From contig JAOZOH010000012.1 of assembly GCA_029933365.1 (NCBI GenBank), forward strand, positions 1-38,218: a stretch of DNA of 38,218 nt. Reading direction: 5' to 3'. Below are positions 1 to 38,218 of this stretch, one piece after another. The notes beneath the pieces were generated by a model. The model worked only from the letters and a program-made list of their open reading frames with translations. It searched no databases and was not told the origin of the DNA. How positions within the stretch are numbered: position 1 is the first letter of the stretch; every line of letters begins with the position of its first letter. Position numbers and translations under genes: made by a program. The stretch comes from Desulfuromusa sp. (GTDB lineage: Bacteria > Desulfobacterota > Desulfuromonadia > Desulfuromonadales > Geopsychrobacteraceae).

Positions 1-1
1 T

Positions 2-2299
2 CTAAAAAATCAGGGTAGAATCGAAATTACAGAAAAGAAGTTACACTACCAAAAACATGAAGAAATCATGCAGCGCATTGTTGGGCTACATGTGACCGAA
101 CACCGCTTTGGTTTAAAAAAAATGGGTTATATTTTCATTCTCAAAGTACTAAACCTTCAAGGGGGAAAAGATTTTGCGCAGATGTACGCAAATCCAAATC
201 GCCCAGATCTTGAAGGTAAATATATTTCTGACGATTTAAAAGATGCCAAAGGAAAAATGTTTCGTAAGGAATTTTTACAGGGACTTAGGGATCACGGTGA
301 ATGCTATGTCGATTATTGGTATAAGAAATTTGACCGGCCCGACCCAAGGCCAAAGATCAGCTTCTTCAAACTTACAAATGACGGACAATATATTGTCGCC
401 GCAGGGGTATATCTTGATGAGGTGGAACAAAAGATTGCTGCTATAACAGATCGCGTCAATGTACAACTACGAGTACACACCCTGATATTCATAGCGACTG
501 TTATTGGCATAATCATTCTCTTTTTCTATTTCTCCAGATGGTTAAATGATCATCTCAAAAATAATTTTGAACTCTTTGCCGACTTTTTCAAACAAGCTGT
601 CAATTCGGATAAGAATATCGACCGTAGTTTGATTCGATTTGCTGAGCTGGATCAATTGGCCGAATATGCCAATCAGATGCTTTACGAAAAAACTGCCCAT
701 TTAAAAAATCTTGAGCAATATAAACAATTACTCGATCAAATCTGTTTGGTATCAAAAGGTAATCTTGAGGGGGACATCACTTATATCAATGATAATTTTT
801 GTGAAGTTTCAGGTTACAGCCGCGAAGAGCTGATCGGTCAACCCCACAGTATCATTCGCCATCCCAGTGTTCCAGCCCCGGTTTTTAAAAAAATGTGGAA
901 CAAAATTCAGGCCGGGGAAACATGGCGTGATATTGCCAAGAATAAGACAAAAAGCGGCCAGATTTTTTATGTAGATACCGTTATTGCTCCTCTGATGGAT
1001 CAAGAAGGAACCATTCTTGAGTACATTTCAGCACGTTACGACATTACCGAATTACTGGAAAAACGGAATGAAGTTAAGCTGGCCTTTGAGACCGACAACC
1101 TGACCACACTGGCGAGCCGGCACAAGTTAATTGAGGACATCAACACCATCCCCAATGACAAATGCCTATTATTGCTCGATATCGACGATTTCAGCGGCAT
1201 CAATAAACAGCTGGGGATTGATGAATCGGATCGGGTGCTACGATACTTTAGCCATGAGTTGATGGATTTTTTCACCAGTGAGGATTGCTGGTATTACCGG
1301 CTCCACGGCGATATTTTTGCCCTTCTGTCAATGGAACACAACCAGATAGAATTGGCAAAACAGTGCCTGCTGTTTTTTAAACATTTAACCAACCATCCAT
1401 TCATCTGTGCCAATGGTGAACCTTTGATTTTGACATTGGTTGGAGGGCTGGCGTGTGCTGAAGAAATTCTGCTCAGTTGTGCGGATACTGCTTTATTGCA
1501 TGCCAAACAAAACAATCTTTCCTTACAGATTTATTCACAGGAGCTTGACTCTCTGCAGAACGAGGGGCGAACCTATTGGATTAATCAGGTACAACTGGCC
1601 TTACAGGAAAAGCGGTTGTTCCCCCACTACCAACCAATTGTCCACCTTGCCAGTGGTCAGGTGGTAAAATACGAATCACTGATGCGAATGGTCGACCGTG
1701 AGGGACAGATCATTTCTCCGGGTGATTTTTTGCCTATTCTCGAACAGACTCGCTATTATCCGCGCATGACCCAGGCCATTGTGGAACAGGCCTGCAGCTT
1801 CTTCAGCACCAAGAATGTCTATTTTTCTGTCAATTTGTCGGTCGACGATTTACTGCAACAACAAACTATAGAATTCATAATAGCAACAGCAAAACGCTAC
1901 AGGGTTACGGATCGTATTATTATAGAGGTGGTTGAAACACAAAATGTCCAAAACTACGATGTTGCTCTCCAAACTATCGACACCCTTAAAGCGTTGGGAA
2001 TGAAAATTGCCATTGATGATTTTGGTAGTGGTTATGCAAATTTTTCCTATCTCTCTGAATTTCCAGCCGATTTTGTCAAGATCGACGGCTCATTGATCAG
2101 TAAAGTCAACAGTGATTCTAAAACCCATCATTTGGTCAAAATGTTGATAGACTACGCTCACAACGAAGGGATGGAAGTTATTGCCGAATTTGTCAGTGAT
2201 GCTGCTATTCAAAAAACCGTTGAAAAGCTTGGTTGTGACTATGGTCAGGGGTTCCATTTGGGACGCCCCGTTTCTGGTGAAAAGATTATCAAATCATAA
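2..2299 (+). CDS. Cache-TM-PAS-degenerate GGDEF-EAL c-di-GMP phosphodiesterase-type sensor (5' truncated)
   Basis: The frame stays open to the left edge, so the true start is outside the window; the first in-window ATG is at 68. Numbered from that ATG, residues 1-125 look like the end of a periplasmic Cache-type sensor domain, followed by a transmembrane helix at about 138-158. A PAS domain spans about 215-335. In the GGDEF domain (about 340-480) the signature is HGDIF near residue 413 instead of GGDEF, so cyclase activity is unlikely. The EAL domain (about 508-740) keeps its expected residues: ESL near 535, the NLS asparagine, IEVVET, DDFGSG near 650, FVKIDG, AEF and the QGFHLGRP end. The protein should hydrolyse c-di-GMP at the inner membrane in response to a periplasmic ligand. 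A remnant of another sensor gene starts 10 nt downstream. The domain assignment is firm; the ligand is unknown. Confidence 0.9.
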   Translation, partial: LKNQGRIEITEKKLHYQKHEEIMQRIVGLHVTEHRFGLKKMGYIFILKVLNLQGGKDFAQMYANPNRPDLEGKYISDDLKDAKGKMFRKEFLQGLRDHGECYVDYWYKKFDRPDPRPKISFFKLTNDGQYIVAAGVYLDEVEQKIAAITDRVNVQLRVHTLIFIATVIGIIILFFYFSRWLNDHLKNNFELFADFFKQAVNSDKNIDRSLIRFAELDQLAEYANQMLYEKTAHLKNLEQYKQLLDQICLVSKGNLEGDITYINDNFCEVSGYSREELIGQPHSIIRHPSVPAPVFKKMWNKIQAGETWRDIAKNKTKSGQIFYVDTVIAPLMDQEGTILEYISARYDITELLEKRNEVKLAFETDNLTTLASRHKLIEDINTIPNDKCLLLLDIDDFSGINKQLGIDESDRVLRYFSHELMDFFTSEDCWYYRLHGDIFALLSMEHNQIELAKQCLLFFKHLTNHPFICANGEPLILTLVGGLACAEEILLSCADTALLHAKQNNLSLQIYSQELDSLQNEGRTYWINQVQLALQEKRLFPHYQPIVHLASGQVVKYESLMRMVDREGQIISPGDFLPILEQTRYYPRMTQAIVEQACSFFSTKNVYFSVNLSVDDLLQQQTIEFIIATAKRYRVTDRIIIEVVETQNVQNYDVALQTIDTLKALGMKIAIDDFGSGYANFSYLSEFPADFVKIDGSLISKVNSDSKTHHLVKMLIDYAHNEGMEVIAEFVSDAAIQKTVEKLGCDYGQGFHLGRPVSGEKIIKS

Positions 2300-2309
2300 G
2301 CCTTCCACC

Positions 2310-2913
2310 ATGACATATCAGAAAAAAACTAACCTGTTCACATTAATCAGATTTTGGGTCATTCTGCTTTTAATCTTTATTTCTGTAATTATGGTTGCTA
2401 TCGATATCGTAAGCAGTTACCGGGATGCCGGACTCCGTGCCGAGCAGATGCAAACAGACTTCATTTAACGAAAAAAAACTCGGATCAAATGTGAAGTTGA
2501 TCGTGTCACTAAAATTATCAACTTCCAGCTGTGTATCAACGGGACATATTTTGATCATAGATGATGAAGATATCCTTGCTGAGGTGCTTGGTTCGCAAGG
2601 CTATAAGATTGATGTCGCAAACAATGGGGAGAAGGTATTAGCCAAGTATAAACAAACACTTGAGAATAATGAGCCATTCGACGTGTTGATTCTGGACCTG
2701 ACGATTCCAGATGATATGGGGGAAAAAGAGGCTGCGGAACATATCCTCACAATAAACCCACATGCAAAAATTATTGCTTCCAGCGGTTACTCAAACGACC
2801 CAGTTATGGCGAACTACAAGGACTATGGCTTCATTGGCAGGATTGAAAAACCTTTTACTCTCGGTACGGTTCTGGCGGAAGTCTCAAAAGTACTAGATCA
2901 AACCATTCCCTGA
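2310..2913 (+). pseudogene. Decayed hybrid sensor histidine kinase: N-terminal TM remnant joined to a C-terminal receiver domain
   Basis: From ATG 2310 the sequence encodes 52 residues with one membrane helix (RFWVILLLIFISVIMVAIDI) followed by SYRD..RAEQMQTDFI. This resembles the start of Cache-type sensor kinases. A TAA follows at 2466, but past it the same frame continues with a plausible homologous stretch (RIKCEVDRVTKIIN) to about 2525. From about 2536, in another frame, comes a hybrid-kinase-like receiver domain: IIDDED, phospho-acceptor LDLTIP, ASSGYSNDP and the KPF lysine. About five residues seem to be missing after DDEDILAEV. The HAMP/PAS, HisKA and HATPase regions are absent. The receiver frame can be opened from an ATG at 2425, but that start lies inside the kinase remnant in the wrong frame and has no clear ribosome site. 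A nonsense mutation plus a large internal deletion is the simplest reading. Expression of a free receiver cannot be excluded. Confidence 0.75.
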
Positions 2914-3090
2914 AAACTGACTTTTTGCTAACAGGGTACCCATCATCTACCTGTAAATAGACTGAGCTCATTTTTTTTGTGTCGGCTGTGTTAATAGTGT
3001 ATGGTGGAAACTAGCACTTGCTGCCAGCAACGTAGTGTTATTACAGATTAAAATTGAATAGAGGGGTGGGATAGAAATAGAGAGGGCAGA

Positions 3091-5205
3091 ATGAATATAG
3101 AACCGGTCAACTTTAGCGGTGTTTTTGATATTGACGAGCTGAAAAACCTTCTCGATGATTTCTCTGACATATGCGGATTTCCCATTGACCTGATTGACGT
3201 TGCCTCAAATGAATTTTTGCTGAGAGCTGGCGAACGTGATATCTGTGCTGAATTTCATCTTGCCTGTCCAGAATCTGCTGCACATTGTAAAAAAAGTAAC
3301 AAAGAAATAATGATGGGGTTAAAGCAGAGTGGTGAAATTCGTTTTGACCATTGCAGTAATGGCCTTGTTTATGCGTGTACACCGTTCATTATCCAAGGGC
3401 AACACCTCGCCAACCTGTTCACGGGAAAGGTTTTCCTCTCTCCACCCGATCTGGAACAGTTTAAATCTCAAGCGCAGAGATATGGTTACGACACGCAGCG
3501 TTATCTGGAAAAACTGGCCAGAGTCCCAATTGTTGACGAAGAACGCATTTCAACAGTTCTACGACACCTGTCAAAAAGAATAGAATTCATTGTACAAAAA
3601 AATTGGCGGCTGAAACAGAAGGAAGGAAATCTCTCGTTAGCACTAGAAGCCGCCGATATCGGCCTGTGGGACTGGGATATACAAACGAACGATGTTGTTT
3701 TTAGCGATACATATTTCACCATGCTGGGATATGAACCCGGTTCTTTTCCACAGACCTTTGCGACCTGGAAAAAACTTATTCATCCTGAAGATCTGCAAAA
3801 ATCAGTCTGTATCCTTGAATTAGCCTTATCTACACCTGACCCAAGCTGGGTTATGGAATTTCGTATGCTATCGGCAGCGGGAGAATACCGCTGGGTTTTG
3901 GGTCAAGGCAAAGTTGTTGAGTTTGCTCTGGATGGGGCTCCTCTTCGAACTTCGGGAATCCATCAGGACATCACACAGCGAAAACGTGATCAACAAAATC
4001 TTCTGGATGAAGAACAGAAATATCGGGATCTATTCGACAACATGGGCAGCGGTGTCGCTATCTATACAGTTGTTGAAGGTGGAAATCATTTTATTATCAA
4101 CGATTTAAATAATGTCGCTCTAAAATCAACCGGGGTTACACTTGAGAAAGCCCTTGGAAAAGACGTTTCTCAAATTTTTCCGGGTGTAGAGTCCCTTGGA
4201 CTGCTTGCTGCTTTTAGACGTGTAAACAAAACCGGCATAGCAGAATCACTCCCGGTATCACAATATCAGGACAAAACTCTTAATTTGTGGGCAGATACCT
4301 ACATTTATAAACTTCCATCAGAAAAAATCGCGGTTATTTTCAATGATATTACGGAGAAAAGACTCGCAGAAGAGGCTCTGATAAAAAAGCAGCTGCAGCT
4401 TGAGCAACTAATCAACCTGGCGACAGATGCATTTTTCTTAGGTGACCATGAAGGGAAAATCGTCACCGTAAATCAGCATGCACTAGAGTTAAGCGGTTAT
4501 TCCCGTAATGAACTTCTTGGTCAAAGTCTCTCTTTTCTGTTTTCAGAACAACAGCAGAAAGAAACACCTCTGGACTACTCCGCTCTTAAAAAGGGAGGGG
4601 TTATTATGGCAGAGAGAGCCCTTTTGCATAAAAACGGCACAACCATCCCGATTGAAATGCATAGCAAAATGATGCCAGACGGAATGTTTCAAAGTTTTTT
4701 CCGCGACATATCAACGCACAAACAATCACAAAATATCTTGATGAAAAACCAAGCTGATCTGAAAAAAAAAGGGGCGCAACTTGAAGAAACAAACACCGCC
4801 CTCAAGGTTCTGGTGAAACAATCTGAGCAAAATAAAATAGAATTCGAAGAAACCGTTGCCGCCAATATTTTGAGTCTTGTCGACCCTCACCTGAACAAAC
4901 TCAAAAAAACTGAACTCAATAAAGATCAGGCCTACCACATACAAATCATTGAATCAACTCTGGATAATCTTGTTTCCCCTTTTGTCCGAACATCTATGGT
5001 CATGGGTCTGAAGTTAAGCCCTGCCGAGGTTCAGGTTGCAAATTTGATAAAACAAGGAAAAACATCAAAGCAAATAGCCAAACAGCTGGGGCTTTCACCT
5101 CAAACAATCGATAAACAACGCAGTCACATCAGAAAGAAAATTGGTATTACAAATAAGAAAATAAGCCTTATAGATCTTCTGACCTCAAATGAATTTGGAA
5201 ATTAG
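3091..5205 (+). CDS. PocR-PAS-PAS-PAS-LuxR-type HTH transcriptional regulator
   Basis: This is a 704-residue soluble protein with no membrane segment. Residues 5-170 match the PocR sensory domain, including the cysteine-bearing CPESAAHCKKS and HCSNGLVYACTPF stretches. Three PAS domains follow: about 181-300 (GLWDWDI...HPEDL...YRWVLGQG...GIHQDIT), about 311-425 (ending FNDITEKR) and about 437-540 (SGYSRNELLGQ...FFRDIS). A charged coiled-coil-like linker leads to a LuxR-type helix-turn-helix at about 643-700 (LSPAEVQVANLIKQGKTSKQIA, then LSPQTIDKQRSHIRKK). It is probably a one-component regulator that couples a small ligand in the PocR pocket, and possibly redox or haem sensing in the PAS domains, to DNA binding. 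No transmitter kinase domain is present. A weak promoter-like pair (TTGTGT at 2977, TATGGT at 3000, 17 nt apart) lies upstream. The target genes are unknown. Confidence 0.88.
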   Translation: MNIEPVNFSGVFDIDELKNLLDDFSDICGFPIDLIDVASNEFLLRAGERDICAEFHLACPESAAHCKKSNKEIMMGLKQSGEIRFDHCSNGLVYACTPFIIQGQHLANLFTGKVFLSPPDLEQFKSQAQRYGYDTQRYLEKLARVPIVDEERISTVLRHLSKRIEFIVQKNWRLKQKEGNLSLALEAADIGLWDWDIQTNDVVFSDTYFTMLGYEPGSFPQTFATWKKLIHPEDLQKSVCILELALSTPDPSWVMEFRMLSAAGEYRWVLGQGKVVEFALDGAPLRTSGIHQDITQRKRDQQNLLDEEQKYRDLFDNMGSGVAIYTVVEGGNHFIINDLNNVALKSTGVTLEKALGKDVSQIFPGVESLGLLAAFRRVNKTGIAESLPVSQYQDKTLNLWADTYIYKLPSEKIAVIFNDITEKRLAEEALIKKQLQLEQLINLATDAFFLGDHEGKIVTVNQHALELSGYSRNELLGQSLSFLFSEQQQKETPLDYSALKKGGVIMAERALLHKNGTTIPIEMHSKMMPDGMFQSFFRDISTHKQSQNILMKNQADLKKKGAQLEETNTALKVLVKQSEQNKIEFEETVAANILSLVDPHLNKLKKTELNKDQAYHIQIIESTLDNLVSPFVRTSMVMGLKLSPAEVQVANLIKQGKTSKQIAKQLGLSPQTIDKQRSHIRKKIGITNKKISLIDLLTSNEFGN

Positions 5206-5254
5206 AAGCGCATGATCTGAAAATTACCAAGCTGCGAGAGGGGGTAGCAGCAGC

Positions 5255-5282
5255 AAAAAAAAGACCGCTCATTCAAGCGGCC
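5255..5282 (-). terminator. Rho-independent terminator after the selenoprotein gene
   Basis: On the minus-strand RNA an 8-bp stem (GGCCGCUU pairing with GAGCGGUC, with G-U wobbles) closes a GAAU loop and is followed by eight U. The plus-strand transcript would carry an A-C mismatch and no U tract, so it serves leftward transcription. It begins 12 nt after the stop codon at 5295. Confidence 0.85.
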
Positions 5283-5294
5283 TCAGTTCAAATT

Positions 5295-5462
5295 TCATTT
5301 TTCTTCACTGGCTCCAGAATTTCCCAAGTCAGTTTTTTGCTTTCCGTCACGCGGAAGCTCACAAGCCCCCGACATTCATGTTTGGATTCCCATTTTTGGT
5401 AGAATCCAGCGATTCAGAGCGTACCAGACAACAACAATTCCCAGCAAATAAAACAAATCCAT
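5295..5462 (-). CDS. Small membrane-anchored selenoprotein (UGA-decoded), U-x4-C motif
   Basis: A 55-residue protein is predicted if the in-frame TGA at 5376-5378 is read as selenocysteine (residue 29). Residues 3-21 form one hydrophobic helix (LFYLLGIVVVWYALNRWIL). Next comes PKMGIQT, then Sec, then MSGAC, giving a U-x4-C pair, and a charged tail ending ASEEK. Four things support a real gene. There is a strong ribosome site (AAGGAG, 7 nt before ATG 5462). The frame stays open through the TGA to a second TGA at 5295-5297. A SECIS-like hairpin follows the first TGA. An intrinsic terminator follows directly. It lies 86 nt after a CpxA-like kinase gene. I believe short proteins with a T-(C/U)-x-S-G-x-C motif occur in related bacteria, but could not check this. 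A thiol/selenol redox role at the membrane is inference only. Automated annotation would stop at 28 residues or skip it. Confidence 0.8.
5339..5358 (-). promoter_or_regulatory. Bacterial SECIS-like hairpin
   Basis: On the minus strand GCTTCCG (5358-5352) pairs with CGGAAAGC (5346-5339), giving seven pairs with one bulged A at 5343. The loop is CGUGA (5351-5347). The loop begins 24 nt after the UGA codon, in the range expected for SelB-dependent bacterial SECIS elements, and it contains the G-U expected in the apical loop. The hairpin lies within the coding sequence, as bacterial SECIS elements do. Confidence 0.72.
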
Positions 5463-5491
5463 GCGACTTCTCCTTCTTGATTTATCGAGAT

Positions 5492-5521
5492 ATCATAACC
5501 TAAAAGAAGAAAACCGGACAA
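5492..5521 (-). promoter_or_regulatory. Sigma70-like promoter for the selenoprotein gene
   Basis: Reading leftward, TTGTCC (5521-5516), an 18-nt spacer and TATGAT (5497-5492) precede the ribosome site and start codon at 5462. This suggests the small gene can be transcribed independently of the kinase gene upstream. Confidence 0.45.
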
Positions 5522-5548
5522 CCCCTTAAAATACCGATTGAAATATTC

Positions 5549-6922
5549 CTATTTTTTATTCGGCAAAGTGATTTCTATCAGCAATCCACCTGTGGGAAGA
5601 TTGCGCGCCAGGACTGTTCCAGAATGCAACTTGGCAGCCCGTTCAGCAATCGCCAACCCAATCCCGGTACCGCCACTTTGACGATCCCGCGCATCAGCCA
5701 CCCGATAAAAAGGCTCAAACAGCCTTGCTAGTGCTTCATCGGGCACCCCCGAACCTTGATCAGCAACCCGAATCATCAAATTTTCTGCACCAGCAACTAA
5801 TTCAACCGACACAACACTATTATCAGCTGTATATTTTACCGCATTACGGATCACATTTTCCAATGCCTGTGCAAGCAACTCCTTTGAACCATAATAAATG
5901 ACGGTTTCTGGAGCATTATAAACAACTTTGCACTGGCGGGTCTCCGCCTCATAGTTGGCATCTTCTACCAGATTGGCTAGGAGATTTCGCAAATCGAATG
6001 TTTGGAATGGCACATCACTGACTCCACTTTCCAAGCGGGTCAGATTAAGCAGTTGGCCAATCATGACATTCATCCGCTCTGCTTCTAATTCAATCCGCGC
6101 CAGTGCCTTGTTCTTTGCAACCGGGTCTTCCTGTTGCCGAACCAGCTCCAACGCAATCACCATCCGAGCTAAAGGGGAACGTAGCTCATGGGAGATATCT
6201 CGCAATAGATTTTTCTGTGCACTTACCAGATCCTCAATTTCCCCGGCCATTTCATCAAAATCGTGTGCCAGTCCGGCCAACTCATTCTTCCCCCGCACCT
6301 GATCACCAATCCGGGTCGAAAGGTCACCATCGGCAAATTTTCGGGTCGCCCGACGCAAACGACCAATCGGGGCGGTCAGAGAGCGAGCCAGGACATAACA
6401 AACGACAGCTGTTATTGCTAACAGAATCAGTAACCGCCAACCTAGAAACCCGTGTGTGACCCCCTTAAACAGATCCTTGGATGGTGGCCGCTCAGGCAAA
6501 CTGATGGCAACAAAATAAGTCTCTCCTGACGCCCCCCGAACAGCACTGGCCAATCCGTTACGAGCTCCCATCCTAGGGAAAACAACTTCACCCGTCTGCA
6601 TCGCTCGTTGTGCCATGTGCTGCATCCGGCGCGGCACTCTTCGGTTCGTCAGCGGCCGACCATGGTTATCGAATAACAACAGATGGATTCCCGACTTTTC
6701 CAATAAGCGGTTGGCAAACTTGTCGACGTCCTCAATCCCCTCATGCTCAAAAGCTCTAATTGCTTCTCGCCCGTATTCTGCAACTGCTTGCCGGGCAAAA
6801 TCCTGATGTGCCAGAGGGGGGAACTCCTGATCTCGAAAGTAGGTCAGAATAATCACTGCTGTTGAAACCAGCAGGATAATCAACAGAAAATAGAGAAATA
6901 TCTTTAGAAACAAACTGCGCAT
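5549..6922 (-). CDS. cpxA: CpxA-like envelope-stress sensor histidine kinase
   Basis: 457 residues. A membrane helix at about 5-27, a periplasmic domain to about 165 and a second helix (WRLLILLAITAVVCYVLA) lead into a HAMP segment. The dimerisation/phosphoacceptor motif is DISHELRSPLARM, with the histidine near residue 243. The ATP-binding domain shows the N box (NVIRNAVKYT), DQGSGVPDE and GGTGIGLAIAERA. The H-box, HAMP wording and gene order match CpxA of proteobacteria. The start codon overlaps the regulator stop by one base (TGATG), indicating translational coupling. A chaperone like CpxP, the usual partner that damps this kinase, is encoded divergently beyond the regulator. It should sense misfolded envelope proteins; the true stimulus in this organism is unknown. 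Confidence 0.88.
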   Translation of the reverse strand: MRSLFLKIFLYFLLIILLVSTAVIILTYFRDQEFPPLAHQDFARQAVAEYGREAIRAFEHEGIEDVDKFANRLLEKSGIHLLLFDNHGRPLTNRRVPRRMQHMAQRAMQTGEVVFPRMGARNGLASAVRGASGETYFVAISLPERPPSKDLFKGVTHGFLGWRLLILLAITAVVCYVLARSLTAPIGRLRRATRKFADGDLSTRIGDQVRGKNELAGLAHDFDEMAGEIEDLVSAQKNLLRDISHELRSPLARMVIALELVRQQEDPVAKNKALARIELEAERMNVMIGQLLNLTRLESGVSDVPFQTFDLRNLLANLVEDANYEAETRQCKVVYNAPETVIYYGSKELLAQALENVIRNAVKYTADNSVVSVELVAGAENLMIRVADQGSGVPDEALARLFEPFYRVADARDRQSGGTGIGLAIAERAAKLHSGTVLARNLPTGGLLIEITLPNKK

Positions 6923-7632
6923 CAGGACTGACTTTCTGGCAAGGAGTAGAGATAACCGACGCTACGGATAGTTTTGATTCGTTCGGTATTCCCCTCATAA
7001 TGACCAAGTTTTTTGCGTAAAGCACTGACATGCACATCAATACTGCGATCATAAGCTGAGAGTCGACGACCGAGGACTTTTCCCACCAGATCGTCCCGAC
7101 TGATCACCTCTCCAGCTCTGGCTAACAAGACCTCCAGCAGATTAAATTCAACAGAAGTCAATTCAATATTTTCATCCGCGCGTTTAACCGTGCGATTGGT
7201 TTTACAAAGAACCACGTCGCCGACTTTCAGCTCGATTGGTTCGCCATCAACTGGTTGCTGAGTTCCTGCTGCTTCTGTCCGACGTTGAATCGCCCGGATA
7301 CGTGCGACAAGTTCGCGCGGATTAAATGGTTTCGGCAGATAGTCATCAGCTCCCAGTTCCAACCCGACAATCCGATCAATATCATCCCCCCGGGCGGTCA
7401 ACATAATGACCGGCACCTTGCTGTGTTCGCGGATCTTTCTCAGGACATCAAAACCGTTCAGTTCCGGTAACATCACATCCAGAACCACCAGCACATATTC
7501 TTCAACCACTGCTTGCTCAGCACCCTGTTTACCATTATTGACCGCCTCAACAGCAAAACCTTCCCCGCCAAGATAATCACTCAACAATTCACAGAGTTCT
7601 ATGTCGTCATCTATCACCAGGATTCGATTCAT
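6922..7632 (-). CDS. cpxR: CpxR-like OmpR-family response regulator
   Basis: 236 residues. The receiver domain (1-120) has DDDIELCE near the start, phosphoacceptor aspartate in LVVLDVMLPELNG, the switch threonine in VIMLTARGDDID and the conserved lysine in LPKPFNPRE. A winged-helix DNA-binding domain (about 130-232) has ELTSVEFNLLEVLL, the recognition-helix region RSIDVHVSALRKKL and the wing IKTIRSVGYLY. It forms the kinase's partner in a two-gene unit read leftward. Two sites matching the enterobacterial CpxR box lie in the 205-nt divergent region upstream, so it probably controls both its own operon and the chaperone gene. The start at 7632 has a ribosome site (GAGGAGTTACA) just upstream. 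Confidence 0.9.
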   Translation of the reverse strand: MNRILVIDDDIELCELLSDYLGGEGFAVEAVNNGKQGAEQAVVEEYVLVVLDVMLPELNGFDVLRKIREHSKVPVIMLTARGDDIDRIVGLELGADDYLPKPFNPRELVARIRAIQRRTEAAGTQQPVDGEPIELKVGDVVLCKTNRTVKRADENIELTSVEFNLLEVLLARAGEVISRDDLVGKVLGRRLSAYDRSIDVHVSALRKKLGHYEGNTERIKTIRSVGYLYSLPESQS

Positions 7633-7689
7633 TGTAACTCCTCATCTGCCCCATCGTGTTAATCATAACGGGATTAAAGACCCTGGGGT

Positions 7690-7704
7690 GTAAAGAATTG
7701 TTAA
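7690..7704 (+). promoter_or_regulatory. CpxR-box-like site, proximal to cpxRA
   Basis: GTAAA, five bases, GTTAA: one mismatch from the enterobacterial CpxR consensus GTAAA-N4-8-GTAAA. It lies upstream of a leftward -10-like TATGAT (7667-7662), at a distance suited to activation of the regulator operon. Confidence 0.55.
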
Positions 7705-7723
7705 GAACATAACCTGCAGAAAC

Positions 7724-7738
7724 TTTACATAACTTTAC
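7724..7738 (-). promoter_or_regulatory. CpxR-box-like site, proximal to the chaperone gene
   Basis: Minus-strand GTAAA-GTTAT-GTAAA is a perfect match to the CpxR consensus with a 5-nt spacer. It is centred about 60 nt upstream of the start point expected from the rightward -10-like TATAGT (7782-7787), which lacks a good -35, as expected for an activator-dependent promoter. Confidence 0.65.
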
Positions 7739-7837
7739 CCAATTTTCACAGCACTTAACCCACACTGCAGATTCTTTGCTTTATAGTGAAGTCATCAAAC
7801 AACGAAAACAATCACTGCAACTTAAAGGAGAAAAATT

Positions 7838-8431
7838 ATGAAAAAGTCAACGATCATCCCAGTCTTATTGGTCAGCATGCTGTTAGTTGGTGGAACTGCA
7901 TTCGCATGGCCCGGACACGGTAAAAAAAATTATGATCATTCTTGTAACCGTACAGGTCAAGGGATGACTCAGGAGCAACATGAAGAACGGATGGATAACA
8001 GATTGGAAAAAATGGCGGTTATTCTTGATTTGACCGACCAACAGAAAGAAAAAATCGAAAATCTATTTAAACAAAAAATGGAGAATCGTCAAGCCATGCG
8101 TGCAGAAATGCAAGCTAGCCGGGAAGATTTACGCGCCTACAAACACGGTAAAGAATTCAACGAATCCGAATTCCGTGCCAAAGCACAAGAACACACTGAT
8201 TTAGAAACCGAGATGATGGTTCAACACGCAAAAACCAAGCAGCAAGTTTTGGCAGTCCTGACACCCGAGCAACAGCAGAAAGCTGAAAAACTTCGGGATA
8301 TGCGTGGTGAAGGTTTCTTCGGTAAGCATGATGGAAATCGTGAAGGCTATGGCAAACGCAATGGAGAGCGTAATTGCGATGGTCACGGCAAACGTGGTGG
8401 CAAAGGTTCAGGATCGCCCTACAACAACTGA
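7838..8431 (+). CDS. CpxP/Spy-like periplasmic LTxxQ-type protein
   Basis: 197 residues. A signal peptide ends at about AFA-W24. The mature protein is highly charged and helical, with two LTxxQ-type motifs: LDLTDQQKEKIENLF near 66 and LTPEQQQKAEKLRDM near 146. The tail from about 155 is an unusual glycine/histidine/lysine/arginine-rich segment (GKHDGNREGYGKRN and similar) that could bind metal. CpxP and Spy are periplasmic chaperones; CpxP also inhibits CpxA. The gene is divergent from the CpxRA-like pair and shares its CpxR-box region, which supports that role. The ribosome site is AAAGGAG, 7 nt before the ATG. A strong terminator follows, so it is monocistronic. CnrP/ZraP-like metal-stress accessory function is an alternative. 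Confidence 0.82.
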   Translation: MKKSTIIPVLLVSMLLVGGTAFAWPGHGKKNYDHSCNRTGQGMTQEQHEERMDNRLEKMAVILDLTDQQKEKIENLFKQKMENRQAMRAEMQASREDLRAYKHGKEFNESEFRAKAQEHTDLETEMMVQHAKTKQQVLAVLTPEQQQKAEKLRDMRGEGFFGKHDGNREGYGKRNGERNCDGHGKRGGKGSGSPYNN

Positions 8432-8451
8432 TTCGGGCACAACTCTTAGAT

Positions 8452-8488
8452 AAAAAAAGCGGGCTTCCAATTTGGAGCCCGCTTTTTT
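8452..8488 (+). terminator. Strong bidirectional intrinsic terminator
   Basis: An A-tract, the stem AGCGGGCT(T)CCAA / TTGGAGCCCGCT with one bulged T, and a run of six T form a near-perfect hairpin. It ends the chaperone transcript, and the flanking A and T tracts would also let it work leftward. Confidence 0.9.
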
Positions 8489-8928
8489 CGTAATCTTCTT
8501 GAGCTATCATCGATGGAATTGATTCAACTCGTTAACAATTTTCCCATCTTATCAGCAATCTTATCTTTTTTTGCAAGACCATCCCTACGAGTTCAAATTT
8601 CTGGAGCAATATTACTATTCGCCGTACGGAATTGATAAGAAACGGTAGAAGCTACCCCTTGACAATATTACTGTTCGAGAATCCTCCTTCTTAGAGCTCT
8701 TTTTCAACGGCAGCAGCAAAGAGATGAAGCGGTGATAACTCACGTTGCTCACGGCTGCTGGAATGCCATTAGGAACAGAGAAGATTAAATTTTCGAGTTA
8801 CTATATAGTACCCATCGGGGATGGGTTCATGTATCCCTTGCAATGGGCATTACGATCTCATCAAGCTGAATAATTAAAATTTCGATCCCTTACTTTTAAG
8901 GTGCAATTTTTCTGGAGTACTTAAAATT
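8489..8928. other. Long non-coding leader region upstream of the efflux operon
   Basis: No credible ORF. It contains the repeated motif described at 8607-8677, a TTGACA at 8659 without a convincing -10, and a small perfect hairpin ACCCATC-GGG-GATGGGT near 8810-8826. No CpxR-box-like site was seen. No regulator gene of the TetR or MarR kind adjoins the efflux operon. Confidence 0.5.
8607..8677 (+). repeat. Spaced direct repeat upstream of the efflux operon
   Basis: The 15-mer CAATATTACT(A/G)TTCG occurs at 8607-8621 and 8663-8677, 56 nt apart, with one mismatch. The second copy overlaps a TTGACA hexamer. It could be a pair of regulator sites for the RND operon or a short duplication. Confidence 0.4.
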
Positions 8929-10122
8929 ATGAAACGAATTCACAACCGACTAAAACACCCTCCATTCTTTTCTCCAGAGGTGGCAAAAAAGATAAATAAT
9001 ATTTTCATGTTATTTCTGGTCTTCTTCCTGGGAGGAGTCCTCACCACAGAGGCCACGGCGGCTCCAGCAAAAAAAGTAGGGCCGCCACCTCTGGTCACCA
9101 TTATCACTGTGACTGAGGAGGATGTAAATCCCCTGACCGAATACGTGGGTCATGTGGAAGCGATACAAACAGTCGACTTACCAGCACGGGTCAGCGGTGT
9201 TCTGGAACAGATTCATTTCAAGGAGGGCAGTGACGTACGTGCTGGTGATCTACTTTATATTATCGAACCAGCACCATACCAGGTGAGGGTTGCAGCGAAC
9301 CGGGCACGTGTGGCAAAAGCACAGGTCTTATTGAAAAAAGCCAGTCAGCACCTGAAGCGGATTCAAGCGGTGCGCTCCGGTGGGATTCCAATCACCGATA
9401 TTGAGGTCGCTGAGGCGGTAGAAGAGCAAGCTCGTGCAGAATTGGAGGAAGCGCAAGCCATTTTGCGTCTATCTGAAATCGAACTTGAATATACGCAGGT
9501 ATTGGCTCCTATCAGTGGCCGCATCGGGGCAACGGCTTTAACCAGAGGAAATCTGTGCGGACCAACATCAGGACCGCTGGCGCAAATTGTTCAACTTGAT
9601 CCGATCCGCGTTCTGTTTTCCCTCAGCGAAAACGATATTTCTGCCATCAGGGCGGCTCAGACTGATGCTTCAAGCAAACAGATAAACGGCATCATGAAAC
9701 CACGACTGAAATTATCGGATGGCAAACTGCTTGACGATTTCGGGCAGATAGACTTCGTCGATAACAAGGTTGATCCAACAACCGGGACAGTTGCCGTACG
9801 GGCTGTGTTTGATAATCCCGATGCTCTTTTATTACCGGGACAGTATGTCACTCTGGTTGCTGGTCAAAGCCAGGCGAGGCTGCTGCCAGTAATTCCGCAA
9901 GCTGCGATCCTTGAAGATCGCAATGGGCGATATGTACTGGTGGTCAATGAGCAAAATCAGGTGGAGCAGCGAGCCGTCACAACAGGGGCCACCATTGGCT
10001 CATTGTGGGCAATTGAAACAGGCCTGACTGCTGGGGAGAAAGTCATTGTTCAAGGGGTGCAAAAAGTTCGACCGGGACAGCTGGTAAAAACCACAACTGC
10101 CAGCAACGGGAAAAAGGACTGA
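8929..10122 (+). CDS. RND efflux periplasmic adaptor (AcrA/MexA family membrane fusion protein)
   Basis: 397 residues. An N-terminal hydrophobic segment (about 26-42) ends in TEATAAPA, a signal-peptidase I-like site with no lipobox cysteine, so the protein may be soluble in the periplasm instead of lipid-anchored. The barrel-sandwich and lipoyl-like halves are visible in GHVEAIQTVDLPARVSGVLE and APISGRIGATALTRGN, flanking an α-hairpin at about 110-185. The β-barrel and membrane-proximal domains follow (QIDFVDNKVDPTTGTVAVRA, LLLPGQYVTL). It links the RND pump to the outer-membrane channel. The pump gene starts 3 nt after the stop. The ribosome site is CTGGAG, about 9 nt before the ATG. Confidence 0.92.
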   Translation: MKRIHNRLKHPPFFSPEVAKKINNIFMLFLVFFLGGVLTTEATAAPAKKVGPPPLVTIITVTEEDVNPLTEYVGHVEAIQTVDLPARVSGVLEQIHFKEGSDVRAGDLLYIIEPAPYQVRVAANRARVAKAQVLLKKASQHLKRIQAVRSGGIPITDIEVAEAVEEQARAELEEAQAILRLSEIELEYTQVLAPISGRIGATALTRGNLCGPTSGPLAQIVQLDPIRVLFSLSENDISAIRAAQTDASSKQINGIMKPRLKLSDGKLLDDFGQIDFVDNKVDPTTGTVAVRAVFDNPDALLLPGQYVTLVAGQSQARLLPVIPQAAILEDRNGRYVLVVNEQNQVEQRAVTTGATIGSLWAIETGLTAGEKVIVQGVQKVRPGQLVKTTTASNGKKD

Positions 10123-10125
10123 TAG

Positions 10126-13100
10126 ATGATTTCACAAGTTTTCATTGATCGTCCCCGTCTGGCTGTGGTTCTGGCGATTCTGATCACCTTGGCCGGGTTG
10201 ATCGCCATGATGAATATCCCGGTTGCCCAATATCCAAAGATCACGCCACCGACACTTCGGGTCAGTGCGACCTACCCAGGGGCAAATGCACAGGTCCTTG
10301 CCAACAGTGTGGCGACAACAATTGAAGCAGCCGTTAATGGTGTAGAAGATATGCTCTATATGTCATCCTCTTCTTCCAATAGTGGTCGCTACAGTTTAAG
10401 TGTCACCTTTGAAATTGGAACAGACCCTGCTATCGCCCAGGTTAACCTGCAAAATCGGGTTCAGTCGGCACTTGCTAAACTCCCGAATGAGGTAGTTGCA
10501 CAGGGAGTCACAGTACGCAAAGGTTCTTCCGATATGCTCGGGGCAATCAGTTTCTATTCACCCGAGGGGACGCGAGACAAACTGTTTTTGAGCAACTATG
10601 TCAGCAGCACCATTAAGGATGCGATCATCCGTATCGATGGTGTCAGTGATGTCTCTATTTTTGGTGAACTTGTCTACAGCATGCGGATCTGGATGGATCC
10701 CCCACGAATGACCGCTTTGGGATTGACTGCAGATGACCTGATCACTGCGATCCGCCAACAGAATGTCCAGGCAGCCGTCGGCACCATCGGTTCGGAACCG
10801 GTCAACACCGGCCAACAACTTCAATACACCCTGCGAGCCAAAGGTCGCCTCAAAAATATCGACGAATTCAAAAATATTATCGTCCGCTCCAATGATCAGG
10901 GTGGATTGGTTCGTGTGGCGGATATCGCCAGAGTCGAACTTGGCGCAGAATCGTATAGTACCCGTTCGATCCTCAATGGTGGACCAGCAGTAACCCTTGC
11001 CGTTTACAGCTCTTCCGATGCCAATGCGTTGGCAACAATGGAGCGGCTTACAGCAGAACTGGAGCTGTTAGCTGAGCGGATGCCAAGTGATGTTCAGTAT
11101 CAGACGATCTACGATTCCACCCGCTATATTGCCACGGCCATCCATGAAATGGTCTGGTCCCTCTTTCTCACCTTTCTTCTTGTCGTCGCAGTGACTTTCG
11201 TCTTTCTTCAAGATTGGCGCTCGACCCTGATACCGACAGTCACCATCCCCGTTTCATTGATCGGAACTTTTGCCGTACTGCTGGCACTTGGCTATAACGC
11301 CAACACTATCTCACTATTTGCTCTGATCATGTCAATCGGCCTGGTGGTCGATGATGCCATCGTGGTTGTGGAAAATGTTTATCGGGTCATGCATGAAGAT
11401 CAGCTCAATCCAAAAGAGGCGGCGATCAAAGCGATGGGACAGGTGACCGGACCAATTATCTCCACGACCCTGGTTCTACTGGCGGTCTTCATTCCGGTCG
11501 CTTTTCTCCCTGGAATTACCGGTCAGCTCTACAAACAATTTGCGGTGACAATTTGTACCGCTGTGGTCATTTCGGCTTTCTGTGCACTGACATTGAGTCC
11601 GGCTCTTTGCGCAGTTCTATTGAAAAAACCAACCCTCATCCATCATGGTCCGCTGGCCTGGTTCAACAAAGCACTATTTACCTCACGTAAAGGTTATATC
11701 GCCGGAGCCGCCTGGTTAATTCGTTGGAAGTTGGTTGCTATATTATTGTTATTGCTGGTCTTTGGTGGTAGTTACACTCTGTTTCAAAATCGCCCCACCA
11801 GTTTTCTCCCCCAAGAAGATCAGGGGTTAATCTATCTGAATTTTCAGTTACCAGAAGCCGCTGCCCGAATACGTACCGATGCCGTGCTGCAACAGGCCAC
11901 CAAAGAGCTGAGAAAAATCAAAGGGATTGATAGCGTTCTTGCTGTCAGTGGTTTTAGTCTCCTCAGTGGTCGAGGTGACAATGTTGCTTTTGGCCTGGTG
12001 ATTCTGGCACCATGGGATGAGCGGAGCGGGCCCGATCTGCATGTCAATGGTATTCTGAAAAAGGCTCAGCAAAAACTGGCATCCATTTCTGCAGCCAACA
12101 TTCGTGCCTTCACCCCTCCACCCATTCGTGGGCTGGGGCGAACCGGAGGGTTCAACTTTCAGTTGCAGGCGCTCGATGACAAGTCTCCTCAGGAGTTTGT
12201 TGCCGCGGCTCAAGCGTTAGTAATGGCTGCCAATCAGGATCCCGCCTTGAGCCGAGTGTTCAGCACCTATACTGCCGATACTCCACAGCTTTCATTGAAC
12301 ATTGACCGCACCCGGATCGAAACCCTCAATGTGCCGATCAGCACAATATTCTCAACCTTGCAAGCCCAGTTGGGTGGACGCTATATCAACGATTTCAATC
12401 TGAATGACCGGGGTTATCAGGTTAAAGTGCAGGCCGATACGGCATATCGTGATTCGATTGATGACATCGTGCGGATCTATGTTCGCAGCAGTACCGGGAA
12501 GATGGTGCCGATGACCAGCTTGGCAAGTGTTTCTACAATTCTTGGCCCACAGACGGTGAATCGTTATAACCAGTTGACCAGCATCAAAATTAACGGTGGC
12601 GCTGCTCCAGGATACAGTTCCGGGGATGCGATGGCAGCGATGGAACGGGTTGCGGCAAAAACTCTCCCTGCAGGCTACAGCTATGATTGGTCAGGAATGT
12701 CCTATCAAGAACGAAAAAGCAGTGGACAGGTGACCATCCTGTTTGCCCTCGCCCTTTTGTTTGCCTATCTCTTTCTCGTCGCACAATATGAAAGCTGGAA
12801 CATCCCGTTTTCGATCATCATCTCAGTCCCGGTCGCTACCTTGGGAGCCCTGACTGGACTTTGGTTGGCGGGCTTCAGTCTCAGCATTTATGCTCAAATC
12901 GGGCTGGTACTGCTAGTTGGATTGGCAAGTAAAAATGCCATCCTGATTGTCGAGTTTGCCCAATCGCGGCGAGAAGCGGGACTTCCCCTTGCCGAAGCTG
13001 CTGTTGATGGAGCCCGAATCCGTTTTCGGCCGGTGCTGATGACCTCCTTCACTTTTATCTTCGGTCTTATTCCCATGGTGATTGCTACCGGCGCTGGAGC

Positions 13101-13260
13101 TGGAAGCCGGAAAGCAATTGGCACGACGGTTTTCAGCGGGATGTTGGGTACGACTTTGTTTGGCATCTTTATGGTTCCGGTGCTCTACTATATGTTTCAA
13201 TCAGCACGTGAAAAAGGAAGTGCATGGCGCGCCCGGAGACGGGGCAAAACAGAGCTATGA
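10126..13260 (+). CDS. RND multidrug efflux pump, HAE-1 (AcrB-like) inner-membrane subunit
   Basis: 1044 residues, the usual length for AcrB-type pumps. The start is characteristic (MISQVFIDRPRLAVVLAILI), and two homologous halves each carry one membrane helix, a large periplasmic loop and further helices. The proton-relay pair is visible in the TM4 motif GLVVDDAIVVVENVYR. The second half carries GLASKNAILIVEFA and FRPVLMTSFTFIFGLIPM. It is a drug/proton antiporter expelling hydrophobic compounds, working as a trimer with the adaptor upstream and the channel downstream. The ribosome site is AAGGA, 8 nt before the ATG. The next gene overlaps by ATGA. The substrate is not predictable from sequence. 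Confidence 0.95.
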   Translation: MISQVFIDRPRLAVVLAILITLAGLIAMMNIPVAQYPKITPPTLRVSATYPGANAQVLANSVATTIEAAVNGVEDMLYMSSSSSNSGRYSLSVTFEIGTDPAIAQVNLQNRVQSALAKLPNEVVAQGVTVRKGSSDMLGAISFYSPEGTRDKLFLSNYVSSTIKDAIIRIDGVSDVSIFGELVYSMRIWMDPPRMTALGLTADDLITAIRQQNVQAAVGTIGSEPVNTGQQLQYTLRAKGRLKNIDEFKNIIVRSNDQGGLVRVADIARVELGAESYSTRSILNGGPAVTLAVYSSSDANALATMERLTAELELLAERMPSDVQYQTIYDSTRYIATAIHEMVWSLFLTFLLVVAVTFVFLQDWRSTLIPTVTIPVSLIGTFAVLLALGYNANTISLFALIMSIGLVVDDAIVVVENVYRVMHEDQLNPKEAAIKAMGQVTGPIISTTLVLLAVFIPVAFLPGITGQLYKQFAVTICTAVVISAFCALTLSPALCAVLLKKPTLIHHGPLAWFNKALFTSRKGYIAGAAWLIRWKLVAILLLLLVFGGSYTLFQNRPTSFLPQEDQGLIYLNFQLPEAAARIRTDAVLQQATKELRKIKGIDSVLAVSGFSLLSGRGDNVAFGLVILAPWDERSGPDLHVNGILKKAQQKLASISAANIRAFTPPPIRGLGRTGGFNFQLQALDDKSPQEFVAAAQALVMAANQDPALSRVFSTYTADTPQLSLNIDRTRIETLNVPISTIFSTLQAQLGGRYINDFNLNDRGYQVKVQADTAYRDSIDDIVRIYVRSSTGKMVPMTSLASVSTILGPQTVNRYNQLTSIKINGGAAPGYSSGDAMAAMERVAAKTLPAGYSYDWSGMSYQERKSSGQVTILFALALLFAYLFLVAQYESWNIPFSIIISVPVATLGALTGLWLAGFSLSIYAQIGLVLLVGLASKNAILIVEFAQSRREAGLPLAEAAVDGARIRFRPVLMTSFTFIFGLIPMVIATGAGAGSRKAIGTTVFSGMLGTTLFGIFMVPVLYYMFQSAREKGSAWRARRRGKTEL

Positions 13261-14744
13261 GACAATCCAAACAAGGAAAAATAATGGCACAAAATGATCA
13301 GGGCTTTTTATTATCGATTTTGCTGACTGCTGTTGTGCTGCTGGTCAGTGGTTGTGCGGCAGTGGGACCAGATTATGTTCAGGTAAAGCCAAAAGCTCCG
13401 CAAAATTGGCATATTGAATTGCAAGGTGGCCTCACCGCTGCACAAACTGATCCTGTTAACTTGGCACGTTGGTGGACAGTTCTGGAGGACGCACAGCTTG
13501 CGACACTGGAAGAAAGAGCTATTCAGGGAAATCTAGATCTGCAGGTGGCTCAAGGCAGGATTCGCGAAGCCAGGGCGATGCGTGGAATCAGTCGTGCCCA
13601 ATTTTTTCCAACTCTGGATACAGATGCTACAGCAACAAAATCCCGCAGTAGTCAGAACAGTGGGACAGGTGCAGAGAGTGAACTGTATGCTGCCGGGTTT
13701 GATGCCAGTTGGGAATTGGATGTTTTCGGCGGTGTCAAACGTTCAGTAGAATCAGCGCAAGCGAACCTTGAAGCAACGCAGGAAAGTTTTAACGACTTAC
13801 AGGTGACTCTTCTGGCAGAGGTGGCATTAAACTATGTGGAGCTACGTACTTACCAATCTCGCCTGGAGGTGAGTAGAGCCAACATCAAAATTCAACTTGA
13901 AAGCTACGAACTGAACGATTCACGCTTTCAAGCGGGGATCATCGGAGAGCTGGCAGTGCAGGAATCGTTACGGATTCTCGAAAGTTCCCGATCCCAGATC
14001 CCAGCGCTGGAAGCAGGGCTGGACGCAGCAAAAAACCGTCTCACCGTGTTGCTGGGGAAGCAGCCGGGCAACCTCCACGAGGAACTGGCCGCCGAGCAAA
14101 CATTACCATCCTTGCCGATCACCATTGCTGTCGGTATCCCGGCTGAAACTTTGCGACGACGACCTGATGTCCGTCGTGCTGAACGTGAACTTGCCGCACA
14201 AACAGCTCGTATCGGTGTAGCAACAGCCGATCTCTATCCAAAATTTCGCCTGCTCGGCACCCTGGGACTCGACGCGCTCAGTGTTGGAGATCTGTTTCAA
14301 GCTTCCAGTAAAACCTGGGGAATCGGTCCCGGAGTCAAATGGAATCTTTTTGATGCCGGTGCTATTCGCCAAAACATCCAGGTACAAAATACCCGTCAGG
14401 AACAAGCACTGGTCCATTACGAACTCACCGTTCTGCGTGCCCTGGAAGAAGTGGAAAACGCGCTGGTCGCCTATGCCAAAGAACAGCAAAGGCGAGACTT
14501 TATCGCCAAAGCTTCCGTTGCGGCGGAGCGGGCAGAAGAGCTTGCCAATGATCAGTATCGTGCAGGTCTGGTCAGTTTTAACAATGTTCTGGATGCTCAG
14601 CGTGCTCTTCTGATTCTGCGCGATGAACTTGCCAGGAGCAATGGTACTGTCATCTCCAATTTAGTCAGACTCTATAAAGCGTTAGGGGGTGGCTGGACAT
14701 CGATACCCTCCGGCCAAGAGCAAGCGAGAACCGAAACCCCATGA
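13257..14744 (+). CDS. Outer-membrane efflux lipoprotein, NodT/OprM family
   Basis: The chosen start (13257) forms an ATGA overlap with the pump stop and gives a basic N-terminus (MRQSKQGK) ahead of the hydrophobic stretch. The alternatives are 13224, deep inside the pump gene, and 13284, which would leave no positive charge. The signal peptide ends in a lipobox (LLVSGC), so the mature protein should be lipidated. The family opening GPDYVQVKP and the two repeated TolC-type α-hairpin/β-strand halves are evident (ARWWTVLEDAQLATLEERA, LRRRPDVRRAERELAAQTARIGVA, YRAGLVSFNNVLDAQRALL). It forms the exit duct of the tripartite pump. The DMT gene begins with a second ATGA overlap. Confidence 0.92.
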   Translation: MRQSKQGKIMAQNDQGFLLSILLTAVVLLVSGCAAVGPDYVQVKPKAPQNWHIELQGGLTAAQTDPVNLARWWTVLEDAQLATLEERAIQGNLDLQVAQGRIREARAMRGISRAQFFPTLDTDATATKSRSSQNSGTGAESELYAAGFDASWELDVFGGVKRSVESAQANLEATQESFNDLQVTLLAEVALNYVELRTYQSRLEVSRANIKIQLESYELNDSRFQAGIIGELAVQESLRILESSRSQIPALEAGLDAAKNRLTVLLGKQPGNLHEELAAEQTLPSLPITIAVGIPAETLRRRPDVRRAERELAAQTARIGVATADLYPKFRLLGTLGLDALSVGDLFQASSKTWGIGPGVKWNLFDAGAIRQNIQVQNTRQEQALVHYELTVLRALEEVENALVAYAKEQQRRDFIAKASVAAERAEELANDQYRAGLVSFNNVLDAQRALLILRDELARSNGTVISNLVRLYKALGGGWTSIPSGQEQARTETP

Positions 14745-15604
14745 TCTCTCCAATCCACTATGCCTTGCTGAGCCTTGTCTGTGCCGGAATCAACGATGTC
14801 GTCTTCAAGCGCTATTCGAGCCGGGATCGTTCCCGCGGGATGTATGTGTTCGGGATCGGGTTGGTCTGGACATTTTTACAGATCACTATGCTGGGGATAT
14901 CGGGGAATCCCCTTGTTTTTGATCCCGTCTCTCTGACTTATGGACTGGCTGCGGGGCTGCTACTGACAATATCAAATTTATTCCTCCTTGAGAGCCTCAC
15001 CCATATAGATACAAGTTTGGGGTCGACAATTTACCGCCTGAATACGGTTGGTGTCGTACTGCTGTCATTGTTTCTTTTAGACGAGCTGTTGGGTTCATTT
15101 AAAATCATCGGGATCATTCTTGGTCTGTTCGCAGTCTTTTTGCTCTATCGACGGAGCAAGCAACATAGCTGCACCGAAAAACGTTACGCGTTTTTTTTCG
15201 CTCTGGCGATCGCAGCATCACTTTTCCGGGCATGCTATGGGGTCACATCGAAGGCTGGATTCATACAAGGAGCCTCTCTGCAATCGTTGTTGTTGATCGG
15301 CTCGATCTGCTGGATCTTCGGCGGTGCGGGGTATGCACTATTCCGGGAAAAGCGTTTTAAGATAACGACAAAAAAATCAGTTTATTCCCTAGTGTCTGGA
15401 ATTCTGGTTTTTCTCATCGTTAATTTCTTGATGCTTGCCGTTGAAAATGGACAAGCAAGTGTTGTCATTCCGATTGCCAATATGAGCTTTGTCGCAGCAC
15501 TTATTCTGTCGGTCACCCTGAAAATGGAAACATTGTCAAAACGCAAATTGCTGGCAATCGTAATATCCATTGCAGCAATTTTCTTTTTATCATGTTCAAC
15601 ATAA
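14741..15604 (+). CDS. DMT-superfamily (EamA-like) permease
   Basis: 287 residues with about ten predicted membrane helices in two EamA-like halves, as in drug/metabolite transporters. Its ATG overlaps the stop of the outer-membrane channel gene (ATGA), so it is very probably translated from the efflux mRNA. Visible landmarks include the short cytoplasmic loop RRSKQHSCTEKR between the halves and AVENGQASVVIPIANMSFV near the end. EamA proteins export amino acids, nucleotides or small toxic metabolites. Coupling to an RND operon suggests the two exporters handle related compounds, the DMT protein delivering substrate to the periplasm. This is inference. Confidence 0.85.
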   Translation: MISPIHYALLSLVCAGINDVVFKRYSSRDRSRGMYVFGIGLVWTFLQITMLGISGNPLVFDPVSLTYGLAAGLLLTISNLFLLESLTHIDTSLGSTIYRLNTVGVVLLSLFLLDELLGSFKIIGIILGLFAVFLLYRRSKQHSCTEKRYAFFFALAIAASLFRACYGVTSKAGFIQGASLQSLLLIGSICWIFGGAGYALFREKRFKITTKKSVYSLVSGILVFLIVNFLMLAVENGQASVVIPIANMSFVAALILSVTLKMETLSKRKLLAIVISIAAIFFLSCST

Positions 15605-15847
15605 CAAAGTAGAACTGATTTTATCCCGCCTCTTAGCCCCCTTCAAGACTCTACTCCTCTGCTAATTTAAACTAAAATCTACAAAATCCCACAGGGTCCC
15701 CTTTTACACGGAGTTTTATCTGCTAGACTGGTAGTTAGTGACATTCTTCAAGAAAAAGGACAATACCTGTGATGCAATGAGCCACAAAGAGTAACTTTTT
15801 TTGAGTGAGTTTCTTAACCGTAAATTTTGCTAAAAGGAGCCATCATC
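15605..15847. other. Intergenic region before the ferric-type ABC operon
   Basis: No ORF or recognised RNA. It must hold the ABC operon promoter, but I see no convincing -35/-10 pair. The only clear signal is the ribosome site AAAAGGAG at 15832-15839. Confidence 0.4.
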
Positions 15848-16825
15848 ATGAAAAAAATGCTTGTTTTACTGTTGGGTCTTGTTCTGATCCCCGGACTGTT
15901 TACAGGGGTTCAGGCTGCTGAAAAGATGAACTTTTATGCCAATATCACCGCGATTCAGCCAATTATGGATGATTTCAATGCTAGCCATGACATTGACGGT
16001 ATCTATACGCGGATTTCCACCTCTAAATACCTGGCCACGGTACTGACTGAATTTTCAGCGGGTAAACTGCGCGCCGATGTTTTACAGAGTCCATTACCAA
16101 TCATGCAGATGCTGAAAGAAAAAGGGGTTCTGGCACCCTATAAATCACCCGCTGCAGCAGGTTATCCCGCATGGGCACAAAAAGATAACACGATTGTCCA
16201 GTTCGGAATCGAGTATGTGGCTCCTATCTATAACAAGGATCTGGTTAAGCCTGAAGATGTCCCCACCCGCTACGAAGATCTGACTGATCCAAAATGGTAC
16301 AACAAAATGGTCATGCCTGATCCCTCCTCACACGCAACGACGATTTCCTGGCTGGTCGGTTTGAAAGAAGCGAAAATATTTGGTGATGACGCTGGCTGGA
16401 TGAAGTTCCTTAAGGGACTCGCAGCAAACAAGCCCATGTTCGTCAAGTCCTTCGGCCCGACTCCGGCTCCGATAGAGAGTGGCGAAAAAGTATTGGGTAT
16501 CTCAATGCCCAAATACATTATTTCCAAGGCTCCAGCCCCCCTTGATTGGGCCAGAGTTGACACGCTGCTGGGCACTCCACGAGGGATCGCCATTGCCGCC
16601 AACGCACCCAACCCTAAAGCCGCAAAAGTATTTATTGATTATTGGCTGAGCAAAAATGCCATGCAGTTGCTGGCGGAAAAAGTTGGGGAATATGTTCTTG
16701 CTCCCGGCGTGTTTCCACCGATTGACGGGATCAGCAAAGTCAAAGTTTTACCGATCAGATCCCTCTCTGATCAAGAGATTCGCAGCTGGGGTAAAGAGTT
16801 CCGTAAGATCTTCTACGCAAAGTAG
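15848..16825 (+). CDS. ABC transporter substrate-binding protein, ferric-iron (FbpA/AfuA) type
   Basis: The start at 15848 is preferred because AAAAGGAG lies 8 nt upstream and a clean signal peptide follows (MKKMLVLLLGLVLIPGLF...VQAA). A frame-matched ATG at 15827 lies upstream of that ribosome site. The 325-residue protein has the extracellular solute-binding fold of the Fe3+/thiamine/aminoethylphosphonate class: SAGKLRADVLQSP, YVAPIYNKDLV, YEDLTDPKWYNKMVMPDP, and LGTPRGIAIAANAPNPKAAKVFIDYWLS. I do not see the adjacent tyrosine pair typical of many ferric-binding proteins, so the ligand may be another anion or metal chelate. It heads an ABC operon whose second and third genes are displaced by repeats. 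Confidence 0.82.
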   Translation: MKKMLVLLLGLVLIPGLFTGVQAAEKMNFYANITAIQPIMDDFNASHDIDGIYTRISTSKYLATVLTEFSAGKLRADVLQSPLPIMQMLKEKGVLAPYKSPAAAGYPAWAQKDNTIVQFGIEYVAPIYNKDLVKPEDVPTRYEDLTDPKWYNKMVMPDPSSHATTISWLVGLKEAKIFGDDAGWMKFLKGLAANKPMFVKSFGPTPAPIESGEKVLGISMPKYIISKAPAPLDWARVDTLLGTPRGIAIAANAPNPKAAKVFIDYWLSKNAMQLLAEKVGEYVLAPGVFPPIDGISKVKVLPIRSLSDQEIRSWGKEFRKIFYAK

Positions 16826-16845
16826 ATCAGAGCTATTCAGCAAAA

Positions 16846-16965
16846 CGGGACTGTCCCCGCATGGGGGCTGTCGCAGGATTTTGCGGTGCACCCCACCGCT
16901 GTTTCATAGCCCGTAAACTTCTTGGGACAGCCCCCGATAAACTTGGGGACAGTCCCGAGTTTACT
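16846..16965 (+). repeat. Intergenic palindromic repeat, GGGACTGTCCC family, copy 1
   Basis: It starts GGGACTGTCCCC, continues through TTTTGCGGTGCA and CCGTAAAC, and ends TTGGGGACAGTCCCGAGTTT. The ends are inverted relative to each other, and an internal GGGGGCTGTC / GGGACAGCCCCC pair adds further stems. A second copy in the same orientation lies at 36822-36925. It separates the substrate-binding and ATPase genes. The layout resembles REP-type elements mobilised by REP-associated transposases, none of which is in the window. Confidence 0.75.
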
Positions 16966-16967
16966 CG

Positions 16968-16997
16968 ATGTACTCCGGGGACACGTAACGAGTACAT
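16968..16997 (+). repeat. Small hairpin abutting repeat copy 1
   Basis: ATGTACTC (16968-16975) and GAGTACAT (16990-16997) form a perfect 8-bp stem around a 14-nt loop. It sits 33 nt before the ATPase start and may be the outer part of a longer REP-type structure or a translational or mRNA-stability element. Confidence 0.5.
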
Positions 16998-17030
16998 GTC
17001 CCTGGAATATGGTCATTATTTTGAGGTCTT

Positions 17031-18119
17031 ATGGAAATTCGGATTAAAGGGTTGACGCGCAACTACTATTCTGAAGGGAAACAGATCAAAGCACTGGATG
17101 GCATTGATCTGACCATCCCTGCCAATAAAATATTCACCCTGCTGGGGCCAAGTGGTTGTGGTAAAACCACTCTGCTTCGTTGTATTGTCGGTTTGGAAAC
17201 TCCCGATGGCGGTGAAATATATATCGGTGACGACCTGGTCTGGTCAAGTGAGAAGAATATTTTCATTCCACCGGAAAGCCGGGGACTCGGAATGGTTTTT
17301 CAAACCTACGCGATCTGGCCGCATATGAATGTTTTTGACAATGTTGCCTATCCCTTACAAACCAGCAAAACTCCCAAAGATAAAATCCGTCAGCAGGTTG
17401 CAAAAGCTCTCAAGTTCGTTCAGCTGGAAGGCTTTGAAAATCGCCCTGCAACCAAATTGAGTGGCGGGCAACAACAGCGGGTCGCTTTAGCCCGAGCCCT
17501 GGTCGCGGAACCAAAGGTGATCCTGTTTGATGAGCCACTGAGTAACCTTGATGCCAAACTCCGCGAAGAAACCCGTAAGGAACTCCGTAGTTTTCTCACC
17601 AAATTGCAGATTACCGCTATCTATGTCACCCATGATCGGATTGAAGCTCTGGCATTGTCTGATCTGATTGCAGTCATGCGCGCAGGAAAAATTATAGAAA
17701 TCGGAGAGCCTAAAAAAATCTATTTCAATTCAGATGATAAATTCGTCGCTGACTTTATTGGCCGAGCCAATTTAATCAAGGGGAAAGTGGAAAAACGGGA
17801 AGGGGATCATGCGGTTTTTGCTTCGGAAATCGGCTCTATCGTTGCTCTCAACAGTCAGGAAATTCCCGTTGGGCAGGATGCCATGCTCTGTATCCGCCCA
17901 GAATTTATTCGGCTAGCGCCGAAACAGAGTACAGAGGGGCAAAATATTTTCAACGGTCGAATGGAATCGCTGATATTTATCGGTGAGGCCTACGAAGGGG
18001 AAATTCGTATCGGTGACACCTTATTGACCACAACGATTGAACCGACTGAAAATATCGTTGAAGGTGACAGTATTTCCATCTCCTTTGACCCTGATCATTG
18101 TTTCCTCCTTTCGGCATAG
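17031..18119 (+). CDS. ABC transporter ATP-binding protein, ferric/spermidine class (FbpC/PotA-like)
   Basis: 362 residues. Nucleotide-binding domain: Walker [13 protein letters not shown]-loop [19 protein letters not shown], signature [15 protein letters not shown], Walker [19 protein letters not shown] and switch histidine YVTHDR. The C-terminal third (about 240-362) is a TOBE-type regulatory domain typical of importers of iron, sulfate, polyamines or phosphonates. It energises the permease encoded 148 nt downstream. GAGG lies just before the ATG at 17031. The gap of about 200 nt from the substrate-binding gene is filled by a repeat, unusual inside an operon. Confidence 0.92.
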
Positions 18120-18122
18120 CTG

Positions 18123-18246
18123 ATGGCGTCGCAAAAAGTCCGACCTGCGGTGTTGCACCGTTTTTCAAGATCTCGATCTACACCATGTAGACCTTCACCC
18201 TTGAAAAATCGCTACGCCTTGCAGGACGAATTTTTTGCTTAGCCAT
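18123..18246 (+). repeat. 124-nt imperfect palindrome between ABC ATPase and permease genes
   Basis: The element runs from ATGGCGTCGCAAAAAGTCC to GAATTTTTTGCTTAGCCAT. Its reverse complement aligns with itself over nearly the whole length, centred on CTACACCATGTAG. Paired blocks include GTTTTTCAAG / CTTGAAAAA and GACCTGC / GCAGGAC. RNA would fold into one long hairpin. I associate this type of palindrome with Desulfuromonadales intergenic regions. It is unrelated in sequence to the repeat at the operon's other junction. Confidence 0.8.
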
Positions 18247-18267
18247 ATTTTTTGATAGGTGATTATT

Positions 18268-19953
18268 ATGTTTAAAAAACCAACTCTGACCACAACCCTG
18301 ATTGTCATCGTTGGTTTTCTGACCCTCTGCCCGGTCATCATGTTGCTGCTCGGCAGCTTTTCAAAAGATTTTGTCTCCTTCGGTCAGTTCACAACCATCA
18401 AATATGTCGAGGCCTACACCGACCCAGATTTTGCCGCCATCCTCTGGAATACAGTAATTTTTACGGTCGGATCGGCTCTGCTTGCCACCCTGCTGGCGCT
18501 GTTCCTCGCTTATGTCAACACCAGAACTGACCTCCCTTTTAAATTTATTTTCAAAGTTATTGCCATTGTTCCGATGATGATTCCGCACATTCTGTTTTCT
18601 GTCAGCTGGGCGATATTACTGAATCCGAGTAACGGCACACTGAACCGTCTCTTCATGGACCTATTTGGCCTCAAGGATGCGCTGTTCGATATCTATACTT
18701 TGCCGGGGATGATTCTCGTCGAAGGGTTGCTTGATTTACCGATTGCCTACCTGATCATTGCGCCGGCGATGAGTGCTTTTGATGTCAGTTTGGAAGAGTC
18801 ATCAAAAGTGTGCGGAGCCTCCAACCTACGCACCTTGCTGAGAGTCACCTTGCCGGTTCTCCGCCCCGCAATCCTGGCATCGGCAATCCTGGTTATCGTC
18901 AGAAGCCTCGCCTCTTTCGCCGTGCCATCGGTAATCGGGATGCCGGGTCGTATTTATGTTTTGTCGACCCATATTTATCGCAATATCGCCAGCGGTTTTG
19001 CCGCCGACTTCGGCAAAGCGGCAGCCATCGGCATGAGTGCTTTGGCCGCCTCAATTACGTTGATCTATATTTATCGCTATCTGACCTCCGAAAGTGGAAA
19101 GTTTGTCACCATTTCCAGCCGGGGGTTCAAACCCACCTTGATCAAGCTGAAAAACGGCAAGTATCCCCTGTTTGTGATTGTTGGAATTCTTTCCTTTACT
19201 CTGATTCTACTGCCGGTGATCGTCCTCTTTTATACTTCGATGCTCCCCTATTCGATGGTGCCCAGCGCCAAGGCTTTTTCGATGATGTCGTGGCATAACT
19301 GGATTGAAGTTCTCAAAGATCCTATTTCGCTGCTTTCATTGAAAAACAGTCTGTTCCTCGGTGTCGTCGGAGCAACCATTGGGACTACTCTGTCGATCTT
19401 TGTCTCCTATGTGATCGTTAAGATCCGCTCAACCGCATCGGGAATTCTCGAGTCGCTCAGCTTTCTCTCGTTTTCCTTCCCCGGTATTGTTATCGGTGTC
19501 GGATTTATGTGGTTTTTCGTCCGCACCCCCATCTATGGCACACTCACCGCTCTGCTGATTGGTTATATCGCCACCTATCTCCCTTATGGGATAAGGCCGA
19601 TTTCAAGCGCTTTCGTCCAGATTCACAGCAACCTGGAAGAATCATCACGAGTCTGTGGAGCCGGGCCCTTCTACACCATGCGCCGAATTGTCATCCCTCT
19701 ACTGATCCCCGGGATAGTTTCCGGATGGATTCTGATGGCCAGTATGTTCCTGCGCGAACTCACCCTGTCAGTCGTTCTCTCCCGGCCAGGAACCGAAGTC
19801 CTCGCAGTGCAGATTCTTCATTTTGCCGAAGATGGGCTGTGGGGACAATTATCTGCCTTGGGAATTATTATGATCTTTATTTCTTCTGCGCTGGTTATTT
19901 TAGCGGCAATTGTCGGTAATAAACTGACCAAGATGGAGGTGGTCAATAAGTAG
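18268..19953 (+). CDS. ABC transporter permease, double-domain ferric (FbpB/ThiP) type
   Basis: 561 residues from ATG 18268, chosen because AGGTG lies 6-7 nt upstream. A GTG at 18259 overlaps that site and would add three residues. About twelve helices are arranged as two fused BPD-type permease domains. Each has an EAA-type coupling loop: EESSKVCGASNLRTLLRVTLPVLRP near 178 and EESSRVCGAGPFYTMRRIVIPLL near 455. One polypeptide thus provides both transmembrane halves, as in FbpB and ThiP. It works with the ATPase and the binding protein upstream. The C-terminus is followed by a long non-coding region, ending the operon. Confidence 0.9.
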   Translation: MFKKPTLTTTLIVIVGFLTLCPVIMLLLGSFSKDFVSFGQFTTIKYVEAYTDPDFAAILWNTVIFTVGSALLATLLALFLAYVNTRTDLPFKFIFKVIAIVPMMIPHILFSVSWAILLNPSNGTLNRLFMDLFGLKDALFDIYTLPGMILVEGLLDLPIAYLIIAPAMSAFDVSLEESSKVCGASNLRTLLRVTLPVLRPAILASAILVIVRSLASFAVPSVIGMPGRIYVLSTHIYRNIASGFAADFGKAAAIGMSALAASITLIYIYRYLTSESGKFVTISSRGFKPTLIKLKNGKYPLFVIVGILSFTLILLPVIVLFYTSMLPYSMVPSAKAFSMMSWHNWIEVLKDPISLLSLKNSLFLGVVGATIGTTLSIFVSYVIVKIRSTASGILESLSFLSFSFPGIVIGVGFMWFFVRTPIYGTLTALLIGYIATYLPYGIRPISSAFVQIHSNLEESSRVCGAGPFYTMRRIVIPLLIPGIVSGWILMASMFLRELTLSVVLSRPGTEVLAVQILHFAEDGLWGQLSALGIIMIFISSALVILAAIVGNKLTKMEVVNK

Positions 19954-20482
19954 AGGAAGGCGGTAAAAAAGAAATTACCAAATGGGGAAAAGGTTTTTGC
20001 TTGCCACTGCGGCAGCATTGAACACTATGGCTGTTGAAAACCATCCAAAAGATTCATGATGGTACCTGTAGTTCCAAGTTGATAGATACAAGCTTCAAAA
20101 GCGCTAAAGGCTTTTTAGGCATACCGGCCGATGCTGTTTTAAAAAGAAGGGACAGCTATTTTTAAGTAATATCTTGGCAGATGGTTGCAACAGGGGAGGT
20201 AGTAGACTTATCTAAAATCCTTGGATATTTGCGAATGTATTTTGACAGGACATTCGAGAAACAGAACAAAGAGGCTTTACGGCAATGCTGGAGCATTGTC
20301 ACAATTGCTAAGTTTTAACAATTGCCTACAATCTCTATGCTGTTGCACGTGCGTATAAGGCAAGAAATTACAGGCAATCATTTAATAGCAACCGCAGGTA
20401 ATTTTTGACAATACGAGCAACTAACCCTGTTCGATTTATAAAAATGAACTCCTACGACTTAAGATATATTTTGTGCATATGC
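19954..20482. other. Long non-coding stretch upstream of the riboswitch
   Basis: Over 500 nt without a credible ORF. It has a compact inverted-repeat cluster at 20281-20326: GGCAAT...ATTGCC enclose CAATGCT-GG-AGCATTG and two CAATTG palindromes. No homology to a decayed gene was recognised. It may hold an operon-end structure or a small RNA. Confidence 0.35.
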
Positions 20483-20510
20483 TTGAAAAGTAGAAAGAAA
20501 GGGATAACAT
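20483..20510 (+). promoter_or_regulatory. Candidate promoter of the riboswitch-autotransporter transcript
   Basis: TTGAAA (20483-20488), a 16-nt spacer and TAACAT (20505-20510) would start RNA near 20517, about 45 nt before the aptamer core. The match to the sigma70 consensus is moderate. Confidence 0.4.
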
Positions 20511-20560
20511 TAAAATAAAGAGAATTTCTTTCTGATTTGTCTGAGGAGTATCTATTTTAT

Positions 20561-20632
20561 ATGCCAAACTTGTCGAAAGGCGGGGACGGAAAGCCACGGG
20601 TCTTGTCAAAATCAAAAAGACAGCCGGGTTGC
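20561..20632 (+). promoter_or_regulatory. c-di-GMP-I (GEMM-I) riboswitch aptamer
   Basis: The conserved GEMM blocks occur in order. AUGCCAAAC leads into a stem capped by the GAAA tetraloop (CUUGUC-GAAA-GGCGGG). GGGACGGAAAGCC follows, then the receptor helix CACGGGUCU...AGACAGCCGGG, then UUGC. By hand alignment to the Vc2 aptamer, the ligand-contacting G20 is G, favouring c-di-GMP over cGAMP (which prefers A). The adjacent G21-C46 pair appears swapped to C-G, a compensatory change. The 3' part of the aptamer also forms the 5' arm of a terminator. Assignment is by recognition; no covariance-model search was run. Confidence 0.85.
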
Positions 20633-20667
20633 TTTTTTTTCATGAGCAACTTGACTGTCTTTTTTTG
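20614..20667 (+). terminator. Riboswitch expression platform: intrinsic terminator
   Basis: AAAGACAG (20616-20623) pairs with CTGTCTTT (20655-20662), and GTTGCT (20628-20633) pairs with AGCAAC (20645-20650), with a CCGG/TTGA internal loop and a T-run to 20666. The 5' arm reuses the aptamer's AGACAGCCGGGUUGC segment. Ligand-bound aptamer and terminator are therefore mutually exclusive, predicting that c-di-GMP turns the downstream gene ON. Confidence 0.85.
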
Positions 20668-20775
20668 TACGGCAACGAGAAAAAGTTTAATAATAGACAC
20701 CAACAATTAAAAACCGCCTAATTTTGTAGCAGAAAGGAGAAATCAGAAATAACAACTTTCTTAAGGAGGAAAGCC

Positions 20776-23139
20776 ATGAAGAGCATTTTAACTACAGTTT
20801 TAGTAATGACAGCATCAGCAACGGCTCTGCTCTTCGCTGCCGGGGCTTGGGCTGGGGTTACAACTATGGGAAATGTAGAACCGGCTGACCCGCTAACCTG
20901 GACAAGCTCAACCAACGTCTATGTTGGGAATAGCGCGGACGGCACAATGGAAGTCAACAGCGGCACGACTATAACTAGCAATTACAGCTACATCGCTAAT
21001 GACGCCGGTGTAACCGGTGTTGTTACCGTAACCGGCTCTGGATCAACCTGGACACACGACAGGCTTAGGATCGGCAACGAAGGCATCGGCACCTTGGATA
21101 TCCTGAGCGGAGGCAACGTTACTAGTGAACTCGGTATTTTGGGTGATGATAGCACAGGTATTGGTACCGTAACCGTAACCGGCTCTGGATCAACTTGGAC
21201 AAACGACTATCTCACGATCGGCGACTATGGCATCGGCACCTTAAATATTCTAAACGGAGGCAACGTAACCAGCGACGGTGTTGATATGGGTGCTAACACC
21301 ACAGGGGTTGGTACCGTCACAGTAGACGGAGCCGGTTCACAGTGGATAACCGATACCTCGGGCTGGAACTGGCTTTATGTCGGCGCCTACGGCAATGGTA
21401 CACTCACAATCTCTAACGGCGGTGTTGTGATTAGTGCAACAAGCGTCATTGGTGATTATACCGGCTCAGGCACGGCAACTGTAACGGGCAGCGGTTCGCA
21501 GTGGACAAACTCCTCCGAACTTGTTGTTGGTTTCAATGGTGGCACTGGTATGCTCAATATTTCCAACGGTGGAGAGGTCATCGCGCCAAATGCCGAGATT
21601 AGTTCTACGGGCATGCTTTCTGGCGACAGCAGGCTTACGCTCAACAGCGGCAACGGCATACTGACCAATCATGGAATCATCGCCCCTGGCAACAGCATCG
21701 GTACCCTGACCGTTGATGGTGATGTGGTTTTTGAAAACGGTAGTACGTTTGAGGTGGAGATCGACAACGCCGGAAACAGTGACAAACTTGATGTTAGCGG
21801 AGATGTTACCATCAACGGCGGCTCAACGCTTACCATCAACTCCAACGGCGAGACAATAACAGACAACAAACAATACACGCTGATCGAAGCCGACGGTAGC
21901 ATTACCGGAACATTTGACACTGTTGATACAGCGCTAGTTACCTGGGATACCGGCGTAACCGGCAGCATGTCGTATCCAGGCTCTACGGCGTTATTGGTGG
22001 TGGGGACTCCCAGCGTTACCCCGTTTGATGACCTGTCACTTCTTCAAACAGATAATCAGCGTGCTTGCGGTCAAGCCGTTGAGCAAATCTCCGACGATGG
22101 TGGTAATCTCGGCGGTATCACTGCGGAACTTCAGGGAATCGTTGGCGATGACAACCTCAGGTATGCATACGACCAGCTAAGCGGCCAGACTCGGCCCTCC
22201 ATCGCTCCGATAGCTGACGCAGGTGTTTCCAGCTTTGCCAGCACGGTATTGGGCAGGATGCACAATCCACAGACAGGCGTACTTGGCACCAGCAGTCAAT
22301 ACTACCCCGACAGCAAACACTACTTCTGGATAACTGGTTTTGGCCTATATGGTGAGCGCGACGGTAAAGATGGCGTCAACGGCTCTGATTATGATATCGG
22401 CGGGTTGGCTACTGGTCTTGATCACCAAGTTACGGAAAACTTTAGGGTTGGTATTACCCTCGGATGGTCAGATACCGATGTCGATTATGATGACACTCGC
22501 GATAACAGTAGCATCGAATCTTTTTACAGCGGTCTATACGCTAACTACAAGTACCTTAATGGTTATATCGACGGCATATTTATATATGCCGATCTGGACA
22601 GCGAGACGGATCGGTATGTTGATTTTGTCGGTGAGAAAAATGAAGGAGATTTCGACGGCTACGAGGTTTTGGCCTCTGTTGAAGCAGCGAGGAACTACTA
22701 CTTTAGGGATATTCTGGTTCAGCCGCTGTTAGGTTTTGAACTTAGCTATCAGCATCAGGATAGTTATACGGAAACAGGTGGCTCAAGTGCGCTACGTTAC
22801 GATAACCAAAGCTTCGAATCGTACAAGGGTTCACTTGGTGTCAAGGCCTCCAAATATTTTTATAACAATGACCAGCAGAGCCTTTGGGGACAGCTTCAAG
22901 CCAAGTGGACACACGAGTTTGGCGATGCGTCAACCGACATCGAGGTAAGTTTTGCTTCCACGCCAAGCTATCGTTTCTCTATCAAAGATGCCAAGAGGGA
23001 TCGGGATAGTGCAATTCTCAATACAGGATTGAAATATGCGCCAAATAAAAGTACCGTGCTTTTTGTTGATTACGATGCGCATCTCAATAGCGATACCGTT
23101 GCTCATGTCCTCAGTGGCGGAATCCGGTTGGCATTCTAA
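20776..23139 (+). CDS. Type Va autotransporter with PEP/T5SS-type passenger repeats
   Basis: 787 residues. A signal peptide ends near AGAWA-G. The passenger (about 27-510) is rich in Gly, Ser, Thr and Asn and has four tandem units of about 49 residues with the pattern VTVTGSGSxWT...LxIGxxGxGTLxIxxGGxVxS. This is typical of β-helical autotransporter adhesins. A bridge with NHGIIAPGNSIGTLTVDGDV and FEVEIDN...DKLDVSGDVTI is characteristic of the family. The C-terminal barrel (about 515-787) begins near HYFWITGFGLYGE and ends with the outer-membrane signature GGIRLAF. A strong ribosome site (TAAGGAGG) precedes the ATG. Transcription is probably gated by the upstream c-di-GMP riboswitch, fitting a surface-adhesion or biofilm role. 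A terminator follows. Binding target unknown. Confidence 0.92.
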   Translation: MKSILTTVLVMTASATALLFAAGAWAGVTTMGNVEPADPLTWTSSTNVYVGNSADGTMEVNSGTTITSNYSYIANDAGVTGVVTVTGSGSTWTHDRLRIGNEGIGTLDILSGGNVTSELGILGDDSTGIGTVTVTGSGSTWTNDYLTIGDYGIGTLNILNGGNVTSDGVDMGANTTGVGTVTVDGAGSQWITDTSGWNWLYVGAYGNGTLTISNGGVVISATSVIGDYTGSGTATVTGSGSQWTNSSELVVGFNGGTGMLNISNGGEVIAPNAEISSTGMLSGDSRLTLNSGNGILTNHGIIAPGNSIGTLTVDGDVVFENGSTFEVEIDNAGNSDKLDVSGDVTINGGSTLTINSNGETITDNKQYTLIEADGSITGTFDTVDTALVTWDTGVTGSMSYPGSTALLVVGTPSVTPFDDLSLLQTDNQRACGQAVEQISDDGGNLGGITAELQGIVGDDNLRYAYDQLSGQTRPSIAPIADAGVSSFASTVLGRMHNPQTGVLGTSSQYYPDSKHYFWITGFGLYGERDGKDGVNGSDYDIGGLATGLDHQVTENFRVGITLGWSDTDVDYDDTRDNSSIESFYSGLYANYKYLNGYIDGIFIYADLDSETDRYVDFVGEKNEGDFDGYEVLASVEAARNYYFRDILVQPLLGFELSYQHQDSYTETGGSSALRYDNQSFESYKGSLGVKASKYFYNNDQQSLWGQLQAKWTHEFGDASTDIEVSFASTPSYRFSIKDAKRDRDSAILNTGLKYAPNKSTVLFVDYDAHLNSDTVAHVLSGGIRLAF
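21022..21618 (+). repeat. Four passenger-repeat units within the autotransporter gene
   Basis: Units start at 21022, 21169, 21316 and 21475; the first three are 147, 147 and 159 nt long. Each begins with (V/A)TV(T/D)G(S/A)GS(T/Q)W. Units 1 and 2 share a nearly identical block (ACCGTAACCGGCTCTGGATC) at DNA level, pointing to fairly recent duplication. Confidence 0.8.
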
Positions 23140-23167
23140 AAGAGAAAACACGCTCTGACTATAATTT

Positions 23168-23204
23168 AAAAGGGTTGGCTATTTTCTCGCTGACCCTTTT
23201 TTTT
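23168..23204 (+). terminator. Intrinsic terminator after the autotransporter
   Basis: AAAAGGGTTGGC pairs with GCTGACCCTTTT (G-U wobbles allowed) around a TATTTTCTC loop, followed by a T-run. Confidence 0.88.
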
Positions 23205-23264
23205 GCTCCTCCGGGTAGATTCCTATTTAATTAAGTACATCAAGTTTATCATTTCCTTCTTCAC

Positions 23265-23552
23265 ATGATGACCGACAGCATGAATGCCCTGAAACTCTTT
23301 ACCGCCAACCCCGATCACTTTGACCTTGTGATTACCGACCAGACTATGCCAGAGCTTAGTGGCAAAGATCTGATCCAGAAGCTCAAAAAGATCAAAGTCG
23401 ACATCCCCACTATCCTCTGTGCCGGCTTCAGTAGCAAGATTGACGAAGAATTAGCTAAAGAATTGGGCATCAGTGCTTTCCTGATGAAGCCTTTGAATAT
23501 GTCGAGACTGACCCAGACGGTGAGAAGTGTGTTAAATGGGGCAAGGGAATAG
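23265..23552 (+). pseudogene. Orphan C-terminal part of a response-regulator receiver domain
   Basis: 95 residues cover receiver strands 2-5 only: phosphoacceptor in DLVITDQTMPELSG, ILCAGFSS, and the lysine in FLMKPLNMSRLTQTVRSVL. The first strand and its acidic pair (VDDE) are missing, and the sequence upstream in the same frame is unrelated. The wording matches the C-terminal receiver of PAS-rich hybrid kinases (DSMNALKLF...ITDQTMPELSGKDL). It is most likely the 3' scrap of a deleted hybrid kinase. No ribosome site is visible. A truncated receiver without its acidic pocket should not be phosphorylatable. Confidence 0.75.
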
Positions 23553-23830
23553 GATCGATAAATCACCCATCTCTGTATTTCAAAAATCAGGATTTTACTT
23601 ATGGAAGCAGATTTCGGAGTGATCAGACCTCATTCTCAGAAGTAGTAAGTTGTGAAACTGTAGAATCATATTTTAAATACAAGATTCCAGCATCCAGATT
23701 CATCTTGCTCGAAGAGTGTTGTTGGATTTGAACCGCAGCGGAGAAAGATTTTTCCCAACAGAACAAATCAGAAAACTGACTTCTCCGATTTCTTATCTGC
23801 CGTTGGGTAACCCTTTAGCTTCAATCAATA

Positions 23831-24949
23831 TCAAAGCGTTTCGGGAACAATCTCAAACAGGGTAATTTCTGGTGGTGAAAATATCCGCATCGGTGGACCC
23901 CAAGTGCCGGTGCCACGGCTGGTGTACAGGTATTGGTTCTCTGCTAACGTGTAGAGTCCATCAAGCATTGGATACTTAATGGCGGTCAGCAGGTTGAAGG
24001 GGAAAATCTGGCCACCGTGACCGTGCCCCGAGAGCTGCAGGTCAAACCGCCCTGTCGAGGTCTCTATGAAATCCGGTCGATGCTTAAGCAGCAAGGTGAA
24101 CCGTTCCGAGGGTTCTCCAAGAGCCTCACCTTCATCAGAGGTACCCCGTGCCGGATCATCAACTCCGACCACTTTCAACCATTCCCCGACATTGATGCTG
24201 CGGTTGCGCAGAATCTGAAAACCACTGCGATGTAAAAAATCAAGCGACTGATCAAGACCAGCGTAGTATTCATGATTTCCGGTAACGGCGTACATGCCAA
24301 GGGGTGGATTGAGGCGCTGCCAGAGAACGACTAATTCGTCCAGGTGGTTAATTTGGGCATCGACAATATCCCCGGTGGCGACAAGAAGATCAGGCTGCAA
24401 TTCCTGAAGCCGATTGATAATTGGTGCCAGAGCTTCGTCCCGGTGGATCAGTCCCAGATGCAGATCAGAAACCTGGGCAATGCGGATCGGTGGTGTCCCG
24501 GGGGGAAGTTTTGGACTGGCAATCTTGACCCGCTCAATCTGCAGGTTGTTTGCTTCGTAGAGGCCGTAAAAACTGGCAGCAATGACAACAAACAGCACCA
24601 CTGTCGCTGTGACCGCTCCATGCAGGGAAAGATTCGGTAACTGCGGCAACAACCAACTGGCAAGTCGAAAGAGCAGTTCCCAGAGGCCAATCAGCACAAA
24701 CAAGCTGAAGGCGAGAAAAATCGCCCCCATCCAGCTGTAACCAATCCAGGCAAGACCACGGGCAAACATTTCCAGACCGGCTCGTTCGCTGAACCTGACC
24801 AGCAGCGGGGTAGCAATCATCCCGACCATCCAGATCCAGGTCAGGGTTGGGAGGGCCGGATGCCCCTTAAGCAGAGGGTAAAAACCCCAAAAGACCAAGA
24901 TATGCATGCCACCATAGAAGGCTAGAAATATTAGCAGAAATATTTTCAT
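23831..24949 (-). CDS. Membrane-anchored calcineurin-like metallophosphoesterase (YkuE/YaeI type)
   Basis: 372 residues. The first 145 hold about four to five membrane helices. The catalytic domain has the dimetal motifs in order: SDLHLG, GDIVDA, GNHEYYAG, LLKHRPD and SGHGHGGQ, ending GTGTWGPPMRIFSPPEITLFE. YkuE/YaeI relatives are metal-dependent phosphoesterases, YaeI acting on lipid-linked UDP substrates. The motif set here is complete, so the enzyme should be active; the membrane part points to a lipid or cell-envelope substrate. It is read leftward with no obvious partner. The stress-protein gene in the same direction lies 67 nt downstream of its start, i.e. upstream in transcription. Only a weak ribosome site (CTGGA) is seen. 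Confidence 0.9.
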   Translation of the reverse strand: MKIFLLIFLAFYGGMHILVFWGFYPLLKGHPALPTLTWIWMVGMIATPLLVRFSERAGLEMFARGLAWIGYSWMGAIFLAFSLFVLIGLWELLFRLASWLLPQLPNLSLHGAVTATVVLFVVIAASFYGLYEANNLQIERVKIASPKLPPGTPPIRIAQVSDLHLGLIHRDEALAPIINRLQELQPDLLVATGDIVDAQINHLDELVVLWQRLNPPLGMYAVTGNHEYYAGLDQSLDFLHRSGFQILRNRSINVGEWLKVVGVDDPARGTSDEGEALGEPSERFTLLLKHRPDFIETSTGRFDLQLSGHGHGGQIFPFNLLTAIKYPMLDGLYTLAENQYLYTSRGTGTWGPPMRIFSPPEITLFEIVPETL

Positions 24950-25016
24950 GCGCAGATCCAGGTTTTCAGTTTAAGCAAGTCCTCAGGTAAGAATATTTTA
25001 GGTACAGCAAAGATAT

Positions 25017-25442
25017 TTAAAAAAGCAGAACCGGACATTTGACATTGTGCAAGACATAATTTGCAACTGATCCAAACAGAACATCGCGGATTTCGCCACT
25101 TCTTGCTTTACGACCAATAACCAGTAACTGAAATTCTTCTTCATTGGCGATCTGCGGAATCACCCGGCGCGGCGCACCGAACTCAAGGCGTAACTCAATC
25201 TCAAATCCAACGTTACGAAGTTGTTCGGCCATCGTCTCCAACCGCTGCCTGGCGGCTTTCTCAGCATTTTCCCTGACCATCTCAATCTGAAAATCGGGAA
25301 TCATCCGGTAAGCCAACTGGTCATTAATCACGTGCAGCAAAACCAGTTTTTGCGGAAATCGCTCTTTATAGGCAATAACATCTTCAATCGTTTTTTGCGT
25401 GGTGGGGGAATCATTCACCGGAATCAAAATTTTGGTTTCCAT
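25017..25442 (-). CDS. Universal stress protein (UspA family)
   Basis: 141 residues with the single-domain Usp α/β fold: KILIPVNDS at the start, LLVIGRKARSG and VLFGSVANYVLHNVKCPVLLF at the end. The nucleotide-binding motif is G-x2-G-x9-G-S in ATP-binding members; here the second glycine seems replaced (GRKARSG), so nucleotide binding is doubtful. Usp proteins help survival under starvation and redox stress; the molecular task is usually unknown. The gene follows a small unknown gene by 29 nt on the same strand, with a good ribosome site (AGAGGAG), and the two probably form an operon. Confidence 0.9.
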   Translation of the reverse strand: METKILIPVNDSPTTQKTIEDVIAYKERFPQKLVLLHVINDQLAYRMIPDFQIEMVRENAEKAARQRLETMAEQLRNVGFEIELRLEFGAPRRVIPQIANEEEFQLLVIGRKARSGEIRDVLFGSVANYVLHNVKCPVLLF

Positions 25443-25471
25443 CGAAGCTCTCCTCTTGATAGAACAATCAG

Positions 25472-25741
25472 TCAGATTGGGATGCGCATTTTTTTACAGT
25501 AGCTGCGTAAAACCATCAGCGCCTGATTTAAGCGTGATATCTGCATATTTTTTGCTTTTACCTGTTGAACATCGTCCAAGGGTACCTGGGTCTGTCTTAC
25601 CTCTCTTTGCACTAATAAGAGATTGGACAAAATAATTTTTAAGTCAGCGGGAGTATGTTTTTTCAATACCGGGGGGGAAATACTAGTGAAGCCACCAGCA
25701 ACGTCTTGCGCCATTTTCTTTGGATTGCCAGAAATTGCCAT
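25472..25741 (-). CDS. Conserved-looking 89-residue protein of unknown function, paired with usp
   Basis: The family is not recognised. A strong GGAGG ribosome site lies 9 nt before ATG 25741, and the stop is 29 nt before the stress-protein start, supporting a real coding gene. The N-terminal third looks disordered (ISGNPKKMAQDVAGGFTSISPP). The rest (about 30-89) should form two amphipathic helices: LKIILSNLLLVQREVRQTQ and MQISRLNQALMVLRSYCKKMR. It has one cysteine, no signal peptide and no membrane helix. It is basic near the C-terminus and may bind a protein partner or nucleic acid. The pairing suggests a role linked to the Usp protein. Confidence 0.7.
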   Translation of the reverse strand: MAISGNPKKMAQDVAGGFTSISPPVLKKHTPADLKIILSNLLLVQREVRQTQVPLDDVQQVKAKNMQISRLNQALMVLRSYCKKMRIPI

Positions 25742-25867
25742 AAGATTAACCCTCCGTCAGGGGATTTGCAGAAAGTAAAGTGTTATGGAGATCATACACG
25801 TCTTTGCACCCCGCACCAATGAAAAGCCGCTTGCCTTTCTCATAACATCTATGCGATCAATTGCCGC

Positions 25868-26746
25868 ATGGGACACTCTGATCATCTCAAAGGAATTCTG
25901 CTGACCTTTACTGCCGTGCTGATCCTCAGCCCGGATGCGCTATTAGTTCGCCTGATCGAAGTTGATGTCTGGACACTCTTGTTCTGGCGCTGCCTCCTCA
26001 CCGGCATCATGATGTCCCTGTTTCTGGCAATCCGCTACCGGAGTAAATTCTTCCAAAGTTTTTATGCCATCGGTCGTACTGGCATTGTTTCCGCCCTGAT
26101 GATCATCACTGGGTCAATTCTCTTCATTGGCTCTCTGAAACTGACAGCCGCCGCAAATACATTGGTTATTCTCGCCGCCGCACCAATTTTTAGCAGTTTA
26201 CTCAGTTGGTTACTGCTCCGTGAAAAAATCCCACTACGCACAAAACTATCTATTTTCACCTGTTTTGGTGGAATTCTGTTGATTTTCTCGGGGAGTTTGC
26301 AAAACGGGCTGTTACTTGGTGACTTGATGGCACTCGGGGCAACCGCGATGTGGGGCTCAAATCTGGTTGTTATTCGGCACGGGAAAGGGGTCAACATGAT
26401 TCCAGCAAACGTGTTGGGTAATTTATGTGTCGTCCCAATTGTCTACTTCTTCGGAGCTCAACCGCTGTTGGTAGCCCCTGTTGATGCCGGATTATTGCTA
26501 CTTCTGGGGGGAGCTATTCTACCCATCTCATTTGCCATGATCACCCTTACACCACGCTATCTACAAGCACCGGAAATCAGCCTAATCCTGCTGACTGAAA
26601 CAGTTCTGGGACCAATCTGGGTCTGGTTGGCCCTTGGAGAAGCGCCCTATGCACGAACTCTCATCGCGGGATTTCTGATTCTTGGAACACTGGTGATCCA
26701 CACCCTGTTATCTCTGCGTCAGACACCACAGGGGATAAAAGGCTAA
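25868..26746 (+). CDS. DMT-superfamily (EamA) permease
   Basis: 292 residues with about ten membrane helices in two EamA domains: TFTAVLILSPDALLVRLI...TLLFWRCLLTGIMM in the first and LGDLMALGATAMWGSNLVVIRHGKG opening the second. The second domain's ETVLGPIWVWLALGEAP is typical of the family. It is a probable exporter of an amino acid or other metabolite. It is divergent from the small gene paired with usp and convergent with the GlxA-type regulator, ending 9 nt from that gene's stop. No good ribosome site precedes the ATG, so the start is less certain. The protein is not closely similar to the DMT permease at 14741. Confidence 0.88.
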   Translation: MGHSDHLKGILLTFTAVLILSPDALLVRLIEVDVWTLLFWRCLLTGIMMSLFLAIRYRSKFFQSFYAIGRTGIVSALMIITGSILFIGSLKLTAAANTLVILAAAPIFSSLLSWLLLREKIPLRTKLSIFTCFGGILLIFSGSLQNGLLLGDLMALGATAMWGSNLVVIRHGKGVNMIPANVLGNLCVVPIVYFFGAQPLLVAPVDAGLLLLLGGAILPISFAMITLTPRYLQAPEISLILLTETVLGPIWVWLALGEAPYARTLIAGFLILGTLVIHTLLSLRQTPQGIKG

Positions 26747-26755
26747 AGTCCTTGA

Positions 26756-27730
26756 TTACTCAGCAAATCGCTGCCGATACACTGTCGGCGAAATCCCCAC
26801 GATCTGCCGAAACAACCGACGGAAAGAACTGAGATCCACATACCCGACAGCAGCAGTAATGGTCTCCAAGGTTTGATCGGTTTCCAGCAACAATTGCTTA
26901 GCTTTCTCGATCCGCATCTTTTGCAGATATTCCAAGGGGGCTTCACCGGTTGCTTTTCTGAACCGGCGCAGGAAGGTACGCTCATTTAACCCCGAACGCT
27001 TCGCCATCACCCTGACTGAAACCTTTTCTCGATAGTAACGATCTAGCCATTGCTGAACTTTGAGAATGGGCTCGTCAATATGCTCTTTACTTCCCTTAAA
27101 TTTGACGAATGGAGCCTGGTCACGGCGATTCCCGTCAATTAACATCATCCGCGCACAAACACTGGCTAAAGATTTTGATCCATATTTTTCAATCAGATGG
27201 AGAGCCAGATCAAAATGGGCACCGGTACCTCCAGCACAAAGATAATCAACACCATCAATGATTAGTCGATCAATTTGCAGATCAATTTTCGGAAACCGCT
27301 GTCGAAAACGGTCTGCCAGCTGCCAGTGAGTAGTGGCCTGACGGCCTTTCAAGATACCCGCTTCGGCGAGTAAAAATGCCCCTGAACAGGCACTGGCAAC
27401 AACCGTCCCATTCTGGTGCTGTGCAGCAATCCATTCCGCCAATTCGGTCTGCTCCAACAATCGATCCGGCCGCCCCATTACTCCTGGAACAATCAACAGA
27501 TCGATATCATGGCAATCGGCCAGACTACTATTAGCCGTTACCAGCTGACGATTAAAACTGGTGACCGGTTCCCCATCAAGGGTAATCACTCTGGTATGAC
27601 AGAACAGCGAATTAGCACCGGGGGACAAACGCTTCTGTTCCCAGTTGGCTAAAGTAAACAAATCCAGCATCCCAGCGATTCCCGATTGTAAACAATTGTC
27701 ATAGGCCATCACGGCAATATTCAGCATCAT
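26756..27730 (-). CDS. GlxA-family AraC-type transcriptional regulator with DJ-1/PfpI-like domain
   Basis: 324 residues. Residues 1-185 form a class I glutamine-amidotransferase-like (DJ-1/PfpI) domain with the nucleophile-elbow-like ASACSGAFLLAEAGIL. The C-terminal 100 residues are an AraC HTH pair: VRVMAKRSGLNERTFLRRFRKATGEAPLEYLQ and LETITAAVGYVDLSSFRRLFRQIVGISPTVYRQ. Related regulators control catabolism of nitrogen compounds such as choline, carnitine or arginine and bind small ligands. Two in-frame ATGs (27730, 27727) share an AAGGGG ribosome site. It is divergent from livH across 173 nt and could regulate livH-iorAB (inference), or the convergent DMT permease. Confidence 0.9.
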   Translation of the reverse strand: MMLNIAVMAYDNCLQSGIAGMLDLFTLANWEQKRLSPGANSLFCHTRVITLDGEPVTSFNRQLVTANSSLADCHDIDLLIVPGVMGRPDRLLEQTELAEWIAAQHQNGTVVASACSGAFLLAEAGILKGRQATTHWQLADRFRQRFPKIDLQIDRLIIDGVDYLCAGGTGAHFDLALHLIEKYGSKSLASVCARMMLIDGNRRDQAPFVKFKGSKEHIDEPILKVQQWLDRYYREKVSVRVMAKRSGLNERTFLRRFRKATGEAPLEYLQKMRIEKAKQLLLETDQTLETITAAVGYVDLSSFRRLFRQIVGISPTVYRQRFAE

Positions 27731-27842
27731 TTTACCCCTTTCACCTTTTTATGTGATTATAGACTGAAAGATGAAACAATGCCAATATAAATATTTTAAC
27801 AGAATTTTTTAGACCCTAATTTACTACTGCACTTCAGTTTTC

Positions 27843-27871
27843 TTGACCTGAACCTCTCGCTGCCCTAATCT
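27843..27871 (+). promoter_or_regulatory. Sigma70-like promoter of livH
   Basis: TTGACC (27843-27848), a 17-nt spacer and TAATCT (27866-27871), with an expected start near 27879, 25 nt before the TTG start codon. Confidence 0.6.
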
Positions 27872-27903
27872 GTGGGCTCTTTAAATCACCGTGGAGCCTC
27901 TAC

Positions 27904-28761
27904 TTGACCGACTTTTTGCAATATCTCTTTTCTGGACTAACCAGTGGCGCAATATATGCCCTGATTGCCCTTGGCTTTTGTGTCGTCAACAACACCATGG
28001 GGATCGTCAACTTTGTCCAAGTTGATTTTGTCTCTCTGGGCGGAATGTTGATGTTTTCAGCACTATTTGGTGCTGGTCTGCCAATGGTTCCGGGACTATT
28101 GCTGTCGGTGGCAGGGGTTGCACTTGTGGCTATGCTGGTAGAGCGGTTCGGCTTGCGTCCCGCTCGCTCCGATAATCCCCTGGTTTTGATTTTTCTCACT
28201 GTTGGCCTTTCAATTATTCTACGTGGTGCTATCAAGTTGATCTGGGGGAAAAATCGCATGGCGTTGCCGCCGCTCACCCCCGATATTCCAGTTAAGATTT
28301 TTGGTGCCAGCGTCCTGCCACAAACACTCTGGATTCTGTTGTTGACCATAATTGCAATCGGCCTACTGACCTGGTTCTTTTATCGAACCTCTTTAGGTTT
28401 ATCGATGCGCGCCGTTGCCTCCAACCCGACAGCAGCAGCAGTGGTAGGAATCCCCGCTGGGCGGGTGCGGCTGACCAGCTACGCGATAGCTGGAGCACTG
28501 GGTGGATTAGCCGGGGTGTTAGTCACCCCGATCACAACGCTCAGTTATGACGTTGGTGTCTTACTCGGCCTGAAAGGGTTCGCAGCCGCCATTCTTGGTG
28601 GATTTGGATCATTCCCCGGAGCGATTCTCGGTGGCCTTGGACTGGGCCTGCTCGAATCTCTCTCGGCTGGTTATATTTCGAGTGCCTATAAAGATGTGGT
28701 CGCTTTTGTAGTGCTCCTTCTAGTGCTGTTTGTACGGCCTAAGGGGTTGTTGGGGCAATAA
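27904..28761 (+). CDS. livH: Solitary branched-chain amino-acid ABC permease (LivH-like), TTG start
   Basis: 285 residues with about eight membrane helices of the LivH type: GLTSGAIYALIALGFCVVNNTMGIVNFVQ at the start, LSMRAVASNPTAAAVVGIPAGRVR and GGFGSFPGAILGGLGLGLLES near the end, closing LFVRPKGLLGQ. The only sensible start is TTG at 27904, preceded by GTGGAG at 7-8 nt. LivH needs LivM, two ATPases (LivG, LivF) and a binding protein. None is in the window, and iorA follows after 138 nt that carry a repeat. Related genomes often have livHMGF next to iorAB, so the companions may have been deleted here. The frame is intact, so loss may be recent, or distant subunits may serve it. Confidence 0.9.
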   Translation: MTDFLQYLFSGLTSGAIYALIALGFCVVNNTMGIVNFVQVDFVSLGGMLMFSALFGAGLPMVPGLLLSVAGVALVAMLVERFGLRPARSDNPLVLIFLTVGLSIILRGAIKLIWGKNRMALPPLTPDIPVKIFGASVLPQTLWILLLTIIAIGLLTWFFYRTSLGLSMRAVASNPTAAAVVGIPAGRVRLTSYAIAGALGGLAGVLVTPITTLSYDVGVLLGLKGFAAAILGGFGSFPGAILGGLGLGLLESLSAGYISSAYKDVVAFVVLLLVLFVRPKGLLGQ

Positions 28762-28767
28762 TTAATT

Positions 28768-28870
28768 TTAACGGAGAGGCGCAGAGAAAATCTCATTTTG
28801 GGGGTTAAAAACCAAAAAAGCTTCCATGCCCTTCTCTGCGAACTCAGCGTTCTCTCCATCTCTGCGTTAA
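28768..28870 (+). repeat. TTAACGGAGAG...CTCTGCGTTAA intergenic repeat, full copy
   Basis: Its ends are imperfect inverted repeats: TTAACGGAGAGGCGCAGAG at the left and CATCTCTGCGTTAA at the right, with CTTCTCTGCGAACTCAGCG between. It fills almost the whole livH-iorA gap. A related half-element lies at 36931-36960. The family is common, in my recollection, in Desulfuromonadales genomes. Confidence 0.7.
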
Positions 28871-28899
28871 ATGATTTTGAATTAAAAGGTTAGTTAAAC

Positions 28900-30726
28900 A
28901 TGAAAAATGAAATTCAACTCTTAATGGGTAACGAAGCAATTGGACAGGGATTGATTGAAGCTGGCTGTCAGGTTGCTGCTGCCTATCCCGGCACCCCATC
29001 AACAGAAATCCTGCAGGCAATGATTGATCGACAGGTTCAAGCAGTTGAACCGATCCATATTGAGTGGTCGGTCAATGAAAAAATTGCCTTCGAAGTTGCA
29101 CTAGCTGCCAGTTATACCGGCAAACGATCCGTGGCCGTTATGAAACAAGTAGGGCTGAATGTGGCAGCTGATCCTTTTATGCGGACCGCCTATATCGGAG
29201 TCAAAGGGGGGATGCTAACCGTTGTAGCGGATGATCCGGGACCGCACAGTTCTCAGAATGAACAGGATACCCGACTGTTCTGCCTGCAAGCGCGGGTTCC
29301 GGTTATTGATCCGGCCAGCCCCGCTGAAGCGAAAGAGTTCATCCAGCCAGCGTTTGAATTGTCGGAAAAATATGAACTCAATATTGTTTTACGCCCAACC
29401 ACCCGCATCTGCCACTCACGCCAAAATGTCTCCATTGCTGAGCCGATAACCCTTGAGCGGCAGGCCAATTTTGAACTGGACACCCCCCGCTGGGCGGCTA
29501 CCCCGGCTTTTCTTCCGGCACTACATCGGAAGTTGAACACTAACCTGGAGAAGATTTCTGTCGAAGTCGATTGGCAGCCGCGTCTGACTCCGGGAGATAA
29601 CAGCCAGCCACGGACTGCCCTGGTTGCCTCGGGAATTGTTTATGGCAACCTGGTTGATTTGCTCGAAGAATTGGATTTAAGCAATAAGATCGATCTTTAC
29701 CAGGTATTGATGCCTTATCCACTCAATCCAGATTTTTCGAGAAATTTACATGAAAAGTATGATCATATCCTGATTCTGGAAGAGACTTATCCGGTCATCG
29801 AACCGCAACTGGCTCACCCCGGTAGCTCTGGCAAACAGAATGGGAGTGTCCCTCGTGAGGGAGAACTGACACCAGATGTCATCCATCAAGCTTTGGCTGA
29901 TTTTCTCGGTCTGGCTCCTCCAGCAGAAAAACCGGAAGAACGTCGCGGACAACGACCTTCTCTCTGCCCTGGCTGTTCTCACCGAACCGCTTTTTACAGT
30001 ATTAAGAAATGTTTCCCAAAAGGGATTTATCCTTCCGATATCGGTTGTTACACTCTGGGGATAAATCTAGGTGCAGTCCATACAGTCCACTGTATGGGTG
30101 CCTGTATCAGTCAGGGAGCAGGCTTCTATCAAGCCTATCAACAGGATGATGGGGAATTCCCAACCATCGTCGTTACCATCGGCGACTCAACTTTTTTCCA
30201 TGCCGGAATTCCCGCACTGATTAATGCCGTGATCCAGCAGGCACGAATTATTATTGTAATTCTTGATAATGCCACTGCCGCTATGACCGGTGGTCAGCCG
30301 GTACCACACATGGGAATTGCAGCTGGTAACAAAGCAACCAAAGCTGTTTCTATCGAACCCCTGATTAAAGCAAGCGGAGTTGAATTCCTCGAAGTATGCG
30401 ACCCCTATGACAACGAACGTTTCGAGACTCTGCTGAAAAAAGCCGACTCCTACATTCGCAGCTCGGAGGGAGGCGTTGCTGTACTGATTGCCCGTCACGG
30501 CTGCATCATGGATCCGGCAGTGCGCAAATCTCAGGATTCATTTCTGGTAACGATTAAAGACAACTGCATCGGCTGTCGAATCTGTGTCGATAAATTTGAG
30601 TGTTCAGCACTCTCTATGGACGAGGAGAATAACGTTGCCGTTGTCAATCAAGATCGCTGTATTGGCTGTGGCACCTGTATCCCAGTCTGCCCGGTCGATG
30701 CCATCATCAAGGAGGAAAAATCATGA
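28900..30726 (+). CDS. iorA: Indolepyruvate:ferredoxin oxidoreductase, alpha subunit
   Basis: 608 residues. Domains in order: pyruvate:ferredoxin-oxidoreductase-type domain (MGNEAIGQGLIEAGCQVAAAYPGTPSTEI, FEVALAASYTGKRSVAVMKQVGLNVAADPF); a middle domain; and the thiamine diphosphate-binding domain (CPGCSHR, TIGDSTFFHAGIPALINAV, ILDNATAAMTGGQP). At the C-terminus are two ferredoxin-like clusters, CIGCRICVDKFEC and CIGCGTCIPVCPVDAI, binding [4Fe-4S]. The enzyme oxidatively decarboxylates aryl pyruvates from aromatic amino acids to aryl-acyl-CoA, reducing ferredoxin, or runs in reverse for aromatic amino-acid synthesis. Overlap with iorB (ATGA) indicates coupled translation. It points to an anaerobic organism. 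Confidence 0.95.
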   Translation: MKNEIQLLMGNEAIGQGLIEAGCQVAAAYPGTPSTEILQAMIDRQVQAVEPIHIEWSVNEKIAFEVALAASYTGKRSVAVMKQVGLNVAADPFMRTAYIGVKGGMLTVVADDPGPHSSQNEQDTRLFCLQARVPVIDPASPAEAKEFIQPAFELSEKYELNIVLRPTTRICHSRQNVSIAEPITLERQANFELDTPRWAATPAFLPALHRKLNTNLEKISVEVDWQPRLTPGDNSQPRTALVASGIVYGNLVDLLEELDLSNKIDLYQVLMPYPLNPDFSRNLHEKYDHILILEETYPVIEPQLAHPGSSGKQNGSVPREGELTPDVIHQALADFLGLAPPAEKPEERRGQRPSLCPGCSHRTAFYSIKKCFPKGIYPSDIGCYTLGINLGAVHTVHCMGACISQGAGFYQAYQQDDGEFPTIVVTIGDSTFFHAGIPALINAVIQQARIIIVILDNATAAMTGGQPVPHMGIAAGNKATKAVSIEPLIKASGVEFLEVCDPYDNERFETLLKKADSYIRSSEGGVAVLIARHGCIMDPAVRKSQDSFLVTIKDNCIGCRICVDKFECSALSMDEENNVAVVNQDRCIGCGTCIPVCPVDAIIKEEKS

Positions 30727-31223
30727 AACAGCAGATCATCGTCAGTGGAATTGGTGGTCAGGGAGTGCTGTTTCTGACCCGAGTTATCGCTCAGGTTGCT
30801 GTCAATCGTAACATCCCGGTTCTAACATCTGAAACCCACGGCATGGCGCAACGTGGCGGAACGGTTCTTTCAACCATCAAAATTGGTAATTTTTCCAGTC
30901 CGTTGATTCGCACCGCGCAAGCTGATCTTGGAATATTACTCTGGGAAGCCAACCTTCCAGTGCATCGTTCGCTGCTGAAAGGCAATGGGAAACTGTTGAT
31001 TAATGCAGAAAATGCTGGGGAAGGAACCCGGATCGACGCCTCGAAAATTGCCCGAAGGTTGGGGAATTCAGTGCTGGCAAATTTAGTGCTATTAGGTTTG
31101 GCAGTCCAACAAAAGGCTCTATTCTACAATGCAGAAGAGTGTGAAGTAGCAATTAAACAGCTAGCACCAACGAAATTTGTAAAACAAAACTTAGCAGCTT
31201 TTCACATGGGGTTGAATAGTTAA
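30723..31223 (+). CDS. iorB: Indolepyruvate:ferredoxin oxidoreductase, beta subunit
   Basis: 166 residues, somewhat shorter than the usual 190-200. The pyruvate:ferredoxin-oxidoreductase γ-type fold is clear: IIVSGIGGQGVLFLTRVIAQ, TSETHGMAQRGGTVLSTIKIG, and SVLANLVLLGLAVQQKALF. It completes the heteromeric enzyme with IorA. The ATG overlaps the iorA stop (ATGA), and GGAGG lies 8 nt before the ATG inside iorA. The shorter length comes from the middle and C-terminal parts, with no frameshift visible. It ends 28 nt before a convergent gene. Confidence 0.93.
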   Translation: MKQQIIVSGIGGQGVLFLTRVIAQVAVNRNIPVLTSETHGMAQRGGTVLSTIKIGNFSSPLIRTAQADLGILLWEANLPVHRSLLKGNGKLLINAENAGEGTRIDASKIARRLGNSVLANLVLLGLAVQQKALFYNAEECEVAIKQLAPTKFVKQNLAAFHMGLNS

Positions 31224-31251
31224 ACTCCCCAAGCAAAAAGCTGCTGAGGAA

Positions 31252-32016
31252 TCAGAACCGCACCAGCAAACCACCAAAGGGGCCGGAAAATTTAGTTTCA
31301 ACAAAAACATCATCCTCATCGATTTTTAAATCAAAATAACGTACTCCAGCATAGAGCCCAACCATTGGGTAAGGTGAAAATTCCAGCTGTGCTTCGGCAT
31401 CCAGAAAATGGTTACCGTCAAACTCCATATAGCCAATTCGTCCAGTGATACCGAGGAAATCCGCCAGGGCAACGCGGGTGCGGACACCGATGGTTGGAAT
31501 CGGCGCAGTGACAGATTCCGATTCAATAAACCCTTGTGTCAGGTCATTAAAAGTAACATCAACGTCGGCGATTTTAACTGCCAGTTCAAGTCCCAATTGA
31601 AAGCGGGTGGGCAAATCATCGAAGTTGAGCAGATAGTAAGTGTAGCCAATATCGTAGAGATTAATGTCCAAATCCGTTTTGACGGTATCGTCCACGCTGA
31701 ACGGTTCACCGTTAAATTCACCATCGACAGTCAGGATTCCGGTTCCGGAGAAACCAATTGGCAGATAATTAAATGAAAAGTGGGAACTTCCCCACTGTAA
31801 AGCAATTTCTGAGGTTAGATTTTCGCTATCATCCAAGTTTAAATCTCTCTCCAAATCAACCTTTTGTCCCACTCCATCAACAGTTCCAGCAATAGAACCT
31901 TCCGGGCTAAGTAGCTGATAACCTCCTTTTAGAGAAAAGAGTTCATCAGCAAAAGAGGTTGTAGAGAACAACAGAAAAACAACGAGCAGGGGTAGAACTT
32001 TACATTTGTTTAGCAT
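31252..32016 (-). CDS. Outer-membrane β-barrel protein, unknown function
   Basis: 254 residues. The signal peptide (LLVVFLLFSTTSFA) is followed by alternating amphipathic strands with β-barrel character (FSLKGGYQLLSPEG, HFSFNYLPIGFSG, INLYDIGYTYYLLNF, VGLYAGVRYFDLKI). It ends in the outer-membrane signature phenylalanine (GPFGGLLVRF). It is acidic in the loops, where it may bind cations. The length and pattern suit an 8-10-strand barrel of the OmpW/OmpA-like type, but no named family is recognised. A ribosome site (AAGGAGACGCTC) precedes ATG 32016. It is convergent with iorB and divergent from msrB. Confidence 0.85.
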   Translation of the reverse strand: MLNKCKVLPLLVVFLLFSTTSFADELFSLKGGYQLLSPEGSIAGTVDGVGQKVDLERDLNLDDSENLTSEIALQWGSSHFSFNYLPIGFSGTGILTVDGEFNGEPFSVDDTVKTDLDINLYDIGYTYYLLNFDDLPTRFQLGLELAVKIADVDVTFNDLTQGFIESESVTAPIPTIGVRTRVALADFLGITGRIGYMEFDGNHFLDAEAQLEFSPYPMVGLYAGVRYFDLKIDEDDVFVETKFSGPFGGLLVRF

Positions 32017-32157
32017 GAGCGTCTCCTTTTAAGGTCAATATTGTGATTTCAGGATGGTAACAAAGATTAAATTTGTTGTCAGCGATTCTAATTTGTTTCT
32101 ATCCATAAAAGTTCCATAGCGTGACTGATATCTGATCCAATCAGCTATTTTTCCGCC

Positions 32158-32188
32158 TTGAATGCTAATTCCCAGAAAGTGCTATAAT
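32158..32188 (+). promoter_or_regulatory. Promoter candidate of msrB-msrA
   Basis: TTGAAT (32158-32163) and a perfect TATAAT (32183-32188) separated by 19 nt, about 50 nt before the msrB start. The spacer is longer than ideal, so the -10 carries most weight. Confidence 0.5.
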
Positions 32189-32240
32189 GACCAATAAAGT
32201 AATCTTTCCAGATAAAACACTCGAGGACAAAAGGAGTTAG

Positions 32241-32795
32241 ATGATGAATAGGCGACAAGCACTTCTAATAATGGCCTCACAAACAGGATTATTATGGATG
32301 GCAGCAAACGGATTTGCGGGGCACAACAAAAATATAGCCTCAACAACACCCGGCAAGATACGGGTTTATTCTGCAGAACAAGGTGATTATATTTTGGTCG
32401 ACAAGGTATTAAATAGCGAGGAAAAATGGAAACGATTATTAACGTCAGAACAATACCATGTTTTGCGCGAAGAAGGAACAGAACGGGCTTTCACTGGAGA
32501 ACTGCTGAAGAATAAAGAACATGGGGTCTATCGCTGTGCTGCCTGTGGCAATGATCTGTACCTTTCCGAAAGCAAGTTTGATTCCGGCACCGGCTGGCCC
32601 AGTTACTATGAACCTATTGCCAAGGAAAATGTCTCAATCCGGGAGGATAAAAGTTTTTTCACGACCCGCAATGAACTGATCTGTAGCCGTTGTGAATCCC
32701 ATTTGGGACACGTATTTGATGATGGGCCACCTCCCACAGGAGAACGCCACTGCATTAATTCAGTCTCGTTACAATTCAAAAAATTGGAAAAATAG
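32241..32795 (+). CDS. msrB: Exported peptide-methionine (R)-S-oxide reductase MsrB
   Basis: 184 residues. The N-terminus has a twin-arginine-like signal (NRRQALLIMASQTGLLWMAANGFAG), so the enzyme is probably periplasmic. The MsrB domain (about 50-180) shows WKRLLTSEQYHVLREEGTERAFTGELL, zinc ligands in YRCAACGNDL and ICSRCESHLGH, FDSGTGWPSY, and the catalytic cysteine in RHCINSVSL. It reduces the R-epimer of methionine sulfoxide in proteins. GGAG lies 4 nt before the first of two ATGs (32241, 32244). The msrA gene follows after 17 nt, completing repair of both epimers. Confidence 0.94.
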   Translation: MMNRRQALLIMASQTGLLWMAANGFAGHNKNIASTTPGKIRVYSAEQGDYILVDKVLNSEEKWKRLLTSEQYHVLREEGTERAFTGELLKNKEHGVYRCAACGNDLYLSESKFDSGTGWPSYYEPIAKENVSIREDKSFFTTRNELICSRCESHLGHVFDDGPPPTGERHCINSVSLQFKKLEK

Positions 32796-32812
32796 AGATC
32801 CTTCGGGAGTCA

Positions 32813-33406
32813 ATGATGAAAAGTTTTCTTATTCTTATAACCTTACTGTTGGTGCCATTTGTAAATAATTCGCTCGCCGAAACAAATCGCGCCATTTTTG
32901 CCGGAGGCTGTTTCTGGTGTATGGAATCTCCATTTGAAAAACTGGAGGGAGTCGATGAGGTCATCTCCGGTTATACCGGAGGGACAAAACTGAATCCAAC
33001 TTACCAGGAAGTTTCTGCCGGAGGAACTGGCCACACCGAAGCGGTCGAGGTTCATTACGATCCGCAGCAGGTGTCCTATAAAAAGCTGCTGGAAGTATTC
33101 TGGATGCAGATCAACCCGACCGATGCAGGTGGGCAGTTTGTCGATCGAGGCACCCAATATCGCAGTGAAATTTTCTTTCTCAATCCTAAACAAAAACAAC
33201 AGGCAGAACAATCTAAAAAAAATCTGACAGGATCGGGGCAATTTAGCCAGCCGATCGTAACTGAAATCACCGCGGCAGGAAAATTTTACCCGGCAGAAGA
33301 GTATCATCAAGATTATCACAGCAAGAATCCGCTGCGCTACTGGTACTACCGAGGTGGTTCCGGGCGGGATGATTTTCTTGACAAGGTCTGGGGTAAGGAT
33401 CGTTAG
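32813..33406 (+). CDS. msrA: Exported peptide-methionine (S)-S-oxide reductase MsrA
   Basis: 197 residues. A signal peptide (MMKSFLILITLLLVPFVNNSLA) points to the periplasm. The MsrA motif GGCFWCMESPFEKLEGV has the catalytic cysteine as Cys (not Sec) plus a nearby cysteine. GYTGG, YDPQQVSYKKLLEVFW, DAGGQFVDRGTQYRS and YHQDYHSKNP are family-typical. It reduces the S-epimer of methionine sulfoxide. The gene is 17 nt after msrB with GGGAG before its ATG, so both come from one mRNA. Export of both enzymes implies an unseen periplasmic electron donor. Confidence 0.94.
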   Translation: MMKSFLILITLLLVPFVNNSLAETNRAIFAGGCFWCMESPFEKLEGVDEVISGYTGGTKLNPTYQEVSAGGTGHTEAVEVHYDPQQVSYKKLLEVFWMQINPTDAGGQFVDRGTQYRSEIFFLNPKQKQQAEQSKKNLTGSGQFSQPIVTEITAAGKFYPAEEYHQDYHSKNPLRYWYYRGGSGRDDFLDKVWGKDR

Positions 33407-33607
33407 AATCTAGATGATGCGGAATAAGAATCAACTCTCTCTTTAATTTGAAAAACGGATATTTTGGTCACCTCAAGTAAAAAACCTCAACCCACATAAA
33501 CAACGATGAATCACCATAGAAAAAATATTAAAATATCACATAGCTTATCGATATTTATCTTGATCAGACATTGATGTAAGTATTGACCCTCTTGCCGTGG
33601 AATTTCT

Positions 33608-33997
33608 ATGAATGCTCAGTATAATCTATCTAAAAAATCATTATTTGAGTTAGGACTATCTCACACAAATAATAACGCTAGCAGTTTGCCTTATGATAGA
33701 TATGAGTCCAATGCCTTGTCCGTGGGATACTACGATGCCCTCCCACTGAACATTCTATTCAGCTTTCAACCCTCTTTTTCTGTCAATAAATATGATTCAA
33801 GTGACCCTGTTGACAATGGAAAAACTAGAAAAGATAACAAGCTTTCTCTGAGTCTAAATCTTTATACAAACATTGAGGCTATGGGGAAAATTCTTACCCC
33901 GGTTATTGGATATACATATACGCACAACGAATCAAATATCAGCAGAAGAGACTTTGAACGGAATTTGGTTTCATTCGATATTAGGGCGCAATTTTAA
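33608..33997 (+). pseudogene. C-terminal fragment of an outer-membrane β-barrel protein
   Basis: 129 residues of alternating β-strands (KSLFELGLSHTNNNA, SNALSVGYYDALPLNILFSFQPSFSVN, LSLSLNLYTNIEAM, LTPVIGYTYTHNESNI) ending in ...FDIRAQF, a barrel-type terminal phenylalanine. There is no signal peptide and no good ribosome site; a TGA lies 24 nt upstream in the same frame. It resembles the last six or so strands of a larger barrel, such as the C-terminus of surface-lipoprotein-assembly-type proteins, whose 5' part is missing. A frame just upstream (SDIDVSIDPLAVEF) could be a frameshifted continuation. The base composition looks more AT-rich than msrAB. Classed as a remnant. Confidence 0.6.
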
Positions 33998-34073
33998 CAT
34001 TTTTTGATACAAAAACATTATTCTTCAAAAAGGGTAAAGGTACAATAGCAACACCACAGCATTCGACTAATCC

Positions 34074-34117
34074 GACCCATACTCCGAAAAAGCCATGACT
34101 TTTTCGGAGTATGGGTC
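34074..34117. repeat. Perfect 19-bp inverted repeat
   Basis: Arms at 34074-34092 and 34099-34117 (GACCCATACTCCGAAAAAG and its exact complement) flank the 6-nt loop CCATGA. No T-run follows on either strand, so it is not a typical terminator. It lies in the AT-rich gap before the ATPase gene and shares ACCCATA with the next inverted repeat. Confidence 0.85.
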
Positions 34118-34185
34118 ACTCTTAGCCAGCATGAAGCGCTATCTTGAGAAATATATTCTGGAATATTTACTGGACATGCTATAGC

Positions 34186-34225
34186 AACCCATATTACAGT
34201 AACCGAAGTTGCTAAAATATGGGTT
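34186..34225. repeat. Inverted repeat AACCCATATT...AATATGGGTT at the ATPase 5' end
   Basis: Perfect 10-bp arms at 34186-34195 and 34216-34225 enclose 20 nt. The right arm ends 15 nt before ATG 34241 and directly abuts the GGTGAG ribosome site, so it may be an operator or an mRNA hairpin affecting translation. Confidence 0.65.
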
Positions 34226-34240
34226 GTGGGTGAGCTTGTT

Positions 34241-35545
34241 ATGAGATTTTACAATCGAGAAAAAGAACTCGAATTGCTACGGCGAATTGAGAAATCATCA
34301 CAGACGTCATCCAAAATGACGGTTATTGTCGGACGTAGAAGAATAGGCAAAACTAAACTGGTTCAAAAAGCATTCGCTCATAAGCTCTATTTTTTTGTGG
34401 CCAAAAAAAATGAAGTCCTACTTTGTGAAGAATTTACTGCAATCATTCAAGACAACCTGAAGATCAAGGTTCATGGTCAATTTGTTAAATTCAGAGATCT
34501 GTTTGAGTTCCTTCTCGAACAATCAAAAACTCGTCCATTTACTCTGGTTATTGACGAATTTCAAGAATTTTTAAGTATCAACGCCAGTCTTTATTCTGAT
34601 ATGCAAAATATCTGGGATAGCTACAAAGACAGCTCAAAAATGAATCTGGTATTAAGTGGTTCTGTTTATTCTCTTATGAACAGGATATTCGAGGATAAAA
34701 AAGAACCATTGTTTGGTCGTGCCAATCACAAAATCCACCTGAAACCTTTTTCCATAACGACTATGAAAAAGATTCTACAGGAGAACTCTCCCGATTTTAG
34801 TCCTGACGATTTACTGTCTTTCTATATCTTAACAGGAGGGATTGCCAAGTATATTGAAATATTTGTTGACCATAAGGTTTTCACCCTGAACGACCAGTTG
34901 GATCTTATCTTTGATGAATATTCTCTTTTTTTGGAGGAGGGGAAAAATATTCTGATTGAAGAGTTTGGCAAAGACTACACAACCTATTTTTCGATTCTTT
35001 CCCTTATAGCTTCATCAAAAACCACAAGGAGCGAAATCGAAGGAACTTTGGAAAAAAATGTTGGTGGGCATCTTGATCGACTGGAAAATGAATACACCAT
35101 CATCAAAAAGGTAAAGCCGGTTTTTGCTAAACCTGGTAGCCGAACGGTGAAATATGAAATTATTGATAATTTTTTTAACTTTTGGTTCAGGTTTATCTAT
35201 AAATATAAAAGTGCCATAGAAATCGAAAATTATCCTTATGTAAAACAGATTGTTTTAAGGGATTATTCGACCTATAGCGGTCATTTTTTGGAGAAGTTCT
35301 TTATTGAAAAACTGAAACTAACCCATGATTTTTCCATGATCGGGACTTATTGGGAAAAGAAGAACCTCAACGAAATTGATATTGTGGCAGTTAATGACGA
35401 GTTAAGAACAATACTCATTGCCGAAGTCAAAAAGAATAAAGACGAGATAAACCTCCATCAACTTAAAAATAAGGCAGCAAAATTGCTGGTTAAGTATCCA
35501 GAACACAATACGCAATTTATCGGATATTCATTGGAGGATATGTAA
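34241..35545 (+). CDS. AAA-type ATPase with C-terminal DUF234 (nuclease-like) domain
   Basis: 434 residues from ATG 34241, preferred over GTG 34226 because MRFYNREKELELL is the usual opening of this family and GGTGAG lies upstream. Walker A is IVGRRRIGKTKL (about 29-40) and Walker B is FTLVIDEFQEF (about 101-111). An LSGS sensor-type motif follows, then a winged-helix-like stretch near 245-285. The C-terminal domain (about 300-434) belongs to DUF234, and its EIDIVAV...AEVKK pattern resembles the PD-(D/E)xK nuclease core. Such ATPases are abundant in archaea and anaerobes, often in mobile or defence-like settings; their role is unproven. The gene is isolated and AT-richer than its neighbours and may be acquired. 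Confidence 0.88.
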   Translation: MRFYNREKELELLRRIEKSSQTSSKMTVIVGRRRIGKTKLVQKAFAHKLYFFVAKKNEVLLCEEFTAIIQDNLKIKVHGQFVKFRDLFEFLLEQSKTRPFTLVIDEFQEFLSINASLYSDMQNIWDSYKDSSKMNLVLSGSVYSLMNRIFEDKKEPLFGRANHKIHLKPFSITTMKKILQENSPDFSPDDLLSFYILTGGIAKYIEIFVDHKVFTLNDQLDLIFDEYSLFLEEGKNILIEEFGKDYTTYFSILSLIASSKTTRSEIEGTLEKNVGGHLDRLENEYTIIKKVKPVFAKPGSRTVKYEIIDNFFNFWFRFIYKYKSAIEIENYPYVKQIVLRDYSTYSGHFLEKFFIEKLKLTHDFSMIGTYWEKKNLNEIDIVAVNDELRTILIAEVKKNKDEINLHQLKNKAAKLLVKYPEHNTQFIGYSLEDM

Positions 35546-35569
35546 AGAGTTATCGCTTAATACTTGATA

Positions 35570-35923
35570 CTAACGCACCTTCTTCCGCCCCTTTGGTACC
35601 CGTTTGCGCCGGGTGCGTTTTTCGGGGAGCTCTACAACAGGTGAGATTGCAGCCATCTCTTCTTTGGTCTTAGCGGCTGAGACACTGATACAACGGTCAA
35701 GCAGACGGGTCCCATCAAGCATATTGATCGCTTCTTTGGTTTCAGCATCATTGGACATGCAGACGAAAGCAACCCCTTTGAATTGACCATTTTTAGGATC
35801 TGTAACCATGTTGATAGAACGAACTGTCCCACAGACCGAAAAGAGTTTGTGGATATCCTCTTCGGTGATATCATAGGAGAGTTCACCAACAAAGATATCC
35901 TTGATTTTTGGTTTGTTTTTCAT
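35570..35923 (-). CDS. Small RRM-type RNA-binding protein
   Basis: 117 residues. One RNA-recognition motif spans residues 8-84, with RNP2 IFVGELSY and RNP1 KGVAFVCM (normally K-G-F/Y-G/A-F-V-x-F/Y; two positions deviate). The C-terminal 25 residues are strongly basic (EKRTRRKRVPKGRKKVR) and probably add nonspecific RNA or ribosome binding. Bacterial single-RRM proteins occur in cyanobacteria and some proteobacteria with poorly known roles. The ATG overlaps the stop of the ribosome-assembly GTPase gene (ATGA), suggesting coupled synthesis and possibly a shared role in rRNA maturation. Confidence 0.92.
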   Translation of the reverse strand: MKNKPKIKDIFVGELSYDITEEDIHKLFSVCGTVRSINMVTDPKNGQFKGVAFVCMSNDAETKEAINMLDGTRLLDRCISVSAAKTKEEMAAISPVVELPEKRTRRKRVPKGRKKVR

Positions 35924-36786
35924 TCAGTTTCCACTTTCATATCAAAAGCCCCTGGCCCTTCATTGGGACGTTCCAGGGAAATTGCCCCGAGACTCCCGGC
36001 TCTAAATTCACGCAGCAGTGATTCTGCCGCCCGATAAAGATCGACATCTCCCCCTTTGATCAGACAGCCACGACGACGGCCGATCTCTGCAACGATAGCT
36101 AGCGGGGTTTCCGGCAATTCCGACAATTTATAACGCTGCAATAGCATCGCCGGATACTTTTCACCCAGGTATCGGGCTGTCGTGAGGCCAACTTCAACGG
36201 TATCGTAAGCGTTGTCACCAATGGCACCACTGGCAGCCAGACGACAGGCTCCCGCCAGGTTATCAAGAACCGGCCAAAGTAAACCGGGAGTATCGGAGAG
36301 GAGAATCCCGTTACGCAGATCAATCTGCTGCGGACAGGTGGTAATCGCCGGTTTGTCCCCCACCCGTGCCATCTTCTTTCCTGCCATCGTGTTAATCAAG
36401 GTTGACTTGCCAACATTAGGAATTCCAACAACCAAAACCCGGAGCGGTTTTCCCACTTTGGTCCGTGCCGGAAGAATTTTACGGCAAAGTTTGGGAAGCA
36501 GCCCAGCATCACGACGGTTTCTGGCATCAAGAGGAATTGCTTTAACTTCCTGCTGCTGCTCAAAAAAATTAACCCAGTTTTTCGTTACACTCGGATCGGC
36601 TAGATCATTTTTATTGAGAACTTTGATACAAGGCTTATCTCCACGCAAACGTTCCAGTAACGGATTGGCGCTACTGGCTGGAAGCCGGGCATCGAGAACT
36701 TCAATAACCAGGTCGATTTTTGGCAGTATCTCAATAATCTGTGCCCGGGCTTTTTTCATATGACCCGGGTACCAGTCAATAATCAT
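35920..36786 (-). CDS. ylqF: Ribosome biogenesis GTPase YlqF/RbgA
   Basis: 288 residues from ATG 36786, preceded by GGAAGAG. Longer readings to 36867 would begin inside a palindromic repeat and add unrelated residues, whereas MIIDWYPGHMKKARAQI is the family's normal start. The GTPase motifs are circularly permuted as expected: G4 NKNDLAD (about 77), G1 GIPNVGKSTLIN (about 122), G3 DTPG (about 170). The protein acts in late assembly of the 50S subunit. It is translationally coupled to the RRM protein downstream. Upstream, about 200 nt with two repeats separate it from aroC. Confidence 0.93.
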   Translation of the reverse strand: MIIDWYPGHMKKARAQIIEILPKIDLVIEVLDARLPASSANPLLERLRGDKPCIKVLNKNDLADPSVTKNWVNFFEQQQEVKAIPLDARNRRDAGLLPKLCRKILPARTKVGKPLRVLVVGIPNVGKSTLINTMAGKKMARVGDKPAITTCPQQIDLRNGILLSDTPGLLWPVLDNLAGACRLAASGAIGDNAYDTVEVGLTTARYLGEKYPAMLLQRYKLSELPETPLAIVAEIGRRRGCLIKGGDVDLYRAAESLLREFRAGSLGAISLERPNEGPGAFDMKVETE

Positions 36787-36821
36787 ATATTTTCTCTTCC
36801 AAAGAATAGATACCAGCAAAT

Positions 36822-36925
36822 CCGGGACTGTCCCAAGTTTTTGCGGTGCAAACCACTGTATTTTCATAGTCCGTAAACATCTGGGACAGCCCCCCGATGG
36901 AACTGGGGACAGTCCCGAGTTTACT
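36822..36925 (+). repeat. Intergenic palindromic repeat, GGGACTGTCCC family, copy 2
   Basis: It matches 16846-16965 in order: GGGACTGTCCC, TTTTGCGGTGCA, TTTTCATAGTCCGTAAAC, TCTGGGACAGCCCCC and CTGGGGACAGTCCCGAGTTTACT. It lacks the extra GGGGGCTGTC insert of copy 1. It lies between aroC and ylqF and has fed a spurious upstream extension of the ylqF frame. Confidence 0.78.
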
Positions 36926-36930
36926 AGTTT

Positions 36931-36960
36931 TTCTCAGCGTCCTCTGCGTCTCTCCGTTAA
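36931..36960 (-). repeat. TTAACGGAGAG-type repeat, half copy
   Basis: The minus strand reads TTAACGGAGAGACGCAGAG then GACGCTGAGAA, 18 of 19 identical to the left end of the repeat at 28768. It directly adjoins the GGGACTGTCCC copy, so two repeat families are stacked here. Confidence 0.6.
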
Positions 36961-36985
36961 AAAGCCTGTGTAGTCATTTTATTCC

Positions 36986-38062
36986 CTATTCCCGTACTTT
37001 TTGAATCAGCACCAGATCAGCCAGTACCAGCGCCGTCATGGTTTCGACAATTGGGACAGCTCTGGGAACAACGCAGGGGTCGTGGCGACCTTTGGCTTCC
37101 AAAGTTGTTTCAGAACCAGAATAATCGGCTGTTTGCTGTGCCTGTCCAATTGTTGCCGGTGGTTTGAATGCTACGCGAAAATAGACAGGTTCACCATTGG
37201 AAATGCCACCTTGCACACCACCACTGTTGTTAGTTGTGGTACCGAGCCGATCACCTTTTTTAATAAAAGGATCGTTGTGGTTCGAACCGCGCATCCGGGC
37301 ACCCGAAAAGCCCGAGCCAATTTCAAAACCTTTGGTCGCCGGAAGCGACAGCATTGCATGCGCCAGTTTTGCTTCCAAACGATCAAAAACAGGTTCTCCC
37401 AATCCCACCGGAAGGTTACGGCAGACACAGCTGACCACTCCACCGACCGAATCTTTAGCCTCACGGGCAGCAACGATTTCACCCGTCATTTTTTCTGCAG
37501 CCTCAACATCGGGACAGCGAATTTCGTTGCCGTCAACTTGCGCTCTGGAAATCGTTTCCATATCAATATTGTTGCTATCGTGGTCACCGACAGAACTGAC
37601 CCAGGCGACAATTTCAATGCCATGCTCTTCCAACAGATATTTCTCCGCGATCGCTCCCGCTGCAACCCGACCGATCGTTTCTCTGGCACTGGAACGACCA
37701 CCGCCGCTGGATGCGTGGATTCCGTATTTCATCTGGTAGGTATAATCGGCATGTGAGGGACGTGGGATCTGACTCATTGAGCCATAATCTCCCGGACGCT
37801 GATCCTTGTTATTAACCAACATCCCAATCGGGGTCCCAAGAGTCAGACCATTTTCAATCCCGGAAAGAATCTTGACCTGATCCGCTTCATCCCGCTCAGT
37901 CCCCAGTTTGTTACCGCCCGGTCTGCGGCGATCAAGTTGAACTTGAATATCTTCAGCTGCCAGAGAGAGGCGCGGTGGAACGCCATCGACAACAACACCC
38001 ACGGCTGGGCAATGGGACTCTCCAAAAGTACTGATTCTAAAGATACGACCGAAACTTGACAT
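36986..38062 (-). CDS. aroC: Chorismate synthase
   Basis: 358 residues from ATG 38062, which gives the family's normal start [18 protein letters not shown]; a longer frame to 38122 adds unrelated residues. Signatures include [66 protein letters not shown] and [23 protein letters not shown]. The enzyme converts 5-enolpyruvylshikimate 3-phosphate to chorismate using reduced FMN, the last common step to aromatic amino acids. An upstream same-strand frame ends 11 nt before the start, so aroC is probably internal to an operon. Only a weak GAGAGA ribosome site is seen. Confidence 0.95.
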
Positions 38063-38073
38063 ATAAAATCTCT

Positions 38074-38217
38074 CTACATAAAAATTTGCTTCATCGTCAT
38101 GATTGAAAATTCTTCGCAGCATAGCAGAAAAACCTGCCGGGGGCTATTTTGATCACCATCCAGCGCACGGCAAATTTGTTCTAACTCGGGCTCACGCATG
38201 ACACCGAAGAATTTTTC
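38074..38217 (-). CDS. 3' end of an unidentified gene upstream of aroC (truncated by window edge)
   Basis: The frame enters from the right edge and ends at TAG 38074-38076, 11 nt before aroC. The visible 47 residues run [20 protein letters not shown], then an [13 protein letters not shown] segment, ending MKQIFM. No family is recognised. Its spacing suggests it is the gene before aroC in the same operon, but a short open stretch by chance cannot be ruled out. Confidence 0.45.
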
Positions 38218-38218
38218 G

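Follow-up and report, generated by a model that had tools for sequence, protein, structure and literature searches.

The question raised by this locus is whether a short reading frame interrupted by TGA encodes a selenoprotein and, if it does, what so small a protein would do for its host. The window analyzed here is a whole stretch of 38,218 nt from Desulfuromusa sp. (contig JAOZOH010000012.1). An initial annotation, which gave no strand, had described at 5295..5462 a 55-residue frame open through an in-frame TGA and closed by a second stop. The frame was found on the minus strand (5462-5295), where reading through the TGA as Sec29 yields a single-helix protein, MDLFYLLGIVVVWYALNRWILPKMGIQTUMSGACELPRDGKQKTDLGNSGASEEK; the plus-strand frame at the same positions was closed. 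The features of the region are collected in Table 1.

Table 1. Features of the selenoprotein locus and its neighbors, in window coordinates
Feature	Positions	Strand	Basis
Predicted selenoprotein gene	5295..5462	-	55 codons with one in-frame TGA; stop TGA 5297-5295; architecture common to 149 loci including the window
Putative Sec29 codon, TGA	5376..5378	-	TGA at 149/149 loci; Cys at the site in 30 of 120 listed database proteins
Codon for Cys34, presumed to pair with Sec29 (U-x4-C)	5361..5363	-	Cys at U+5 in 126/147 genes
Predicted membrane helix, residues 2-23	5394..5459	-	AlphaFold2; hydrophobic stretch by eye in listed members
Shine-Dalgarno sequence AAGGAG	5470..5475	-	7 nt before ATG; unchanged in 12/13 loci of the window's type
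Promoter-like pair TTGTCC (5521-5516) / TATGAT (5497-5492)	5492..5521	-	Scan not above chance; recurs by eye
Intrinsic terminator (stem 5284-5261, T-run to 5255)	5255..5284	-	Scan and by-eye recurrence in relatives
SECIS candidate GCUUCCG-CGUGA-CGG(A)AAGC	5339..5358	-	Stem of 7 pairs with a single bulge; loop (5351-5347) starts 24 nt past UGA
CpxA-like histidine kinase, upstream neighbor at 13 loci only	5549..6922	-	HAMP, HisKA and HATPase over Pfam cut-offs; best NCBIfam model CpxA, below cut-off (303.9 vs 800)
CpxR-like response regulator	6922..7632	-	Best NCBIfam model CpxR, below cut-off (225.5 vs 341)

Thirteen loci, grouped by sequence and neighbors, form the window's own type (the window, L001-L010, L034 and L037); several are titled Desulfuromusa or Desulfuromonadaceae, and L002 and L007 Deltaproteobacteria only. 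Although titled Chloroflexi, L009 has a selenoprotein almost the same as the one in the Desulfuromonadaceae locus L010; the record is probably mislabelled or misbinned. The strong ribosome site of the initial annotation was confirmed, and L037, with AAGGGAGG, is the sole exception to AAGGAG within the type. The promoter-like pair and the terminator reported with it are present and recurrent, although the scans alone did not exceed chance (three promoter-like pairs in 4600-6200 vs 2.5 expected; one terminator vs 1.7 expected). Both elements draw their support from recurring at matching positions across this group: by eye, a similarly placed TTG...TA...T pair was seen in all 13, and a terminator hairpin with a T-rich tail at most 60 nt past the stop in 12. 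Rfam gave no match at the selenoprotein site; at a loose threshold there were seven sub-threshold matches, none of them a SECIS, six overlapping the terminator and the seventh (rli48) lying upstream of and over the start of the selenoprotein gene. Elsewhere in the window, a c-di-GMP-I-GGC riboswitch at 20554-20637 on the plus strand scored over its gathering score (62.2 vs 59).

Relatives of the protein were searched among 5.8 billion proteins, and 242 matches were obtained at E <= 10. Among the 120 listed of these 242, 84 terminate immediately ahead of the TGA; at the site itself, 30 have Cys, five Trp and one Gly. Public 29-residue 'hypothetical proteins', for example P0093 and P0096 of Desulfoluna, illustrate how ORF callers drop the gene, as had been foreseen. 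The Trp proteins (P0002, P0008, P0024, P0036 and P0056) probably represent a TGA read by the gene caller under another genetic code. Cys-rich tails were present in the Cys forms P0014, P0019 and P0026. At the nucleotide level, the family comprises 149 distinct loci with 150 genes, window included and repeats removed, and every locus carries the in-frame TGA. Homologues with Cys or Sec at residue 29, which had been set beforehand as one test of the selenoprotein claim, were found in both forms.

The loci come from Desulfobacterota, Spirochaetota and Verrucomicrobiota, and also from Obscuribacterales; carriers under strain names are Desulfuromusa kysingii and three Desulfoluna species, and no relative was found on viral contigs. 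A one-genome-per-species scan yielded 31 loci with the in-frame TGA in all 31 (one residue further on in L024). Desulfobacterota, the phylum to which Desulfuromusa kysingii belongs, were sampled evenly, and 121 of the 297 genomes, about two fifths, gave a match (E <= 0.001), three of them already among the carriers of the 31 loci. TGA was present in all 111 loci retrieved from the 121; the ten left out were weak matches (G032, G054, G135, G141, G235, G243, G245, G300, G306 and G319), and in five of these the aligned stretch ends before the Sec site. The other samples were sparser: 9 of 100 Spirochaetota genomes, centre genome included; 1 of 194 Cyanobacteriota genomes, the centre genome alone; and 3 of 240 Verrucomicrobiota genomes, namely the centre, the weak L046 (with TGA) and the likewise weak L047. 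The last of these (E 9e-5) has TGC instead of TGA; it was considered doubtful and dropped from the family.

Statistics were calculated on 147 genes, excluding L024, L083 and L130, where the motif parser was mis-anchored; L024 and L130 have S-G-U in place of T-U. The proteins are 40-75 residues long (median 51), and the conserved stretch reads W-I-L-P-K-x-G-I-x-T-U-x4-C, in which P (-7), G (-4) and U are fully conserved by construction because they served as anchors. Thr directly precedes Sec in 94%. The proposed U-x4-C motif held up across the family (Table 1); any Cys at U+2 to U+9 was found in 141 of the 147, the remaining six being L031, L046, L147, L151, L153 and L154. In L031 (1246-1401, Verrucomicrobiales), which lacks Cys at U+5, the frame passes a second in-frame TGA (MSSGGGU...) and runs to TAG, and this protein possibly holds two Sec. 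In a comparison of eight closely related genes, the 12 codons past the UGA showed 142 substitutions, 101 of them at codon position 3.

RNA structure downstream of the UGA was assessed by comparing the folding energy of 42-nt windows with synonymous shuffles in the 147 genes. Excess stability peaked at -3.2 to -3.3 kcal/mol (se 0.18) in windows starting 0 to +12 nt past the UGA; it shrank to -2.3 for windows at -6 and to -1.7 at +18, and vanished at +24 (84 genes) and +30 (63 genes). A second dip of about -1 kcal/mol was observed 30-48 nt upstream of the Sec codon. The bacterial SECIS is defined by a G in the first two loop positions and a loop 16-37 nt after the UGA (PMC13188914, review text). 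A slightly wider criterion, requiring a stem of 5 pairs or more, a loop 14-37 nt past the UGA and a G in its first two positions, was passed by 124 of 147 genes, compared with 347 of 735 shuffles. The window itself fails on its own minimum-free-energy fold, as do L002, L003, L005 and L008. The hairpin described 17 nt past the TGA was nevertheless placed correctly: its stem begins there, and all 13 loci of the window's type keep the CGUGA loop at +24, L037 and L004 showing compensatory changes in the stem. In the window itself, the minimum-free-energy fold favors a different hairpin at +12.

Covariation was measured on 35 distinct sequences (42 genes) selected for a best hairpin with a 3-nt loop at +23. 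The seven-pair stem was paired in 97.1% of cells, a value raised by choosing the sequences for a hairpin at that place, and showed 69 two-sided changes. Covariation reached 0.806 vs 0.258 in shuffles (0 of 500 as high) and at most 0.22 for slid partners. Two of the five measures were weak: pairs with a two-sided change (6 vs 5.5 in shuffles, 275 of 500 as high) and further pair types (8 of 500 shuffles). For the family, a SECIS hairpin directly downstream of the UGA is supported by these comparisons.

If the UGA were instead a true stop, the product would be a 28-residue membrane peptide and the remainder decayed coding sequence. Public gene calls do end at the UGA in 84 of the 120 listed proteins, and the best conserved part of the family precedes it. 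Decayed sequence, however, is at odds with the 30 listed Cys forms that continue past the site, with Cys at U+5 in 126/147 genes, with the third-position bias (101/142) and with the co-varying SECIS stem, and we regard a true stop as extremely improbable. Three results place the observation in the window beyond chance: the TGA at all 149 loci, the homologues with Cys, and the SECIS statistics of the whole family. These comparisons bear out the selenoprotein claim of the initial annotation, and the gene almost certainly encodes a selenoprotein in which UGA29 is read as Sec.

The selenocysteine machinery was searched for in the carriers. Over cut-off in the 31 carrier genomes were selA in 27, selB in 27 and tRNA-Sec in 25, and G015 was the sole carrier with none of the three; in the close relatives G001-G006, the counts were 6/6, 6/6 and 5/6. 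In Spirochaetota, selA was present in 9/9 carriers and in 27/100 genomes overall (p = 2.5e-6 with kinship uncorrected; p = 9e-6 without the centre genome). In Desulfobacterota, selA was found in 116/121 carriers vs 153/176 non-carriers (p = 0.009), leaving five carriers without it; the association is weak because selA is so common in this sample (269/297).

The description of the gene as unannotated was upheld. The window's protein had no match in Pfam or NCBIfam (libraries as of June 2026); 30 Sec members searched against NCBIfam release 20 reached unrelated families at a best E of 0.03, and no match of 10 Cys members exceeded its cut-off in NCBIfam or Pfam. Table 1 of a 2026 review lists 119 bacterial selenoprotein families, including families from Haft and Tolstoy 2025 and from Haft and Gwadz 2023 with NCBIfam accessions, and judged by name, domain and motif none of the 119 fits (PMC13188914). 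Excerpts of PMC12013277 and PMC5029168 name no similar protein. Among the literature titles and abstract openings listed, none mentions such a family; supplementary tables, outside this scope, may hold an earlier mention. The 149 loci would thus make up a widespread, previously unnamed selenoprotein family that is apparently undescribed. Like known bacterial selenoproteins, it combines a UGA for Sec and a downstream hairpin with Sec/Cys homologues and, as is often seen, a second thiol nearby; compared by description, none of the 119 known families combines a single membrane helix, a length of about 50 residues and T-U-x4-C.

AlphaFold2 predicted a helix at residues 2-23 (mean pLDDT 88 for residues 1-10 and 83 for 11-20) followed by a disordered tail of low confidence (overall mean 65), and a PDB sequence search returned a single match at E 1.9. 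In the 147 genes, the four residues after Met contain 109 acidic vs 50 basic residues, and the stretch from U-11 to U+3 contains 319 basic vs 44 acidic. By the positive-inside rule, the basic-rich flank of a membrane helix lies on the cytoplasmic side. This charge bias therefore predicts an outside N-terminus and a cytoplasmic C-terminus bearing Sec and Cys. Eukaryotic selenoproteins K and S likewise span the membrane once and expose a reactive Sec to the cytosol in a flexible tail. The likeness is by description, and they differ from the present family in a Sec near the C-terminus and in eukaryotic insertion.

Companion genes were counted within about 1.1 kb at the 149 loci, five of which have under 300 nt available on one side. 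At least one recurring companion was found at 65 loci and none at 84, and no neighbor was universal. The initial annotation had placed the gene next to a Cpx-like system and had suggested a role perhaps tied to envelope stress. The adjacency is real in the window, where the cpxA-like gene adjoins, but it was seen at only 13 of the 149 loci, every one of the window's type (gap 50-89 nt; in L001 only the end of cpxA). A role as dedicated Cpx envelope-stress accessory would fit the position directly downstream of cpxA in 13/13 loci of this type; cpxA was not found at the other 136 loci, however, so that linkage throughout the family is absent, the selenoprotein gene has its own recurring promoter-like site and terminator, and the predicted cytoplasmic position of Sec speaks against a periplasmic envelope sensor. 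The specific Cpx role found no support and is judged very unlikely, and the Cpx link is local to the window's type.

The commonest neighbor is an FmdB-family zinc ribbon, found at 33 of the 149 loci, always on the same strand and within 300 nt, 18 times upstream and 15 times downstream. Its profile gave 34 matches, one of them elsewhere, and the three neighbors tested were all over the TIGR02605 cut-off. FmdB is a separate neighboring protein, distinct from the selenoprotein; selenoprotein forms of FmdB are themselves listed in the review table (PMC13188914). Seedless clustering of small ORFs within 1.1 kb also ranked FmdB first, with 27 loci. Neighbor analyses blind to such short genes, with ORFs of at least 70-80 residues, gave no FmdB cluster or one of four loci only.

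Thioredoxin was found at nine loci and CcdA at nine (five on the same strand, four convergent on the opposite strand), with either one at 15 of 149; ArsR was found at eight and lies directly upstream of the selenoprotein in L107, L132, L138 and L142. Pfam identities of these three were checked on examples. Comparison of ORFs within 1.5 kb and beyond gave thioredoxin in 9/621 vs 0/952, CcdA 7 vs 1 and ArsR 10 vs 1, distance tests that are biased upward because the thioredoxin, CcdA, ArsR and FmdB profiles were built from near members. The same four loci (L107, L132, L138 and L142) share a cluster of ArsR, selenoprotein, in some a small Cys protein, FmdB and thioredoxin, with CcdA next in L132, L138 and L142. 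At L092 (6167-6367) and seven other loci, a small Cys-containing protein (CHKFD...CPRPEDYCEFREKC type) directly follows the selenoprotein; the one tested had no Pfam or NCBIfam match. ArsR, thioredoxin and CcdA make up a set of the SoxR-SoxW-SoxV type (PMC10451225, in part), and these three gene kinds adjoin the selenoprotein in L132, L138 and L142; here, in contrast, FmdB and the selenoprotein belong to the cluster, and the L107 thioredoxin is without a signal peptide by eye. Nine loci show another arrangement, in which the selenoprotein gene overlaps at its end with the start of an ECF sigma gene, and a small zf-HC2 anti-sigma gene comes next (Pfam check of two sigma and three anti-sigma proteins). 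The only NCBIfam match of the anti-sigma proteins was RsrA, below cut-off (27-29 vs 62.5; two tested). In gene content, the pair resembles ECF sigma and zinc anti-sigma pairs of the SigR-RsrA type.

Metal-related genes were also seen at certain loci. ArsR/SmtB regulators over an NCBIfam metalloregulator cut-off stand beside the selenoprotein in L107, L139, L142 and L055. L139 (6646-8534) holds the row FmdB, selenoprotein, ArsR, HgcA and HgcB, the last two over NCBIfam cut-offs. L022, titled Melainabacteria, has two selenoprotein gene copies, between which lie two ArsR-like genes and an ArsI/CadI-family gene, the latter over cut-off. Together with the extra Cys in the tails of P0014, P0019 and P0026, these genes favor soft-metal or metalloid binding, in which Sec and Cys would take up As, Hg, Cd or Cu on the cytoplasmic side of the membrane or pass them on. 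This is the strongest rival explanation, yet an unlikely one: metal genes were identified at L139 and L022 only, in a family-by-family scan of a limited set of loci, the largest neighbor clusters are of non-metal genes, and ArsR-type regulators sense reactive sulfur too (PMC10451225, in part).

The best overall explanation, to which we assign a probability of roughly 0.6, is that the protein is a membrane-tethered selenoprotein serving as a selenol/thiol redox relay or switch, wired to lineage-specific regulators. UGA29 would be decoded as Sec through the SECIS hairpin directly downstream, giving a protein with its N-terminus outside, one helix, the T-U-x4-C stretch at the cytoplasmic face and a charged tail. 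Sec29 and Cys34 may form a reversible selenenylsulfide at the inner face of the membrane, for which thioredoxin, in some operons fed by CcdA, would be the likely reductant. The thiol/selenol redox role is, on the whole, probable. Different lineages would wire the protein to different regulators, namely the FmdB zinc ribbon, ArsR, an ECF sigma factor with a zinc anti-sigma factor, or CpxAR; the recurrence of regulators as neighbors suggests that the Sec29/Cys34 state is sensed, and this coupling is proposed tentatively. Somewhat more doubtful is a general plug-in Sec-x4-Cys switch that would read the thiol state at the inner face and pass it to whichever of these regulators the lineage has.

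If this reading is true, a selenoprotein family of about two fifths of the sampled Desulfobacterota genomes has escaped annotation owing to its short length and to a Sec codon that is read as a stop. Selenium users would gain a membrane-bound redox element not in the published table of families (PMC13188914), and a very small natural selenoprotein would be on offer for study. A systematic re-examination of truncated short ORFs in genomes that decode Sec would then also be worthwhile.
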